The position numbers and the translations under genes were made by a program. 64,000 nucleotides of DNA from Planctomycetota bacterium (lineage in GTDB: Bacteria; Planctomycetota; Planctomycetia; Gemmatales; Gemmataceae), in assembly GCA_021413735.1 (NCBI GenBank), contig JAIOPV010000039.1:1-64000 (forward strand). Reading direction: 5' to 3'. Below the pieces are notes generated by a model. It did not search any database, was not told the DNA's origin, and was given only the letters and a program-made list of their open reading frames with translations. Of the stretch, positions 1 through 64,000 are shown piece by piece (positions within the stretch are counted from its first letter, which is position 1; every line of letters starts with the position of its first letter).

Positions 1-3000
1 GCTGCACCCAAAGCGACACCATGCCGAGCACGCACGAGGTGCCGGGCACGGTCGCAGTCGCGGCGGGGTCGAAGCGCTTGTAGGCGTCGAGCGGGATGCA
101 GCGCATCGCGGTCGCGGGCACGAGGTAGTCGCGCGGCGTCAGGAACCAACGCTGTACCAGGTAGGCGGCGATCTCCTTGCGCGGGTTGTTGTTCCAGTTG
201 TCGATGTCGGCGCCGTCCACGGGCTTCCACTTCACCTCCAGCGTCTTGAACCGCATGACGCGGCGTGGGTCTTCGTGTGGATACACCATCCAGATGTTGT
301 CGCCAGCCGCGTCGGTTGAAATCGCACAGAGGTCGCCGAATCGCGTCGGATCGTAGATGCCCGGCTTCTGTGGTCCGGTCTTGCCGATGTCATGAAGGTA
401 CTTGCCGCTCGCATCGTAAACGCGGACCACTCGGCGATCGGGGCTGTGGTCGTACACGTATAGTCGACCCTTGGCATCGAGCGCGAGCAGTCGCGGCTCC
501 TTGAGGTCTATCACGAACTTCGTCAACTCCGCGGTTGTTGGATTACCCTTCACCACGGCACCATCCTGAATGCCGAACAACTCGCCGGTTGGACCGAACG
601 CAATCGCACCCGTGATCGACGACGGCAACTCCTTCTCGAACTTGCCCGTGTCGCCGTCGTGGACACACAGCCGTTGAACCATGATCTTGTTGACCGGCGG
701 TTCGCCACCGATGTAGCTCACGGGCGTCACGCCATACACCCGGCAACGTTTGGGGTCTACGGTGTAGCCGCCGCGATCGGCTCGCACGCCTTCCGGTCGG
801 CCGGGTTGCTCGCCCCACTGACTCACAATGCGAAGCCGAACTGCTCGCGTTTCCCAATCGCGGTTGAAGTCCACGACGCCATCGAGATAACGTGCGAGGC
901 CGTTGGTTGTGCTGTCCGGGTGATAGAAGTTGCGGCGCGGCTGGTGATAGGTCGCCACTTTCTGCCAGCCTTCACTTGCGTTAATGTCGATGGCACCAGT
1001 CGCCGGCCCGACATACACGTCGATCTCGGTTTTCGCGCCGTCGATCTCCTTGATGGCCAGCCCGCGAACCTTGTGCGGCTTCTCCCATTCCATCGCGTAA
1101 ATCGCCGGCTTGCGTTCGCTCAGCATCTCAGTGCGTTCGGCATCCCACTCGCCGGTGGCTTTCTTCACGGTCCCCGAGTTCACGCGAATCGTCGCATCGG
1201 ACGTCATGCCCTTCAGACCCATGCGAAGGATACGCATGCCTTCAATGCGACCGTACCATTCGTCGCGCTTTAATCCGGTCTTGGGCAGATCGTCGCCGCC
1301 AGGTTTGGTGGGATCGACATCAAGGGCATCGGTGATTGAATCGCCGGGCTTGAAGAACGTGAGCCGCAGTGCGCGAGTCGAGGTGCCCGCCGGCAACGGG
1401 ATGCAGTTCCAGGCTTCGAGCTTTTCGATCTTCACTTCGGTCCAGTGTGCCTCGGTGTTCGGTTGCGGTGGGTATGGTGCGTCTGGCTTCAGCGTGCTGA
1501 TGCGGAACTTCACGTCGGGGTGGTCTTGCTCCGGTCGCGGGAACACAAGGCTGCCGATCGCGACGCTCGTCTTGAGCGATAGCACGATGTGCTGCTGTCG
1601 ATGCGTGCCCCTCGTGCTGTTGAGCGTGATTCCGCCTTCGCGGTTGTCGCCGTTGATGTGCCCGCCGAGCCGGAACAGGCTCATGAAGTCTCGCTGCGGA
1701 CTGAGCGGGATGCCGTAGTTGTCGCTGCGCTTGATCGACGCCGCGAGTTTCGGCACGCACTGCTCAATGTCCACCATCGACGTGTCGCCCGCGTTGTCCA
1801 GATACGGCACCGGCGAACTGAACGCGACGTACACCTTGTTGTTCAACGCCGCCAACCCGACGACGTTTCCCTTCCGATCCGATGTGGGGTTCAGCTTGAA
1901 CAGCGACTTACGTTCGTGAGTCGCGGGGTCGTAGCGAATCACCGACTTGTCCTGGCGAATGAACAGAGTCTCGCCGTCACTGAACAGTTGCTCTGCCGGG
2001 TCGCCGGTGCCCCATTTCTTGGCACCGTTAAAGTCTGTCTCGATGAACGCATGACCGCCTTCGGTGCCGCCCGATCCCTGATAGACGGTGTCGCCGACCA
2101 CGCACACGGAACTCTGGTTGGCGTGGTTCGAGAGCCAGCCGCTTTTCGGTGCGCCGTTCCACCAAGGCGAACTCTCCGGCGAGTGCTGCTCAACGTTCGG
2201 ATACGGCGTCATCTGGTAGTGCAGTTCGAGCGGCGGCGCAGTGATCGTCTTCCAGCGATACTCGCCCGCAGGAACCGGCAAGCCGTACTCGTCCTTCAAA
2301 TCCCAGGGTTCGACGTTGTCGCCGGCTTTGCGGGGCACCTGTGCGAAGAGATTGCGAACTCGCCGCCCCTTCGAATCTTCGATCACCATTGCTGCCTCGC
2401 CATCGCCTGGCAGCGTGTACGGAATCGTGACGGGTGGCGGTGTATCGCGTGTGCTCGGCGGCGTGGGAATCGGTCGGTTGCCGAGGTCCGTCAGTGCCGA
2501 GAACTCGCGGATCATAGCAGCCCGGCGCTCGCGTGGGTGCGTCTCCAGAATCACGAGCTTGAGGGCTCGCGTCGTGACTGTTGGGAACGTGACCGAGCAT
2601 TGCGTTTCGTTCTGAGTCTTCTCTTTGGAGGCTTCTTCAAACCTCACTCGCTGCCAGTCCTTATCGGGCGCGAGCGCTGGGTTGGCGCGATCGTTGCCTG
2701 CGAATGCGAACAGGAGAAATTGATCGACGTTGGAGTGCAATCGTACGGCGGAGAGCGCTTGCGGCGTATCCCAGACCAGCGTGAACCACGACGGATTCAC
2801 GCTGCTGATCGGCTGCGTGACGTACTTGCCTTCCCTGTCTGGTCCCGTGTTGTGCCAGGTGCCGCCTTGAATCACGACGCTCGGCTCCGTGCCGTGCGGC
2901 CCGATGTCGCCTTGTGCGATGGCGTATGGGGTGAGGTTGAACAGCCGACTTCGGAAGAGATTCCAGCGGCGAATCGTGGGAGGTTCGGCCGAACCGGTCT

Positions 3001-3487
3001 GCGTGCATAGCACCGCCCGCGAAGTGAAACTGGTCGCACATGCGACGTCATAGTGGTGGCCGGTTTTCGTTGCCGAGAGCGTTTCCCAGTCAGTCTCTTT
3101 GTCGGGATCACCCGGATACTTGGCGTCGGCTTTCAGTGCGCGAAACACGACCACGCCGCCGGAACCGGTCTCGACCTCAGCCCAGAGAGAACCGAGCGAA
3201 ACCGCTTCCTTGAAGGCGAGACGGTGGTGAAACGCTCCAACCTTCGTGGTCCCCACCGGAACAGTTGCATTCCATTTGCTGTGTGGGCTCTTCAGATCGA
3301 ACAGTCCCGCCACCGCTGTTGGCGGGATCGCTTGGGCACCGTTCGCACTGATGGATTGCGTCGTGGCGAGATCGAGTCCGCCCACGCTGACCGCAGGGTC
3401 GAAAACGCTGGCCGCTTCAACGCGGAGGCTTACCAACGCCACACAGAGCAAAGTCGTGATGATCGCTGGCAGGCAGTAGCGTCTCAT
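1..3487 (-). CDS. Large exported beta-propeller protein with FlgD-like Ig domain (C-terminus cut by window edge)
   Basis: I translated this frame from the ATG at 3487 and found it open to the left edge, giving about 1162 residues with no stop, so the C-terminus lies outside the window. The first 26 residues are a typical Sec signal (MRRYCLPAII..., hydrophobic, ending near VEAAS). Around residues 350-430 lies a FlgD-like Ig segment: a SKGRRVRNLF stretch followed by WDLKDEYGLPVPAGEYRWK. Later blocks (for example GAIAFGPTGELFGIQDG and PRLLALDAKGRLYVYDHS) resemble NHL/SMP-30-type propeller blades. The protein is probably secreted or periplasmic. It is the last visible gene of the 16 kb minus-strand tract, 75 bases after the phosphatase gene. 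Substrate and function are unknown to me; a carbohydrate-binding or lyase-associated propeller is only a guess. Confidence 0.8.
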   Translation of the reverse strand, partial: MRRYCLPAIITTLLCVALVSLRVEAASVFDPAVSVGGLDLATTQSISANGAQAIPPTAVAGLFDLKSPHSKWNATVPVGTTKVGAFHHRLAFKEAVSLGSLWAEVETGSGGVVVFRALKADAKYPGDPDKETDWETLSATKTGHHYDVACATSFTSRAVLCTQTGSAEPPTIRRWNLFRSRLFNLTPYAIAQGDIGPHGTEPSVVIQGGTWHNTGPDREGKYVTQPISSVNPSWFTLVWDTPQALSAVRLHSNVDQFLLFAFAGNDRANPALAPDKDWQRVRFEEASKEKTQNETQCSVTFPTVTTRALKLVILETHPRERRAAMIREFSALTDLGNRPIPTPPSTRDTPPPVTIPYTLPGDGEAAMVIEDSKGRRVRNLFAQVPRKAGDNVEPWDLKDEYGLPVPAGEYRWKTITAPPLELHYQMTPYPNVEQHSPESSPWWNGAPKSGWLSNHANQSSVCVVGDTVYQGSGGTEGGHAFIETDFNGAKKWGTGDPAEQLFSDGETLFIRQDKSVIRYDPATHERKSLFKLNPTSDRKGNVVGLAALNNKVYVAFSSPVPYLDNAGDTSMVDIEQCVPKLAASIKRSDNYGIPLSPQRDFMSLFRLGGHINGDNREGGITLNSTRGTHRQQHIVLSLKTSVAIGSLVFPRPEQDHPDVKFRISTLKPDAPYPPQPNTEAHWTEVKIEKLEAWNCIPLPAGTSTRALRLTFFKPGDSITDALDVDPTKPGGDDLPKTGLKRDEWYGRIEGMRILRMGLKGMTSDATIRVNSGTVKKATGEWDAERTEMLSERKPAIYAMEWEKPHKVRGLAIKEIDGAKTEIDVYVGPATGAIDINASEGWQKVATYHQPRRNFYHPDSTTNGLARYLDGVVDFNRDWETRAVRLRIVSQWGEQPGRPEGVRADRGGYTVDPKRCRVYGVTPVSYIGGEPPVNKIMVQRLCVHDGDTGKFEKELPSSITGAIAFGPTGELFGIQDGAVVKGNPTTAELTKFVIDLKEPRLLALDAKGRLYVYDHSPDRRVVRVYDASGKYLHDIGKTGPQKPGIYDPTRFGDLCAISTDAAGDNIWMVYPHEDPRRVMRFKTLEVKWKPVDGADIDNWNNNPRKEIAAYLVQRWFLTPRDYLVPATAMRCIPLDAYKRFDPAATATVPGTSCVLGMVSLWVQ

Positions 3488-3562
3488 TGCGATTCCCTTG
3501 GGTGAATCTCTTGATCTTGGCACGCGGCAATGGATGTATGTAGTTTTGACAGTCAAAACCAT

Positions 3563-4771
3563 TCACTTATCAATATCGACGAAGTCGAAGAGCCGGTCTT
3601 CGTGGTCGAACGCCTTCAGGCTGAGCTTCTTGCCTTGGATCGCGACGTAGCAATAGTGGAAGTCCGTCCGAACCATTGCCTTGAACCACGTCGGGTGCGG
3701 TGAGAATCCTTCCAACTTCCCGCCGCCGCCGCCAGACGTGATGTACACCGTTCCCTTCCCGCGATCGACCTTCCCGGCCCGGATCGGCCATGTGCGCTCG
3801 TAAGCGTGAACGTGGCCGTTGAACACCACATCGACCCCGTGCTTGTCGTATAGCGGCATCAACGCGATCGGGTTCGCGTCCCCCAACTTGGACGGCTTCC
3901 CCTTCCAAGTGTCGCCGTAGTCGTCCTCATCCGACGAACGCGAGGGATGGTGGTGGTAGCAGAACTTCCAGGTCGCAATTGAACGGCCGAGTTCGGAGTC
4001 GAGCCATTTGTACTGATCGGACTCTGGCGTGATCTTCTTGTTCGTGTCGACGACGAAGAACTCTGCATTCCCATAGGTGAACTTGTAGTGGTACTCCGGG
4101 GCTGGCAGCGAGAAGTACTTGTAGTAGTTCGGGTGGTTCCGTTCGTGGTTCCCAATGCACGGAAACACAGCGACGTGCCCAAACAACTCGCGGCACGGGC
4201 CGAACAGATCCTCGATCCATTGCTTGTCGGTCGGTCCGCTATCGACAACATCTCCGAGGTGAATGGCGAAGCTCGGGCGGCGAAGAAACATCTTCTGGGC
4301 GACCTTCCCAGTGATGATCGGATTCCGTTGTGTGTCGCCGACCAGCACGAAGGAGTAGGCATCGTCTGGCCCGACAGCCGTCTGAAATGTCAGGAGCGGA
4401 CCAACGATCGGATCGCCATCAGGCGGCGTGGTTGTCACGCGGTATGCGTAGTTGGTCGCAGGAAGGAGTTTCTCCAGCTTGATCTCGTGGATAGTCGCGG
4501 CTGGGCCAGTCGCCTTCTCGGTCAGTTTCCCCTCGGTGCCGTACTCGACAACCGATGGCCCGGCGACACTTGTCTCCCACATCACGGTCATGCCGGTCTG
4601 GGTCGCGTGCTGGAGATACGGCGCAACGATGAACCGCGAAGCAGGCAGTTGTGGTGGCTGCTCGGCGAGCTTCGCATCCGGTTTGAATGGATCCGTCTGG
4701 AGGAGCAGGGCGGCGAACAGCGCGATGGCTGTGATGCCAGCGGCCGCGACGATTCGAACGAGATGCAACAT
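3563..4771 (-). CDS. Purple acid phosphatase-like metallophosphoesterase with N-terminal fibronectin-type domain
   Basis: This 402-residue protein has an N-terminal hydrophobic segment (about residues 5-25), a fibronectin/PAP-N-like beta domain (about 45-132) and a calcineurin-like phosphoesterase domain (about 138-390). The metal ligand motifs are all visible: GD at D146, GDVVD at D174, GNHE at N208-H209, the YHHHP block at 272-276, and GHVHAYER with H320 and H322. Members of this family hydrolyse phosphate monoesters with a bimetallic centre and are usually exported. The start gives a plausible signal or anchor. The gene follows three DUF1501 genes on the same strand, so it may be expressed with them. 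The natural substrate cannot be read from the sequence. Confidence 0.9.
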   Translation of the reverse strand: MLHLVRIVAAAGITAIALFAALLLQTDPFKPDAKLAEQPPQLPASRFIVAPYLQHATQTGMTVMWETSVAGPSVVEYGTEGKLTEKATGPAATIHEIKLEKLLPATNYAYRVTTTPPDGDPIVGPLLTFQTAVGPDDAYSFVLVGDTQRNPIITGKVAQKMFLRRPSFAIHLGDVVDSGPTDKQWIEDLFGPCRELFGHVAVFPCIGNHERNHPNYYKYFSLPAPEYHYKFTYGNAEFFVVDTNKKITPESDQYKWLDSELGRSIATWKFCYHHHPSRSSDEDDYGDTWKGKPSKLGDANPIALMPLYDKHGVDVVFNGHVHAYERTWPIRAGKVDRGKGTVYITSGGGGGKLEGFSPHPTWFKAMVRTDFHYCYVAIQGKKLSLKAFDHEDRLFDFVDIDK

Positions 4772-4864
4772 GGGCGGGAACCCTCACGGAGCCCGGTTGG
4801 CGTTGTTGGCGTGGCGTACGGTTCTTCGTATTCGCTGCTTGCGGTGTAGCAATGCCGTTTGCTG

Positions 4865-4878
4865 CGCCGCAAGCGGCG
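4865..4878. repeat. Dispersed palindrome CGCCGCAAGCGGCG, copy 1
   Basis: This is a 14-base near-perfect palindrome (CGCCGC-AA-GCGGCG) in the 166-base gap between a DUF1501 gene and the phosphatase gene. The same core recurs at 39339, 47670 and 47704, each time outside genes. The copies at 4865 and 47704 also share the following bases AATACCA. It is probably part of a small dispersed hairpin repeat family rather than a regulatory site for one gene. Confidence 0.6.
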
Positions 4879-4937
4879 AATACCAGGAGGGGCTGTTACC
4901 AGTGAAGTGACCTAATCCAGTTGCAACCAAACTCGGC

Positions 4938-6317
4938 TCATAGTAATTCGGTGATCGGCTCGGGGTCGTCGAGGACATTGACCGGGCGACCGCTCGGGTC
5001 GAGCAGTTGCAACTTCGGGTCGATGCCGAGGACGTGGTAGATCGTGGCGTGAATGTTCGATGGCGTCACGGCTCGCGTGTGCGGGCGTTCTCCGAGGCGA
5101 TCCGTGGAACCGACGATCTGCCCACACTTCACGCCACCGCCACCCATGAGGCAGAACATCGAGTTGCCCCAGTGATCGCGACCGGGCGTGCCCTGGCTCA
5201 TCGGTGCGCCGCCGTTGCCGCCGTCGTTCATCTTCGGCGTCCGGCTGAACTCACCGCACAGCACCACAAGTGTGGTGTCGAGCAAGCCACGGTCGTCGAG
5301 ATCCTCGAACAGCGTGGCAACCGCCGCATCAACTTTCGGCAAGTAGTTCTCGTATCCCTTCTTCAAATCCCAGTGGTGATCCCAACCGCCGAAGTGAACC
5401 GTCACGAAGGTCGAACCTGCCTCGGCCAACCGTCGCGCGAGCAGCGTGGATTGACCCCAACTGTTGCGGCCGTAGCGGTCGCGGAGCTTGACGTTCTCCT
5501 TGCCGATGTTGAACGCCTCTCGCGCGACCGGTCCGGTGACAAACTCGAACGCCTCGCGGCCGAAGCGGTCGAGCGCCTGCGACGTGCGATGCATTTCGAG
5601 ATGCGTCTGCGTCTTGTCGAAGTGCGTGAGCAGCGAGCGGCGGTCTTCCAGTTTCTCGATGGTCAAGCCGCTTGCGAGGTTCAGATTTCGCACCTGGAAG
5701 TTTGGCGTGTTCGGGTCGCCGGTGATGAACGGGTCGTGCTGTGCACCGAGCATGTGTGCGCCGAAGTAACCGGGAGCCAGGCCGATGCTGGCCGCGTGTG
5801 GCGCTCCAACGTAGCCGGGCATTCCCGTAACCCGCGGCCCGATTTCGCGGTTCACGATTGCCCCGATGCCCGGAAACCTCTGAGTGTTGTTCGCCCCGCT
5901 GACGCCCATGTCTTTCGTGGTGAGCATCCGGTGCCCGCCAGCGAAGTGGTCCCCCGTGTCGTGATGCAGCGACCGCACCATCGAGAACTTGTCGGTCACT
6001 TGCGCTTGCCTGGGGTACAGCTCCGTGATGTCGAAGCCCGGCACCTTCGTGCGGATTGGTTTCCACAAACCGCGATACTCCGCCGGTGCGTCCGGCTTCA
6101 TGTCGTACATATCCATGTGGCCTGGTCCGCCGTCGAGCCAGATCAGAATCACGGATGTGCTCTTGCTGCTTGCCGTGGACTGCGCCGAGGTCGCCTTCGC
6201 ACGCAGCACTTCCGGCAGTCCGAGGCTTGCCATACCTGCAACGCCAAGCTGAACGAAACTTCGGCGGTCGATGCCATCGCACGAACGGCGAGCTGAACCG
6301 AGGTCGAGGCGGAACAT
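4938..6317 (-). CDS. DUF1501 family exported protein (1 of 6 in window)
   Basis: This 459-residue DUF1501 protein belongs, by family knowledge, to the alkaline-phosphatase/sulfatase-like fold; its activity is not established. I place the start at the ATG at 6317, with GGAG six bases upstream, rather than further upstream, because the protein then begins with a Tat-like DGIDRRSFVQLG segment and hydrophobic stretch. Family signatures follow: VILIWLDGGPGHMDMYDMKP, PAEYRG, a GGWDHHWD block, GEFSRTPKMN and PGRDHWGN. The C-terminus ends with the usual P(S)GRPV...I.ELL segment. It is the third of three consecutive DUF1501 genes and lies 44 bases downstream of the previous one, which suggests one transcript. 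Confidence 0.92.
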   Translation of the reverse strand: MFRLDLGSARRSCDGIDRRSFVQLGVAGMASLGLPEVLRAKATSAQSTASSKSTSVILIWLDGGPGHMDMYDMKPDAPAEYRGLWKPIRTKVPGFDITELYPRQAQVTDKFSMVRSLHHDTGDHFAGGHRMLTTKDMGVSGANNTQRFPGIGAIVNREIGPRVTGMPGYVGAPHAASIGLAPGYFGAHMLGAQHDPFITGDPNTPNFQVRNLNLASGLTIEKLEDRRSLLTHFDKTQTHLEMHRTSQALDRFGREAFEFVTGPVAREAFNIGKENVKLRDRYGRNSWGQSTLLARRLAEAGSTFVTVHFGGWDHHWDLKKGYENYLPKVDAAVATLFEDLDDRGLLDTTLVVLCGEFSRTPKMNDGGNGGAPMSQGTPGRDHWGNSMFCLMGGGGVKCGQIVGSTDRLGERPHTRAVTPSNIHATIYHVLGIDPKLQLLDPSGRPVNVLDDPEPITELL

Positions 6318-6361
6318 GGTGATCTCCGGCAAGGGAAGTTCCGGCGGGCAGTACGTAGCGG

Positions 6362-7771
6362 TCAGAACAGTTCGGTGAGCGGTCGGCCGTCTTCCATCAG
6401 GTGGAACGGTCGGCTTTCGCGGTCGGTGGCATGGAGGTCGTCGATGCCCATCGCGTGAAACACGGTGTGTGCGATGTGCTCCGGCGCGACGGGGTTCTGG
6501 TCGGGGTACTCGGCTCGTTTGTCGCTCGTGCCGAAGACCTGTCCGCCGCGGATTCCGCCACCGGCAAGCAGCACCGACTGGCACGCCGTCCAGTGGTCGC
6601 TGCCCGCTCCGCCAACTCCACCGGAACGCGGGTCGCCGACCTTCGGCTTGCGGCCCATCTCACTCGACACAAGTACGACGGTAGATTCCAGAAGCCCGCG
6701 CTGATGGAGATCATCAAGCAACGCTGCGAAAGGCTGGTCGAATTCCGGCAGGAGTCGGTCCTTCAGGCAGCCGAAGTTGTTCCCATGCGTGTCCCACCCG
6801 CCGCCGCTTTTGCAAAGGGTATCGAGTTCCTTGTTCCCTTTCCAGAAGACGGTGACGAACGGAACGTCGGCCTCCACGAGACGCCGGGCCATTAGCATCG
6901 ACATCGAGTTGATGCCCTTGCCGTAGCGCTCGCGGACTTTCTCAGGTTCACTCCGGAGATCGAAGGCAGCCTTCGTCTGCCGAGCGGAAAGCAGCGTGAA
7001 CGCCTTCCGCTGAGAGGTGGTGTAATCCCGACTGGCCGCGGAGTCTTCGGCGAGGCGGTGTGCCCCATCAATTGTCCGCAGCAAGACGCGGCGATCCAAC
7101 AATCGTTCGGCTGGAACGTCGCCGCTGAGGGTGAACGCCGGCACTGCGAAGTCGAGAGGCTGTTCGCGTGTGCCGTCCACAAACACCGGGTCGTATTCGA
7201 TTCCGAGTCGCGCCGCGAACTGTCCCGGTCGCGTGTATTCTGGGGCACCTTCCTTGTGCGGCAAAGTGATCGCCGACGGCAAGTGCGGGTGTGGCGGACG
7301 CTTCAGTGCGACGACCGAGGCCAACGAGGGCCAATCGGTTGGATACGGAGTGCGGGCGTTCAATAACTGATGGAAGGTGCGGTCCGGAGCGTGGCCCGTC
7401 AGGTTGTAGTAGTAGCCGGCATGGTGGTCGCCCGTGCCGCGACGATGATCGCCGAGTGAGCGAACGATGGCGAGGTGGTGAGCCTGCTTCGCCAGATGTG
7501 GGAGATGCTCACAGAGTTGGATGCCGGGTGCCGAGGTGGCAATCGGTTTGAAACTGCCGCGGTATTCTGCCGGTGCGTCCGGTTTCATGTCCCAGGTGTC
7601 GATGTGCGACGCCCCGCCACTCAGCCAGATCATGATCGTAGACTTTGCGATCTTGCGGCGAATCGCTCTCGGTTGATTTGTGGCCGCACGGCTCGCGAGG
7701 TCGAATCCGAAGTAGCTCATCCCGCCAGCGAGGAGAAACGTGCGGCGATCGGTTGGGTGAGGATTGTGCAT
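6362..7771 (-). CDS. DUF1501 family exported protein (2 of 6)
   Basis: The protein has 469 residues from the ATG at 7771. The frame stays open to 8065, but the extra 98 residues look nothing like a signal, while from 7771 the protein begins with PTDRRTFLLAGG, a Tat-like twin-arginine segment. Family motifs are IMIWLSGGASHIDTWDMKP, PAEYRG, GGWDTHGNNF, SSEMGRKPKVGDPR and GSDHWTA. The GSDHW block replaces the GRDHW seen in the other five copies. No strong Shine-Dalgarno is visible before this ATG, so the exact start remains uncertain. It sits between two other DUF1501 genes on the same strand. Confidence 0.88.
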   Translation of the reverse strand: MHNPHPTDRRTFLLAGGMSYFGFDLASRAATNQPRAIRRKIAKSTIMIWLSGGASHIDTWDMKPDAPAEYRGSFKPIATSAPGIQLCEHLPHLAKQAHHLAIVRSLGDHRRGTGDHHAGYYYNLTGHAPDRTFHQLLNARTPYPTDWPSLASVVALKRPPHPHLPSAITLPHKEGAPEYTRPGQFAARLGIEYDPVFVDGTREQPLDFAVPAFTLSGDVPAERLLDRRVLLRTIDGAHRLAEDSAASRDYTTSQRKAFTLLSARQTKAAFDLRSEPEKVRERYGKGINSMSMLMARRLVEADVPFVTVFWKGNKELDTLCKSGGGWDTHGNNFGCLKDRLLPEFDQPFAALLDDLHQRGLLESTVVLVSSEMGRKPKVGDPRSGGVGGAGSDHWTACQSVLLAGGGIRGGQVFGTSDKRAEYPDQNPVAPEHIAHTVFHAMGIDDLHATDRESRPFHLMEDGRPLTELF

Positions 7772-8077
7772 GTCGGAATCGGATGAACCGAGGATGGCGG
7801 ATGCCGACAGAGATCGAGGAAGGCTCGTGCGAGGCGAGACACTGACTTTCCCACACTCCCGTGCGATCGTCAAGCTGCAATTCGTGGAGTTGAGCAGCGC
7901 ACCTGATACCTGAACCCGCTGGTTGTGTCCCAACTCCGAGCAAACTGCAACACGCACAAAGCCCCACGCCGCCAATCGCGACCATCCGGCAACCGAATCG
8001 TTGACCAAGCCGCCGACACAGACGATCCGAACCCCCAACGAATTCAAGTTCGACATCACGAGCAAGTGATAGCGGTT
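7772..8077. other. 306-base intergenic gap between two DUF1501 genes
   Basis: This spacer separates the start of the DUF1501 gene at 7771 from the stop of the one at 8078. The downstream frame is open through most of it, which makes a longer protein formally possible, but the encoded residues lack a signal sequence or family resemblance. I see no RNA gene, hairpin or repeat. It could hold an internal promoter. Confidence 0.45.
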
Positions 8078-9370
8078 TCACCCGAACAGCGGCCGAATGA
8101 CCGAGCCTTCGCGGACGATCATCACCGGGCGACCGGTCGCGGTGTGGTACTCTTTGCGGTGGTCAATGCCGAGCGTGTGATAGAATGACGCCGCGAGTTG
8201 ATCGGGCGTGAAGGCTTCCGCTGCGGGGCCCGCTCCCTTCGCGTCGGTTGCGCCAACGACCTGACCGCCTTTCACACCACCACCCGCGAGAAGTGCTGTC
8301 ATCGCTCGCGGCCAGTGATCGCGTCCCGCCTTCTCGTTCACCTTCGGCGTGCGACCAAACTCGCCCACGACATACACCGTTGTCGTGTCGAGTAAGCCCT
8401 GTTCCTTCAACCCTGCGAGCAATGCCGAAAGCCCTGTGTCGAGTTGCGGCAGCAACCCACCTTGCAAGCTCTTGAAGTTGTTCGCGTGCGTGTCCCACCC
8501 GCTGAAGCTCACCGTGACGAATCGCACGCCAGCCGCGATGAGTCGCAACGCCAGCAAGCAACTCATGCCGAACCGCCCTTCGCCGAACGGCTTCGCGATC
8601 GCTGGCTTCTCGCTGCTCACATCGAACGCGGCACGGGCTTTCGATGAGCGGATCATGTCGAACGCTTGCTGTGCGAACTTGTCCATGCCGTCGATGAGCT
8701 TGCTGTCGGCCGCGACGCCCTTGAACGTGGTATCGAGTTCGCTCAGGAGATTGTTTCGCTTCTCGAACTCAGTGACGGTCAGGCCGTTGCCTAACGTGAT
8801 GCCACGCACCGAGAATGGAATGCCGGGCTTCGGCACGTCACTTGTTTGGAGTGGCGCATAGCGCACGCCGAGGTAGCCCGCCTTCTGTGCGGTACTCGGA
8901 ATCGCGACGAAGTGCGGCAACTCCTTGTCCCCCGCGAGCTCCTTGCTCACGACTGCGCCGTAGCCCGGGAACACGAGCGACGGAATCGGTCGGTTGCCGG
9001 CGCTCAGATATTCGGTGCCGAGTTCGTGGGCTGCGATGCTGTGGCTGACACCGCGAACGATGGCGTATGTGTCCGCGATCTTGGCGAGTTTCGGCAAGTG
9101 TTCGCAGATCTGAACGCCGGGCACGTTCGTGTCGATGGGCTTGAACTCGCCGCGAAACTCAGCGGGTGCGTCGGGTTTGGGGTCGAACGTATCGATGTGG
9201 CTTGGCCCGCCGCCAAGGTAGACGACCACTGCGGATGTGGCTTTGGCGGGTTTCGCATCCGCAGCGTGAGAGAGTCGGAGGAAGTCGGCGAGTCCGAACC
9301 CGGCACCGAGTGCCCCGACGCGGACAAAATCACGTCGCGTGATGCCATCGCAGAAACGTTGAGGAATCAT
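8078..9370 (-). CDS. DUF1501 family exported protein (3 of 6)
   Basis: The protein has 430 residues with the start ATG at 9370. The N-terminus DGITRRDFVRVGALGAGFG is a Tat-like signal followed by a hydrophobic stretch. Signature blocks are VVVYLGGGPSHIDTFDPKP, PAEFRGEF, SGWDTHANNFKSL, VYVVGEFGRTPKVN and AGRDHWPRA, followed by GGGVKGGQVVGATD near the C-terminus. The gene follows the DUF1549/DUF1553 gene at 9436 by 65 bases, a very common pairing in planctomycetes. Its relationship to the two DUF1501 genes downstream looks like tandem paralogy with considerable divergence. Enzymatic activity is not established for the family. Confidence 0.92.
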   Translation of the reverse strand: MIPQRFCDGITRRDFVRVGALGAGFGLADFLRLSHAADAKPAKATSAVVVYLGGGPSHIDTFDPKPDAPAEFRGEFKPIDTNVPGVQICEHLPKLAKIADTYAIVRGVSHSIAAHELGTEYLSAGNRPIPSLVFPGYGAVVSKELAGDKELPHFVAIPSTAQKAGYLGVRYAPLQTSDVPKPGIPFSVRGITLGNGLTVTEFEKRNNLLSELDTTFKGVAADSKLIDGMDKFAQQAFDMIRSSKARAAFDVSSEKPAIAKPFGEGRFGMSCLLALRLIAAGVRFVTVSFSGWDTHANNFKSLQGGLLPQLDTGLSALLAGLKEQGLLDTTTVYVVGEFGRTPKVNEKAGRDHWPRAMTALLAGGGVKGGQVVGATDAKGAGPAAEAFTPDQLAASFYHTLGIDHRKEYHTATGRPVMIVREGSVIRPLFG

Positions 9371-9399
9371 GGGGAACTCGTGGGTGGGAGGATCGTGCC

Positions 9400-9418
9400 A
9401 CCGCCCCGCTGGGGCGGT
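9400..9418. repeat. GC-rich hairpin between PSD1 and DUF1501 genes
   Basis: ACCGCCCC, a three-base loop and GGGCGGT form a perfect 8-base-pair stem in the 65-base gap between the gene ending at 9436 and the gene starting at 9370. There is no downstream T-run on the minus strand, so it is a weak candidate for a terminator and may be a short dispersed palindrome. A degenerate relative appears near 31001-31020. Confidence 0.5.
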
Positions 9419-9435
9419 CGCTTAACGTGCGACAC

Positions 9436-11901
9436 TTACCGATTCACGATGAACTCTTTCGTGTTGATGAGCGCCCAGAGCAAATCGCGCAGCCCCGATT
9501 GCGTGTCTTTCGCATCACTGATGTACTTCTTCGCAGCGCCTGCCTCGCGTTCATCCGGCAACCGGCTCAGCGTTCGCAGATACGCTTGCTGAATCAGCTT
9601 GTCGGCGTCGGTGACCTTGGCCTTCGTCACTTGCTTCAACCATCCCTCGGGCCGGTCGAGCAGCTTGAACACCTCCGGATCGTTCCGCAAGAACACCGTC
9701 TGAAGCAACGCCGGTTCATTCGAACGTTCGCAGTCGCAGTTCGTGGTTCGCGGTGGCTTGCCAAGCAGCATCACGGCGTATGCGTCGGTCTGCCGAGTGC
9801 CCGCGTACCCACTTGATCGACCCACGGATCGCAACCCAACCGGGTCGGCGTCCAGCTTCTTCCGCTCGTCGTCGGACGCGGTCGCCAACACTACCGCATC
9901 GTAAACGACCTCCGCCGGCAATCGCCGCAACACGGAGCGGCTCAGGTTTCGCTCGTCGAGCCGGTTTGTGTCGTTCGGCCGCCAACTGAGCTGATACGTG
10001 CGGCTCTTCGTGATCGTGCGGTGAAGCCACTTCATGTCGAACTTGCTCGCCACGAAGCCATCCGCGAGGTAGTCGAGCAGGGCGGGATTCGTCGGCGGAT
10101 TCGCGAGGTTGAGATCGTCCGGCGGGTCGATCAATCCCGTTCCGAAGTAGTTCGCCCACACGCGATTCACGAATGCTCGCGCGAAGTACGGATTCTCGGC
10201 GTCACGCATCCAGTCCACGACCGGTTGCCGGGCATCGGAGTACGTCGCATTTACTACCTCCTCGCCGCCAAGCAGTTTCGGCGTGAGAACGCGCCCGCCG
10301 ACTTTCACGCCGGGCTTCATACCGGGGCGGGGCTTCTGACTCGCCGGAATGTGCAACTCCTTGAACGGCAACACCGTCCCCGACGCGAGCAGGTTCACGA
10401 ACTTTCGCTTGTAGTCGCCCGAGTCCTCGTCGAGCTTCTCCAGCGGTGTGCCCTTCTTCATGGCCACCGTTTCGGCTCGCGGTCCGAGGCCATACCTGAC
10501 GCCGGAGAAGAACGCCGTGAACTGATCGAAGTCTTGTTTCGTCCACTGGTCGTAGGGGTGCTTGTGGCACTGAGCACACTGCAAGTTGACACCCAAGAAC
10601 GCATGGGCGAACGCGAGTGCCTGTTCTTCTGTCTTGCCCAATGTGCGGCGAGTCCAGAAATACGGCATCGTGTCGCGTGCGGCGAAGTCGGCCGGTTTGT
10701 CCTTGCGGAAGTAGGAAATCATCTCGCCGCAGTAGTCCGCGAAACTTTGATCGGTCCGACGACCAATCCCCAGCGCGATTCCAGCGATCAACTTGTCGTA
10801 TGGCTCGTTGTCACGCACGCGGCGATACACCCAATCGTACCATTGCCCGGCCTTCTCGCGGTTGAGAGCTTGCTCGCCGCCAAGCGGTCCCGTGCGTTCG
10901 CTATTGCCCGTGAAGTCGGATAGTTTCGTGGCCCACCACGCGGCGTAGGTCGGCCGTGCGAGCAGTTCCTCGATCTTCTTCGTTCGTTTGTCGGGAGCTT
11001 CACTTGCTAGAAATGCCTGCACTTCGTCCGCAGCGGGAAGTGTGCCCGCGAGATCAAGACTGACACGTCGAAGGAACTCAGCGTCGGTGCAGACATCCGA
11101 CGACACGATGCCGAGCTTACGCAGTTTCGCCACGACGAGTTCGTCGAGTTTCGTTGGCGTTGGCACCGCGGGGTACTTCGCGCCGACTTTGTCGGACACC
11201 GGCAACAGTACCGCAATGGGAACGATGCCGTTGTCGTAGAACGCGACCACTGCGGTATCACCTTTCCCAACTGCCGTGACCACACCCGCAGCGTTCACGG
11301 TCGAGACCGATTCGTCGTTCGAGCGGAAGCGGCACAGTGGTGTCACGTCTTCGCGTGTGCCGTCGGCCCACTTTGCGATCACGCGGAGTTTCGCGGTGTC
11401 GCCGAGTTTGCCGAACACGATCTCCTTTGGCTCCACGTCCAGCGACGCGAACGCCGCATCCTTCTCCTTTGCTCCCACGGCTCCAGACTTGAGCCATGCC
11501 ATGAGCAGGTTGTATTCCCATCCGTCGGCGGGCAACCGCTTCCCGCCCTTGTGCGGTTCGGCGAGCGTGGGCTTGAGAACGATGAGACTTTCCGCTGGCG
11601 ACTTGCGGTTCACACGAGGCGTCTCACCGCCTGTGATTGCAGCATGATCCGCAGCGAAGTCGTAACCGAACAGCGAGAGCCGAAAGCCGCCCTGACCCTG
11701 GAACGAACCGTGACATGCTCGCCCGTTGCAGCCGAGCCGACCGAACAAAGGGATAACGTGTCGCTGGAAATTTGGCACTTCTTCGATGGCGGCCTTGTAT
11801 CGCTCGCTCACCGGCGGAGCAACTTTATCTTCGGCGATGGCGGAACCAGGCAGCATGCAAATAGCCATCACCAGGGCGATGAATCTCGAGAAGGTCGTCA
11901 T
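9436..11901 (-). CDS. DUF1549/DUF1553 (PSD1) exported cytochrome-like protein with BIG2-like domain
   Basis: The protein has 821 residues from the ATG at 11901 (GGGG upstream), beginning with a Sec signal that ends near SAIAED. An N-terminal domain carries C58-x4-C63-H64 (LGCNGRACHGS), the variant haem-like motif of this planctomycete subgroup. A bacterial Ig-like (BIG2) domain follows at about residues 150-235. The DUF1549 domain (about 255-465) contains VDLAGTLPAADEV and the canonical CxxCH site LQCAQCHKHPYDQW. DUF1553 occupies about 545-800 with RVWANYFGTGLIDPPDDL. The family is thought to be exported and possibly haem-binding; its reaction is unknown. It heads the block followed by three DUF1501 genes. 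Confidence 0.92.
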   Translation of the reverse strand: MTTFSRFIALVMAICMLPGSAIAEDKVAPPVSERYKAAIEEVPNFQRHVIPLFGRLGCNGRACHGSFQGQGGFRLSLFGYDFAADHAAITGGETPRVNRKSPAESLIVLKPTLAEPHKGGKRLPADGWEYNLLMAWLKSGAVGAKEKDAAFASLDVEPKEIVFGKLGDTAKLRVIAKWADGTREDVTPLCRFRSNDESVSTVNAAGVVTAVGKGDTAVVAFYDNGIVPIAVLLPVSDKVGAKYPAVPTPTKLDELVVAKLRKLGIVSSDVCTDAEFLRRVSLDLAGTLPAADEVQAFLASEAPDKRTKKIEELLARPTYAAWWATKLSDFTGNSERTGPLGGEQALNREKAGQWYDWVYRRVRDNEPYDKLIAGIALGIGRRTDQSFADYCGEMISYFRKDKPADFAARDTMPYFWTRRTLGKTEEQALAFAHAFLGVNLQCAQCHKHPYDQWTKQDFDQFTAFFSGVRYGLGPRAETVAMKKGTPLEKLDEDSGDYKRKFVNLLASGTVLPFKELHIPASQKPRPGMKPGVKVGGRVLTPKLLGGEEVVNATYSDARQPVVDWMRDAENPYFARAFVNRVWANYFGTGLIDPPDDLNLANPPTNPALLDYLADGFVASKFDMKWLHRTITKSRTYQLSWRPNDTNRLDERNLSRSVLRRLPAEVVYDAVVLATASDDERKKLDADPVGLRSVGRSSGYAGTRQTDAYAVMLLGKPPRTTNCDCERSNEPALLQTVFLRNDPEVFKLLDRPEGWLKQVTKAKVTDADKLIQQAYLRTLSRLPDEREAGAAKKYISDAKDTQSGLRDLLWALINTKEFIVNR

Positions 11902-11973
11902 GGCGTTGCCCCACAAGATGAGTGAAAGTGAGCGATCATCTCGGCTCACTTGGAGCCAGTGCCGGTAGCGGGT

Positions 11974-13374
11974 TTACGAAAGCAGATCGGGGACAATCTC
12001 GGCACGGGTCACGACCGTGTCGGTGAGAGTATCCGGGCGTCCCTCGTGCGGGAACGACAACTTGTTGTGATCGAGTCCGAGCGCGTGCAGCAGCGTTGCG
12101 TGCAACCCAGCGACGCGAACGACCTTCTCGACTGAAGCATACCCGAAGTCGTCGGTCGCGCCGTGAACGTAACCCTTCTTGAAGCCGCCGCCCGCGAGCC
12201 ATAGCGAGAATGCGTGTCGGTTGTGGTCGCGGCCGTCGGTTCCCTGTGAGATCGGCAACCGACCGAATTCGCCTGTCCACATCACGATCGTCGAATCGAG
12301 TAAACCGCGGCGCTTCAGGTCGAGAACCAACCCGGCGCTCGGGCCGTCGGTCATCGCGGTGAGGTTCCGTAGATTCTCGGCGTTCTTGCTGTGCGTGTCC
12401 CACGGTTGCCCGCTCAGGAACAGTTGCACGAATCGCACGCCGCGTTCGATGAGCCGACGAGCCAGTAAACACCGCTTGCCGTACTCGGCGGATTTCGGGT
12501 TGTCGATGCCGTAGAGCTTACGCGTTTCCTCGGTCTCTTTCGAGATATCCAGCACATCCGGCACGGCAGTTTGCATCTTCGCGGCGAGTTCGTAATGGCC
12601 GAGTCGCGCTTCGAGTTCCGCATTGCCCGCATGACTGCGAAGATGCGAAGTGTTCAGTTCCCCCAACAGGTCGAGCTGGTTTCGCCTCGCAGCCGCTGGC
12701 ACATCGGGCGGCGTCGCGAGATGCGCGACCGGCGTGCCCGTGGCGCGAAACGGCGTGCCCTGATAGACCGCCGGCAGGAACCCCGACGACCAGTTGTTCG
12801 GGCCGTCAACCGGAAGGCCACCCGGATCGGACAGCACGACATACGCGGGAAGTTCCTGGCGTTCCGTGCCGAGACCGTAGAGCACCCACGAACCCCACGC
12901 GGGCCGTCCGGGGAAGATCTTTCCTGAGTGAATGACCCGTAGCGCCGCTTCGTGATCGACGGAATCCGTGCTCATCGAACGAACGAGCGTGATGTCGTCC
13001 ACGATGCCGGCAGTGTGCGGAAGCAACTCCGAGAGTTCGACGCCGCCCTTTCCGTGCTTCGCGAACTTGAACGGCGACGCGAGCAGTTTCCCCTGTTGCG
13101 TGTGGAAGTGAACTTCAAGTTTGTCCGGGTGCGGTTTGCCGTGTTGCTTGGTGAGCTCGGGTTTGGGGTCGAACAGGTCCATCTGGCTCGGGCCGCCGTG
13201 CTGAAACAAGCAGATGACAGCTTTCGCCTTCGCCGGGTGGTGTGGCGTCTTGGGTGCAAGCGGATTGCGTTCCGCAGCACGCGCTTCGTCGGCCGCGAGC
13301 TGGGCGAGCGCAAGCGAACCAAGCCCGCCCGCGTATTGGCCGAGAAACGCCCTTCGAGTGAGTGAAGCGTTCAT
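11974..13374 (-). CDS. DUF1501 family exported protein (4 of 6), coupled to four-helix-bundle gene
   Basis: The protein has 466 residues. The ATG at 13374 overlaps the stop of the upstream gene (ATGA at 13371-13374), which fixes the start and suggests translational coupling. The N-terminus MNASLTRRAFLGQYAGGLGS is a Tat-like signal, cleaved perhaps near DEARAAE. Signature blocks are KAVICLFQHGGPSQMDLFDP, a long central region, SGQPWDTHSKN, TGEFGRLPISQ and DGRDHNRHAFSLW. GRDHN replaces the GRDHW seen in most of the other copies. It belongs to the subgroup with the longer middle segment shared with the copy at 31025. Confidence 0.93.
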   Translation of the reverse strand: MNASLTRRAFLGQYAGGLGSLALAQLAADEARAAERNPLAPKTPHHPAKAKAVICLFQHGGPSQMDLFDPKPELTKQHGKPHPDKLEVHFHTQQGKLLASPFKFAKHGKGGVELSELLPHTAGIVDDITLVRSMSTDSVDHEAALRVIHSGKIFPGRPAWGSWVLYGLGTERQELPAYVVLSDPGGLPVDGPNNWSSGFLPAVYQGTPFRATGTPVAHLATPPDVPAAARRNQLDLLGELNTSHLRSHAGNAELEARLGHYELAAKMQTAVPDVLDISKETEETRKLYGIDNPKSAEYGKRCLLARRLIERGVRFVQLFLSGQPWDTHSKNAENLRNLTAMTDGPSAGLVLDLKRRGLLDSTIVMWTGEFGRLPISQGTDGRDHNRHAFSLWLAGGGFKKGYVHGATDDFGYASVEKVVRVAGLHATLLHALGLDHNKLSFPHEGRPDTLTDTVVTRAEIVPDLLS

Positions 13375-13787
13375 TTCCGTAGCACCCAGTCGCCAGAGTT
13401 GGTGATCATCTCGATGAGCAGGCCGAGAATTTCGTCGTACTCGTGGTAGAGTTCTTCCCCAATGTCTTGGGTCATGTATTCACACTGCACGGCGAACTGA
13501 ACCCACGTTTGCGTTTCCGCAGCGGCTGATTCGGAATCTGCCAATCCCGCGATGAACGCAGCCTCAGAGCGCCGCTGTCTCCAGGCATTCGCCACGTTCG
13601 CACACACGGCTCGGGACGCACGCCGAATCTGATCCGTGAGCGAATACGCTTCTTCCTTGGGGAACTTGTTTGTCAGGTCGAATATCCGCATCGCGGCCTC
13701 GAATGCTCGACGATAAACGTCGAGGTCAACATGCCGCTTGACCAGTCGCGCAAGAGGATTGCTTGCCGAGTTGTCTGAATCTCTCAT
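13371..13787 (-). CDS. Four-helix-bundle protein (S23/TIGR02436-like)
   Basis: This is a 138-residue, almost wholly helical protein. It has the signature blocks of the four-helix-bundle family originally found in 23S rRNA intervening sequences: VYRRAFEAAMRIFDLTNKFP, then YSLTDQIRRASRAVCANVANAW, FIAGLADSESAAAETQTWVQFA, and a final helix with DEILGLLIEMI. By family knowledge such proteins form oligomeric barrels, and the diversity-generating-retroelement accessory protein Avd shares the fold. No reverse transcriptase or rRNA gene is nearby. The gene overlaps the DUF1501 start by four bases and lies downstream of a 71-base hairpin. Its role in this setting is unknown. Confidence 0.85.
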   Translation of the reverse strand: MRDSDNSASNPLARLVKRHVDLDVYRRAFEAAMRIFDLTNKFPKEEAYSLTDQIRRASRAVCANVANAWRQRRSEAAFIAGLADSESAAAETQTWVQFAVQCEYMTQDIGEELYHEYDEILGLLIEMITNSGDWVLRK

Positions 13788-13824
13788 TGCGCACGATCCT
13801 TGCTCTATTGGTCCGTTGCGACTG

Positions 13825-13895
13825 AAATGTAGGTCAGGCTTTCGAGCCTGACTCTTCGGCCTTCGGAGTCAGGCTCGAAAGCCTGACCTACATTT
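13825..13895. repeat. 71-base perfect inverted repeat (30-base arms)
   Basis: The arms 13825-13854 and 13866-13895 are perfect reverse complements over 30 bases, separated by 11 bases (TTCGGCCTTCG). The core reads TAGGTCAGGCTTTCGAGCCT. It occupies most of the gap between the stop of the DUF1549/DUF1553 gene (13925) and the start of the four-helix-bundle gene (13787). It could act as an attenuator or RNA 3-prime-end stabiliser, or be a mobile palindromic (REP/MITE-like) element. Perfection over 30 pairs favours recent origin. Confidence 0.9.
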
Positions 13896-13924
13896 GAGCT
13901 GCCATAAACCACGCAAACGCTTCG

Positions 13925-16165
13925 CTATTCCACATACAAGAAGGCGTTGCTCGCCAGGAGCATCTGGCACAGGTCCGCCAACGCCCGAACCTCGGCGTCC
14001 TTCTCCTTGGCGAACACTTCTTGCTGCTTCGCCAGGAATTTCTCGCACGCGGCTCGTTCTGCTTTCAACGGCTCGCGACCCGCCACCAGCCGAAACGCCA
14101 TCGACAGACGTTTCTCCGTGTCGGCGGCATCGCGAAGTAGCCGCGTGGCGAAACTCCTCGCACGCAATCTGGCGAACTCCGAGTTCAGCATTACCAGCGA
14201 TTGCAACGGTATCGTCGAAGGCGATCGCTTCCCACAGGTGCTGACGATAGCTGGCGCATCGAACAACTGAAGGAACGTGACCACCTGGGTTCGCCGTTGC
14301 TGCAAGTAGACCGAACGCCGTTTCGCACCGTCCACGTTCTCGGGAATCTCAACAACGCCATCAGCCGAACGCTTGCTCGCGACATATGGCCCGCCCGCTT
14401 TCGGATCGAGTTCACCCGAGATGTGCAGCATCGCATCGCGGACTGCTTCCGCATCAAGGCGACGCAGTGGGAACCGTGCAAGTAAGCGGTTGTCGGGGTC
14501 GAGGGCGTCGAGTCCATTGCGTGGCGTGCTGGCTTGGCGATACACGGCCGACGTCAGGATGAGGCGATGGAGAGCCTTCACGCTCCACTGCGAATGCACG
14601 AACTCTGACGCGAGATAATCGAGCAGTTCCGGATGCGAAGGCTTCGCACCCGAAGCACCGAGATTGTCGGATGTCGCCACGAGGCCAGTGCCGAAGTGAT
14701 GCTGCCAGACGCGGTTCACCATCACGCGAGAGAACAGCGGATTCTTGGGTGATGTGACCCAGTTCGCAAACGCCGTGCGCCGTCCCGAACTCACTCGGCC
14801 CGCGACCGACGTGGCGATTGTGTAGCTGTTCTTCGGGGTGCTCATCGAAGCCGGCACGCCAGGCTCAACTTCGCCTCCCGGCTGATTGTGCTGGCCGCGT
14901 TTCAGCAGATGATGCACCGCCGGCTTCGGGTCGGTTTCCACGAACGCCGCGATCTTCTCCGGCGGCTTCGGTCGATCCTTTTCGCGCTCCGTGATGGTCT
15001 GTTTCACGCGATCACGCAATGCCGCATACTCCGGGAACCGCTTCGCCAGTTCGTCGTCGCTGAACTCAGTCGCCTTCGCGTGCGTCTTCAGCAGCGCGAC
15101 CTGTGCCGGCGTGCGTTTGTCCTTCGCGGTCTTCGTTGCCTCAATCACCGAGGTTCGTGTCTCGGGCGGCAGATCTTTCAGGCGTTCGTTGAGGAGCTGT
15201 TCGCGAAGCGGCTCCGTGAACGCGACCAAGCCAGCTTGCGCCGCTTTCACCTGTCGGTCGATCAGTTCGTTCCGACGCTGCACGGCTGCGAGTTCGGCCT
15301 TCGTGCCAACGGGAACCACGCGATCGTTTGGCTTGTTCCAACGCTCGGGATTGTAGACCGGGAAAAAGATCGCTTGCAGGCTGTAATACTCTTCCTGCGT
15401 CAACGGCTCGAACTTGTGATCGTGGCAGCGGGCACACTGAACCGTGATCCCCAGCAGGGAATTCATGACATTCTGAACGTTGCCTTCCAGCACGGTGAAA
15501 CGGTCGGTTCGCACTTCGTCGGGGTTGCCATCGCTCTCGCCGGTGCCGTCGGGAGCGTTGCGGATGAAGTGTGTCGCGGTCAGAGCTTCGACCATTGCGG
15601 GAGTGACATCCCCACCCGGCGTGAAGCCGACGAGTTCGTCGCCTGCCAACTGTTCGCGCACGAACCGATCATACGGTTTGTCAGAGTTGAACGACTTGAC
15701 GACGTAATCGCGATATCGCCACGCGAGCGGTCGGTCGCTGTCGGCGTTGAAGTAGCCGTTGGAGTCGGCATAGCCCGCGGCGTCGAGCCAGTGTTTGCCC
15801 CACCGTTCGCCATAGCTCGGCGACGCGAGATAGCGATCGACCATCTTCTCGTATGCGTCGGCGGATTTGTCCGTCACGAATGCGTCGATCTCGGCAACCG
15901 TTGGCGGCAATCCGGTGAGGCTAAAGCAGACGCGGCGAATAAGAGTTGGTCGATCGGCTTCGAGGTTGAGGCTGAGTTTCTTCGCTTCGAGCGCCGCGAC
16001 GATGAAACGATCGACATCGGTGCGAACCGTGCTCTTTACTTCGGGGAACTTTGGCCGCGTGACAGGTCGGAATGCGGTGGGCGTTTCGGCCTTTGGTGCG
16101 TCATCCGCAACAGCGACGCCGAGCGTGAGCAGACCAACGCACAGGAAGAATCGAGTGGTGACCAT
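13925..16165 (-). CDS. DUF1549/DUF1553 (PSD1) exported protein without N-terminal cytochrome domain
   Basis: The protein has 746 residues from the ATG at 16165. The signal peptide covers MVTTRFFLCVGLLTLGVAVADD. DUF1549 begins almost at once (about residues 50-260) with RVCFSLTGLPPTVAEIDAFV and the CxxCH site VQCARCHDHKFEPL. A charged, probably helical linker follows at about 275-420. DUF1553 spans about 475-740, with NRVWQHHFGTGLVATSDNLG and PSHPELLDYLASEF. Unlike the protein at 32561, it lacks the N-terminal single-haem (PSCyt1) domain. An upstream extension to 16234 is open but carries no signal. It is first in the minus-strand tract and is followed by the hairpin and the four-helix-bundle gene. 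Confidence 0.92.
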   Translation of the reverse strand: MVTTRFFLCVGLLTLGVAVADDAPKAETPTAFRPVTRPKFPEVKSTVRTDVDRFIVAALEAKKLSLNLEADRPTLIRRVCFSLTGLPPTVAEIDAFVTDKSADAYEKMVDRYLASPSYGERWGKHWLDAAGYADSNGYFNADSDRPLAWRYRDYVVKSFNSDKPYDRFVREQLAGDELVGFTPGGDVTPAMVEALTATHFIRNAPDGTGESDGNPDEVRTDRFTVLEGNVQNVMNSLLGITVQCARCHDHKFEPLTQEEYYSLQAIFFPVYNPERWNKPNDRVVPVGTKAELAAVQRRNELIDRQVKAAQAGLVAFTEPLREQLLNERLKDLPPETRTSVIEATKTAKDKRTPAQVALLKTHAKATEFSDDELAKRFPEYAALRDRVKQTITEREKDRPKPPEKIAAFVETDPKPAVHHLLKRGQHNQPGGEVEPGVPASMSTPKNSYTIATSVAGRVSSGRRTAFANWVTSPKNPLFSRVMVNRVWQHHFGTGLVATSDNLGASGAKPSHPELLDYLASEFVHSQWSVKALHRLILTSAVYRQASTPRNGLDALDPDNRLLARFPLRRLDAEAVRDAMLHISGELDPKAGGPYVASKRSADGVVEIPENVDGAKRRSVYLQQRRTQVVTFLQLFDAPAIVSTCGKRSPSTIPLQSLVMLNSEFARLRARSFATRLLRDAADTEKRLSMAFRLVAGREPLKAERAACEKFLAKQQEVFAKEKDAEVRALADLCQMLLASNAFLYVE

Positions 16166-16243
16166 GCACCATACTGTAACCGAGACAACGCCAGCGGGGA
16201 AAGCAAATGGATTCGTGGCTTCCCGAGGTGCCACGATCCCAAC

Positions 16244-18250
16244 TCACGATGCGGTCGTGATGGGTTCGTCGGCAGACTCGTCAATCAGGACATCAAGTGG
16301 CGGAGCCGGCAAAGTGACGCGGAAGATGCTGCCGTTCTCCGGTTCGCTCTCCACGGAAATCGTCGCTTCCAGCCGCGAAACGTATTCCTTCACGATCGCG
16401 AGACCAAGACCAGCGTGAACCCCGGTCGCGTGGCGAGAGGCATCGGCCCGGTAGAATCTCTCGAAAATCTTGCCCTTCACTTCATCCGTCATGCCGATGC
16501 CGGTGTCTTGAACCTCCAGAACAATCGCGTTCGGAAACCGTCTGGCTCGCAGTTCAATCGTGCCGCCAGGCTTGTTGTACTCGACCGCGTTGTGCAGCAA
16601 ATTCATCAACACTTCACGGAGCTTGCCCGTGTCGGTGTTGAGTTCGAGTGGTTCGTCGGTTCGGAGTTCCACACTGATCGAATTCGCCTCAGCGAGTGGA
16701 CGAATCACGGCAACGCAACCCATCGCTATCTCGGCCACGTCGGTGCAGGAATTCATGGGGACTTCGTTGCCAGCATCGAGCGACGCGAGCGTCATGATCC
16801 GTTCCACGAGCTGGCCGAGTTGCTTGGAGATCACCCGGCACTCTTCGAGTGTCGCCCGATATTGCTCGGAAGATCGAGGCTTGCGAAGCGCGACGTCGAT
16901 GGTCGCCATGAGGGCGGCGATCGGCGTCCGCAATTCGTGCGAGATATCCGCCACTGCTTGCTTCTCCCGTGAAAACGCTCGCTGGAGCAGGTCGAGCGTT
17001 TGTGTCAGACGAGCATGAATAGGAATAAGTTCGATGGCGAGATCCATGCCATCATGATTGAGTTTGAAATCCTTTTCAGAAACGAGACTGACCGCTTCAG
17101 AGAGTTTGCCAACAGGTCGAAGTCCACGGCTCACGAGAACAGGACCGCCGATTGCGACGGCCAGGAATGCCAGAAGACCGATTCCAGTCGCCCAAACGCG
17201 AACGCTGTACCGAGCTTCGCTGATCTCAGTCGCGAGTTGTGCGAGTTCCTTATCTCGATCAGCGGCGAATCCAGCGAGAACCGCGTCGATGGTGGCCTGC
17301 GGACGAGCACACTGAATGAACAGTCGTGGCAGTGAATCCAGGCTCGGGGTCGGTGGTGGCAGTGGCGGTCCGCCAACACCGGGCTGTGGCCCGATGTAGC
17401 CGCCAAGCGCCCACGAGGCGAACGACCCAACGAGCGACCGCGGAGCACCGCCTGAACCCGACCCAGGCGGTCGATCTTCTTTGCGCTCCTCGCGACCGGG
17501 ACCAACGCCGCGCGACCAGAATCGCCCGAATCCCGGCGTTCCGTTGAAATGCGGCATCTGATACACGACGCGGCGAACACTCTCGTTATCGGGGCCGATC
17601 ACCGCCGGACCGATCTTCCAATCAGGGACGTTGACCGTTTCGGCCGGTTTCGGCTGATCTGCTGATTTGCTGTCGATCTCATTGGGATCGAACGGAAGTT
17701 TCCGGTTGCCGAGCGAGTTGGATCGCCACTCGCGACCGGCCGCTGTGTTGATCTGGAAGTAGACGACACTCCGGTGTTCATCATCGAAGTGTTGGATGTA
17801 CTCATCCGGGATCGGCAGATTTGCGAAGTGCATCCGGAAGAGGACGCCAGGAGTCGGGTTCGGTTTCGAAAACGATCCGCCCGTGTTTCCGGTCATCGTC
17901 CAGGCGGCCTGAGCGAGAGGGTTGACGCCGAAGGGAGTCGGCCCAATCGCGATCGGAACTACGCCCATCGCGGCGCGATGTCGTGCCATTTCGATCTGGA
18001 ACCGTTCGCGTTCACGCTCTTGCACAATCTTGCCGAGCAGTCGCGCCTGGTCGAGCAACGATTGATCGATTCGTGCGCGTTCTTCACGGGTACGGGACTC
18101 ATAGCGAGTGCGGATGAGATCGCGGTCGGCCATCTCGCGAATATCCAGAACGCGAGCTGTGGACTGGTCGATGACAGCCCACACCACCCCGAGCGTGACC
18201 GCGAGCAGCACGAACAGGTAAAGCGTCAGGGAACGGCGGATGGAACGCAT
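16244..18250 (-). CDS. Membrane sensor histidine kinase with large periplasmic domain
   Basis: The protein has 668 residues. A first membrane helix (about 8-27) is followed by a roughly 320-residue extracytoplasmic region, including a Gly/Pro-rich stretch near 255-305, then a second helix (about 352-374). A HAMP-like segment (about 372-425) precedes the HisKA domain with the phospho-acceptor H438 in ISHELRTP. The ATPase domain shows the N-box NLLHNAVEYN and the DTGIGM, GLGLAIVKEY and GSIFRVTLP blocks. It autophosphorylates in response to an unknown envelope signal and passes phosphate to a regulator, presumably the OmpR-type protein encoded just upstream on the same strand. The stimulus-sensing domain is not one I recognise. 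Confidence 0.93.
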   Translation of the reverse strand: MRSIRRSLTLYLFVLLAVTLGVVWAVIDQSTARVLDIREMADRDLIRTRYESRTREERARIDQSLLDQARLLGKIVQERERERFQIEMARHRAAMGVVPIAIGPTPFGVNPLAQAAWTMTGNTGGSFSKPNPTPGVLFRMHFANLPIPDEYIQHFDDEHRSVVYFQINTAAGREWRSNSLGNRKLPFDPNEIDSKSADQPKPAETVNVPDWKIGPAVIGPDNESVRRVVYQMPHFNGTPGFGRFWSRGVGPGREERKEDRPPGSGSGGAPRSLVGSFASWALGGYIGPQPGVGGPPLPPPTPSLDSLPRLFIQCARPQATIDAVLAGFAADRDKELAQLATEISEARYSVRVWATGIGLLAFLAVAIGGPVLVSRGLRPVGKLSEAVSLVSEKDFKLNHDGMDLAIELIPIHARLTQTLDLLQRAFSREKQAVADISHELRTPIAALMATIDVALRKPRSSEQYRATLEECRVISKQLGQLVERIMTLASLDAGNEVPMNSCTDVAEIAMGCVAVIRPLAEANSISVELRTDEPLELNTDTGKLREVLMNLLHNAVEYNKPGGTIELRARRFPNAIVLEVQDTGIGMTDEVKGKIFERFYRADASRHATGVHAGLGLAIVKEYVSRLEATISVESEPENGSIFRVTLPAPPLDVLIDESADEPITTAS

Positions 18251-18260
18251 GATTGGGTAA

Positions 18261-18363
18261 CGATGAAGGATGAACGATGAAAGATGAACGACAACCAGAA
18301 TACACGAAACTCTGCCGCATTTCCTGCCTTCGTTTTACATTCAACATTCATCGCTCATCGTTC
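18261..18363. repeat. GATGAA-type inverted repeat between kinase and regulator genes
   Basis: The left part (about 18261-18290) repeats variants of GATGAACGATGAA. The right part (about 18345-18363) carries the complementary CATTCATCGCTCATCGTTC. Together they form an imperfect long hairpin across most of the 111-base gap between the response regulator and kinase genes. The same type of repeat occurs at 37871-37968. Confidence 0.6.
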
Positions 18364-19075
18364 AGACTTTCTTGGGAATGGGTGGGTCATCGTCACCACG
18401 GAGCATGTATCCTTCGCCCCAACGGGTGAGAATCAGTTGCGGCTCGAAGTTCTTGTCGATCTTGTTCCGAAGGTAGCGGATATACACATCGACGACGTTC
18501 GACGTGTTTTCGTCGTACTCGTCGTAAAGGTGTTCCCAGATCATGCTGCGAGTGACGACCTTGCCGCGATGGAAGGCGAGGAATTCGAGCAGAGCGTATT
18601 CGCGTGGTGTAAGGTGGATGGCTTGCGCGGCCCGATGAACGGTTCTCGCGGCGGTGTCGATTGTGAGATCGTAGCATCTCAGGATCGGATCTTTTTGGTG
18701 GTGCCCACGACGGACCAACGCACGGACACGCGCCAGGAGTTCGGAGAACTCGAAGTTCGCTTTACTGAGATAATCGTCGGCTCCCGCGTCGAGGCCGGTA
18801 ACCTTGTCGGAGGTTGAGCCTTTTGCCGTGAGCAGGAGAACGTGGGTCTTGATCCCCGACGCTCGCCATTTCTTCAGCAGGAAAAGCCCGTCTTCTTTCT
18901 CCGGAAGTTTGGGCAGCATCCGGTCGAGGATAATCACGTCGTAGGACGTGGTGCGAGCTTTGACGTCGCCTTCTTCGCCATCCACAGCAACATCGACGGC
19001 GAAACCTTCCTCTTCCAATCCCTGGCGGATGGCCCGCACAATCGGGGCCGAGTCTTCGATAAGGAGCACACGCAC
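18362..19075 (-). CDS. OmpR-family response regulator
   Basis: I choose the GTG at 19075, with GGAG six bases upstream, so that the protein starts MRVLLIEDS, as is usual for the family, giving 237 residues. An in-frame ATG at 19132 would add 19 unlike residues and has no ribosome site. The receiver domain has the acidic pair in IEDS, the phospho-acceptor D51 in VIILDRMLP, T in LLLTAKG and the lysine in DDYLSKANF. The C-terminal winged helix shows LTPREYALLEFLAFHRGKVV, VDVYIRYLRNKID and LTRWGEGYML. It pairs with the histidine kinase gene 111 bases downstream on the same strand. Target genes are unknown. Confidence 0.93.
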   Translation of the reverse strand: MRVLLIEDSAPIVRAIRQGLEEEGFAVDVAVDGEEGDVKARTTSYDVIILDRMLPKLPEKEDGLFLLKKWRASGIKTHVLLLTAKGSTSDKVTGLDAGADDYLSKANFEFSELLARVRALVRRGHHQKDPILRCYDLTIDTAARTVHRAAQAIHLTPREYALLEFLAFHRGKVVTRSMIWEHLYDEYDENTSNVVDVYIRYLRNKIDKNFEPQLILTRWGEGYMLRGDDDPPIPKKV

Positions 19076-19327
19076 GCTCGGCTCCGTGAGGAGACAATTC
19101 GCATCCCAATTGAAGTTTAACCCCAGAGGCATGAAGCGAGTATGAGAAAGCTTGGTTCATCCAAGTTGGCTGCGACCGAACTGCCGAGTTAAGTGGTGGG
19201 CTCTCGATTGTCGCTGCCACCTGGTTGCAACGACGCAAGCGGCGAACCGAAAGTTCAAAAAGCTGTGTTGACGCCCGGTGAGGGTGCCGGCATATTCCGG
19301 CGTTCACGGCGCGTTGTGAGGAAGATC

Positions 19328-19954
19328 ATGCGAACGAATCGGGTCTTGCGTGCGGGTGTGTTGACTGCGTCGATCGCCGGAACTCTCGGCTCGGTCGGTT
19401 GCTCGACCATGAACAACACCGAGAAGGGGGCTGCGGTCGGCGGAGGAATTGGCACGGTTGCAGGAGCTGGCCTTGGAGCAATCACACATCACCCGGTCGC
19501 CGGGGCGATTGTGGGCGGTGTGACTGGGGCTGCAATCGGCGGCATCACGGGTGCCGACAAGGACGATCGGCAAGAACGAGCACGCGATGTGCAGCAAGCC
19601 CAGGCTGTGGCAACGCAGGCTCAACAACGGATGCTGACTGTTCCCGATGTGGTTCATCTCGCCCAGCAAGGTCATGCCGAGCAGGTCATCATCAATCAGA
19701 TTCGCGCGACTGGCAGTAGCTTCCAGTTGACGGCCGGCGATCTGGATTACCTGAAGAATAACGGCGTCACGGATCGCGTGATCGCGGAAATGCAGACCGC
19801 TCGGCCATCTCCGACTGCCGTGGTTGTGCAACCGCAACCTGGGCCGACGGTGATCTACGAACGGCCTTACTACAGTCGCCCATACTATCCGGCTCCGGTC
19901 ATCATCGCTCCGCGGCCGTACTACGGGTATGGGTACGGCTACCGTCGCTGGTGA
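19328..19954 (+). CDS. Glycine-zipper envelope protein, probably lipoprotein
   Basis: The ATG at 19328 has a good GAGG ribosome site and gives 208 residues. The N-terminus is a signal ending at GSVGC, a weak lipobox, so lipidation is likely but not certain. Residues about 32-75 are a glycine zipper (GGGIGTVAGAGLGA, GAIVGGVTGAAIGG), a membrane-inserting motif seen in envelope stress and outer membrane lipoproteins. A middle region (about 100-155) resembles short helical repeats, and the C-terminus is rich in tyrosine, proline and arginine. It is transcribed divergently from the response regulator, with a strong hairpin downstream. Confidence 0.8.
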   Translation: MRTNRVLRAGVLTASIAGTLGSVGCSTMNNTEKGAAVGGGIGTVAGAGLGAITHHPVAGAIVGGVTGAAIGGITGADKDDRQERARDVQQAQAVATQAQQRMLTVPDVVHLAQQGHAEQVIINQIRATGSSFQLTAGDLDYLKNNGVTDRVIAEMQTARPSPTAVVVQPQPGPTVIYERPYYSRPYYPAPVIIAPRPYYGYGYGYRRW

Positions 19955-19979
19955 CCGTTTCAACGAATTGATTTCCGTC

Positions 19980-20026
19980 CCGCCCGCTGTGGCTTCATCG
20001 CGAGTTGATGAAGCCGCAGCGGGCGG
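19980..20026 (+). terminator. Strong hairpin, likely terminator
   Basis: Two 20-base arms (19980-19999 and 20007-20026) pair with a single mismatch around a 7-base loop. The structure starts 25 bases after the stop of the glycine-zipper gene. There is no clear T-run, so it may end transcription with help from other factors or protect the RNA end. Confidence 0.6.
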
Positions 20027-20139
20027 TCGCATTTCGGCCGCTTGCAGTCGCGAGCCGGCCAGCTAAACTGAAACTCATCTCCTGCCTTATCGCTGCCCAA
20101 CCACCAACGACACACCCTCGATTTCGGAGACGCTGCCAG

Positions 20140-21444
20140 ATGTCCATCCGTTACCCGCTCCTCGCGGCCGGCCTTCTGTTCGCTTCAACTGCAATCGCCG
20201 AAGACTGGCCACAATGGCGCGGCCCAGATCGCACCGGCATCTCGAAGGAAACCGGTCTGCTGAAATCCTGGCCCAAGGACGGCCCTACGCTTGTGTGGAC
20301 GGCCAAGAACCTCGGCAACGGTTGGGGCACGCCGTCGGTCGCTGATGGAAAAATCTTCGGCATTGGCACTCGCGAAGGCAAAGACGGCGTTTGGGCCTTG
20401 AAAGAAACCGACGGTTCCGAACTCTGGTTCACCCCGTTCGCCGATCCACCCGCCGCGAAATCGGTCGGCGGTCAAACCAACGGACCAGGCAGCACCCCGA
20501 CCTACAGCAAGGGGAAGGTGTACGCCGTGAGCCATAACGGAACCGTTGTCGCTCTCGACGCCACCAATGGCAAGAAGTCTTGGACGAAGAGCTACATCTC
20601 GGACTTTGGCGGTAGTCTCCCCAGGTGGGGTTTCAACGACTCAGTCTTGATTGACGAAGATAAAGTGATCTGCGCTCCCGGTGGACCGAAGGCGGCGTTG
20701 GCGGCGCTGAAGGCAGACACCGGAGCCACAATCTGGACGACCGATGCTGGCGACGTGAGTGGGGGGCAGGGGTATTCGTCGCCGATCAAGGCAACCATCG
20801 GCAACGTCCCGATGTACATCATCCTGACCGGAGCGAAGGGCGGAATCATGGGCGTCAACGCCAAGACCGGCAAGATGCTCTGGAAGTACAACAACACTCC
20901 GGCGGCTGGCGGTGTCGCACAAATCCCGACTCCCCTCGTAATGGGGGATCTGGTGTGGGTGTCGTGCAGTTATGGGGGCGGTTCTGCGTTGATTCAGATC
21001 ACATCGTCGGGCAAAGACAAGTTCGATGTGAAAGAGATCAAGGCGTACAAGAAGCCGGAACTGAACAACCACCACTGCGGCATGGTGCAAGTTGGCGACT
21101 ACATTTACTTCGGGCACGACCAGAACAAGGGTTTCCCGGTGTGCGTCGAGTTCAAGACGGGGGCGATCAAGTGGGGTCCGGAGAAGAACCCCGCCGGTGC
21201 GGATGGCTCAGCCGCTGTGGTCTTCGCTGATGGTCGGCTCTACTTCCGCTACCAAAACGGTATGCTGGTTCTGATTGAACCGTCTCCGGATGAACTCAAG
21301 GTAGTGTCCTCGTTCAAGCTCCCAGCACCATCCGAGAAAGGCTACCCGCAGAGCTGGCCACACCCGGTTGTCGCCAACGGCAAACTCTACATTCGCGATC
21401 AGAACGCAATGTACTGCTACAACGTGAAAGCCGACAAGAACTGA
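20140..21444 (+). CDS. Exported PQQ-type beta-propeller protein (first of tandem pair)
   Basis: The protein has 434 residues from the ATG at 20140, with GGAGA upstream and a Sec signal ending at TAIAEDW. The mature part opens with the DWPQWRGPDRTGISKETG segment found in many planctomycete PQQ-like repeat proteins. Repeated blades follow with motifs such as GKVYAVSHNGTVVALDATNGKKSW, TGKMLWKYN and GRLYFRYQNGMLVLIEP. PQQ or cofactor binding is not demonstrated by these motifs; many such proteins are structural propellers. It is followed by a close paralogue 85 bases downstream and then by msrA, all on the plus strand. Confidence 0.9.
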   Translation: MSIRYPLLAAGLLFASTAIAEDWPQWRGPDRTGISKETGLLKSWPKDGPTLVWTAKNLGNGWGTPSVADGKIFGIGTREGKDGVWALKETDGSELWFTPFADPPAAKSVGGQTNGPGSTPTYSKGKVYAVSHNGTVVALDATNGKKSWTKSYISDFGGSLPRWGFNDSVLIDEDKVICAPGGPKAALAALKADTGATIWTTDAGDVSGGQGYSSPIKATIGNVPMYIILTGAKGGIMGVNAKTGKMLWKYNNTPAAGGVAQIPTPLVMGDLVWVSCSYGGGSALIQITSSGKDKFDVKEIKAYKKPELNNHHCGMVQVGDYIYFGHDQNKGFPVCVEFKTGAIKWGPEKNPAGADGSAAVVFADGRLYFRYQNGMLVLIEPSPDELKVVSSFKLPAPSEKGYPQSWPHPVVANGKLYIRDQNAMYCYNVKADKN

Positions 21445-21529
21445 TCCCACCGTTTTGAAAGTGCCCCCAGGCCGTTGGCCTGGGATCTTAGGCTCGTGGA
21501 CTTGTCCCACCTCTTTCGGAGCTTCCCAC

Positions 21530-22795
21530 ATGAAGCGTTTCGCTCTCTCCTTGTGCTTCGCACTTACACTCGCGCTCACTTTGACTGCTTCCGACTGGCC
21601 ACAGTGGCGAGGGCCGGACCGCACCGGCATCTCGAAGGAAACCGGCCTCCTCAAGACGTGGCCCAAGGACGGCCCGCCCGTGGTGTGGACCGTGAAGGGT
21701 TGCGGCAATGGCTTCTCGTCCATCGCTGTTGCCGACGGCGTGATCTACGGTACCGGTGCGAAAGGCGGCAAGAACATCGCCTGGGCCAAGAAGGAATCCG
21801 ACGGCAGCGACATCTGGACAACGCCGTACGCCAACGAAGGCGGCGACCCGAACAGCACGGTGGTTGTGAGCGGTGGGAAGGTTTACGCGATGACGGTCGG
21901 TGGCACCCTCGCGTGCCTCGATACCAAGGGCAAGGTGGTCTGGTCGAAGAGTTTCAAGAAGGATCTCGAAGGAAAGATGATGTCGGGTTGGGGCTACAGC
22001 GAGACGCCTTTGATCGACGGCGACAAGTTGATCTGCACGCCGGGCGGTGACAAGGGTGCAGTCGTGGCGTTGAACAAGGACGACGGCAAGGAACTCTGGA
22101 AGTGCGACATCAAGGATGCGGGCGGCGCGGGCTACGCCTCGCCAATCAAGGCCGTGGTCGGCGGCGTTCCGATGTACATCACGCTGCTTGGGAAGACCGG
22201 TGGCGTGGTGGCGGTTCACGCGGACACGGGCAAATTGCTCTGGCAGTACGCGAAGATCAATAACGGCACCGCGAACATTCCGACCATCGTGACCCGCGAC
22301 GATCTTGTGTGGTGTTCGACGGGCTACGGCGACGGCGGCAGCGCTCTGCTCAAGATGAAGGCCGACAGCAAAACAGAAGTGAGCGTTACCGAAGTGGTGA
22401 AGTACAAGAGCGGCGAGCTCCAGAACCACCACGGCGGCATGATTCTGGTCGGCGATTACGTCTACTTCGGCAACGCCCACAACGCCGGTCACCCGGCGTG
22501 TGTGGAGTTCAAGACGGGTGAGATCAAGTACAAGGAGCCGAAAGCGGTAGCGGGTGGTGGTGGCTCGGCGGCTGTCGTCTACGCCGACGGGAGGCTGTAC
22601 TACCGTTATCAGAATGGGGTGGTGGCTTTGATCGAAGCGAACCCCAAGGAGATGGTGCTTGCGGGTTCGTTCAAGGAGAAAGAAGCGAGCGGTCGCGAAT
22701 GCTGGGCACACCCTGTCATCGCCAACGGCAAACTCTACCTCCGCGATCAGGACAAGCTCGTCTGTTATAATGTGAAATCGCCCGACAAGAACTGA
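21530..22795 (+). CDS. Exported PQQ-type beta-propeller protein (second of tandem pair)
   Basis: The protein has 421 residues from the ATG at 21530, with a signal peptide ending near LTLTASDW. It repeats the architecture of its upstream neighbour, beginning DWPQWRGPDRTGISKETG and sharing the same series of blades, for example GKVYAMTVGGTLACLDTKGKVVW, HADTGKLLWQY and GRLYYRYQNGVVALIEA. DNA similarity is high around the N-terminal signature, consistent with tandem duplication. Function and ligand are unknown. The msrA gene begins 68 bases after its stop codon. Confidence 0.9.
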   Translation: MKRFALSLCFALTLALTLTASDWPQWRGPDRTGISKETGLLKTWPKDGPPVVWTVKGCGNGFSSIAVADGVIYGTGAKGGKNIAWAKKESDGSDIWTTPYANEGGDPNSTVVVSGGKVYAMTVGGTLACLDTKGKVVWSKSFKKDLEGKMMSGWGYSETPLIDGDKLICTPGGDKGAVVALNKDDGKELWKCDIKDAGGAGYASPIKAVVGGVPMYITLLGKTGGVVAVHADTGKLLWQYAKINNGTANIPTIVTRDDLVWCSTGYGDGGSALLKMKADSKTEVSVTEVVKYKSGELQNHHGGMILVGDYVYFGNAHNAGHPACVEFKTGEIKYKEPKAVAGGGGSAAVVYADGRLYYRYQNGVVALIEANPKEMVLAGSFKEKEASGRECWAHPVIANGKLYLRDQDKLVCYNVKSPDKN

Positions 22796-22863
22796 TGCAA
22801 CAACGTGAAGCCTGCTCGGTCGCGGGTGGGCTTCACGCAGCACGACACTTCGGCAGGCACATC

Positions 22864-23544
22864 ATGTCGCGTAAAATAGCCTGGGTCGTCCTCGCGGCTG
22901 TTGTCGCGGGGCTGTTCGTCTCACTTTTCGCTCTGCAAGAAGAGTTCAAAATGGCTGAGAACTTCCCCGTTCTCGATCCGTCCGAGGTTGGTGCTGATGC
23001 CACACCGGCAAGTGGTTCGGAGCTGGCCACGTTCGGCTCGGGTTGCTTCTGGTGTACCGAGGCGGTGTTTCAACAACTGAAGGGCGTGAAGAAAGTCGTG
23101 TCGGGGTACAGTGGCGGTGCCGTGAAGAACCCGACCTATGAGCAGGTCTGCACTGCAACGACCGGTCACGCGGAAGTGATTCAGGTCACGTTCGACCCGG
23201 CTGTGATCTCGTATCCGGAACTGTTGGAAGTGTTCTGGCGGTCGCACGACCCGACGACACGCAACCGTCAGGGCAACGACGTTGGCCCACAGTATCGCTC
23301 GGTGATCTTCACGCACTCCGAGCGGCAACAGCAGTTGGCCGAGCGCTACAAAGCGAAGATCGACGCGGCTCAAGTGTTCTCGAAGCCGCTCGTGACGGAG
23401 ATCGTGCCGTTCGTCGAGTTCTACCCGGCCGAGATGTATCACCAAGACTATTACGCGACCAACGGACGGCAGCCGTATTGTCAGGCCGTCATTCGCCCGA
23501 AGGTCGACAAGTTGAAGGCAGTGTTCGCAGACAAGATCAAGTAG
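22864..23544 (+). CDS. msrA: Peptide methionine-S-sulfoxide reductase MsrA, membrane-anchored
   Basis: The protein has 226 residues and reduces methionine-S-sulfoxide in oxidised proteins. The catalytic cysteine is C61 in GCFWCTEAVF. Other family motifs are GYSGG, TGHAEVIQVTFDP, FWRSHDPTTRNRQGNDVGPQYRS and YHQDYY, with a late cysteine in PYCQAVI that could be resolving. Residues 6-24 form a hydrophobic helix, which suggests a periplasmic or membrane-tethered enzyme. An internal ATG at 22951 (M30) would give a soluble form. The gene follows two PQQ-propeller genes on the same strand, so envelope protein repair is a reasonable inference. Confidence 0.94.
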   Translation: MSRKIAWVVLAAVVAGLFVSLFALQEEFKMAENFPVLDPSEVGADATPASGSELATFGSGCFWCTEAVFQQLKGVKKVVSGYSGGAVKNPTYEQVCTATTGHAEVIQVTFDPAVISYPELLEVFWRSHDPTTRNRQGNDVGPQYRSVIFTHSERQQQLAERYKAKIDAAQVFSKPLVTEIVPFVEFYPAEMYHQDYYATNGRQPYCQAVIRPKVDKLKAVFADKIK

Positions 23545-23564
23545 AACGCCAAATGATCGAGGCA

Positions 23565-23933
23565 TCAGTTCTGTCGATCAAGCGATGCCCCCGCGAAGAG
23601 CTGGGCCCGCTCGCCGGGATCGGAACCCGGACGACCTTCGCACGTTCTTCGCAGAATCGAGAGAGCGAGCACAACTTCAACCGAACACGCCCACCCGATT
23701 GTGTCCGGATCGGCCTGACCCCATCCAGAGCGCGGCGAGCAACCGAGCCAGAAATCGCCCGGCGTCGGGGTCGCGTATTCGTCCGCGATTTCGAGACCGG
23801 CCTGCTCCGCGAGGTTTCTCACAAACGACCCGCCAACCGGCCAATCACTCGCACGAAACACCAGTCGCCGAACCGTCAGTTTCACGAGCCGTCGAGGAGT
23901 TAGCAGACGGTCTTGCCATTGAATCTGGATCAC
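23565..23933 (-). CDS. Hypothetical protein, doubtful
   Basis: This is an open frame of 122 codons, convergent with msrA and separated from it by 20 bases. I do not recognise a domain. The protein has a basic N-terminal third, one possible helix (SVEVVLALSILRRTC) and a proline-rich middle. No clear Shine-Dalgarno is visible. An overlapping plus-strand frame of similar length (23585-23941) exists, so neither can be trusted without comparative evidence. Confidence 0.35.
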   Translation of the reverse strand: MIQIQWQDRLLTPRRLVKLTVRRLVFRASDWPVGGSFVRNLAEQAGLEIADEYATPTPGDFWLGCSPRSGWGQADPDTIGWACSVEVVLALSILRRTCEGRPGSDPGERAQLFAGASLDRQN

Positions 23934-23944
23934 GGATCTGACTC

Positions 23945-24465
23945 CTTTAGTATCGCTAAAGCATTACTGGTGTGTTGATTGCGATCCGTTGGGCGACCCG
24001 TTCGCGTGCTGTGACATAACTTGCATCGACTATACTGATAGAAATAGTGATAAATACCAACGGTGATGCTTCATTTTCTTCATTCGGGATGCGACTTTGG
24101 CACGTGGGAGTGGGGCTGCCGTTTATCTGAACGTTCTTACTTCCGGACGAATCGAATGGTTCCGGACTCAGATTCGATTATTGCATCAGAATAATTGATC
24201 GCAACTGATTCAAAATAATAGGGTTACATACATTCTGACGTGGTTTCTTCCGGACGAATGAGATGGTTCCGGGGCTGGACGATGGTTCCGGACGTGGATT
24301 CGATTATGGTTTCAGAATAATTCGTCGCAACTGATTCCAAGGTATTGGCTTACATACATTCTGACGCTGTTTCTTCCGGACGAGGACGATGGTTCCGGAC
24401 CTGAAACGGTTGTTTCCGGACGAGGGGTGGGGAAGTGGGCCGGAACCAATGAGAACCACAGCGAC
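23945..24465. repeat. AT-rich intergenic region with tandem TTCCGGACGA repeats
   Basis: This 520-base gap is clearly richer in AT than its surroundings. From 24141 it contains tandem units, each opened by TTCCGGACGA (24141, 24248, 24374, and a partial copy at 24414). Two units carry a matching 70-base core (24171-24240 and 24297-24366) with GATTCGATTAT, TCAGAATAATT and CATTCTGACG. A related unit in inverted orientation lies at 36742-36839. I see no gene. The block from 23945 to about 24120 is unremarkable. Confidence 0.8.
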
Positions 24466-26622
24466 TCACTTCTGGGCGAGCGAGTTTGACTTGCGAGCGT
24501 AGAGAGTCCATCGACCGACGTGTTCGACCACCTCGAACGATTCCTGCAAAATCGGCTCGACGCGGCTCGATGCGGATGGGTGGAGTTGGGCCAGGCTCAT
24601 GAGGGCGTTGTGATCCACAAAGACTCGCTCGGAGTTTCGCAGATCCTCGACGCAGCGCTCCAACAGAATCGGCGAGTGAACCAGGAAGAACGGCTGCCAC
24701 GAGAGTCGCGGAGCGCGACCCGCTGCAGCGAGGAAGCTCCAGTCGTGGCGCGAAATGACCGTGACCCGTTCCGTTGGGGTCGTGTTATCACGCAGATACG
24801 CGACAGCTTCCTCATCGAACGGAGCTGGCCAATCCTTGCGAACGATCTCGCGGCGAGTGGCGTTGATCGGATTCGGGAAGGTGTCGAGGCGGTTCACGAT
24901 TCGAACGAGCGGCGAAGTCGTGCGGAGCAGGGGATCGGGGTGAGCCGTGCGAGCGTCGAACCGTCCCGCGACGAGAATCAACGCGATGACGACCGCACCC
25001 AATGCGAACCGCGAGGGTAGCCCGCGAGAGAGTGTTGCCTCTCGCCACGCGGTCCATGCCCACCACCCCGCGACAGCCAACACCAAACCGCCGTTGAGCG
25101 CCCACAGAATGTCGATGGAACGATTCACCCATTTCGTGAGCATCGCAAGCCCGAGCAGCGACGCCACCGCAGCGTAGACCACACCACGCGGAGGAACGCG
25201 CCCTCTCCCGTACCCAATCATCGCGCTGACAGAGGCAATCGCCACTCCGGGACCGATCAGGTTGAACCAGTAGCTCCAGCCTGCACGCCAGTTCAAGAGG
25301 GTCGTGCCGAACCCCGTTGCGTAGAGCCGCAGCGGTTCAAGCAATCGCTCGGCAAAGGTGACAGTCAACACCCGCGGCCCGAACAGTACGAGGCAAAGTG
25401 CGAGGAAGACGCCAAACCCAGTTGCGACAAACACGCCGGGCTTCCACCACGAACCGCCCAGGAAGACCGCGTTCGCGAGATACAACGCCGCACCAGCCGC
25501 GAGCGTGAACAGGCCGATATCCGTTTGCCAGAACAGCGACAATCCGCCGACCGCTCCCGCAGCAACGCACCATCGCGAATTATCCGTTCCACGCACAGCA
25601 CAGAAGAGAAACGCGAACGCGAAAGGATGCCGCACGGGCCAGCACGATGGCATCTGATACGCGAGCCCTTCGGTTGCCATAGCCGCGAGTCCGAGCGTGA
25701 CGACGAGCGCCGCCCACGGGTTCTGGAGCCAGTCCGTAAGGACGAGTTGTGCCGTGAGGACGTACGCGATGGAGACGATCAGCACGAACAGCACGAAGCG
25801 TTCGAGAACGCTCTGGTAGCCGCCGCTTCCCATGACGCACGAGAAAGCGTAGGCGTGCCCGATGCCGTAATGAGACTCGAAATCCAGGCCCGGAACGACT
25901 TCTGGTGCCCGGTAGTATTGTGCTGGCCCAACGAGATACGACGCGACGTGCGACTCGACATTGCATTCCCACGCGGTCGCGGCGAGATCAGCCGGCGCGA
26001 ACACACCATAGAGCAGAGCCGCGAGCGGAAGGCAAAGCGTGATAGCGCTGGGCCACATTCTCGCTGACGGCGACCCGTCCGCAATTCCGGCTCCCCCTTC
26101 CTTCTTAGGGAAGGGGGTTGGGGGGTTAGGTTCTTTCGAAGACCCCTCCCCAACCCCTCCCCCAAGGGGAGAGGGGCTTAAAACAAAGCTCGGAGATCTG
26201 GGTCTCCTCGTGAGCAGCGGAATCGTGAGTATCCCCACACAAGTCAGCATCTTCCCGAGAACCAGCTTCCCCGCGAACACACTGCGACACATCCCCGTCG
26301 CAGCCGGGATGAACACGATCACCGCCATCGCAATTAGGCACGGCGACGGTCGAGCGAATCGCGTCGCGGCCCATCCGCCCAGCGCACCCGCAACGCACAC
26401 GAACACATACCACGACTGTTCGTAGTGCTCCTGCCAGGGCACGATCTCATACGGCTGAAGGTACTCGCAGCGTAGCAGCGCGGGGTGCGAGCGGTTCTGC
26501 GTGTCGCCATTGACAGCGATCATCGCAGCGGTCGCGGTCGTGGCGAGAAGCACGCCCCAGCAGACGCCCCACGCCGCTACAGCGAGTCGGCGAAGTGGCG
26601 AATTCAGATGTATCGAGATCAT
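24466..26622 (-). CDS. Polytopic membrane protein, possibly GT-C-type glycosyltransferase (copy A)
   Basis: The ATG at 26622 overlaps the stop of the upstream paralogue (ATGA at 26619-26622), fixing the start and giving 718 residues. The protein has many hydrophobic segments, consistent with about ten or more membrane helices, and a soluble C-terminal part. Conserved blocks shared with its neighbour are GDTQ, VPWQEHYE, ASYLVGPAQYYRAP, GLDFESHYGIGHAY, SLFWQTDIGLFTLAAG and KWVNRSIDILWALNGG. The layout and the GT2 gene upstream suggest a polyprenyl-phosphate-sugar-dependent transferase, but I do not recognise the exact family. An in-frame palindromic repeat inserted at about 26090-26190 lengthens one loop. 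Confidence 0.75.
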   Translation of the reverse strand: MISIHLNSPLRRLAVAAWGVCWGVLLATTATAAMIAVNGDTQNRSHPALLRCEYLQPYEIVPWQEHYEQSWYVFVCVAGALGGWAATRFARPSPCLIAMAVIVFIPAATGMCRSVFAGKLVLGKMLTCVGILTIPLLTRRPRSPSFVLSPSPLGGGVGEGSSKEPNPPTPFPKKEGGAGIADGSPSARMWPSAITLCLPLAALLYGVFAPADLAATAWECNVESHVASYLVGPAQYYRAPEVVPGLDFESHYGIGHAYAFSCVMGSGGYQSVLERFVLFVLIVSIAYVLTAQLVLTDWLQNPWAALVVTLGLAAMATEGLAYQMPSCWPVRHPFAFAFLFCAVRGTDNSRWCVAAGAVGGLSLFWQTDIGLFTLAAGAALYLANAVFLGGSWWKPGVFVATGFGVFLALCLVLFGPRVLTVTFAERLLEPLRLYATGFGTTLLNWRAGWSYWFNLIGPGVAIASVSAMIGYGRGRVPPRGVVYAAVASLLGLAMLTKWVNRSIDILWALNGGLVLAVAGWWAWTAWREATLSRGLPSRFALGAVVIALILVAGRFDARTAHPDPLLRTTSPLVRIVNRLDTFPNPINATRREIVRKDWPAPFDEEAVAYLRDNTTPTERVTVISRHDWSFLAAAGRAPRLSWQPFFLVHSPILLERCVEDLRNSERVFVDHNALMSLAQLHPSASSRVEPILQESFEVVEHVGRWTLYARKSNSLAQK
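26090..26190. repeat. Palindromic repeat inserted in frame inside a membrane-protein gene
   Basis: A G/C-tract-rich segment with internal palindromes (CCCCTTCC...GGAAGGGG and CTCCCC...GGGGAG) is read in frame on the minus strand as SPSPLGGGVGEG and NPPTPFPKKEGG. The paralogue at 26619 has a shorter, unrelated linker between the same two conserved segments (IPLLT and ARMW/RMW). The peptide resembles the mistranslation products of intergenic GC-rich repeats common in bacteria. Confidence 0.7.
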
Positions 26623-28751
26623 CGTTGTGCCAACTGGCCGGGTTTGCGGAAGTAAACGTGCCACTGACACGGGGTCCATTCCGGCGGTCCGAAGTCTTCA
26701 TCGAGAACGGTGGAAACCTGTTGGTATGCAGTCGGGTTCACCTTGCACAGCGAGGGTAGCGCATCGCAATGAACGAACACGCGGTCCGAGGTTCGGATGT
26801 CATCAACGCAGCGTTCCAGCAAGACCGGCGAATGCACGAGGAAGAGCTGAACCCAGTGCAATTTCGGAGCGCGACCAGCTGCTGCGAGGTATCCCCAATC
26901 ACGCGGCGCAATGACCGTGACCCGCTCGGCCTTGCGGGTGTTCGCCCGTAGGAAAGTGATCGTGTCCGTGTCGAGTGGAACTGGCGTCGGCTTCGCGACG
27001 AGACCCTTCCGGGCCGCGTTGATCGGGTTTGTTGCAACGTCCAGTCGATCACAAACCCGAACCAGCGGTGATGAACTGCCGCCCTGATATTTCGTGGTCG
27101 CTTCGAGTCGATCCTCCCGGGCACCGAGCACCGCAAGCCAGAGTAGCCCCGCGAGAACCGCGGCCTTTCGGGCGGAGCCGAGCAGCGGTCGCTTCTCGCT
27201 GTCCAGATGTTTCGCCACGACTTGCCAGAGAACGCACGCCCAACAACCAGCCACTGCAAGCACAAGACCGCCATTCAAGGCCCAAACAACATCAATCGAC
27301 CGGTTCACCCATTTGATGAGCATGGCGAGCCCGAGCAGCGAAGCCGCTGCGGCGTACAACGTCGCTCGCGGGAGTGTTTCCCCGCGACGACATCCGATCC
27401 ACGCCGCCACTGATGCAACCGCCAGCCCAGGCCCGGCGATGTTGTACCAGTAGCCCCACGACGAATGCCAGTTGAACAACTGATTCCCGAAGCCGGTGCC
27501 GTACAGCAGCAACGGTTCCAGCAACCGCTGACAGAACTGCACAGAAAGCACTCGCGGTCCGAACAGCACGAGGCAAATGGCCGCGAATGTTCCGAATCCG
27601 CCCGCGAGGAATGTCAGCAGTCGCCAGGCGGACCCGCGAAGGAAAAGTGCGTTCGCGATATACAGAGCGATGCCCGCAGCGAGCGTGTAGATGCCGATGT
27701 CGGTTTGCCAGAACAGCGACACGCCGGCGACCGCTCCCGCAGCTGCACACCACCGTTTGCAATCGACGCCACGCACGGCACAGAACAGGAACGCGAACAC
27801 GAACGGATGACGCACCGGCCAGTTCGAGGGATAGCGATAACTGACGCCTTCAAACACGGCAGCGAGCAGCAGCATCGTGACGACCAACGCAGCCCACGGA
27901 TTCCGCAGCCAGTCGGTGAGCACCAGAAACCCCGAGAGCAAATACAGCATGGTGACGACCACCACGAACGCGATGTATCGCTCCATCGTGCGCTCGAAGC
28001 CGTGGCTCCCCATCACGAGCGAGAACGTGTAAGCGTGTCCGATGCCGTAGTGCGACTCGAAATCCAGGCCCGGCACGGCATTCGGTGCTCGGTAGTACAG
28101 CGCCGGCCCAACGAGATACGAGGCAACGTGCGACTCGGTGTAGCATTCGCCTGCGGCAGTTGGTAGATCGTGCGGAGCGAGCAAGCCATACAGCAAAGCC
28201 GTGAGCGGCAGACACAGCACGCCGGTGTGAATCCACATTCGTTTCGACGAACTGGATGTGTCAGCGAGAGACTGCAACGTAACCACTTCTTCGTTTACTT
28301 TTCGTGTTCGCCCAATGCACGTGAGCAACGGGATCGCAAGCAAGCCAGCACAAAGCAGCACCTGCTCTGCGTCGGGTGTCACGGAGAACGCGGATGCACA
28401 CGCAGGAACAACCGCCGGCACAAAGATAATTGCCGCGAGCGCAGCCAGCACCGGCGATGGTCGTACAAAACGAACCGCAGCCCAACCTCCGAGTGCCCCG
28501 CCGACGCACACCATCGCATACCACATGCGCTCGTAACGTTCTTGCCACGGCACAACGACAAACGCAGCCATCGACTCGGAGTTTAGAATGTCGGGGTGTG
28601 CTTGATCCTGCGTATCGCCCGTGATGGCAACGTGAGTCACCACGACGGCTGAGGCGAGCAGGATCCCCCAGCAGACGCCCCACGCGGCTACCGCCAGTCG
28701 GGAAAGCAACTCAGTTGGCATTCTGGTGGAATCGGGAGTGGGGTTGTTCAT
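26619..28751 (-). CDS. Polytopic membrane protein, possibly GT-C-type glycosyltransferase (copy B)
   Basis: The protein has 710 residues from the ATG at 28751, seven bases after the GT2 stop codon. A TTG at 28769 is an alternative overlapping start. It is a paralogue of the downstream gene, with the same order of hydrophobic segments and the blocks VPWQERYERMWY, ASYLVGPALYYRAP, GLDFESHYGIGHAY, SLFWQTDIGIYTLAAG and KWVNRSIDVVWALNGG. The soluble C-terminal section contains LVHSPVLLERCVDDIRTSDRV, also shared. Coupling to GT2 upstream and copy B downstream implies one operon. A role in transferring lipid-linked sugar at the outer face of the cytoplasmic membrane is inferred only from context. Confidence 0.75.
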   Translation of the reverse strand: MNNPTPDSTRMPTELLSRLAVAAWGVCWGILLASAVVVTHVAITGDTQDQAHPDILNSESMAAFVVVPWQERYERMWYAMVCVGGALGGWAAVRFVRPSPVLAALAAIIFVPAVVPACASAFSVTPDAEQVLLCAGLLAIPLLTCIGRTRKVNEEVVTLQSLADTSSSSKRMWIHTGVLCLPLTALLYGLLAPHDLPTAAGECYTESHVASYLVGPALYYRAPNAVPGLDFESHYGIGHAYTFSLVMGSHGFERTMERYIAFVVVVTMLYLLSGFLVLTDWLRNPWAALVVTMLLLAAVFEGVSYRYPSNWPVRHPFVFAFLFCAVRGVDCKRWCAAAGAVAGVSLFWQTDIGIYTLAAGIALYIANALFLRGSAWRLLTFLAGGFGTFAAICLVLFGPRVLSVQFCQRLLEPLLLYGTGFGNQLFNWHSSWGYWYNIAGPGLAVASVAAWIGCRRGETLPRATLYAAAASLLGLAMLIKWVNRSIDVVWALNGGLVLAVAGCWACVLWQVVAKHLDSEKRPLLGSARKAAVLAGLLWLAVLGAREDRLEATTKYQGGSSSPLVRVCDRLDVATNPINAARKGLVAKPTPVPLDTDTITFLRANTRKAERVTVIAPRDWGYLAAAGRAPKLHWVQLFLVHSPVLLERCVDDIRTSDRVFVHCDALPSLCKVNPTAYQQVSTVLDEDFGPPEWTPCQWHVYFRKPGQLAQR

Positions 28752-28758
28752 GCTCGGC

Positions 28759-29511
28759 TCACGCTGCAATCGGTTGTGTGCGAATGACAGTCGGCACTGT
28801 CGCGAAGCGAACCTTCTCGCGGAACACCACGAACCGCAGGAATTGCCTGCTCATCGTGGCGATCAGTCGTGCGAGCACGCCGAGCCGCATCACCTTCGAG
28901 GAACTGTCTGGTCGCGGGTTCAACTCGACCGGCACTTCCGTGTAGTCCACGCCGCCGCGAAGCAAAGTCGAAAGCGTCTCGATGTGGTAGCCGTAGCCGG
29001 TGTTTCGCCGCACCTGCCGCGCCTGGGCCACCGGGAACACGTACAGGCTGTGAGCGTCGCGGATCGGTCGGCCCGTGACAACTCGCATCGCTTGCGTGCA
29101 GCACACGGAAAGCAACCGACGCATCGGCGTGCGTGCTCGCGGATTCGCACGGTAGGTCACGACCATTTCCACCTTCCCGACAAGCGAGAAGACAGCATCG
29201 AGGCCGCTTTCGTGGAATGCGTTGTCGCCGGGAACGAGGGTCAAGTATGGGAAGCGTGCTCGTGTGAGGCCCGTGTGGAACGCGGCACCAACCCCAAGGT
29301 TCGTTGCGTGTTTCACAACGGAGACACACGGAAACTGCATCGACAATCGCCTGGCAACCTCGGCAGTGCGGTCTGTGCTGCCGTCGTCGATGATGATGAC
29401 TTCAAAGTCGGTGAGGTGACGGTGGGCGGCAGCGACCACACTCGTAACGGTGGTTGCGAGCCGTCGTTCTTCGTTCCACGCCGGCACCAACAGCGTCAAC
29501 CCCGTTGACAT
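28759..29511 (-). CDS. Family 2 glycosyltransferase, polyprenyl-phosphate-sugar synthase-like
   Basis: The ATG at 29511 has a GGAGG site seven bases upstream and gives 250 residues. The GT-A fold motifs are LTLLVPAWNEERRL at the start, VIIIDDGSTDRTAEVARRL (nucleotide-sugar binding, DDGSTD) and a TLVPGDNAFHESGL segment in the position of the metal-binding loop. This resembles dolichol/polyprenyl-phosphate mannose or glucose synthases, which load a sugar onto a lipid carrier at the cytoplasmic face. No membrane helices follow the catalytic domain. It is the first gene of the minus-strand operon with the two large membrane proteins, which could use its product. Confidence 0.88.
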   Translation of the reverse strand: MSTGLTLLVPAWNEERRLATTVTSVVAAAHRHLTDFEVIIIDDGSTDRTAEVARRLSMQFPCVSVVKHATNLGVGAAFHTGLTRARFPYLTLVPGDNAFHESGLDAVFSLVGKVEMVVTYRANPRARTPMRRLLSVCCTQAMRVVTGRPIRDAHSLYVFPVAQARQVRRNTGYGYHIETLSTLLRGGVDYTEVPVELNPRPDSSSKVMRLGVLARLIATMSRQFLRFVVFREKVRFATVPTVIRTQPIAA

Positions 29512-29986
29512 TTGCGCCCTCCCTGGCTGGCGACACCTGATACCCGCAATCGGGGGATGTGGGCAAGATGAACCGGAGAGGCCGATGGGTATGAACGTTT
29601 GGGGGGAGTCAAGCAATCTGGAGGTTTCTCATCGGTTCCGAGCGACAGACACACCCCTATTGACGCCCGAGCTACGGCGGACTCGCCCGATACTGGAGGT
29701 TTCTCATCGGTTCCGAGCGACAGACACACCCCTCTTCCGGAATCGTTTTGGAGGCCGGAATCGATCCATTCGTCCGGAATGACTTTTATTAGAACGATCT
29801 CGACTTGGTCGCATCTCGAAACCGATCAATACCTTGCAACGAGAGATGCCGAAGTAACGCCCTCCGAGGAGTTGCTCAACTTCCGGAATCGTGTGGCACA
29901 CCCAATGCCAGCATCTCATGAACTCGGCTTGCGGGATTTTGTCAAACTGGGGTACGACATCCCAGCTTTGTCAGGAGAAGCCCGTC
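29512..29986. other. Divergent intergenic region containing a 41-base direct repeat
   Basis: This region separates the GT2 gene from the divergent small membrane-protein pair. It contains two identical 41-base copies at 29618-29658 and 29693-29733 (core CATCGGTTCCGAGCGACAGA) and, near 29750-29800, degenerate fragments of the TTCCGGACGA repeat family. A plus-strand frame of 132 codons crosses the repeats but reads the repeat twice as GGFSSVPSDRHTP and is probably not a gene. Confidence 0.6.
29618..29733. repeat. Direct repeat, two identical 41-base copies
   Basis: The copies are at 29618-29658 and 29693-29733, identical base for base and 75 bases apart start to start. They lie in the gap upstream of the GT2 gene. 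Each reads as GFSSVPSDRHTP on the plus strand or as VCLSLGTDEKPP on the minus strand. Confidence 0.85.
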
Positions 29987-30502
29987 ATGACCACTGATTT
30001 TCTTCCATCCGCACCCGTGGCCATGTCTCTTGTGGCGTGCGTGTTGCTGCCGGTGTTCTTGTTGTCGATGTCGCACGGCGTGTTGAGGGTGACTGCCCCC
30101 GGTCGGCGGTTCGTGCTGGCTGCCGGTCTCACCTGGGCAGCGTGGCTCGCCACCCTGCCCGCCACCGCTCCTGATAGTGTTGAGTTGGTGACATCGGTAT
30201 TGCTGCTGGCAACTGCCACGCTTGCGGGATTCACGCTGTGGACGCTCGTAGCATGGGGTTTCACGCTGTCGATGTTGTTGGCGTTGAACCGTGCTCGTGA
30301 ACCGCTCACGGTTGAAGAATGGGCGATGGAGTACACACGCGGGAAGCCGATCGACGCGTTCGCACGCGACCGCCTTGGTGTGCTGTTCAAACTCGGATTG
30401 GCTGAGACTCGCGGCGATGTTGTCGTGATGACTCTGGTTCGCGGGCGACTCTTCGCGAAGGGTGCCGGTGTGCTTCGCAACCTGTTCGGACTCCGCACAT
30501 GA
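29987..30502 (+). CDS. Small membrane protein of unknown function
   Basis: The protein has 171 residues from the ATG at 29987 (AGGAG nine bases upstream). Three hydrophobic segments are visible (about 10-30, 45-60 and 68-98), followed by a soluble C-terminal region with TVEEWAMEYTRGKPIDAFARDRLGVLFKLGLAE. The C-terminal part resembles a small winged-helix-like or regulatory tail by composition only. Its stop overlaps the start of the next gene (ATGA at 30499-30502). The pair is divergent from the GT2/membrane-protein operon, and a shared role in membrane glycan assembly is only an inference from position. I do not recognise the family. Confidence 0.75.
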   Translation: MTTDFLPSAPVAMSLVACVLLPVFLLSMSHGVLRVTAPGRRFVLAAGLTWAAWLATLPATAPDSVELVTSVLLLATATLAGFTLWTLVAWGFTLSMLLALNRAREPLTVEEWAMEYTRGKPIDAFARDRLGVLFKLGLAETRGDVVVMTLVRGRLFAKGAGVLRNLFGLRT

Positions 30503-31044
30503 ACTCGCTTCTCGTTGGGCTTGCTTGCTTCGCAGCGCACGTTGCAGTCACGCTGATCTGGCTGCGGATTCGTCGCGGGCCATCACCGGTGACGCGACAC
30601 GCGGCATCTGCATTGAGTACGCACATCATTGGTGTGATCGTGGCCGCGAATCTGGTCGAAGGGTTTGCGTACTGGCCTGTCGCTGCGGTGAGTGGCTTCG
30701 GTGCGGTGTGCTTCCTGTTCGCGTTCAGTGCCGTGTACAAATCCGTCTCGCTGCGCATTCTCACACAGCTTGATCGCACACCAGGAAACGCGATTCCGTT
30801 TGTCGTGATTGCACGAGATTACGTTCAGCCAGAGTTTGAGGCTCGCGTCGCTGTCTTGGTGAAGATGGACTGTGCTGCGGAATTGGATGGCGGCTACGTG
30901 GCGACCGAGACCGGAAACACAACGGCCCGCCGAATCGGGGTGATTCAGCGGGCGTGCGGGATCAGAGGCAGTGGGTTGTATTCCGAAAGTGAAGCGACCG
31001 CCCCAACGCGGCGGCCCACCGAAATCACCCAATCATTTCCTTGA
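30499..31044 (+). CDS. Small membrane protein of unknown function, coupled to preceding gene
   Basis: The protein has 181 residues, and its ATG overlaps the previous stop (ATGA), so the two are probably translated together. At least three hydrophobic segments lie in the first 85 residues (for example GLACFAAHVAVTLIWL and AAVSGFGAVCFLFAF). A soluble region starting around residue 90 follows (FVVIARDYVQPEFEARVAVLV), then a low-complexity tail. The last 20 bases overlap the 3-prime end of the convergent DUF1501 gene, and the tail reads through a degenerate GC-rich palindrome. The true family is unknown to me. Confidence 0.72.
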   Translation: MNSLLVGLACFAAHVAVTLIWLRIRRGPSPVTRHAASALSTHIIGVIVAANLVEGFAYWPVAAVSGFGAVCFLFAFSAVYKSVSLRILTQLDRTPGNAIPFVVIARDYVQPEFEARVAVLVKMDCAAELDGGYVATETGNTTARRIGVIQRACGIRGSGLYSESEATAPTRRPTEITQSFP

Positions 31045-32488
31045 TGACGTTCGCCTTCTCGACGCCCGTGAGCTTCTGATCGAGGCCGAGGTAGCGGTAC
31101 GCGAATCGTTCGTGATCGATGCCCATGAGGTGCAGTACGGTCGCGTGAAAGTCCCGGATGTGAACGGGATCTTTCACGATGTTGTAACTGTAGTCGTCGG
31201 TTTCGCCGTAGATCGTGCCACCCTTGCTGCCGCCGCCAGCCATCCACATCGTGAAGCAACGCGGGTGGTGATCGCGACCGTAGTTCGTCTTCGTCAAGCC
31301 GCCCTGGCTGTAGATCGTGCGGCCGAATTCACCGCCCCAGATCACGAGCGTGCTGTCGAACAACCCCTTGCGCTTCAAGTCTTGAATGAGCGCCCAGCAC
31401 GGCTGATCGACGTCGCGGCACTGGTCGGGCATGCGGCCGGTGAGGTTGCCGTGGTGGTCCCAGTTGTTGTGATACACCTGTACGAACCGCACGCCCCGTT
31501 CGACTAACCGACGAGCCGTGAGAGCCGTGTTCGCAAACGAACCGGGCTTCTTCACGTCCGGGCCATACATGTCGAGCACCTTCGCGCTCTCGGAACTGAT
31601 GTCCGCGAGTTCGGGCACGCTGGCTTGCATCCGGTACGCCATCTCGTACTGTGCCATGCGAGTCTTGGTCTCGGGATCGCCGAATTCCTCGGCCGTGATG
31701 CCGTTCAGCTTGTTCAGGCCGTTCAGCGTGGTGCGGCGAACTTCTGGTGTCACCCCTGGCGGGTTGTTGATGAAGAGAATCGGATCACCGGCCGCACGGA
31801 ACGACACCGCCGCGTGTTCGCCGGGCAGATATCCTGACTGCCACAGCCGCGCCGAGATGGCCTGCACTTGCTCCTGATTGCTGGGCTTCGCAACCATGAC
31901 CACGAACGTTGGCAGGTTCTGGTTGAGGCTCCCGAGTCCGTAGCTGGTCCAAGCGCCGAGGCACGGCCGACCGGTGACCTGGTTGCCAGTCTGCATGTAA
32001 GTGATGGCGGGTTCGTGGTTGATCGCTTCGGTGTTCATCGAGCGAATGAAGACCATGTCGTCGGCCATCTTCGCGGTGTACGGCAGCAGCTCGTCGTTCA
32101 TCCACATGCCGCACTTGCCGTGCTGTTTGAATCGGTACTTGCTCGGAGCGACGGGGAACTTCGCTTGTCCGCTGGTCATGGTGGTCAGCCGTTGACCTTT
32201 GCGAATGCTGTCCGGCAGGTCTTCGCCGTAGTGCTTCACCATTTCCGGCTTGTAGTCGTACAGGTCCATCTGAGCGGGGCCGCCGACCATGTGCAGATAG
32301 ATGATGTTCTTGCACTTCGCGGGGAAGTGCGTTTCGGGCAACGCGGCGTCGATGCCGGTCTTGGTGCCCTTCGCGACTTCCGCAGCCTGGAGTTGGGCGA
32401 GCGCCGTGGCTCCGAGCGAGAAGCCCGTGGACTGGAAGAAGTGGCGGCGGGTGAGGTTCAGAGCGTGGGGGTTATTGAAGAGGTTCAT
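31025..32488 (-). CDS. DUF1501 family exported protein (5 of 6)
   Basis: The protein has 487 residues from the ATG at 32488. Its N-terminus ALNLTRRHFFQSTGFSLGATALAQ is a clear Tat-like signal. Signature blocks are NIIYLHMVGGPAQMDLYDYKP, NDELLPYTAKMADD, NNWDHHGNLTGRMPDQCRDVD, WGGEFGRTIYSQ and YGRDHHPRCFTMWMAGGGSKGG. It is the last gene of the GntR-regulated operon, 72 bases downstream of the DUF1549/LamG/DUF1553 gene. It is closest in layout to the copy at 11974. Partner proteins of the PSD1/DUF1501 type are thought to act together outside the cytoplasm, but the reaction is unknown. Confidence 0.93.
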   Translation of the reverse strand: MNLFNNPHALNLTRRHFFQSTGFSLGATALAQLQAAEVAKGTKTGIDAALPETHFPAKCKNIIYLHMVGGPAQMDLYDYKPEMVKHYGEDLPDSIRKGQRLTTMTSGQAKFPVAPSKYRFKQHGKCGMWMNDELLPYTAKMADDMVFIRSMNTEAINHEPAITYMQTGNQVTGRPCLGAWTSYGLGSLNQNLPTFVVMVAKPSNQEQVQAISARLWQSGYLPGEHAAVSFRAAGDPILFINNPPGVTPEVRRTTLNGLNKLNGITAEEFGDPETKTRMAQYEMAYRMQASVPELADISSESAKVLDMYGPDVKKPGSFANTALTARRLVERGVRFVQVYHNNWDHHGNLTGRMPDQCRDVDQPCWALIQDLKRKGLFDSTLVIWGGEFGRTIYSQGGLTKTNYGRDHHPRCFTMWMAGGGSKGGTIYGETDDYSYNIVKDPVHIRDFHATVLHLMGIDHERFAYRYLGLDQKLTGVEKANVIKEMIG

Positions 32489-32560
32489 GGTGGTTGTGGT
32501 GGCTTGTTTAGGTGAAGGTTTCGTGTAGTGAGGCGGACCCGGTGGGTCCGCCGCTAAACA

Positions 32561-35500
32561 TCACTTGTTCAGCACTTCGTCGAGGTTCAGCAATTCGTTG
32601 ACGAGCATCGTCCACGCGGCCAGTTCGCCCGCGTCGAGTGTTGCGTCGGGCTTCGACTCGCCGAACGAAATCAGCTTCTTCGAGTCTTCTGGCTTCGTCT
32701 TGAACGTTGCCCGCAGCTCACTCAGCGAACTCTTCACGATTGCCAGTTCCTGCGGCTTGAATGGCCGCGACAGGAGCTTCGCCGAGATGAAGCCGATACG
32801 GGCATCGTCGTCGGCAGCGCTCTTGATCGCTTTCTCGGCCAGCACGCGAGCCGCTTCCACAAACTGAATGTCGTTGAGTGTCAACAGCGCGGCGATCGGC
32901 GTGTTCGTGCGGTCGCGTCGAACAGCACACGTTTCGCGATTCGGAGCGTTCAGCACCTCCATGGCGGCAGGCGGGGCTGCTCGCTTCCAGAACGTGTACA
33001 TGCTGCGGCGATACAGCCCTTCGCCGTTGTCCTTGCGGTAGTCGCGGGTGTTGCTGCCAATCATCGCAACCGCTTCCCACACTCCTTCCGGTTGATACGG
33101 CTTCACGCTCGGGCCGCCGAGTTTGCGAACCAGCAAGCCAGACGTTGCGAGGGCGTTGTCGCGGATCATCTCGGCGTCCATGCGGAACCGCGGGCCACGG
33201 CTCAACAGTCGATTCTCGCGGTCCTTCTCCAACTTTTCCTTGGTGGTGATCGCTGCCTGACGGTAGGTTGCCGAGGTCACGAGCAGTTTGAAGAAGCGTT
33301 TCATGTCCCACGGCGTGCCGTCTTCACAGCAGAGGCCAGCGGTCGGTTCGCGGAACTCGACGGCCAACCAGTCGAGCAGTTCGGGGTGACTCGGAAGATC
33401 GCCCGCGATACCGAAGTCGCCGCTCGTGCGAACGAGGCCGGTGCCGAACAGCTCCTGCCAGAAGCGGTTCACGGTCACGCGAGTCGTCAGTGGGTGATCC
33501 TTCGCGAGTAGCCACTTCGCCAACCCGAGACGGTTACGCGGCAGGTCGGCAGCCATCGGTGGCATCGCCTTCGGCGTGTCAGCTTTCACTGGATCGCGTC
33601 GCTTATCGTAGTCGCCACGGAACAGCAAGAACGCCCCCGGTTCGCCCGGCTTCTCGTTCATGACGTGAGCAATCGTGCCACGACCACGGAGGCCCACTTC
33701 TTCTTCTTGCAACTTGCGGTAAGCGGTCGCGAGTTCGCGGGATTCCGCGTCCTGCGACACGAGCCACCAGTTGAACAATTCCTCGGCTTCTTGCGGCGTG
33801 CGCTTGTCGGCCGGTTTCGCCAGGATGTCGAAGGTGCGACGCGAACCCGACAACTGCTGAGCGTCGATCGCGGTGAATGCGCGGTCGTAGATGCGGAGGT
33901 CTTCCAGCGACACGCCTGTGACTCGCGAGGTCGTGTTGCGTTGACCGAGCTTCAGCGGAACAGCGGTGCGTGTGGTCGATTTCAGGTTGTCGTTCTCGAC
34001 GTCCAACGGTTGCGGTTCGCCGTCATAGTAGATCTTGATGCCGCCCGACTTGCCGGTGCCATCGTAAGCCACCGTGACATGCGTCCATTTGTTCGGCTGG
34101 AGCAGCGTCTTCGCGACGACCTTCACCGCGTCTTGCGGGTAGCTGTTGATGACGTGCGTTCCGATCTTGTCGCCCTGAATCCACACATCCCAGCCACGGA
34201 AAGCGCTGCCTTCATCCATCCGCCCGATGATCGCGCCGTTCGTGTTGCGGCCACCAATCGACACCCACGCCGACACCGCGAACGGCTGCGTGCGGTCGAA
34301 GTCGCCGACATCCTTGAACTCGATCGCTTTACCAGCCCGAATCGTGAACGCCGGATGCGCCTTGTCATTCTTAAGTGCTGCCCAGTCGTAGCCGCCGTCG
34401 AACTCGACGCTGCGATCCTTGCCGTTCACGACGGTCGCGATTGATTTGCCTTTGCCTTCCTTCAACGGGGCGTGGAAGACCAACCCCTGCGTCGGAATCT
34501 TGCCGGCGTAGTCCTCGGCCTTCGCGGTCTTCAGCCAGGTGGCGAAATCGGTCTTCGCTGCGACCTTGCGGGCATCCACTTTGGCCTTCGCGGCTGCCAG
34601 TTCCTTCACGATGGCATCGAATCGCGGGCGATCTTCGAGCTTCGGCACATTGATGATCGGTGGCGTGTTCGGGATGTTGCCATCCATCGCGCCTTGCGTC
34701 GTGTTGTTGAAGAACGCCGACAGCGAATAGAAGTCTTTCTGTGCGAACGGGTCGTACTTGTGGTCGTGGCAGACAGCACAGCCTGCGGTGAGACCCATCC
34801 ACACGGCGGCAGTCGTTTCGGTGCGGTCGCGAGCGTACAGCACGAGGTATTCCTCGCTGATCGCGCCGCCTTCGTTGGTCGTGATGTTGCAGCGGTTGAA
34901 GCCGGTCGCGACCTTCTGATCGAGCGTTGCGTTTGGAACGAGGTCACCAGCGAGCTGGTCGATGGTGAATTGGTCGAACGGCTGGTTCTTGTTGAATGCG
35001 TTGATGACCCATTCGCGATACGACCACACTTCGCGGAAGTTGTCGAAGTGGATGCCGTGCGTGTCGGCGTAGCGAGCGTAATCGAGCCAGTAACGTCCGC
35101 GATGCTCGCCCCAGTGCGGCGACGCCATCAGCTTATCGACGTACTTCTCGTACCACATTTCCGTCTTGTCGTTGACGAATGCTTCCACATCGGCTGGTTC
35201 CGGCGGCAACCCGGTGAGATCGAACGACAGCCGACGTGCGAGCGTGCGGCGATCAGCCTCAGGGGCAGGCTTCAGGCCAGCGGCTTCGAGCTTCGCCAGC
35301 ACGAAGTTGTCGATTGGGTTGCGAACCCATGCTTTGTCTTGCACGGCGGGCGGCTTCGGTCGCGTCGGAGACAGGAATGACCAGTGCTGCTGATATTCCG
35401 CACCCTCGGCGACCCATCGCTTCAGCGTTTCTTTCTGAACCGCGGTGAGCTTCTTGTGCGACTTCGACGGCGGCATCATCTCCTTGGCATCTGCCGTGAA

Positions 35501-35830
35501 GATGCGGGTAATCATCTCGCTCTTTTCAGGCTTCCCTGGCTCGATCGCTTTCAGTTCGATGGCCGCCTCTCGTTGGTCGAGCCTCAGGCTGGCCTTGCGA
35601 GCGGCGCTGTCCGCACCGTGGCAGGCGAAGCAGTTCTCGGCGAGGATCGGCCGGATGTCGCGGTTGTATTCGAGCTTGCCGGTTGGCGGTGGCACGGGTG
35701 CTGCCGCAGGGGCAGCGACGGGTTCTGCAGCCACGACGATTTGCGGCGACTGCCCTGGATACACCAGACCGGCGACGAGCGCCACGGGCAGCAAAAGTGA
35801 AAGCGTTCGGATCATCGGTGGGAGCCTCAT
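32561..35830 (-). CDS. Exported PSCyt1-DUF1549-LamG-DUF1553 (PSD1) protein
   Basis: I choose the ATG at 35830 because it overlaps the stop of the GntR gene (ATGA), giving 1089 residues; the ATG at 35815 is an alternative. After a Sec signal, a PSCyt1 domain carries C67-x2-C70-H71 (ENCFACHG). DUF1549 follows at about 170-375 with LSFDLTGLPPEPADVEAFV and a second CxxCH in CAVCHDHKYDPF. A LamG/concanavalin-like domain lies at about 475-665 (FAVSAWVSIGG, VTVAYDGTGKSGGIKIYYDG, LEDLRIYDRAF), then DUF1553 at about 760-1050. The LamG domain suggests binding of a polysaccharide. It sits between GntR and DUF1501 in one operon. Confidence 0.93.
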   Translation of the reverse strand: MRLPPMIRTLSLLLPVALVAGLVYPGQSPQIVVAAEPVAAPAAAPVPPPTGKLEYNRDIRPILAENCFACHGADSAARKASLRLDQREAAIELKAIEPGKPEKSEMITRIFTADAKEMMPPSKSHKKLTAVQKETLKRWVAEGAEYQQHWSFLSPTRPKPPAVQDKAWVRNPIDNFVLAKLEAAGLKPAPEADRRTLARRLSFDLTGLPPEPADVEAFVNDKTEMWYEKYVDKLMASPHWGEHRGRYWLDYARYADTHGIHFDNFREVWSYREWVINAFNKNQPFDQFTIDQLAGDLVPNATLDQKVATGFNRCNITTNEGGAISEEYLVLYARDRTETTAAVWMGLTAGCAVCHDHKYDPFAQKDFYSLSAFFNNTTQGAMDGNIPNTPPIINVPKLEDRPRFDAIVKELAAAKAKVDARKVAAKTDFATWLKTAKAEDYAGKIPTQGLVFHAPLKEGKGKSIATVVNGKDRSVEFDGGYDWAALKNDKAHPAFTIRAGKAIEFKDVGDFDRTQPFAVSAWVSIGGRNTNGAIIGRMDEGSAFRGWDVWIQGDKIGTHVINSYPQDAVKVVAKTLLQPNKWTHVTVAYDGTGKSGGIKIYYDGEPQPLDVENDNLKSTTRTAVPLKLGQRNTTSRVTGVSLEDLRIYDRAFTAIDAQQLSGSRRTFDILAKPADKRTPQEAEELFNWWLVSQDAESRELATAYRKLQEEEVGLRGRGTIAHVMNEKPGEPGAFLLFRGDYDKRRDPVKADTPKAMPPMAADLPRNRLGLAKWLLAKDHPLTTRVTVNRFWQELFGTGLVRTSGDFGIAGDLPSHPELLDWLAVEFREPTAGLCCEDGTPWDMKRFFKLLVTSATYRQAAITTKEKLEKDRENRLLSRGPRFRMDAEMIRDNALATSGLLVRKLGGPSVKPYQPEGVWEAVAMIGSNTRDYRKDNGEGLYRRSMYTFWKRAAPPAAMEVLNAPNRETCAVRRDRTNTPIAALLTLNDIQFVEAARVLAEKAIKSAADDDARIGFISAKLLSRPFKPQELAIVKSSLSELRATFKTKPEDSKKLISFGESKPDATLDAGELAAWTMLVNELLNLDEVLNK

Positions 35831-36567
35831 TGCGGAGAATGCTTGATGGTCTCTTTTTCGCTCGGCAAGTTCTTCAGATTCGTGGTCACCTGAACCCAAT
35901 ACATCTGCCCGGATCGCATGTGGATTGTCATTGCGGCGACCGCGGACCGAGCATCACCAGCGAGCAGGGCATCGGTGATCGCCAGGTGTTCGGTCGCTTC
36001 AATCGCGATTCGGTGGTACTCGCGGCGAGCCAATTCGAGATCCCAGGTCACGTCGCGGAAGGTGCGGAATAGCGTTCGCAAACGGTCGAGTTCAGCAGCG
36101 AGGAACTCATTGCCTGAAGCCGCATAGATCGCGTCGTGCAGTTGGTTGTCCAGGTTCTGAGCGCGAGCGACGGCTTCCGGGTTCGCGGGCGAAGCGGCGA
36201 GTTCACGAATCTCTGTCGCGAGTGTCGCAACGCGCTTCCGGTCGATCTTCCGAACGGCGCCGCGGATCGCTTCGCACTCCAGCACCTTGCGAACCTGGCA
36301 AACTTCTCGCACGCTTTGAGCGGTGATCTTTCGCACGACAGCGCCGCGATTCGGAAGCAACTCGACAACGCACAGCCCGCGCAACTCGATGAGTGCTTCG
36401 CGAATTGGAGTATGGCTGACGTTAAAACGGTTCGCGAGGGACTCGGTGACGAGCCGTTGCCCGGCTCGCAGGTTGCCATGGAAGATGTCGGTCAGCACAG
36501 CCCGCACGACCGTTTGCCGGCGCAGGCCGTGGTCGAATGGGGCTTCAACGGGGGGGCAATCCGGCAT
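35827..36567 (-). CDS. GntR-family transcriptional regulator with FCD domain
   Basis: The protein has 246 residues. The N-terminal winged helix (about 14-80) contains TDIFHGNLRAGQRLVTESLANRFNVSHTPIREAL, the usual GntR block. The C-terminal helical FCD domain (about 90-225) shows VCQVRKVLECEAIRG, DNQLHDAIYAASGN, and histidines in EYHRIAIEATEHLAI and MTIHMRSG that fit metal/ligand sites of the family. FCD regulators typically sense small carboxylates or sugar acids and repress adjacent catabolic genes. Here the gene overlaps the PSD1 start by four bases, and a pair of palindromes lies 46 bases upstream of its start, which suggests autoregulation of the operon. Confidence 0.93.
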   Translation of the reverse strand: MPDCPPVEAPFDHGLRRQTVVRAVLTDIFHGNLRAGQRLVTESLANRFNVSHTPIREALIELRGLCVVELLPNRGAVVRKITAQSVREVCQVRKVLECEAIRGAVRKIDRKRVATLATEIRELAASPANPEAVARAQNLDNQLHDAIYAASGNEFLAAELDRLRTLFRTFRDVTWDLELARREYHRIAIEATEHLAITDALLAGDARSAVAAMTIHMRSGQMYWVQVTTNLKNLPSEKETIKHSPQ

Positions 36568-36612
36568 TTCGGAGGGTGGGCAAGTTGTGGGCAGGGCAAT
36601 CAGGATGTGTTG

Positions 36613-36656
36613 ATTCTACAGAACTGCAGTGGCTGGGCAAACCGATTCTGTAGAAT
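36613..36656 (-). promoter_or_regulatory. Tandem palindromic operator candidate for the GntR operon
   Basis: Two near-palindromic 12-base sites, ATTCTACAGAAC (36613-36624) and ATTCTGTAGAAT (36645-36656), have starts 32 bases apart, close to three DNA helical turns. Each fits ATTCT-N2-AGAAT, with one mismatch in the first. They lie just upstream of the GntR/FCD gene start at 36567, the expected place for autoregulation. Binding is inferred from symmetry, spacing and position only. Confidence 0.6.
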
Positions 36657-36682
36657 TACCGGAAGCATGTCTCACGAAGTCG

Positions 36683-36960
36683 GAGATTGATTCCGGACCA
36701 CTTCCCCACCCCACCTCCGGAACCAATCATTCCCGACCCGGAATCATTTCATTCGTCCGGAAGAAACCACGTCAGAATATGTGTAAACCTTTTACTTAGA
36801 ATCAGTTATGACTGATTATTCTGTTGCAATAATCGAATCCACGGCCGGAACCATTCATTTCCGGCCCGGAACCACAGTTTCAGCTCGGAGCCATCCACAC
36901 TCGTCCGGAAGAAACTCTATCAGAACATCGGTATGGCTCACGATCTGATCGCAAGATTTT
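36683..36960. repeat. Inverted copy of the AT-rich TTCCGGACGA repeat family
   Basis: The segment 36742-36839 matches, as reverse complement, the units at 24141-24366. It includes CATTTCATTCGTCCGGAAGA and a 70-base core at 36770-36839 in the same order (roughly four in five bases identical by eye). Further TCCGGAA fragments continue to about 36910. No gene is visible between the GntR promoter region and the gene ending at 37019. Confidence 0.78.
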
Positions 36961-37018
36961 ATCAGGTAATCGTTTGCGATATGAATTGATGATTTTGATC
37001 TGTTGAGCCGGCGCAAAC

Positions 37019-37441
37019 TCAACCCGGCTTCTTTTCCAGTTTCTCAGCTTGCTTCCGGACGTCGTCGTTCCAGGGATACACAAGCGGCGGACCGACGCCA
37101 CCCAATTCGTTGCCGGGGGACCGCTGTTGACCGACGATGTACCAGGCACCGTGATGCTTTTCGAGATACAGCAGATACTTCCCCGGGCCGACAAACCCCT
37201 TCACGCCAGCGAGATTCAGAATCTCGACATCGCCGACAGGCCCGTCGCCCCACAGCTTCTCGGCCACCGCTCGCCGTGTTTCAAGATCCGTGATCTCGGC
37301 AATCACCGCAGCAGTCGCAGCCGACGCCTGAACATGCGAAACAATCGGAGCGTGACTCTTCATCGCAGCGGCATAGCCGAGGTAGGAGATCCACCCCAGG
37401 AACGCAACGGCCGACAGGATCAATCGCCAGCGCTGGCTCAT
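37019..37441 (-). CDS. Membrane-anchored protein of unknown function
   Basis: The protein has 140 residues, with one N-terminal hydrophobic helix (about 6-27) and a soluble domain containing GDGPVGDVEILNLAGVKGFV and LLYLEKHHGAWYIVGQQ. The ATG at 37441 overlaps the stop of the upstream Minf_1886-type gene (ATGA at 37438-37441), so the two are probably cotranslated. The domain looks like a small alpha/beta fold, but I do not recognise it. Confidence 0.8.
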   Translation of the reverse strand: MSQRWRLILSAVAFLGWISYLGYAAAMKSHAPIVSHVQASAATAAVIAEITDLETRRAVAEKLWGDGPVGDVEILNLAGVKGFVGPGKYLLYLEKHHGAWYIVGQQRSPGNELGGVGPPLVYPWNDDVRKQAEKLEKKPG

Positions 37442-37863
37442 CGGTCACTCCGCTTCATGCTTGGACGGTCTTCGATCGTCAACTCGAAGCCGTCGGCGAG
37501 CGTCCGAGGCAGGTCGAACAGATCGTGGAAGTCTTCGGGCGTATCACGGTCCGACTTACTCAGTCGCCCGACCCGAATCAGATTGAACACCATCCTGCCA
37601 ACGTCGTCGGTGGTCCGCACGTTCCACTGCTTGAACACGACCGGTGCCATCATGCCGAAGGTCGAGACGGCGAGATCGCACACCCCCAGCAGCAACTCGG
37701 CACCACTCACATGGTGATCGACGGGTTCTTCTTCGTCGTCGGGTTCGGCTCGGCCGAGGCGTTCTTGCGTGAACGTGACCGCATCGCACACGAAGTCGTA
37801 GGCTTCGTAGGCGAAGTGCGGGGGTTCGCGACAGAGATCCAGAATCCTTGGGTCCACGGGCAC
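37438..37863 (-). CDS. Minf_1886 family protein
   Basis: This 141-residue cytosolic protein matches what I know of the Minf_1886 family: an N-terminal PRILDLCREPPHFAYEAYDFVCDAV block, then VSGAELLLGVCDLAVSTFG, VVFKQWNVRTTDDVGRMVFNLI and a final DTPEDFHDLFDL. The family is widespread in planctomycetes, verrucomicrobia and relatives, and its biochemical role is not known. It overlaps the following membrane-anchored gene by four bases. Upstream lies a GATGAA-type repeat separating it from the RicT gene. Confidence 0.85.
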   Translation of the reverse strand: MPVDPRILDLCREPPHFAYEAYDFVCDAVTFTQERLGRAEPDDEEEPVDHHVSGAELLLGVCDLAVSTFGMMAPVVFKQWNVRTTDDVGRMVFNLIRVGRLSKSDRDTPEDFHDLFDLPRTLADGFELTIEDRPSMKRSDR

Positions 37864-37870
37864 CTCGGGG

Positions 37871-37968
37871 AAGGATGAGGGATGAAGGAAGAAGGATGAA
37901 TCAACACGCCAGCAAGGTGAACCCTTCTGGTTTTGAATTCATCCTTCATCCTTCATCCTTCATCCCTG
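37871..37968. repeat. GATGAA/TTCATC long inverted repeat
   Basis: The left part (about 37871-37900) reads AAGGATGAGGGATGAAGGAA. The right part (about 37937-37968) has three consecutive CTTCATC-type units. Together they fold into a long imperfect hairpin filling most of the gap between two minus-strand genes. It is the same repeat type as at 18261-18363. Confidence 0.65.
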
Positions 37969-37970
37969 TT

Positions 37971-38795
37971 TTATAAGCGTGTCAGCACTTCAGCGACAGG
38001 CACAGGCAATCGGCGGCCATCCTCGAACTCGATCAGCAGACGGCGAGCCAGAATCTCGTGGTGCAAGACGCGACCTTGCCCCTTGTCGGTCAGGACTCGC
38101 GAACCGATTGGCGGCAACTCGCGTTGAAACTCCTCATACACATCCTGCTCGAAGCGTAAACAGCACTTCAGCCGACCGCAGCGACCGGAAATCTTCGTTG
38201 GGTCGAGCGTCGATTTCTGAAGCTTCGCCATCCGCATACTTACGGGTGGCATCACGGCCATGTGCGTGTTGCAGCATACGGGTTTGCCGCAGTCGCCGTA
38301 ATCGGCGAGCAGTTTGGCTTCGTCGCGAACGCCGATTTGTCGCAGCTCGATGCGTGTGTGGAACTCGCGGGCCATGCTCTTCACGAGTTCGCGGAAGTCG
38401 ACTCGGCTCTCGGACAGGAAATAGAACACGACCCGTTCGTTTCCGAACAGACGTTCCACGTCCACGAGTTGCATCGGGAGCTTGTGATGAGCAATGAGTC
38501 GAACGCCGGCCGAGTAATCCATGTCGCGTGATTCGCGGAACTGACGGAGCTTGTCGCGGTCGGTTGCTGAGGCAACGCGAATGATTTCGCCGTGGGTCGG
38601 TTCGGGAATGACCGCGATGACTTGGGGAGTCGCGGGGCACAGCACTTCGCCGAGTTCGGTGCCGCGTTCGGTGCGCAGAATGACCGTGTCGCCGCGGGTG
38701 GTGGTGACATCCGGCCCAGGAGTGAACTCTCCGAGGAACCGCATGACCCCGTGGCGGACGAGGAAGGATGTCGGTTTTGGTGTGTTGGTGGTCAT
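37971..38795 (-). CDS. ricT: RicT/PSP1-family regulatory protein
   Basis: The protein has 274 residues from the ATG at 38795. The PSP1 C-terminal domain is clear: DKLRQFRESRDMDYSAGVRLI, then FYFLSESRVDFRELVKSMAREF and RIELRQIGVRDEAK. Cysteine pairs GDCGKPVCCNTHM and ISGRCGRLKCCLRFE are the Fe-S-binding cysteines of RicT in Bacillus. There the protein joins RicA and RicF in a complex that affects RNA processing by RNase Y. No RicA or RicF is visible here. The N-terminal extension MTTNTPKPTSFLVRHGVM is short. Function in planctomycetes is unproven. Confidence 0.88.
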   Translation of the reverse strand: MTTNTPKPTSFLVRHGVMRFLGEFTPGPDVTTTRGDTVILRTERGTELGEVLCPATPQVIAVIPEPTHGEIIRVASATDRDKLRQFRESRDMDYSAGVRLIAHHKLPMQLVDVERLFGNERVVFYFLSESRVDFRELVKSMAREFHTRIELRQIGVRDEAKLLADYGDCGKPVCCNTHMAVMPPVSMRMAKLQKSTLDPTKISGRCGRLKCCLRFEQDVYEEFQRELPPIGSRVLTDKGQGRVLHHEILARRLLIEFEDGRRLPVPVAEVLTRL

Positions 38796-38838
38796 CGTTC
38801 TCACATCATGGCCGGTTCACGTCGCGTATGCAACGCGA

Positions 38839-39318
38839 TCATGTCTGAGTCGCGAGTAATTCCACGGCCCAACTTCGCGTTTCATCTGCCGGGAACTGTC
38901 GGCAGTGCTCAAGCAGAGCCGCGTCTGTGCAACCCGCATCCTCCAAAGCATCGGCCAGAACTGGCATGAGGCCGAACTCAAGAGTCTCGCGGATGTGTCG
39001 TGCGAGACGCCGAACGGTCTCGTTGTTCCACGTCAGCCAATCCGGATTCGCTGGCAGCGAAACGCGAAGGGGAGGCTGCCTGAACATATCAATTTCGCTG
39101 ACGACAAACACACAGCTATCACCTGGAACGAGTTGGCGTGCCCGTTCGGGGGCTATGGTGCAGTGAAAAAACAAATCAGCGTCGATAACGGGTGCCCGGC
39201 CTGGCGCAACTCGGATCAGATCCAGATACAATTCCAAGCCGGTTTCTCCGATCCTGGTGACTTGGCCAGGACACCGCAGCCCGATCCTTGTTGCAGGCAA
39301 CGCGGGGATGTGTTCCAT
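38839..39318 (-). CDS. Protein of unknown function with planctomycete-type C-terminal motif
   Basis: The protein has 159 residues with no signal peptide or membrane helix. The N-terminal half looks like a beta-rich domain. The C-terminal segment LADALEDAGCTDAALLEHCR followed by RSWAVELL resembles a motif I recall at the C-terminus of many planctomycete proteins of unknown function. It lies between RicT and the TGS GTPase on the same strand, with short gaps, so it could be cotranscribed. No function is proposed. Confidence 0.75.
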   Translation of the reverse strand: MEHIPALPATRIGLRCPGQVTRIGETGLELYLDLIRVAPGRAPVIDADLFFHCTIAPERARQLVPGDSCVFVVSEIDMFRQPPLRVSLPANPDWLTWNNETVRRLARHIRETLEFGLMPVLADALEDAGCTDAALLEHCRQFPADETRSWAVELLATQT

Positions 39319-39338
39319 CGGTCATCTCGCAATTGCAA

Positions 39339-39352
39339 CGCCGCAAGCGGCG
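39339..39352. repeat. Dispersed palindrome CGCCGCAAGCGGCG, copy 2
   Basis: This is an exact copy of the 14-base palindrome at 4865, in the 41-base gap between two minus-strand genes. It could form a short stem after the GTPase gene. Confidence 0.6.
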
Positions 39353-39359
39353 GCGGGTC

Positions 39360-40355
39360 TCACGTATGCAACTCGACGATGTCCTTGTCGTTCAGAACAT
39401 GATCGCGGCCCACGGTCTGCCCATCGTGAACGGCGGTGCCCCACACGCGAGCAGACTTCACCGTGTCTTCCAGATCGCGGTGAACACGACCCGCCAGCTC
39501 CGCGACCGTGCTGCCGATCAACGGCGTGAACGGACTTGTCATGTCGGCGGGCTTGCCGGGCTGCTTCGTGTAGATCCGCATCACACCCAACACGTCGTAC
39601 AGCGCTTTTCGCAACTCGGGCAAGCCGTCGCCGCGTTCGGCTGAGATGACGTGCAGCGGAAACTGCGTGCCGAAGGTTTCGCGGGCGATCTCCAGGCGAA
39701 TGTCGGCCGCTTCGTCGTCAGCCTTGGTCGCAACCAAGATGGTGGGCAGCGTGTAGATTGCGGGATCGTCGGAGGCTGTAGTGCCCGGCGGCACGAGTTC
39801 GCGGCGAGCGAGTTTCACGCGGTCGATGACCGCTTGCGTCGCGGCTGCTCCGTCGTCATCGGCGAGATCGAGGAACAGCACGGCAGCGTCGGCGGCTCGC
39901 GTGATGTCCGTGATGAAGTGCTCGTAATGCTCCGCTGCGATCGGCGGTAGGTCGATCAACTGCACGCGGGTGTCTTCGTAGTCCATCATGCCCGGAATTG
40001 GTTCGCGGGTCGTGAACGGATACGGTGCGACCGCTGGCGTGGCCTTTGTGAGCTTCGCAAGAAGCGACGACTTCCCGGCGTTCGGTGGCCCGACGAACGC
40101 GATGGTCCCCGCTCCCTGCCGTGGGATCTTGAAGACGCCGTGGGCCGCTTTCTTGGGGCCGGACTTCGTCTGTTCGATCTGATCGGTCAGTTCCGAGATC
40201 TTCGTCTTGAGTTCAGCCTGAACCTTCTCGCTCGCTTTGTGCTTCGGCAGCAGCACCCACATTTCCTTGAGCGCGACGAGCTTATCCTCGGGCGTCTGAG
40301 CCTTCTTGTATCGTGCGTCTGCGTCGTGATAATGCGGTGGAAGATTAACTGCCAT
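39360..40355 (-). CDS. DRG/Obg-type GTPase with TGS domain
   Basis: The protein has 331 residues. A helical N-terminal region (about 15-70) resembles that of DRG GTPases. The G domain shows the P-loop GPPNAGKSS (89-97), a G2 region PFTTREPIPGMM, G3 as DLPP, and G4 as TKAD near residue 206. The C-terminal TGS domain contains MRIYTKQPGKPADM and AGRVHRDLEDTVKSARVWG. DRG-like proteins are translation-associated GTPases. The plus-strand purine nucleoside phosphorylase gene begins 115 bases away in the opposite direction. Confidence 0.9.
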   Translation of the reverse strand: MAVNLPPHYHDADARYKKAQTPEDKLVALKEMWVLLPKHKASEKVQAELKTKISELTDQIEQTKSGPKKAAHGVFKIPRQGAGTIAFVGPPNAGKSSLLAKLTKATPAVAPYPFTTREPIPGMMDYEDTRVQLIDLPPIAAEHYEHFITDITRAADAAVLFLDLADDDGAAATQAVIDRVKLARRELVPPGTTASDDPAIYTLPTILVATKADDEAADIRLEIARETFGTQFPLHVISAERGDGLPELRKALYDVLGVMRIYTKQPGKPADMTSPFTPLIGSTVAELAGRVHRDLEDTVKSARVWGTAVHDGQTVGRDHVLNDKDIVELHT

Positions 40356-40470
40356 GATCGAGTCCCTGAGACGGTCACGCTCCGCTTCATGTCGCGGCTA
40401 CGCTTCGAATTGTACAACATACGAGTCACAACCGGCGTGCTGACGCCACGCCGCTCGCCAGGAGCCAGCC

Positions 40471-41301
40471 ATGCAAACCCTGCCCCCCGTGTTTGAGCAG
40501 ATTCAAGACGCCGCTGACGCCATTCGTGCGAAGTGGTCAGGAAAGCCCGCCGCTGGCATCATCCTCGGCACGGGCCTTGGCAAACTCACCGAAGACATCC
40601 AGGCTGAAGCGGTCATTCCATACGAACAGATTCCGCACTTCCCGCGTTCGACCGCCCCGAGCCACAAGGGTCAGCTCGTGTGCGGCACGCTCGGCGGCAA
40701 GCCGGTCGTCGCAATGGAAGGCCGCTTCCACTTCTACGAAGGCTGGACGCTGCAACAGGTGACGTTTCCCGTGCGTGTGATGAAGGCACTTGGGGCGAAT
40801 GTGCTGATCGTGTCGAATGCGTGCGGCGGCATGAACCCGCAGTGGGACAAGGGCGATTTGATGCTGATCGAGGATCACATCAACCTGCTCGGCGACAACC
40901 CCCTCATCGGGCCGAACGACGACCGCCTTGGCGAACGCTTCCCGGATATGTGCAACTGTTACGACCGTGAGTTGCTGTCAATCGGCAAGCGGATCGCGAT
41001 GGAAGAGAAGATCGTGTGTCATCAGGGTGTGTTCGTGGCGGTGTCGGGGCCGAACCTGGAAACGCGGGCCGAGTATCGCTTCCTACGAGCAATCGGTGCG
41101 GATGTCGTTGGCATGTCCACGGTGCCTGAGGTGATCGTCGCGATTCATGCGAAGATGCGTGTGATGGGCGTGTCGGTGATTACGGATCAGTGTTTGCCGG
41201 ATGCGCTGCAGCCCGCGAGCCTGCCCGAGATCATCAAGACCGCGAACGAAGCCGAGAAGAAGTTGCGAGTGCTGGTTCGCCGCGTTGTGTCAGAACTGTG
41301 A
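40471..41301 (+). CDS. punA: Purine nucleoside phosphorylase, trimeric class
   Basis: The protein has 276 residues, starting after AGGAG with seven-base spacing. It catalyses phosphorolysis of purine nucleosides to base and ribose-1-phosphate. Family motifs are GTGLG (33-37), HKG near 65-67, GRFHFYEG, SNACGGMNP and GVFVAVSGPNLETRAEYR with a candidate base-binding glutamate E197, and VGMSTVPE. At the position aligned with Asn243 of human PNP, which helps select 6-oxopurines, this protein has Asp (D239 in SVITDQC). That may widen base preference. A long inverted repeat begins on its stop codon. Confidence 0.9.
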   Translation: MQTLPPVFEQIQDAADAIRAKWSGKPAAGIILGTGLGKLTEDIQAEAVIPYEQIPHFPRSTAPSHKGQLVCGTLGGKPVVAMEGRFHFYEGWTLQQVTFPVRVMKALGANVLIVSNACGGMNPQWDKGDLMLIEDHINLLGDNPLIGPNDDRLGERFPDMCNCYDRELLSIGKRIAMEEKIVCHQGVFVAVSGPNLETRAEYRFLRAIGADVVGMSTVPEVIVAIHAKMRVMGVSVITDQCLPDALQPASLPEIIKTANEAEKKLRVLVRRVVSEL

Positions 41302-41486
41302 AGAAGAATTAGCCGCACGATTGAAACCCGATGAAGGCACGATCAAAACAAAGGCACAGAACCATTGTGTTGAAACCCCGAGCAGTCCGCGTTTTGGGTT
41401 TCTGTCTTTCCAACAATGAATTCTCTTTGTCTTTTTGTCTGAATCGTGTCTTGATCGGGTTTCAATCGTGCGGCTAATTCTTCTTC
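41300..41486. repeat. Long inverted repeat A, perfect 33-base arms
   Basis: The arms 41300-41332 and 41454-41486 are perfect reverse complements over 33 bases (core GCCGCACGATTGAAACCCGA). Weaker pairing continues inward. The left arm starts on the last bases of the PNP stop codon. A related and longer repeat lies at 43560-43840, so the WD40 gene is bracketed by two family members. Confidence 0.9.
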
Positions 41487-41579
41487 GTGCTTTTCGCTTT
41501 CGCACGACAACCCCTGTGAGTTCCCGCGTCCCTCCGCGTCTATTCTGCAAGGGTTGGCGACTCCTCGCGAGGATGAGAC

Positions 41580-43559
41580 ATGACTGCGGCACGCTTCTTC
41601 CGTCTGTCGGCCACGATAGTCGGGTTCGGCTTTGGAGTCGCTGCGGTCACTGCCGGCCAGCCTGAGAAGCTCGAAACGCAACTCCGTGCTCAGTTGATTC
41701 AAGTCAATCCAAGGCAGCCCAAGGTCGATCCCAAACTGCCGGGACCACCCGGAAAGGTGCTGGCGCCCGGAACGGGTGGCACACCCGAAGGTGCGGTCGC
41801 ACGCCTCGGTGATACTCGACTGCGGCACGCGGCCCGGCCATTGTGTGTCACCTTCTCCCCGGATAGCAAACGTGCGTACTCTGGCGGCGAAGATGGCATG
41901 CTCCGCGTGTGGAACGCCGCCAACGGCGAGGCAGTGAATACGCTCCTCTCCCCAGACGGCACGTTGCGACAGGTACGGTTCACGCACGACTCGCGGCTCG
42001 CGGTACAGTTCGCCGATAGCCGTGTTCACTTCCTCGACCCCGAATCGCTGAAGGAATCATCACAATTCGCGGCGGAATTCGGAACCGACTTCGCATGTTC
42101 CGCAGATGGCCGCATGATCGCCCACTACGCCGCGAACGGGCTGTTGCGCGTCACCGAACTCGACACAAAACTGGAGAAGCTCGAACTCACGGTAGGGTCG
42201 CCGTTCCAGTTCCATCCGAACAACAAGACGCTGGCGGTCGCTGATGAAAAGGGCGTCGTCACATTGTTCCTGCTCGCGGGTGGCAAGCCCCTGTTGACCT
42301 TCAACAACGGTGGCAAGGTTTCGAGTCTCGCGTTCAGTCCGGACGGGAAGCGAGTTGCGTGTGGTGTCGGTGCTGTCGTGAAGGTGTGGGACATCGCGGA
42401 CGGGAAAACGGCAAAGCTCATCACGGAAGTCGAAGAGTCAGGGCGAGTCGGGAGTTGGCTCGACAACGACCGCCTCTCAGCTGGAAACGCAGAGAGTGCA
42501 GGCGTCTATCACCTCGGCGAGAAGAAATGGACCGGCCGCGCACGCGGCATTGCTGGTGAATGGGCCGTCTCGCCGGATGGAACGAAACTCGCCGCGACCG
42601 GTTCCAATGGTTTGCGAATTCGTCTGTGGGATCTGACCACGGGAATGCAACTTCACGCGGAGAACGATGCATTCCCCGAGGCCGCGCTGCTCGCCCCCGC
42701 TGCGGATGGAAAGACCGTCTTCGTGCTGGCCGGCGACGCTGCTTTCCGCTGGTCGATCAGCAAAACTACCGCGACCGCAGCGGGCAAGCTCCCTGGCAAG
42801 GCGGTACATGCCACGACCGGTAAAGATCGCCTCGCCGTCGCCACAGCCGAAGGCGTGCTCGTGTACGACGACTTCGACCCGACGAAGCCGCTTGCCGCGA
42901 AACCATCACGCATCCTCTCGGAAAACGCCACGGGTTGTCGAGCGATTGCGGTGTCGCCGGATGGCAAGAAGATCGCGTATTCCGGCGAGGCGGCTCGGAT
43001 CGTGATCGCTGACGCTGCAACCGGAAAGACAGTGCGAATTCTGCCGGCGCAAACCATCGGCATCGCGCTTGCGTTCTCGCCAACGGGCGACACGCTTGCG
43101 GTCATTGGGCGTGACGGCTTCCTCAGGCTATCCAAGGCCGAAGCGGGCGAGACTGAAGACTTGTGGAAAGTGCGGATTCAACGCGGACAGCGCGGCACGG
43201 TCGCGTTCAGCCCGGACGGAAAGCTAATCGCTGCGTCGTCTTCAGGGGTCATCAAGGTCGCAAACGCGAGCGATGGCACGGATACGTTCTCGGTTGGCGG
43301 TCTCTTCGATAACGGGTTGATTCAGCAACTCGCGTTCAGCGTGGATGGCCGGCACCTCATCGCAGCATCCGAAGGCATGACGGGCGGCGTGCGAGTTTGG
43401 GAAGTGTCCACGCAGGCACTCGTGCGGCGTTTCGACACCGGCTTCGGCACCGTGTATCGTCTCGGGGTGTTTGCGGATAACACGCGAATCGTTTCGGCGG
43501 GTTCGGAAGAAGCGATCACCGTATGGGACATGAAGGCGTCAGCCACGGCGGGCAAATAA
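41580..43559 (+). CDS. Secreted WD40-repeat beta-propeller protein
   Basis: The protein has 659 residues from the ATG at 41580 (GAGG eight bases upstream), with a Sec signal ending near TAGQ. A linker rich in proline and glycine follows, then WD40 blades from about residue 80 onward, for example PLCVTFSPDSKRAYSGGEDGM, LRVWNAANGE, SLAFSPDGKRVACG, VKVWDIADGK and a last blade ending in ITVWDMK. WD40 proteins usually scaffold other proteins, and many planctomycete copies are exported. No enzymatic domain is visible. The gene lies between two long inverted repeats (41300-41486 and 43560-43840), each abutting a stop codon. Confidence 0.9.
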   Translation: MTAARFFRLSATIVGFGFGVAAVTAGQPEKLETQLRAQLIQVNPRQPKVDPKLPGPPGKVLAPGTGGTPEGAVARLGDTRLRHAARPLCVTFSPDSKRAYSGGEDGMLRVWNAANGEAVNTLLSPDGTLRQVRFTHDSRLAVQFADSRVHFLDPESLKESSQFAAEFGTDFACSADGRMIAHYAANGLLRVTELDTKLEKLELTVGSPFQFHPNNKTLAVADEKGVVTLFLLAGGKPLLTFNNGGKVSSLAFSPDGKRVACGVGAVVKVWDIADGKTAKLITEVEESGRVGSWLDNDRLSAGNAESAGVYHLGEKKWTGRARGIAGEWAVSPDGTKLAATGSNGLRIRLWDLTTGMQLHAENDAFPEAALLAPAADGKTVFVLAGDAAFRWSISKTTATAAGKLPGKAVHATTGKDRLAVATAEGVLVYDDFDPTKPLAAKPSRILSENATGCRAIAVSPDGKKIAYSGEAARIVIADAATGKTVRILPAQTIGIALAFSPTGDTLAVIGRDGFLRLSKAEAGETEDLWKVRIQRGQRGTVAFSPDGKLIAASSSGVIKVANASDGTDTFSVGGLFDNGLIQQLAFSVDGRHLIAASEGMTGGVRVWEVSTQALVRRFDTGFGTVYRLGVFADNTRIVSAGSEEAITVWDMKASATAGK

Positions 43560-43840
43560 GCAATGGCACGCGGATCACACGGATGGAACGCGGATCAAGA
43601 GGATCAGAGAAAGGCAGAAGAAATGAGCCTCACGATCGAAACCCGATAAAGACACGATCAAAGCAAAAGGCAAATGGCCAGAGTGTTCAAAACCTTGGAT
43701 TCTTACGTCTTTGAAAATGAACTCTCTTGGTTTTGTTTTTTGATCGTGTCTTTTATCTGACTTTGATCGTGCGGCGATTTCTGCCTTGGTTTTGATCCTC
43801 TTGATCCGCGTCTGTATCCGCGTGATCCGCGTGCCATTGC
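43560..43840. repeat. Long inverted repeat B, about 110-base imperfect arms
   Basis: The segment starts one base after the WD40 stop codon. The left arm (43560 to about 43670) pairs with the right arm (about 43740-43840). The outermost 19 bases (GCAATGGCACGCGGATCAC) match perfectly, and GCGGATCAAGAGGATCA is another perfect block. The inner part shares CACGATCGAAACCCGAT with repeat A. It fills almost all of the gap to the convergent acyltransferase gene. Confidence 0.88.
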
Positions 43841-43850
43841 TTCGTGCAAG

Positions 43851-44519
43851 CTACGAACGCCGCACTGCGTTCGCAACCAACACCTGCTTCTCGATCTCGT
43901 TGCGAAGGTCCGCGAGCATATCATCGCGATCGACCCCTTTATAGCGAATCGGGTCGATCGCCTTGCCCACCGACACGCCAACCGCGCTCGACTCTGGTGG
44001 CAACAGGAGCGGCGAGAAGTGCGGAATCTTCATGAAGCGATTCCACGCTTCGAACGCACCCGTGATCCCAACCGGCACAATCGGACAGTTCACACGTCTG
44101 ATGAGCAGCGAAATGCCCGGCTTCAGCGGCTGCACAGCGCCCGAGTGCGTTCGCTCGCCTTCCGGAAACACCAGCACCGCCCGTCCGTGATTCAACCGAT
44201 CCAGCACGGCCTGAATGCCGTCTTTGCCCATGCCGCGGTCAATGGGAACCGAGCCAAGGCTGCGGATCGCGGGGCCGATCACCGGCACGTCGAAGAGATT
44301 CTTTCGAGCGAGGAATGTCGGATAGCGAGGGCACGAGAGGCCCACGAGCATCGGATCGAACATCGACTGATGATTTGAGACGATGAGAACTGGGCCACGT
44401 TTCGGGATGTTCCCGCGACCGGTTCCGCGATAGCTGAACCCGAATGTGAACAGGCCCCACATTGTCCAGTAAGCGGCGTCGTACCACATGCGGCCCATCA
44501 GGCCCGGTCGGTCTTGCAT
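43851..44519 (-). CDS. plsC: 1-acyl-glycerol-3-phosphate acyltransferase (PlsC family)
   Basis: The protein has 222 residues. The acyltransferase motifs are in order: NHQSMFD with the catalytic H50 and D55 (H-x4-D), a VPIDRG block near 91-96, FPEGER at 118-123 (substrate phosphate) and VPVGITGAFE. The N-terminus includes a short membrane-associating segment (about 13-28). The enzyme adds a second acyl chain to lysophosphatidate in phospholipid synthesis. The gene overlaps the 3-prime end of cmk by 22 bases on the same strand, a pairing often seen in bacteria, so they are probably cotranscribed. The exact acyl acceptor cannot be read. Confidence 0.92.
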   Translation of the reverse strand: MQDRPGLMGRMWYDAAYWTMWGLFTFGFSYRGTGRGNIPKRGPVLIVSNHQSMFDPMLVGLSCPRYPTFLARKNLFDVPVIGPAIRSLGSVPIDRGMGKDGIQAVLDRLNHGRAVLVFPEGERTHSGAVQPLKPGISLLIRRVNCPIVPVGITGAFEAWNRFMKIPHFSPLLLPPESSAVGVSVGKAIDPIRYKGVDRDDMLADLRNEIEKQVLVANAVRRS

Positions 44520-45157
44520 CTGCGAACAACCCCTTCCATCTCGTCCAACACGGCCTCAACGGTCCGGTGCGATGTGTCGATCACCTTGGCATCGCTCGGC
44601 TGCCGCAATGGGCTGTCGGCTCGCTCGCTGTCACGCCGGTCGCGTTCGATCAACTCGGCCAACTCGCGTTCCAGTGTCGTCGCCACGCCCCGCATGTCGA
44701 GTTCCTTTTGCCTGCGTTCGGCTCGGACTCGCACGTCGGCAGTCACATAGAACTTGACCGGGGCATCGGGAAACACAACCGTTCCCTGGTCGCGTCCTTC
44801 GGTGACCATATCGCGACCAGACCCAATGCGGCGCTGTTGCGGAACGAGGAACGCTCGCACAGCCGCCACCGCCGCGACCTTGCTTGCCCCCTGCGAGACG
44901 TGCGGCGCACGGATCGCCTCGGAGATATCATCACCATTCAGCAACACTCGGTCCGGTGGCATCTCGATGTGGATATCGGGCAGCAAGCACGCGATGGCCG
45001 CGCCGTCGTCGCAGGCCTTCCCTGCTCGGAGAACGGCGAATGCGACCGCACGATACATCGCGCCAGTGTCGAGGTAAGCGAACCCGAGGCGAAGGGCAAG
45101 TCCCTTCGCCACGGTGCCTTTCCCCGATGCCGCCGGTCCATCAATAGTGACGATCAT
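44498..45157 (-). CDS. cmk: Cytidylate kinase
   Basis: The protein has 219 residues and phosphorylates CMP and dCMP with ATP. The P-loop is GPAASGKGT (residues 7-15), followed by LALRLGFAYLDTGAMYRAVAFA. The CMP-binding and lid regions include GDDISEAIRAPHVSQGASKVAA, VRAFLVPQQRRIG and VTEGRDQGTVVFPDA. The C-terminus has the DSERADSPLRQPSDA segment typical of Cmk. The length is normal for the family. It is followed by plsC with a 22-base overlap and preceded by a palindromic repeat region. Confidence 0.94.
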   Translation of the reverse strand: MIVTIDGPAASGKGTVAKGLALRLGFAYLDTGAMYRAVAFAVLRAGKACDDGAAIACLLPDIHIEMPPDRVLLNGDDISEAIRAPHVSQGASKVAAVAAVRAFLVPQQRRIGSGRDMVTEGRDQGTVVFPDAPVKFYVTADVRVRAERRQKELDMRGVATTLERELAELIERDRRDSERADSPLRQPSDAKVIDTSHRTVEAVLDEMEGVVRRCKTDRA

Positions 45158-45194
45158 GCTCGGGTATCGTCCCGAAGGAGTTCGGAAGCTCTCC

Positions 45195-45345
45195 TATTTT
45201 TGCCCTCTCCCCTTGCGGGATAGGGTGGCCGCGCTTTGCGGCCGGGTGAGGGGTAAACCTTATCAGTTGTCAAGGCCTTACCCCTCACCCGCTCACTTCG
45301 TTCGCTGCCCTCTCCCGCAAGGGGAGAGGGCGAAATCAAACTCGT
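45195..45345. repeat. Palindromic GC-rich repeat cluster (REP-like)
   Basis: The gap between cmk and the lipoprotein gene contains a near-complete inverted repeat. GCCCTCTCCCCTTGCGGGA at the left is mirrored by TCCCGCAAGGGGAGAGGGC at the right, with GGTGAGGGGTAA and TTACCCCTCACC nested inside. The whole could fold into one large cruciform. Such elements are common intergenic repeats and may act as RNA terminators. Confidence 0.8.
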
Positions 45346-45740
45346 CACTTCTTGTTGTTGACCTTCAGGTCGACCTTCGTTTTCTTGGCGGCATCTCGCA
45401 TCACGATCTGCGTGCCCGTGTTCTCCGGCACATCGACCGTGAATGATTCTGACTTCCCTTTCTTGGATGCGATCGCTTTCTTCGGATCGACCTGCATGAT
45501 GCCGTCCTCGCCCTTCGGAACGTCTGCATCTTTGAACACGAGAACCAGGATATCACCCTCGGAAGAGGTAAAGTTGATGTTGAGCTTCTGCGGCTTCGGC
45601 TGAGGATCCAAAATCATGGCCTGGGCTTCGCCCTGGATCAATTCGTAGGGCTTGGAGACTTCAAGAGTGGCGTTCTTCGTACAGCCGACAACAGACAGCA
45701 GGGCACAGACGATCGCAGCCGAGAACAGGCGAACGGACAT
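45345..45740 (-). CDS. Small lipoprotein of unknown function
   Basis: The protein has 131 residues from the ATG at 45740, with AAGGAG upstream. The signal MSVRLFSAAIVCALLSVVGC ends in a lipobox cysteine at position 20. The mature part is lysine-rich with a predicted beta-sandwich-like pattern (LNINFTSSEGDILVLVFKDADV, SESFTVDVPENTGTQIVM). It follows the large exported protein gene at 45797 by 56 bases on the same strand and may share its transcript. No family is recognised. Confidence 0.82.
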   Translation of the reverse strand: MSVRLFSAAIVCALLSVVGCTKNATLEVSKPYELIQGEAQAMILDPQPKPQKLNINFTSSEGDILVLVFKDADVPKGEDGIMQVDPKKAIASKKGKSESFTVDVPENTGTQIVMRDAAKKTKVDLKVNNKK

Positions 45741-45796
45741 GGAGACGCTCCTTACACACGGATGACAGTGACGCTGACCAACAGTTGTGACGTGAC

Positions 45797-47593
45797 TCAC
45801 TCAACCTTCTTGAATAGTGATTCCAGCATCTTGCTGGCAGTCTCAATCGCTCCGACAGGCACGAAACCAGTCACGGTCGCGATGTCGTCCTTGATGGTGA
45901 CCGCGATGCCGATGTACGCAGTCTTGCCGCCTTCCGGTTTCTTCACGATGCCGAGTTGCGGGAAGCCAGGGATCGCCTCGGCCGCCGGTCGGAACGAATT
46001 CACCAGCCCGTTGATCGCAGACTCGATCTCCGCAATCAGGAGCACGTTCGCCTCGGCGGGGAGTTGTTCCCGCACCTGCTTGAAACCCGCTACGCCGCCA
46101 ATTGATGCCTTCCCGCCGAGATACTGGTCGATCAACTTCTTCGCCGCGTCCCAGTCTTTCGCACTCACACGGATGACGACTTTCCCATCCGTGCCGATCC
46201 ACTGCACGGCCTTCTCGGGAACCATTCGCTTGAACGCCTCCAGGGTGCTCTCTTTGACCTCCGGAGGAAGTTCGGCCACGCTCTTTTCAAAGTCGAAGTT
46301 CAGGTTCACCGATGAGAAGGTGAAGCCGGCGTGCTTCTCGGCCTCGTCGCCCACTCGCGGAGCTGTTTTCACGACGATTCCATTCACCTTGCCGCCAGCC
46401 GCAATCGCCTTGAACGCCTTGGACAACCCAGCCGCGGCCTTGTTCGCGTCTTTGTAGGCCGTCACACTCAGCGTTGCGCCCGGCGGCAGTGATGCGCTGA
46501 ACTCCGCACCGGGGCCAGCCGCCGCCACGTCCTTCAGGTGCTTTTCAAGTAAGTCGGCACCCTTGGCGTCGTCTTCCGTCGTGGCGAACTCTTGACCCAT
46601 GTCACGCAGGATGTCGCTGATGGCTTTGCCGAACTTCATTCCGGTGTAGGTACCCAGCCCCTTCGGGAGTTTGCCAAGGTCCACCATCGTCTCGGCCTTC
46701 TCGGCCGCGAGCAACTTTGCGCTCGGCGAGTTCTCCGTGAACCGTGCTTGCAACTTGACGAAGACACCCTCGGGGCGGAACTCGGCTCCGAGAACCACAC
46801 TGCGGCAGTCCTCGACGCCCTGAATCAAGCCCTTCAGCAACACCTTCAGGGATTCGATTTGTTTCTTGGTCAACGAGCCGAGAGCCCCTTGGCCCGCGGC
46901 CTGTTGCAAGCCGAAGTCGATCAACCCCTTGACGGCCTTGATTTGATCGCCGAACTGGTCGTTGATCGAGTCCATGTTCACATAGACCGCGATATCAGCC
47001 TTCAGGAATGTCTCGGCGGGTTCGCTGCCCATCTGATCCGAGTTCGCCTTGGTGAATTTGTCCGCGAAGGCGTCGCTTGTCGTCTTGTCGAACGTGATGG
47101 CCGTGTAGTCTTTCAGTTCGACGAGGTACGCTGGTTTCTCCTCACCGAACGCGGCTGTCTTGATCGCATCGACGCCGTTCTTGCCGTGGTCGATCGTCCC
47201 GAACTCTTCTTTCGTGAGGAACGTCTTCAGGAATTCCTTGTGAGTCGTGACGGGAACCAACACGCACACAGCAGGCGTATCCTGAATCACGGAAGCGAGG
47301 TCGTTCAGAACGACGAACGCCCGGGCATCCTTCCGGATGGCGGTGAGCTTTCGGCCCTCGAAGACCTTCTCGATTTCGGCGTCGAGCAGCTTGGTGATTT
47401 TCGCTGCGTCCTTCGGCAACGCCGCGGTCAACATCTTGCTCAACCGCTCGCGGGCGGTGTCGTATCCGTTGATCGAAACGACGATCGGAGCTTTTTCTGG
47501 AAAGGGGAGGACAGTTCCCTTTCCGGCTTCAGCGGCGGATAGGGTTGGAGCCGCCACAGCAATGGCGAGTGTCGCGAACGCGAGTCTAAGCAT
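45797..47593 (-). CDS. Large exported protein of unknown function
   Basis: The protein has 598 residues, with a Sec signal ending at PTLSAAEAG. The mature protein is rich in lysine and alanine, and two halves of similar composition alternate helices with strands (for example PAVCVLVPVTTHKEFLKTFL, FLKADIAVYVNMDSIND and EANVLLIAEIESAINGLVN). The layout recalls DUF3352-like exported proteins, but I cannot confirm this. No catalytic motif is visible. Upstream lies a hairpin made of the CGCCGC palindrome family. Its downstream neighbour is a lipoprotein on the same strand. Confidence 0.85.
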   Translation of the reverse strand: MLRLAFATLAIAVAAPTLSAAEAGKGTVLPFPEKAPIVVSINGYDTARERLSKMLTAALPKDAAKITKLLDAEIEKVFEGRKLTAIRKDARAFVVLNDLASVIQDTPAVCVLVPVTTHKEFLKTFLTKEEFGTIDHGKNGVDAIKTAAFGEEKPAYLVELKDYTAITFDKTTSDAFADKFTKANSDQMGSEPAETFLKADIAVYVNMDSINDQFGDQIKAVKGLIDFGLQQAAGQGALGSLTKKQIESLKVLLKGLIQGVEDCRSVVLGAEFRPEGVFVKLQARFTENSPSAKLLAAEKAETMVDLGKLPKGLGTYTGMKFGKAISDILRDMGQEFATTEDDAKGADLLEKHLKDVAAAGPGAEFSASLPPGATLSVTAYKDANKAAAGLSKAFKAIAAGGKVNGIVVKTAPRVGDEAEKHAGFTFSSVNLNFDFEKSVAELPPEVKESTLEAFKRMVPEKAVQWIGTDGKVVIRVSAKDWDAAKKLIDQYLGGKASIGGVAGFKQVREQLPAEANVLLIAEIESAINGLVNSFRPAAEAIPGFPQLGIVKKPEGGKTAYIGIAVTIKDDIATVTGFVPVGAIETASKMLESLFKKVE

Positions 47594-47667
47594 GGCGGAC
47601 CTCCGGAATACGAGATGGTGTCATCGTGAGATGTTCGGATGCGAGAGTCAATGGGTCGGAAATGGGT

Positions 47668-47719
47668 TTCGCCGCTTGCGGCGTAGCGCTCCATGGAACG
47701 CTACGCCGCAAGCGGCGAA
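47668..47719. repeat. Hairpin built from two inverted CGCCGC palindromes
   Basis: The arms 47668-47692 and 47695-47719 pair over 25 bases with one mismatch and only two bases between them. Each arm contains the 14-base core also found at 4865 and 39339. It lies between the membrane glycosyltransferase-like gene (stop at 47740) and the exported protein gene (start at 47593), where it could act as a terminator or RNA stabiliser. Confidence 0.85.
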
Positions 47720-47739
47720 TACCAAAGACAGAAACACGA

Positions 47740-49539
47740 TCACTTCACACGGTGATAGATTCGCCAGCGGTCGCCGGGCACGTTCCCGGCTGCGAGCAGT
47801 TCCCACCCGGGCGCACCGCGACCATCCATGAACCCCTCGGCGTCATCGCATTGCTTCGTCTTCAGCCACGCGAGGGCCTGTTCCTCGATGTACGCGTAGT
47901 CCACTTCGTTCCGCTCCATCATTCCTGCGAACGACTCACCAGGCTTGGCCGTGGCGATCATTTCCCCGAAGACGTGGATTGCCTTCCGCTCCATTCGCGT
48001 GCTTGCGGGATGGATGTAGAAGCCCACATTTACGCGATCTTGAACGAGCAGCACGGTCCCGGGGTTGCTGATCGCCTCGCGATACGGCAGCAATCGCTCG
48101 ACCGAGTTCGCAACCCACCGGTTCGTGTGCTGACTTTGGACGAAGTGCCGCGGCACGAAGAGCACGAACCCGACCATCAGAAGCGGCGCGATCGTGCGAA
48201 GGTGTTCCGCGAGTCGCCAGCGCGTCGTCGTGATGTGCAGACACATTCCTGTGATCGCAATCACGACCGCAGCGAACGCGAAAAGGTAACTCGGTCGCGG
48301 TCGCTGTGTGCAGATCACCAACGGAATCACAGCCACCACCGCGAACATCGCCGCCCATCCCAGGGCGCGAGACGAGAACCAACTCTGCCACCATTCCCGC
48401 CGCCCACGCCAGAGAATCACGGCCGCGACGGCCCACAGACTGAGCAGGGCCACAGTCAGAACAGCCCCCGACCGCTTGTTCATTTTGCTCAACATCGACG
48501 GATCGTAGTCCGGATTGATCGAGCCAGCGGCACGGTGGAACAGCAGCAACTGAAACCCGTTCGGCGTGAGCGACGTGTTCCACATAAAGTGTTCGAACAC
48601 GGCCTTGGGATTCGCGGCAATCATCTCGCGGAGAGTCGGCGACGGATTCCCGAAGGTCTCTTCCATGAGCGGATGGCATTCGATCCAGGGCGAACTCGTC
48701 CATTCCGGATGTCGTTGCTGATACCCGAAGGCGTACACCTGCGCCATGTTCAGCGTGTGCTTCTCTTTCATGTACGGCGTCAGCATCGGATACTTCACGT
48801 ACGACTGCTTGTAGGCTGCTCCGCACAGGCCAACCACCACACTCATCGCGATGGCGTAAGCGAGCAGCGTGCCCACGAATCGAGTTCCTTCACCGCGGCG
48901 CAGTCGGATGAACTCATACACCGCGAGAACTGCTCCGAGGATCGCGGTGGGAACCGAAAGCTCATTGCGAACCAACACAGCAGACCCCGCGAAGATGGCC
49001 AGCGCCGCGGCTCGTCGCCAGGGTCCGGTCGCGGTCAGCATTAACAGCCACGCAGTGAGAACCGGAATCGCGGCGAAGAGATGCACTTCGTACAGCGTGT
49101 TGAACACGATCGGCAGCACAGCCCACCACGCGGTGCAGACCCAGGCAATGCTCGCGGGGAGGAGTTGCCGCAACACGGCGAGCACAAGGAACGTCGTCGT
49201 CATGATGATCGTGACGCGATGTGCGAACGTGGCCCAAACGGGGTCGGAGTTGATGAACAGGAAGCAGCCGTAGAAGCTCGTGTACAGCGGCGACCATGCG
49301 ATATCCATGCCGCCAGACTGGTACCAACTCCACGCCTTGATGAAATAGCTGGTCGTGTCGCCCGTGGTGACGTCGCGAAGTGCCCAGAGACCCCAGATCA
49401 CCTTCAACTGAAGGATCAGGATCAGCGGATACGCGACCCACGGCGACTCGAACGCCGCGACCACCTTGGGCCACGCCGCCCGTAGTTTCGTGAGCGAGGA
49501 CGAGGCCGAAAGCCGTATGGCGGTGAGCGAGCCGATCAT
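47740..49539 (-). CDS. Polytopic membrane protein, GT39/GT-C-like glycosyltransferase candidate
   Basis: The protein has 599 residues. About ten hydrophobic helices are visible. An acidic loop after the first helix (LRDVTTGDTTSYFIKA) is placed like the catalytic aspartate loop of GT-C enzymes. Other segments are FAHRVTIIMTTTFLVLAVL, VFNTLYEVHLFAAIPVL and a soluble C-terminal part with LLVQDRVNVGFYIHP. Such enzymes move a sugar from a lipid carrier to an acceptor outside the cytoplasm. The next gene upstream encodes a GT2-methyltransferase fusion, so envelope glycan assembly is likely. Donor and acceptor are unknown. Confidence 0.78.
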   Translation of the reverse strand: MIGSLTAIRLSASSSLTKLRAAWPKVVAAFESPWVAYPLILILQLKVIWGLWALRDVTTGDTTSYFIKAWSWYQSGGMDIAWSPLYTSFYGCFLFINSDPVWATFAHRVTIIMTTTFLVLAVLRQLLPASIAWVCTAWWAVLPIVFNTLYEVHLFAAIPVLTAWLLMLTATGPWRRAAALAIFAGSAVLVRNELSVPTAILGAVLAVYEFIRLRRGEGTRFVGTLLAYAIAMSVVVGLCGAAYKQSYVKYPMLTPYMKEKHTLNMAQVYAFGYQQRHPEWTSSPWIECHPLMEETFGNPSPTLREMIAANPKAVFEHFMWNTSLTPNGFQLLLFHRAAGSINPDYDPSMLSKMNKRSGAVLTVALLSLWAVAAVILWRGRREWWQSWFSSRALGWAAMFAVVAVIPLVICTQRPRPSYLFAFAAVVIAITGMCLHITTTRWRLAEHLRTIAPLLMVGFVLFVPRHFVQSQHTNRWVANSVERLLPYREAISNPGTVLLVQDRVNVGFYIHPASTRMERKAIHVFGEMIATAKPGESFAGMMERNEVDYAYIEEQALAWLKTKQCDDAEGFMDGRGAPGWELLAAGNVPGDRWRIYHRVK

Positions 49540-49571
49540 CGGTGCGTCCTCAAGGAAGTGGGACTTGTTTT

Positions 49572-49641
49572 GCGAGCCACGGGGATAAACCCCGTGGGTG
49601 TTTCATGTGAGAAAACCACGGGGATAAACCCCGTGGCTCGC
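49572..49641. repeat. Two CCACGGGG-ATAAA-CCCCGTGG hairpins
   Basis: Identical 21-base hairpins lie at 49577-49597 and 49616-49636. The outer GCGAG (49572) and CTCGC (to 49641) also pair, so the whole can fold as one larger stem or as two small ones. It lies between two minus-strand glycan genes. Confidence 0.85.
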
Positions 49642-49655
49642 CTCGGAACATCCGG

Positions 49656-51284
49656 TTACGCTGCCGAGCGGTAAACCCGCGGCTGAATGTCCTGAGCTGG
49701 GATTGCCGCCGCTTTCGGTCGTGCGACGAGAATCGTCTGATAGCCGAGCAATCCCGGTATCAGCCAGGTGCACGCGGCCAGCACCCGATTCACCACGATC
49801 ATCAACGGGTTCTTTGGGTCCAACCCGAACGCCAGTTCCAGCGGCATCACGGTCGCCTTCTGCTCCACGACCTCATACCCGCTGGACTCCAACATTTGCC
49901 GAGCTGTCTTGCGAGTGAAGAACCGCAGATGCGTGCGGTCCATGATGCCACGGGGTCGATAGTCGAAGCGACCGAACAAGAGCGCAAGCCGAACGGTCAC
50001 ATTCGCCACGTTCGGAACGGAAACGATCACGCGACCGTGCGGCTTGCAGTATCGCTTGCAGTCTTCGAGCATCTGGTCGGGCGAACGCAGGTGTTCCAGA
50101 ACGTCCTGAAGCAGAATCAGATCGAAGCTCCGTTCGCCGAGAGCACGCTTCGCACCAACCAAACCGCCATCAAGGTCGGCCGAGACGTACTGTTCCATGG
50201 CGTTGGCGTGAGTCGCGGTTTCGAGCAGGTCGATACCGACAACCTTGTTCCCGCTCTGTGCGACGAGTGCCGCGAAGTGTCCTTCGCCACAGCCAACGTC
50301 GAGGATTTCGTGACCCGTGCCCGCGATGCGACGGAAGTAATCGTGACTGGAGAATCGCGATTCCTTCAACGGATAGTGCGGTGCAAACTCGGCGTATTCG
50401 ACTGCGGTGTTGCGACCTGACAGCGTGCCGCGATAGCGACGCACGGCGTAGTACACATCCTTCGCGTACTTGAAACCGTTCACGTAGCAGATTTCGTTGC
50501 CGTAGTAGGTCGGGATCGGCACTTCACGAATCCGCAGCCCTTGATGGTGAATCTTGATGATGATCTGCGTGTCGAAGTGGAAGTCGTGCGTCATCTTCGA
50601 GAAGTCGATTTTCTGCAGCGCGTGCAGGCTGTATGCCCGATACCCGGAGTGGAACTCGGTCATCTTCATGCCGAGGAAGTAGTTGGCGTACTCCGTCAGA
50701 ATGCGGTTGCCGGCGAACTTGTAGAGCGGCATTCCGCCAGCACGCGGACCGCCGTAGTCGGGCATCATTCGCGAACCGAACACCGCGTCAGCTTCACCGC
50801 TCACGATGGGTGCGTACAGATCAGCGAGAACTTCGGGAGCGTACTGACCGTCGCCGTGCAGCATCACGACCACATCAAAGCCGCGTTCGGCGAAGTATTT
50901 GTACCCTCGCATCTGGTTGCCGCCGTATCCGAGGTTCTTCACGTTCCGGATGACGGTGAGCTTTTCCATGCCGAAGATCGTCTTGAAGCCGACGGCCAAC
51001 TCGTAGGTTTCGTCTTTGCTGGCGTCATCGAAGACTGCGACTTCTTCGATGTTATCCCAGACTTCCTTGGGAATTCGCTTGAGCGTGGCGGATAGCGTCG
51101 TGACGGCGTTGTAGGCCACGATGAGGATGCCAACTCGTTTGCCTTTGCAGTCGGCGAGTGATGGCGGACGGACGACCGCGAGCGGTTTGCGAGCGGGTTT
51201 CTTGCGACGGAGTCGCCGCATGACCACGAGCATCGCACCGAGGGCGACAACTGCGCCGGCAGCGTAATAAACGACCGGTTCCAC
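49656..51284 (-). CDS. GT2 glycosyltransferase-SAM methyltransferase fusion, membrane-anchored
   Basis: The most plausible start is the GTG at 51284 behind a G-rich ribosome-like site, giving 542 residues; the upstream open frame lacks a signal. A membrane helix (about 4-22) precedes a GT2 domain (about 48-280) with GILIVAYNAVTTLSATLKRI, AVFDDASKDET and VVMLHGDGQY, and HSGYRAYS in the acceptor region. A class I SAM-dependent methyltransferase domain (about 325-490) follows with ILDVGCGEGHFAAL, VVGIDLLE and LLQDVLEHLRSPDQML. The protein may add and methylate a sugar on a lipid-linked glycan. Order of reactions and substrates are unknown. Confidence 0.88.
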   Translation of the reverse strand: MEPVVYYAAGAVVALGAMLVVMRRLRRKKPARKPLAVVRPPSLADCKGKRVGILIVAYNAVTTLSATLKRIPKEVWDNIEEVAVFDDASKDETYELAVGFKTIFGMEKLTVIRNVKNLGYGGNQMRGYKYFAERGFDVVVMLHGDGQYAPEVLADLYAPIVSGEADAVFGSRMMPDYGGPRAGGMPLYKFAGNRILTEYANYFLGMKMTEFHSGYRAYSLHALQKIDFSKMTHDFHFDTQIIIKIHHQGLRIREVPIPTYYGNEICYVNGFKYAKDVYYAVRRYRGTLSGRNTAVEYAEFAPHYPLKESRFSSHDYFRRIAGTGHEILDVGCGEGHFAALVAQSGNKVVGIDLLETATHANAMEQYVSADLDGGLVGAKRALGERSFDLILLQDVLEHLRSPDQMLEDCKRYCKPHGRVIVSVPNVANVTVRLALLFGRFDYRPRGIMDRTHLRFFTRKTARQMLESSGYEVVEQKATVMPLELAFGLDPKNPLMIVVNRVLAACTWLIPGLLGYQTILVARPKAAAIPAQDIQPRVYRSAA

Positions 51285-51628
51285 ACAACACCCCCGTTGA
51301 AACGCCGTACCAATTGCACGCGTGACTCGTCGTGCGAGGAACCCATACCCCAACCCCCCAAGGCGCACAAGTCCAACCGAGATTGTGAATGGATGAGGTG
51401 ATGTTCTGGCGGAGCGTTGGAAAAGTGGGTGGAAGGGGGGGAGTGGCTCTGTTTGTGGGAAGGCCGCTGGCCAATCTCGGGCCGCAGGGTGGCCTCCCAC
51501 TTCCGCTGTTTGCGGTCTATCAGAACGACCCCCTCACGGGCCGGCTCCATTCAGCGACTGAGCCAAATCCCAGAACCTATGCGTGCGACCGGGTCCGGTG
51601 CAGCGCCTGGGGCGGCGCGACACGCTCT
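51285..51628. other. Intergenic region without recognised gene
   Basis: This 344-base gap separates the stop of the CbrC-like gene from the start of the GT2-methyltransferase gene, both minus-strand. It includes C-rich and G-rich runs (near 51351-51362 and 51430-51440). I see no hairpin or conserved gene. A promoter for the glycosyltransferase gene probably lies here. Confidence 0.5.
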
Positions 51629-52174
51629 TCAGTCGCAGTCCGCATATCCCCCAAGCCGGCCGCACTTTCGGCAACGAAACGCATACGCCCGCGGCGAGCC
51701 GTCCATGGTAAGCGTGTCAAGAAACTCTTCCCAGTCTGGGCCGTCGGGTAGTCCGACCGATTCCCGGACGACGGCCAGCCCCTCCGCGTCGAAGCCGTCC
51801 AGTTCCGCCCGCCCGCCCCGGCCGACGAACATGGCCGCGTCGCCGCAGTGGGTCCACCACCGCGACTGCTCCCACCCCTGGAAGCCGGGTGTACGGAATG
51901 CGATCTCCTCGACCACTGCCGGTGGGACCGCGTCCCACAGCCCGCCGCAACCGATGTCCCCCTCGCAGGTGAATGTCACATCGAGTTTCTCATGGGCTGA
52001 CCCGTCGGCGATGCACCACGGGCAGATGCAATCATCGTAGCTCTCGACCGCGTAGGCCGGCCCGGTATAGACATACCCCCGCGACCGCCCGCAGCAGGCG
52101 CATCGCGTGGCGGACGCCACCACGCTCCCCGTCGCGAGCGGATCAGGGTGGTACTTGAACCTCGGCAGTTTCAT
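51629..52174 (-). CDS. CbrC/UPF0167 family protein
   Basis: The protein has 181 residues from the ATG at 52174. The match to the CbrC (UPF0167) family rests on FKYHPDPLATGSV, a CACCG pair, the YVYTGPAYAVE block, ICPWCIADGSAHEKL and a final FRCRKCG. The cysteine pairs suggest metal binding. In E. coli, CbrC has been linked to altered colicin E2 tolerance, but its biochemical role is not known and no such function is claimed here. It is divergent from the SGNH hydrolase gene. A longer open frame upstream to 52531 overlaps that gene and is not used. Confidence 0.87.
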   Translation of the reverse strand: MKLPRFKYHPDPLATGSVVASATRCACCGRSRGYVYTGPAYAVESYDDCICPWCIADGSAHEKLDVTFTCEGDIGCGGLWDAVPPAVVEEIAFRTPGFQGWEQSRWWTHCGDAAMFVGRGGRAELDGFDAEGLAVVRESVGLPDGPDWEEFLDTLTMDGSPRAYAFRCRKCGRLGGYADCD

Positions 52175-52369
52175 CGGCCCTCCGCCACCGAACTTGGGAT
52201 TCGCCAGCGCCGGCGAACACGAATATGTTGCCACTCCGTGCTGGATAACACGGATACGCTTCTCTTGAGTATCGAATCCCGAGGACTCTTCACTCCCCGA
52301 CCGGCCCGATTCAAAACGTGCGTGGGGACCATTGTTGTGTTCACGCTCACATCTTTGGAGGCATTCGCA

Positions 52370-53188
52370 ATGAGCGTCCGATTCGTTTCGTCGCTGGTTG
52401 TGCTGTTGGTGTTCGTCACCGGAATCGCTCGGGCCGACGACAAAACTTCCGCCAAGGTCCGCGTGCTGCTCCTCGGCGACAGCACTGTGATCGGAACGGT
52501 TCCCCGCGAGATGCACCCCAAAGCCGATCACCTCGAAGACGTCGTTCGCAAGTTGCTCGCGGCGGAGTCGGACTTACCACCTGTGGAAGTGCTCAATCGC
52601 GGCGTCAACGGCGACATGGTGAGTCTGCTCTTAGCTCGCCCACAGCGATACGAACGCGATGTCGTCAAGCAGGTACCGTTCGACTTCATCTTTCTGCGTT
52701 TCGGACTGAATGATGTGCGTCACCTGAAGGACTTCAAGACGGAGTTTCCGGCCGACTGCAAGAAGCTCATCGCGAAGTTGCGGACCGATCACCCCAAGGC
52801 CGAGATCGTGATTGAAACCGCGATCCCGTATCTCGGGGAGGAGTTGGATAACACGGTGAACGAGCAGGTGCGTGCTGTTGCAAAAGCCGAGAAATTGCCC
52901 ATGCTCGATCAGTACACGCCCTATGCCGCCGAGTTGAAGAATGGCCCGAACATGCTCAGCTATCGCCGGCTGCCACTTCAAGCGATCCCCAAGAAGTATC
53001 ACGCCTTGATTCCACCCGAGGCCATCAAAGGCGACGTGGTTCAAGTCATGGATAACCTGCTCGATGTGCATCTCGCGAAGGTGCCGGACTGGTTCAAGGA
53101 TCGGCACCCGAACCTCGCGGGCTATCAAGTGATCGGGACGCAGTTGGCCGGTTACCTCGCACCGCGAATCCGCGAGAAAGCCAAATAA
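52370..53188 (+). CDS. Exported SGNH/GDSL-type hydrolase
   Basis: The protein has 272 residues from the ATG at 52370, with GGAGG nine bases upstream and a signal ending at GIARADD. The SGNH motifs are GDS in VLLLGDSTVIGT (catalytic serine), a glycine in NRGVNGD, FGLND with the asparagine, and DRHPNLAGY with the D-x2-H pair. The fold cleaves esters such as acetyl groups on carbohydrates or lipids. A DUF1501 gene follows 75 bases downstream on the same strand, so the pair may be cotranscribed and act together on an exported or extracellular substrate. Confidence 0.9.
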   Translation: MSVRFVSSLVVLLVFVTGIARADDKTSAKVRVLLLGDSTVIGTVPREMHPKADHLEDVVRKLLAAESDLPPVEVLNRGVNGDMVSLLLARPQRYERDVVKQVPFDFIFLRFGLNDVRHLKDFKTEFPADCKKLIAKLRTDHPKAEIVIETAIPYLGEELDNTVNEQVRAVAKAEKLPMLDQYTPYAAELKNGPNMLSYRRLPLQAIPKKYHALIPPEAIKGDVVQVMDNLLDVHLAKVPDWFKDRHPNLAGYQVIGTQLAGYLAPRIREKAK

Positions 53189-53263
53189 GCTGTTCCGCGA
53201 AACTGGCCGTGAGATTAGACTGAAGCTCCTGCCGCGAATCCCCAGAATGCTCGGGGCCAATCC

Positions 53264-54571
53264 GTGAACTTTCTCACCCGTCGTCAACTCCTTGGTCAAG
53301 CCGCGACGTCGTTCGGTGCGTTGCTGCTGCCGGGTGTGACCGCACGCGCTGGAAGTCCAGCTCCCAAAGCGAAAGCGGCCATCGTTCTCTTCCTGCAAGG
53401 TGGGCTGTCGCACTTCGAGAGCTTCGACCCGAAGCCCGACGCGCCTGCCGAGGTTCGCGGCGAGTTCGGGACAATCGCGACAACGATTCCGGGCGTCCGA
53501 TTCAGCGAACACATTCCGCTGCTCGCCCAACGGCTGAATCGCTTCAGCATCATCCGCAGTGCGTACCACCCCACACCCGATCACGTTCAGGCCATTCACA
53601 TCACGCTGTGCGGCTGCGAACTGCCCGGCGCGAACATCGACTCGAAGAACCGCAACGTCAGCCCCGCGATGGGTTCTATTGTTGCGAAGGTTCGCGGTTC
53701 GCACGAAGCTGGCCTGCCGGGGTACGTTACGATTCCGCACCGCGACCAACTCGGGCGCCGCTTGCATTACGGCGACGCCGGCAGCCTTGGACCAACGTTC
53801 GCCCCGATCGACTCCGGGATGATGCCGACGAAAGCCGACGCACCGTATGCGATTCCAGTGAGCTATCGGATGAACCCGACGCTGACCGTGGAACGGCTCC
53901 GCGAGCGTGTCGAATTGGTGGAACGATTTGAGCCGCGAGAGCCGACGAACGCACTCCTTCGTGAAGGGGTGAACATGCTGACGCGGGGAGCGGTTGCGAA
54001 AGCATTCGATATCAACGCTGAGTCAGTTGAATTACGCCGTCGCTACGGCGATCACGGCATGGGTCAGGAAGCGATCCTCGCGCGGCGGCTCACGGAAGCG
54101 GGGGTGCCGTTCACGCTCGTGAATCTCGCGCTCGACCAGATCAAGGGACAGGACTGGGACACGCATGAAGACAATTTCCGTCTGATGAAAACGGAACTGC
54201 TACCACCGATGGATCGCGCCGTGAGTACGCTGCTCGACGACCTGCACGAACGCGGCTTGCTCGACACCACGCTTGTCGCGATTCTGAGCGAGTTTGGCCG
54301 CACGCCGAAGATCAACGCGAAGTCTGGCCGCGATCACTGGCCGAATGTGTTCTCTGTGATGCTCGCCGGTGGTGGCATCAAGCCGGGGGTGGTTCTCGGG
54401 AGCAGTGCCAGCGGCGGTGATGTGCCGAAGGATCGACCGATTCACATTTACGATGTGCAGGCGACGATCTACCACCAACTGGGTATCCCGTTGAACGAGA
54501 CGTATCGAGATGGCGGCGGACGACCCGTGCCGTTCCTGCCGGAAGGCAAGCCGATTGCGGAACTGATTTGA
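53264..54571 (+). CDS. DUF1501 family exported protein (6 of 6)
   Basis: The protein has 435 residues from a GTG at 53264, the only start that gives a normal N-terminus, MNFLTRRQLLGQAATSFGAL (Tat-like). Signature blocks are AAIVLFLQGGLSHFESFDPKP, PAEVRGEFG, GQDWDTHEDNFRLM, VAILSEFGRTPKIN and SGRDHWPN, with GGGIKPGVVLGSS near the end. It is the only DUF1501 gene here on the plus strand and the only one next to an SGNH hydrolase instead of a DUF1553 protein. A strong hairpin ends the unit 17 bases after the stop. Confidence 0.93.
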   Translation: MNFLTRRQLLGQAATSFGALLLPGVTARAGSPAPKAKAAIVLFLQGGLSHFESFDPKPDAPAEVRGEFGTIATTIPGVRFSEHIPLLAQRLNRFSIIRSAYHPTPDHVQAIHITLCGCELPGANIDSKNRNVSPAMGSIVAKVRGSHEAGLPGYVTIPHRDQLGRRLHYGDAGSLGPTFAPIDSGMMPTKADAPYAIPVSYRMNPTLTVERLRERVELVERFEPREPTNALLREGVNMLTRGAVAKAFDINAESVELRRRYGDHGMGQEAILARRLTEAGVPFTLVNLALDQIKGQDWDTHEDNFRLMKTELLPPMDRAVSTLLDDLHERGLLDTTLVAILSEFGRTPKINAKSGRDHWPNVFSVMLAGGGIKPGVVLGSSASGGDVPKDRPIHIYDVQATIYHQLGIPLNETYRDGGGRPVPFLPEGKPIAELI

Positions 54572-54588
54572 GAGGCTGGGCTGCCGCA

Positions 54589-54638
54589 GAGGGCGGCCCC
54601 TACAAATCAAGGCATTTTCTCTTGTATGGGCCGCCCTC
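54589..54638 (+). terminator. Hairpin terminator candidate after DUF1501 gene
   Basis: Arms 54589-54605 and 54622-54638 pair over 17 bases with one mismatch (GAGGGCGGCCCCTACAA against TTGTATGGGCCGCCCTC). It begins 17 bases after the stop. No following T-run is visible. Confidence 0.6.
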
Positions 54639-54984
54639 CGTGGCGGCCCGTTTGGCTTCTCACATCTCGCTCTGTCTGCTGGTGCTGCCGAACTTGTCTA
54701 TTTCGATGCCCAGCCGTTGCCGCATTCGCACGAACAGATTCGACTGCGACTTGTTTTACAAACCTGTCGAACATGACGTGGCCCGCGTTTGGAAACGCGT
54801 CGCGTCGGGTGGTATCGCTCGGCTCAATCCGAACCCAATCCGCTTCGCGACGAGGAAAATGGATTGACTTGGTGCGGAAGCGACCGGAAACTGATTTCCA
54901 TTCTCCATTTCTCCACAAGACGCCCTCGTTCGTATCCATACCGCCGACCTATCCCGCGGCGGGTTCATAACCCCAGGTGCCACC
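54639..54984. other. Intergenic region upstream of the DUF1559 gene
   Basis: This 346-base gap contains no gene I can support. Short open frames are present on both strands but have no family resemblance. It probably contains the promoter of the DUF1559/lipoprotein pair. Confidence 0.5.
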
Positions 54985-55902
54985 GTGCGCCGGTCACGCT
55001 GCGGCTTCACGCTCATCGAACTGTTGGTCGTGATCGCGATCATCGCCATCCTCATCGGGCTTCTGTTGCCTGCTGTGCAGAAGGTGCGTGAAGCAGCGGC
55101 CCGGGCACGCTGCCAGAACAACCTCAAACAACTCGGCGTGGCGATGCATAACTACCACTTGGTCGTCGGCTCCTTGCCGTTGTACGTCAGTGATGGTGGG
55201 TCCGCGTGCTGCTTCGGCACATGGCAAGTGTTGATCCTTCCGTACATCGAGCAGGGAGCCTTGTTCCAACGCTATCAACGGTGGGGCGATCAGAGCGACT
55301 GGAGCTACTGGTACGCCGGGACCATCAATCAACCCGCCGTTACCGGCACTCGGCTCGCGACGCTGACATGCTCAAGCGATATGCCGAACTCCGTGTCGGG
55401 GGTCACGTCGCACAACTACGCGGTGAACACAGGTAACACGGCCGTTGACGACACTTCCAGCACGAAAACACTCACCACGCTATCCGGGGTCACGTTCGCG
55501 GGGGCACCATTCGGACGCGGCTTGAAGGTCCGCCTCGAAGATATCAGCGACGGAACCAGCACCACGATCCTGGCGGCGGAAGTGGTTCAGGGTCAGCGGA
55601 TGGACCTTCGCGGGTACACATGGTGGGGCCCGGCGTCTGGCTTCCAGACATTCCTTGAACCGAACAGCTCCTCGCCAGATCGACCCTACTTCTCGACGGG
55701 TTACTGTGACCCGGCACCACCGAATCCGCCGTGCGTCCTGAACACGACCTTCGTCACGTTTGCGTCGCGGAGTCGGCACCCTGGCGGCGTCAACCTGGCG
55801 CTGTGCGACGGGAGCGTGCGGTTCGTGACCAACGGGATTCCGCTCGGTACGTGGCGGTCGCTCTCCACGAGCAAGGGCGGCGAAGTTGTGAGTGATTACT
55901 GA
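54985..55902 (+). CDS. DUF1559 family prepilin-like protein
   Basis: The protein has 305 residues from the GTG at 54985. It opens with the prepilin cleavage/methylation motif [26 protein letters not shown] (split here as [10 protein letters not shown] and [10 protein letters not shown]), the hallmark of type II/IV pseudopilins. The DUF1559 body includes [24 protein letters not shown], a central variable region and the C-terminal [17 protein letters not shown]. Planctomycetes carry hundreds of such proteins, and their location and function are unsettled. A small lipoprotein gene follows almost immediately, a common pairing. Confidence 0.93.
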
Positions 55903-55924
55903 TATGTGTCGTGGGAACTGTGCT

Positions 55925-56362
55925 ATGCGATGCGTGGGATTCAGTCTGGGGCTACTTCTGCTGTCCGGATGTGCCGAGTCGGACGGCAGGCAACCGCTGA
56001 CGGGCAGAGTCACCTTCCAGGGGCAACCGCTCGACCTCGCCAGCATCGACTTCACGCGAGCAGACCCGAGCGATCCGACCGTGCATTCCGGCGCGATCAT
56101 CCAGAACGGGCAGTTCAACATCCCGCGAGGGTCTGGTGTGCCTCCGGGACGTTATCGCGTTGTTATCTCAGCCGGGGCACCTCCAACTGCTCCGGCTGTC
56201 CAAGCGGCTCCTGGCGCGGAGGCGAGGAAGCCAGCTCCCGGACCGAATCCGTTCCAGGCACGCGAACGGATTCCCACCCGATACAACGAGGCCAGCGAGT
56301 TGTTCATTGAAGTGACTCGTGGTGGCCCGAATCATTTTGAGTTCGCCCTCACCGAGAAGTAA
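55925..56362 (+). CDS. Small transthyretin-like lipoprotein paired with DUF1559
   Basis: The protein has 145 residues from the ATG at 55925, chosen because MRCVGFSLGLLLLSGC is then a compact lipoprotein signal with lipobox LSGC. An ATG at 55904 is also possible. The mature region has an Ig/transthyretin-like pattern typical of the planctomycete carboxypeptidase-regulatory lipoproteins: QPLTGRVTFQGQPLDLASIDF, GAIIQNGQFNIPRG and PPGRYRVVISAG. The start lies 22 bases after the DUF1559 stop, so the two are surely cotranscribed. The function of these pairs is unknown. Confidence 0.88.
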   Translation: MRCVGFSLGLLLLSGCAESDGRQPLTGRVTFQGQPLDLASIDFTRADPSDPTVHSGAIIQNGQFNIPRGSGVPPGRYRVVISAGAPPTAPAVQAAPGAEARKPAPGPNPFQARERIPTRYNEASELFIEVTRGGPNHFEFALTEK

Positions 56363-56430
56363 TCGCTGAGAGACTACGAACCGTGGCAGAATGATGTGCG
56401 ATGGGTGTGTGGATTTGTACAGGTGTTTTC

Positions 56431-56746
56431 CCCCTCACCCGGCTCGCAAAGCCTCGCCGACCTCTCCCCCAAAAATCGGGGGCGAGGTGGGGCGTAGCGT
56501 CTTCTCTTCAGCTCAACACATCCAACAGCCTCGAAGACCACCACTCTTGATTTAGGTAGGTGCCGCGAGCCGAGCGGCACAGCGATGGAGATGACAACGC
56601 CATTGGTTCAACCGCGAAGCAATCGGAACTCCATCGGTTGTCCGGCTCGGCTCGCTTGACCTACCGACGAAAGCCAGCCACCCCACCTCGCCCCCGATTT
56701 TTGGGGGAGAGGTCGCCGCGAGTCTTCGAGCGGCGGGTGAGGGGGG
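56431..56746. repeat. Nested inverted repeat of about 316 bases (MITE-like)
   Basis: Terminal CCTCACCCG (56433) and CGGGTGAGG (56734) pair. Inside, 56459-56492 and 56681-56714 are perfect 34-base inverted copies. Further in, GGTAGGT and ACCTACC pair near 56555 and 56660. The layered symmetry looks like a non-autonomous mobile element or a stacked cruciform. No transposase is present. It fills the gap between convergent genes. Confidence 0.8.
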
Positions 56747-56797
56747 CTTCATCCCTCACAAACCAATTGCGTGTTCGATTCTTTCCCCCACCGTTTC

Positions 56798-58381
56798 TCA
56801 CGCCTTGACCACGCCGGGTTTGCCCGCAATTGCCACGAACGCAGCTCGCGTTAGCGAGTCGCCGCCCGGCTTCTCCACTTCGGTCACGACCTGATATTCG
56901 CTCTTCCACTCCTTTGGCGTCACCGTGCAGCGAACATAACCTCGCTCATCGTTGTGGAACTTCACGAACGGGTTCTCGCTCTGCAACGCAGCGAGGTGCT
57001 TGGGATTGATCACTTTGCCGTTCCCTTTGCTGGAGATGGAAGTGCCGACGAACTCAGTCGCCACGATTGGCGTCTCTTGTTTGCGGTCATCGACTCGCAG
57101 TTCGTTCAACCAGTTCGAGTGAACATCCCCGCTCAACACCATCGGGTTCGACACTTTGTTGTCCGCGAGGAACTTCATTAATTTCATGCGTTCGTGAGCG
57201 TAGCCGGGCCACGCATCCATCGAGTATTTCTTCTCGTTGCCTGTCTCCCGGTCTACCATGCCCATCATCACCTGTTGAGCAAGCACGTTCCATTTTGCTT
57301 TCGATTTGAGCAATGCCTCCTCCAGCCACTCTCGCTGCTTCGTTCCGAGCAACGTGCTCTTCGGATTGAGGGCGGCCTCGTTGATGTCGGCCGAATCATC
57401 GCCGTTCGGCTGGTTGGTGCGATACTGGCGAGTGTCGAGCACTTTGAAGGAGGCGAGTCGGCCGAACGTGACCGTGCGGTACAGCTTCAAGTCGGGACCG
57501 CTTGGCACCGACCGCGGGCGCAACGGCATCATCTCGTAGTACGCCTGATAAGCATGTGCCCGATGCTTCAAAAGCTCAGCGGGGCTGTTGCCTGGATACT
57601 TGGAGATGTCGTTGGCATAATTGCCCTCAACCTCGTGGTCATCCCAGGTCACGATCCACGGGCAGCGTGCGTGCATGTTGTGAAGAAGGGGGTCGTGCCG
57701 ATACTGGCAGTGGCGGACGCGATAATCCGCGAGGCTCTTGCACTTGTCCCCGGCGTGTTTGCGGACGCCGTCCTTGCGCTGAGCGAATTCGTAGATGTAA
57801 TCGCCCAGGTGGATGACGAAATCCAGCTCGTCCTTGGCCATGTGCTTGTACGCAGTGAAGAGTCCTTCTTCGTAGTTCTGACACGAGGCGAACGCGAACT
57901 GCAATCGCTTGGGCATGTCGGTTGGGTCTGGCATCGTGCGAGTGCGACCAACCGGGCTGTCTTCTTTGCCGCAGTGGAACTGATACCAGTACCAGGTATC
58001 CGGCTTCAGCCCGTTTACCACGACGTGAACCGAGTGCCCGAGCTTCTTGGTGGCATCGGCCGTGCCCTTGTGAACCACCTTCTTCATCCCTTCGTCGGCA
58101 GCGACGACCCACGTAACTTCAACCTTTTCGTGCGGCATTCCGCCGTCGTCTTCCAGCGGCTTGGGGGCCAGTCGAGTCCAGATCACGACGCTATCGTCGT
58201 GCGGATCGCCGGATGCGACTCCAAGGGTGAAGGGGTTGGATTGGAACTTGACTGTCCCTTTCGGTGAGTCGTCGGCCTGAGAGGGGATGGCTGCGAGTGC
58301 AGCTCCGTAGGCCAGGAACAATCGCCGGCTGACTCCGCCCTCGCTGCGGATGGCTGAATCGAGTTGAGTTATGTCGAACAT
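56798..58381 (-). CDS. phoD: PhoD-type alkaline phosphatase/phosphodiesterase, Tat-exported
   Basis: The protein has 527 residues. The Tat signal is GVSRRLFLAYGAALAAIPSQ near residue 16-36. The PhoD N-terminal domain with FTLGVASGDPHDDSVVIWTRL is followed by the metallophosphatase domain: FAFASCQNYEEGLF, DFVIHLGDYIYE, a WDDHEVEGNYAND block carrying the metal-binding Asp/His, and SGDVHSNW. PhoD hydrolyses phosphomono- and diesters with an Fe3+/Ca2+ centre in characterised members. It is a second exported phosphatase in the window after the one at 3563. The gene is convergent with the lipoprotein gene across the inverted repeat. Confidence 0.92.
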   Translation of the reverse strand: MFDITQLDSAIRSEGGVSRRLFLAYGAALAAIPSQADDSPKGTVKFQSNPFTLGVASGDPHDDSVVIWTRLAPKPLEDDGGMPHEKVEVTWVVAADEGMKKVVHKGTADATKKLGHSVHVVVNGLKPDTWYWYQFHCGKEDSPVGRTRTMPDPTDMPKRLQFAFASCQNYEEGLFTAYKHMAKDELDFVIHLGDYIYEFAQRKDGVRKHAGDKCKSLADYRVRHCQYRHDPLLHNMHARCPWIVTWDDHEVEGNYANDISKYPGNSPAELLKHRAHAYQAYYEMMPLRPRSVPSGPDLKLYRTVTFGRLASFKVLDTRQYRTNQPNGDDSADINEAALNPKSTLLGTKQREWLEEALLKSKAKWNVLAQQVMMGMVDRETGNEKKYSMDAWPGYAHERMKLMKFLADNKVSNPMVLSGDVHSNWLNELRVDDRKQETPIVATEFVGTSISSKGNGKVINPKHLAALQSENPFVKFHNDERGYVRCTVTPKEWKSEYQVVTEVEKPGGDSLTRAAFVAIAGKPGVVKA

Positions 58382-58489
58382 CGTCGGTTCACTCGCGTTT
58401 TGGGTCGGTTGGGAGAATAGTGTCTGACCCTCGCTCCGGCATCATTGCACACTACAGCATCAGCAGTCGCAATGTGTTTCTCGATCAGT

Positions 58490-58936
58490 TCACGATCCGC
58501 TGGCCAAAACGAGAACGCCGACCACGACGAGGCTACCCCCAAAACCCACTCGCCACGTCAAGGACTCCCCGAGGAACACGACAGCAAGCAGGAGGACAAG
58601 CGCCACACTCAGTTTGTCGATCGGAGCGACACGAGAGGCCGGAGCCATCTGAAGGGCGCGATAATAACACAGCCACGATAGCCCGGTCGCGACCCCGGAC
58701 AGCACGAGCATCGTGACACCAAACCGCGACAACTGACCAAGTGGTTCCCATTCACCGCGTGCCCACACGATGCCAACCGTAACCGCGAGAATCACGACCG
58801 TTCGGATCAGCGTGGCGAGATTCGAGTTCACTTCGGACACGCCAACCTTCCCCAACACGGCGGTCAGGGCAGCGAAGAACGCGGACCCGAGAGCGAAGAG
58901 TTGCCACCCGGCGCGAGTCTGATTCGGGTCGTCCAT
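58490..58936 (-). CDS. Single-domain EamA/DMT-family transporter
   Basis: The protein has 148 residues from the ATG at 58936, with about five hydrophobic helices, which is one EamA repeat (half of the usual ten-helix protein). Recognisable parts are FALGSAFFAALTAVLGKVGV, LSWLCYYRALQMAPASRVAPIDKLSVALVLLLAVVFLGE and the final glycine-rich helix. Short EamA proteins are thought to dimerise. The substrate is unknown. It is divergent from the esterase-like gene at 59123. Confidence 0.88.
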   Translation of the reverse strand: MDDPNQTRAGWQLFALGSAFFAALTAVLGKVGVSEVNSNLATLIRTVVILAVTVGIVWARGEWEPLGQLSRFGVTMLVLSGVATGLSWLCYYRALQMAPASRVAPIDKLSVALVLLLAVVFLGESLTWRVGFGGSLVVVGVLVLASGS

Positions 58937-59122
58937 TGCGAATCTCCGGGAGGCTGGCACGGGCTTCCGTCAGCCTTGAGGATAGTCGAAACCACCATAC
59001 AATACGCTGGCTTTGTCGGCTCAGTTTTCCTCGCAACAATCTCCTCCATTAACAATCCACCCTCTCCAAACCTCCCGGCGCTTCCAACGCGATTGGCCGT
59101 TGCTGGGAATGGGACTTCCCCC

Positions 59123-62083
59123 ATGAAACGTTGGTTCACAGCATCGCTCATTCTGCTCTCCACGGCCGGAGCTGTTCGAGCTGAATATCCGGGCTGGAAG
59201 CACTCAGGCTCGGTTTTCGTGCTCACGACGCCCGAGGGCGCGAGTTTGCCGGCGAGTGCCACCGTCGAAGGGTTCCCGCTGCTCGTGCGACTGCACAAAG
59301 ATTTCTTCGACTTCAGTCAGGCGAAGGCGAACGGCGAAGACCTACGATTCTCATCTGCCAAAGGCGAACCGCTCGCCTACCAGATCGAAGAATGGGACGC
59401 CGTGAAGGGAGTCGCGAGCATCTGGGTGCGGGTGCCGAAGATTCAGGGCAACACGCGGCAAGAGATCAAACTGCACTGGGGAAAACCCGACGCGGAAAGT
59501 GAGTCCAACGGGAAAGCCGTGTTCAACGAGTCGAACGGTTACCTCAGCGTCTGGCACATGAACGGACCCGTGAAGGATGAGGTCGGCACGCTGGAGTCGA
59601 AGGATGTTGGCACGACGCCGTGTGCCGGGATCATTGGTGTGGGTCGCCACTTCGCGGGGAAGCAAGGCATCTTTTGCGGCGACAAGATTGCGACATATCC
59701 ATCGGGGGCGGCTTCGCACAGCACCGAAGCCTGGTTCCGTGCCGAGAAGCCGAACGCGACGATCATCGGTTGGGGCAACGAAGGCGGCGGCCGCGGAAGC
59801 AAGGTGCGGATGCAGTTCCGCAGTCCGCCGCACATTCACATCGACAGCGATTTCTCCGATGTCCGAGGCGAGGGCCGTTTGCCAATCGGCGAGTGGGTTC
59901 ACGTTGTTCACACCTACGACCGCGAGGACGGCAAGATCTTCATCAACGGCAAGCTCGATGCGAGTGCGAAGCCGTTGCTGAACATCAAGAACCCGGCGCG
60001 AATGTGGATCGGCGGCTGGTACAACAATTTCGACTTCGTCGGCGACATCGACGAAGTGCGGATGTCAAAGGTCGCCCGTTCCGCCGACTGGGTGAGATTG
60101 CAGTACGAGAACCAGAAGCCGCTCCAAACGCTTGTGGGTCCAGTGGTGCAACCGGGCAACACATTCTCCGTCTCGGAGGCTCAGGTCACGGTGGACGAGG
60201 GCAAGCGATTCACGCTCACTGCGAAGGCTGGCGGTGCGCAGAAACTCTACTGGATCGTGAAACGCGATGGCCGCGAAACGGTCGTGGCGACGGATCGGTT
60301 CACGTTCACGTTCGAGGCAGGCCGGGTAGTTGGTGACCAGTCGCGGACGCTGCAATTCAAAGCGGTCTACCCTGACGAGGTGAAGTCCAAAGACATTACG
60401 CTCACGATCAAGGAAGCGATCCCGGAGCCGGTCTTCGCGCTGGCGGCACCAGCGACATGGGACGGACGCACACCCATCGAAATCGTGCCACAACTGACCA
60501 ATTTGAACGAGATGCAGTCCAAGGGTGCGGGCCAGTTGAACTACTCCTGGAGCGTGTCCGACATCGCCACGATTCAGGAAGCCACACCGGGAAAACTGAC
60601 CCTCAAGCGTGCCCAGAACAGCGGCAAGATGACAGTCACCGTCGCGATCAACAACGGCGGCAAAGCGACCACACAGTCAGCGACGATCACGGTTACGGAA
60701 CCTGCGAAGGATGCCTGGGTTGTTCGAGTGCCCGCGAAGGATGAGAAGCCAGAAGAGAACCAGTTCTACGCACGCGACGACAACAACGAAGGGACTCTCT
60801 TCTACAACGGCACGCTGGCTAATGCCGCCGAGAGCGTGTTCCTGAAGCTGTACGCCGACGACAAACTGGTGAGCACCACGGACCAGAAACCTCAGGCCGA
60901 CAAGTCGTACGCCTTGTCAGTCAAGCTCAAGCCTGGACTCATCAAGTACAAGGTGGAGTTCGGCTCCAAGACCGGCGACCGCGAGACAGTTTTGCATACC
61001 GTCGGCAATCTTGTGTGCGGCGATGTCTACCTCATCAATGGACAGTCCAACGCGGTGGCGACGGACTTCGGCAAGGACGATCCGGCGTTTCGCAGCGAGT
61101 GGATTCGCACTTTTGGCAGCATGTCGGGCAGTCCAAAAGGTGTCGCATTGTGGGGCAACGCCGTCCATCGGAGCCGCGACGCGGAGAAACTCCAGATCGG
61201 CTACTGGGGCATGGAACTCGGTCGTCGATTGGTGGAGAGTCACAAGATTCCGATCTGCCTCATTAACGGAGCGGTTGGCGGAACGCGAATCGACCAGCAC
61301 CAACGCAACGCGGCAGACCCTGAAGACATGACGACGATTTACGGGCGTCTGCTGTGGCGGACGAAACAAGCGAAACTCACGCACGGTGTTCGCGGTGTGC
61401 TATGGCATCAGGGTGAGAACGATCAGGGTGCCGACGGTCCTACGGGCGGCTTCGGGTGGGAAACCTATCGTCAATACTTCATCGAGCTGGCGGCCGCGTG
61501 GAAGCAGGACTATCCGAATATACAGCACTACTACGTGTTCCAGATCTGGCCCAAGTCCTGCTCAATGGGCATCAATGGCTCGGACAATCGCCTGCGAGAA
61601 GTGCAACGAAATCTGCCGACGGCGTTCTCCAAGATGAGCATCATGTCCACGCTCGGAATCGACCCACCGGGGGGCTGTCACTTCCCCGCCGCTGGTTATG
61701 CCGAGTTCGCCAGACTGATCTGTCCACTGGTGGAGCGAGACAACTATGGGAAAGCTCCCGCAACCTCCATCACGCCGGCGAACCTCAAGCGTGTCGCCTT
61801 CACCAGCGACAAACGGGATGAGATCGTGTTGGAGTTCGACCAACCCGTGAAGTGGGACAACGGCTTGACGAGTCAGTTCTACCTTGATGGTGTGAAGGGT
61901 AAGGTGGTCTCGGGTGCGTTGACCGGCAACAGCGTGACTCTGAAACTCACGACGACGTCAGCGGCGAAGACGATCACCTATCTGGACAGTAGTTCGTGGA
62001 GTCAGTCGAATCTGCTGCGGGGCGAGAATGGCATCGCGGCACTCACGTTCTGCGAGGTGCCGATCATCGCGCACAAGCCATAA
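59123..62083 (+). CDS. Exported DUF2341-LamG-sialate O-acetylesterase-like protein
   Basis: The protein has 986 residues from the ATG at 59123. Signal MKRWFTASLILLSTAGAVRAE precedes a DUF2341 domain (about 30-140; FPLLVRLHKDFFDFSQ, DLRFSSAKGEPLAYQIEEWD) and a LamG domain (about 150-330; SHSTEAWFRAEKPNATIIGWG, HTYDREDGKIFINGKLD). A beta-rich middle follows. The SASA/SGNH-like C-terminal region begins with INGQSNAV near 637 (serine in GQSN) and has NGAVGGTRIDQH, LWHQGEND near 761 and GGCHFPAAGYAEF near 851, the latter two carrying the other catalytic residues of the family. Such enzymes remove O-acetyl groups from sugars. The substrate is unknown. Confidence 0.9.
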   Translation: MKRWFTASLILLSTAGAVRAEYPGWKHSGSVFVLTTPEGASLPASATVEGFPLLVRLHKDFFDFSQAKANGEDLRFSSAKGEPLAYQIEEWDAVKGVASIWVRVPKIQGNTRQEIKLHWGKPDAESESNGKAVFNESNGYLSVWHMNGPVKDEVGTLESKDVGTTPCAGIIGVGRHFAGKQGIFCGDKIATYPSGAASHSTEAWFRAEKPNATIIGWGNEGGGRGSKVRMQFRSPPHIHIDSDFSDVRGEGRLPIGEWVHVVHTYDREDGKIFINGKLDASAKPLLNIKNPARMWIGGWYNNFDFVGDIDEVRMSKVARSADWVRLQYENQKPLQTLVGPVVQPGNTFSVSEAQVTVDEGKRFTLTAKAGGAQKLYWIVKRDGRETVVATDRFTFTFEAGRVVGDQSRTLQFKAVYPDEVKSKDITLTIKEAIPEPVFALAAPATWDGRTPIEIVPQLTNLNEMQSKGAGQLNYSWSVSDIATIQEATPGKLTLKRAQNSGKMTVTVAINNGGKATTQSATITVTEPAKDAWVVRVPAKDEKPEENQFYARDDNNEGTLFYNGTLANAAESVFLKLYADDKLVSTTDQKPQADKSYALSVKLKPGLIKYKVEFGSKTGDRETVLHTVGNLVCGDVYLINGQSNAVATDFGKDDPAFRSEWIRTFGSMSGSPKGVALWGNAVHRSRDAEKLQIGYWGMELGRRLVESHKIPICLINGAVGGTRIDQHQRNAADPEDMTTIYGRLLWRTKQAKLTHGVRGVLWHQGENDQGADGPTGGFGWETYRQYFIELAAAWKQDYPNIQHYYVFQIWPKSCSMGINGSDNRLREVQRNLPTAFSKMSIMSTLGIDPPGGCHFPAAGYAEFARLICPLVERDNYGKAPATSITPANLKRVAFTSDKRDEIVLEFDQPVKWDNGLTSQFYLDGVKGKVVSGALTGNSVTLKLTTTSAAKTITYLDSSSWSQSNLLRGENGIAALTFCEVPIIAHKP

Positions 62084-62106
62084 ATCCAAGCAAGATCGGG
62101 GGGTGG

Positions 62107-64000
62107 TCACTTCTCCATCGTGTGGATGGTGTTGTGAATCACTCCCGAGATCGCTCGACCGTCAGCACCCTTCACGCGATACTTGATCTCCATGCCCCAG
62201 GTCGGCGCAAGGTTCGGAAGGTCGAGGCGAACGGTCTTGCCATCCGAGGACACCGTCGCCTTGGACACAGTCAAAGATTTCTCGTCCTGGTGCTTCGACC
62301 CATAGTTCTGGCTCCGCTTCAAGCTCCACACTTTGACCTCATAGTTCTTCACGTCGGCTGCATTCACAGCATCGAGAGCGTCCGAAAATGTGACCTCCAC
62401 GCCGCCCGATTTCGCCTTCAGACCGATGGGTAAGTCCGCGGGTTTGCCGGTATATCGAACGCGATAGAAACCGCCGGGGACTAATTGGTTGCCAGCCCAC
62501 GCAAACATGCCGCAGGTGTAGAGTGCGCCGTCTGTCGGGCTGAATCGGCCTCGCATGATGCCAGTCGGGAAGGGCGGCAACGGCAATGCGCACATCCCAC
62601 CTTGAGACTGTCCGTTCACAGTCTCATGCGGCACAACGTAGATCTTCCCATGCCCGTAGGAGATGTTCAGTAGCGCCCCTTTGAGCGGTCCCCACTTCTC
62701 GGATGTGACCCAGAGCAACTCCGCTGGCGAACGATCGAAGTCATTCGTGATCCAACACAGCGGTTGCTTCATCGCGGAATCCGAGGTGTCCGTGATATCC
62801 GTGTAGCCCCACATATTGCCGTAGAATCCGCCCTTCTCGACAAGATTGATGCGGTTCTTCGGTGTCCAAAACCCTTCCTGATCCGTGACGAAGAACGTGC
62901 CATCGGGGTTCAGGCACACGCCATTCGCGGCGCGAAAACCAGTCGCGAGAATCTCCGTCTTCGCGCCGTCTTTGCTGACCTTGAGGAGCGTGCCGTGATG
63001 TGGCACGAGGGCAGGCAGAGCGTGCCGACCGCTCTTCGCGTAGTAGAAATTTCCGTCGGCATCGGTCTGCAATCCCATCGCGAACTCATGGAAGTGTTCC
63101 GTCACTTGGTGGTCATTGTTGAAGCACTCGTAGAAGTCGGTTTCGCCGTCGCCATTGAGATCGTGCAGTTTCACGATCTGATCGCGACAACTGACGAACA
63201 CCGCACCATCGCGGAGTTTCAGCCCAAGCGGTTGGAACAACCCCGACGCGATCCGTTGCCAGGTGAGTCCAGTCGTGGGATTGTCGAGACCGCTCACGAG
63301 CCACACGTCGCCGTCCCAGGAACAGACCGCCATCCGCTTGCCGTCCGGGTAGAAGTCGAAACCCGTCAAGCGAAGTTGTGCATTCCACGGGTTCCTCACG
63401 GGAAGCGTGAATGTATCCACCGCGAATGGGCCGTCGTCCTTTCCAATGGTGACGGGTGCCGTCAGAATCTCGGGCCAGCGTTTCGGTCCACCACGAGTCA
63501 GTGACTCCAACGCACGCGGCGCCGGCGACTCCTTCGCGAACGCTTTCAGGGGTTCGATGTCGCCCTTCGCGAAGAGAACCTTCACGCGAGTTGGCGTCGC
63601 AGCGGCTGGAATTCGCAGCAACGTGAACCCATCGCGTTCCTCCAGTGACACCCGGTTGTCACCGATCACTGTGGCAGCGACACCAACCGGAGCTATTCGA
63701 GCGAGTAGATCGCGAGACGATTTCCCCACTTCGAGCGTGCGGGTGAACACGATATTGGAGGGAGCCTTGGGATCGACTTCCGCGCCGGCCACTTCCAGGA
63801 TGCCAGCATCGCCAACCGTGTACGAAACGATAGTCTGGTCGCCGAAGTGATAGATGCCGCGAAACTTCGCCCACTCCTTCGGAAGCGGACCATATGGACG
63901 TTTGTCGCGACCCAGCGGCCGCGGATCTTTGAAACTACCGGTTGTGGGTTCTGCCCAGCCTGGACCGACTGGATTCGCCAGGTGAACCTCACCGATGAGC
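62107..64000 (-). CDS. Exported propeller protein, DUF6797/sorbosone-dehydrogenase-like (N-terminus cut by window edge)
   Basis: I translated the frame through the right edge, so the N-terminus lies outside; about 630 residues are visible. The first visible part (RPYGPLPKEWAKFRGIYHFG, then QTIVSYTVGDAGILEVAG) fits the DUF6797 domain found in planctomycete membrane-bound dehydrogenase-type proteins. From about residue 185 a propeller resembling glucose/sorbosone dehydrogenase follows, with FDFYPDGKRMAVCSWDGDVW, DLNGDGETDFYECFNND and NPDGTFFVTDQEGFW. The visible C-terminus lacks a CxxCH haem motif. It is convergent with the esterase-like gene, 23 bases away. Confidence 0.88.
   Translation of the reverse strand, partial: LIGEVHLANPVGPGWAEPTTGSFKDPRPLGRDKRPYGPLPKEWAKFRGIYHFGDQTIVSYTVGDAGILEVAGAEVDPKAPSNIVFTRTLEVGKSSRDLLARIAPVGVAATVIGDNRVSLEERDGFTLLRIPAAATPTRVKVLFAKGDIEPLKAFAKESPAPRALESLTRGGPKRWPEILTAPVTIGKDDGPFAVDTFTLPVRNPWNAQLRLTGFDFYPDGKRMAVCSWDGDVWLVSGLDNPTTGLTWQRIASGLFQPLGLKLRDGAVFVSCRDQIVKLHDLNGDGETDFYECFNNDHQVTEHFHEFAMGLQTDADGNFYYAKSGRHALPALVPHHGTLLKVSKDGAKTEILATGFRAANGVCLNPDGTFFVTDQEGFWTPKNRINLVEKGGFYGNMWGYTDITDTSDSAMKQPLCWITNDFDRSPAELLWVTSEKWGPLKGALLNISYGHGKIYVVPHETVNGQSQGGMCALPLPPFPTGIMRGRFSPTDGALYTCGMFAWAGNQLVPGGFYRVRYTGKPADLPIGLKAKSGGVEVTFSDALDAVNAADVKNYEVKVWSLKRSQNYGSKHQDEKSLTVSKATVSSDGKTVRLDLPNLAPTWGMEIKYRVKGADGRAISGVIHNTIHTMEK

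Follow-up and report, generated by a model that had tools for sequence, protein, structure and literature searches.

Gene organization and repeats of the locus

The window (the whole stretch of DNA that was analysed, 64,000 nucleotides) originates from a planctomycete genome of 9.8 Mb that is 95.7% complete, and contains three closely packed genes on the minus strand. The gene of a GT-A-type glycosyltransferase, GT2 (28759..29511; ATG at 29511, stop at 28759; 250 aa), is followed after a 7-base gap by MP1 (26619..28751; ATG at 28751, stop at 26619; 710 aa), encoding a polytopic protein with a predicted GT-C core. MP1 shares a 4-base ATGA overlap with the gene of its paralogue MP2 (24466..26622; ATG at 26622, stop at 24466; 718 aa). 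Coordinates, order, strand, sizes and spacing of this trio were all as described in an earlier sequence-only reading. Divergently from GT2-MP1-MP2, two small genes with a 4-base overlap are located on the plus strand: orf203 (29987..30502), encoding a small membrane protein of 171 aa when counted from the conserved Met 33, and orf181 (30499..31044), encoding a protein of 181 aa with approximately three TM helices. Both accompany the trio in all three genomes that possess the cassette. The sequence-only reading had overlooked this pair, as well as the repeat inside MP2 described below. The genes adjoining the cassette (DUF1501, PSD1 and msrA) revealed no link to glycans. Adjoining msrA, two tandem related proteins are encoded at window positions 20005-22795, which by eye have the look of PQQ-type beta-propellers. 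A 44-base direct repeat (98% identical; window 29618-29736) is present between GT2 and orf203, and this divergent region is longer here than in the loci L022 and L023.

The linker of MP2 contains a GC-rich palindromic repeat (26074..26190, minus strand, limits approximate) that is read through in frame. When up to 3 mismatches were allowed, 52 copies of its 34-base core were found in the genome, and the reversed control gave none. Among 20 of these 52 stretches that were inspected, an ORF of at least 250 aa runs through the repeat copy in 15, with an ORF on both strands in two of the 20, open frames being common in such GC-rich DNA (palindromic-repeat loci L002, L004 and L090-L109). All ten repeat-bearing ORFs that were scanned carry a Pfam domain, and the repeat lies within a single domain in MnmG/GidA (residue 161, domain 18-441) and in an amine oxidase (residue 289, domain 27-500). 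It is also carried by 3 of the 18 PMT_2 genes of the genome. The element resembles the Rickettsia palindromic elements; in the portions of the literature accessible to our search, nothing clearly described such an element in this group. The GC-rich insertion found in this linker of the MP2 orthologue of locus L023 (12082-14250) is a different one, so that the linker seems to accept insertions repeatedly.

A second dispersed repeat, TTTCTTCCGGACGA-N5-ATGGTTCCGGA, was detected in 105 genome copies, with 0 for the reversed control. Copies in the window are located at 24131-24425, where three consecutive copies lie below MP2, spaced by 107 and 126, and at 36737-36762. Inverted repeats round the trio were considered as possible ends of a mobile element and rejected, because their sequence is one of these 105 dispersed copies.

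Family assignment, predicted fold and conserved loop of MP1 and MP2

The sequence-only reading was unable to place the membrane pair in a named family, and this was borne out by profile searches. MP1 and MP2 gave only chance matches in Pfam and NCBIfam, with no GT-C family at E ≤ 10; no curated GT-C model (PMT, PMT_2, STT3 and others) matched in the HMM comparison that this reading had proposed, and neither protein was among the 18 PMT_2 places of the genome. Likewise, no Pfam family was found for the four MP orthologues. Comparison of PDB sequences with MP1 and with a six-row family profile returned chance matches only, the best single match being a photosystem subunit (E 0.08). In the parts of the open-licence literature that the search covered, no description of such a GT-C family or cassette was found in connection with planctomycetes.

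Probable distant relatives outside the orthologues are three uncharacterised proteins, 760-830 aa long, which belong to a different planctomycete family (L020, L025 and L026 in genomes G322, G280 and G117, respectively). They share with the MPs a similar order of motifs (first-loop H, VP..D, FW..D.G, RS) and are approximately 20-24% identical to them in the core. They are linked to the MPs by a profile match of E 8e-6 and an hhalign probability of 64 over 93 columns. The relation to L020 (E 8e-6) is called only probable because profile E-values near 1e-4 represent noise in this search. The profile matches in G239, G366 (a transporter-like protein) and G267 (E 4e-4 to 2.5e-3) were judged on reading not to be relatives. 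The L020/L025/L026 proteins also lack a Pfam family and, unlike the MPs, show no duplicate; in the single case examined (G117, locus L048) no adjoining GT2 was recognised.

Hydropathy analysis of MP1 predicted 12-13 TM segments, of which four precede the core, and a soluble C-terminal domain after it. The N-terminal extension with four predicted TM helices comprises residues 1-165 (28257..28751, minus strand), and the C-terminal domain, presumed to be periplasmic, residues 561-710 (26622..27071, minus strand). In this layout the inside loops (RPSP, linker) are basic and the large outside loops acidic.

The fold of MP1 was predicted in two AlphaFold2 runs with six sequences each. The best model of the whole protein reached a pLDDT of 48.3 and a pTM of 0.34, and that of the core (residues 173-560) a pLDDT of 63.2 and a pTM of 0.64, the other models of each run being lower. 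In Foldseek, the first eight matches of the whole model were GT-C proteins (OST/STT3, ArnT, AglB, AftD; E 2.4e-4 to 0.03), followed by an unrelated ninth match at E 0.25. The core model yielded nothing at E ≤ 0.001 (best match ALG3 with E 0.46, PglB second, third and fourth unrelated). In VIA-align, rows 1-44 for the whole model were GT-C-fold proteins, with Pmt1 at the top (Z 13.2, rmsd 4.0, 243 aligned) and the first unrelated protein in row 45 (Z 6.4). For the core, rows 1-43 were GT-C-fold, with ALG3 at the top (Z 16.4, rmsd 4.8, 303 aligned) and the first unrelated protein in row 44 (Z 5.7). For titles that name only a complex (OST, translocon, GPI transamidase), the GT-C-fold subunit was taken as the matching chain. 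Since the two models agree and the gap in Z is wide, the best reading is that residues ~166-500 of MP1 adopt a GT-C fold, at low to medium model confidence. A transporter fold, which would have contradicted the sequence-only reading, was not predicted. The fold is no proof of MP activity, because PIG-U, which has a GT-C fold but is not a glycosyltransferase, occupies rows 2, 3 and 7 of the core search. No GtrA-like structure occurred in the match lists of MP1, and this was not counted as evidence.

MP1 shares a predicted core fold, the start of the core and an acidic first external loop with GT-C (GT-CA) enzymes such as PMT (Pmt1/Pmt4), ALG3, ArnT, PimE, STT3/PglB/AglB and AftA. The MPs differ from these enzymes in having no detectable sequence relation to them, an additional four TM helices ahead of the core and paired copies.

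The part of MP1 that matches GT-C proteins begins with residue 166-178, which falls on the first TM helix of these enzymes; the following loop (residues 195-252; 27996..28169, minus strand) was therefore assigned as the putative catalytic loop. Residues 45-67, which form the first loop of the N-terminal extension, were excluded from this role, since the match begins only at 166-178. The 195-252 loop is the most conserved region of the six MPs, with 37 of 58 columns invariant, whereas 233 of 621 are invariant elsewhere (p 1.3e-4). The residues E202, E206, H208, D230 and E232 are identical in all six, D230 and E232 forming the DxE of GLDFES. The equivalent loop of MP2 (25816..25989, minus strand; numbering offset by 17 from MP1) retains the acids as E219 and E223. 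By ungapped extrapolation, D77 of Pmt1 and D47 of yeast STT3 fall on E206 of MP1; the catalytic acids of ArnT, AglB and PglB fall 1-10 residues away from it. The catalytic D58 of PimE, as given in the part of its description consulted (PMC12041525), falls on E206 too, again as an ungapped extrapolation from the aligned start and not as an alignment. According to the sections of a review that were available, GT-C enzymes usually carry a DxD or modified DxD motif in an external loop (PMC8035078). The most likely catalytic base would be E206 in MP1 and E223 in MP2.

Differences fixed between the paralogues are enriched in the C-terminal domain (19 of 143 columns versus 36 of 536 elsewhere, gapped columns left out; Fisher p 0.015), and the excess persists on variable columns alone (p 0.022). 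This weakly suggests that the greatest divergence between MP1 and MP2 lies in a part that might recognise an acceptor, and the excess may be compatible with different acceptors.

Duplication, distribution and selection of the cassette

An alignment of MP1 with MP2 over 719 columns shows 55% identity (394 identities, 725 bits), in agreement with their earlier description as two polytopic paralogues of 710-718 residues. The near-invariant blocks noticed in that description, GLDFESHYGIGHAY and SLFWQTDIG, are the same in both proteins, the sole change being V/L before SLFWQTDIG. In a midpoint-rooted tree the six MPs of three genomes split into an MP1 and an MP2 group with support of 100/100; orthologues are 69-72% identical between genomes and paralogues 52-56%. 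Between species, pN/pS was 0.27-0.37 for the MPs and 0.17 for GT2, which are rough values as synonymous sites are almost saturated with changes (pS 0.52-0.62). The number of identities between MP1 and MP2, the identity of the orthologues and the pN/pS values show that similarity and conservation are not due to chance. The pN/pS of the MPs demonstrates purifying selection on both copies, and the sequences identify MP1 and MP2 as an old duplication of which both copies were kept.

MP orthologues were found in 3 of 99 genomes searched as relatives (the host genome and two others), all of one genus. Among 392 genomes drawn from the phylum no additional one contained them, except for one distant candidate. 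The public genome collection returned Planctomycetaceae bacterium DS2.012 and Gemmataceae bacterium CJuql4 (record LR594584), which are the same two relatives. GT2 orthologues of 84-87% identity occur in exactly the MP-bearing genomes (3 of 59), the next-best GT2 match among the 59 being 30-35% identical. Paralogues at this level (in the host genome, G011 and G007) represent a separate, widely kept lineage, because each adjoins the same gene, RNA nucleotidyltransferase-like by eye.

Gene order and strand are the same in all three genomes: GntR, PSD1 and DUF1501 are followed by orf181 and orf203, which lie on the opposite strand, and these by GT2, MP1 and MP2. In four genus members, whose flanks were inspected out of the 16 lacking the cassette, PSD1 and DUF1501 are present without any of the five cassette genes beside them. 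For the DUF1501 orthologue, identity is 94-95% within the set of three cassette genomes and 80-86% in 15 other genus members (the best match in the sixteenth member without the cassette is 51%). On the basis of these identities the three genomes look like a sub-clade of the genus.

Mobile carriers were also searched. Against plasmids, tblastn gave no match for MP1, only chance matches for orf181 and orf203 (E 6-8), and for GT2 one 26% match on a Chloroflexota plasmid, where no GT-C partner was evident. None of 24 candidates was retained among viral contigs searched with a nine-row profile, and the PHROGs search gave no match.

A putative transmembrane glycosylation system

GT2 had been described as similar to polyprenyl-phosphate-sugar synthases. 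Its GT-A type was confirmed by the Pfam family Glycos_transf_2 (8.9e-21), but the closest curated synthase-specific models all remained far below their cut-offs. GT2 has one weak hydrophobic stretch near its C-terminus (212-230) and is a candidate polyprenyl-phosphate-sugar synthase.

The flippase GtrA is absent from the host genome and from all 19 genus genomes (the host included), in a search whose control found 7 of 14; in published systems, as far as the excerpts consulted describe them, Wzx, MATE or SMR flippases also serve (PMC8035078, PMC11127046). orf203 contains 3-4 hydrophobic segments and matches Pfam only by a sub-threshold MFS_3 hit; orf181 has no Pfam match, and faint matches to it were found in three genomes (E 0.002-0.01). 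Both proteins have charged tails and are 72-79% identical among the three genomes. Their layouts are alike, hydrophobic segments being followed by a charged tail that appears winged-helix-like by eye, and hhalign revealed no relation between them (probability 1.3). They are candidates for a local flippase or a membrane partner of GT2.

In the proposed mechanism, GT2, acting on the inner side of the membrane, would use a nucleotide donor to attach a sugar to polyprenyl phosphate, and the lipid-linked sugar would then be flipped by a protein other than GtrA, for which orf203 and orf181 are the local candidates. MP1 and MP2, GT-C enzymes by predicted fold, would pass the sugar to an external acceptor by means of the putative catalytic acid of the first external loop. 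Both probably use one donor and may differ in acceptor or work as a pair.

Systems of this general kind are known; the MP family is unnamed. Pairs of GT-A and GT-C enzymes define multi-component transmembrane glycosylation systems, as stated in the sections seen of a review (PMC8035078). The published parts consulted describe the GtrA-GtrB-Gtr*, CsbB-GtcA-YfhO and GT136 pentofuranose systems as having, like the cassette, a GT-A-type enzyme beside a GT-C enzyme (PMC8035078, PMC11127046). The cassette has this feature in the predicted GT-C enzyme adjoining the GT-A gene, an order kept in three genomes. In contrast to these systems, it contains two GT-C genes, no GtrA and two small family-less membrane proteins, and is known here from sequence alone.

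We consider it probable that the locus encodes such a transmembrane glycosylation system and that MP1 and MP2, as a new family of GT-C proteins, belong to a cassette for polyprenyl-phosphate-sugar transfer. The high rank of PIG-U chains in the core search would also fit a model in which the GT-C fold is present but at least one of the two proteins has no catalytic role and instead binds a lipid or substrate, in the manner of the PIG-U subunit of the GPI transamidase. However, the invariance of E202, E206, D230 and E232 in a loop that is the most conserved region, as well as the GT2 orthologue beside the pair in every cassette genome, argue against this model, which appears unlikely. It is very improbable that MP1 and MP2 are transporters instead of transferases: they are polytopic and family-less and the transporter AmtB does occur low in the core list (Z 5.3), but its score is far below that of the GT-C rows. 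GT2 and the MPs might also act in separate pathways and be neighbours by chance, as the lack of a specific synthase match for GT2 would allow; the 7-base gap, the same order in three species and the confinement of GT2 orthologues to the MP-bearing genomes make such a coincidence quite unlikely.

More room is left for the possibility, doubtful as it is, that only an MP1-MP2 heterodimer is active, as in fungal Pmt1-Pmt2, so that the copies would have no acceptor of their own. Two copies with overlapping genes, both kept in all three genomes, are in line with this model, and the first MP1 model matches Pmt1 from the Pmt1-Pmt2 complex best, but Pmt4 homodimers score the same as Pmt1. Rather speculative is an extended form of the glycosylation system proposed here, in which a genus-restricted cassette of five genes would combine the new GT-C family with a new kind of lipid-sugar flippase. 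Here orf203/orf181 would take the place of GtrA, or else MP1 and MP2 would do so as a heterodimer through their four-TM N-terminal extensions, and one donor would serve two acceptors.

Both the envelope glycans of planctomycetes and their biosynthetic enzymes are poorly charted. As a transmembrane glycosylation system, the cassette would represent a small, self-contained and duplicated GT-C family missed by sequence models. It would offer a conserved loop for mutation and a natural test of how two close GT-C enzymes may divide their work without a GtrA flippase.
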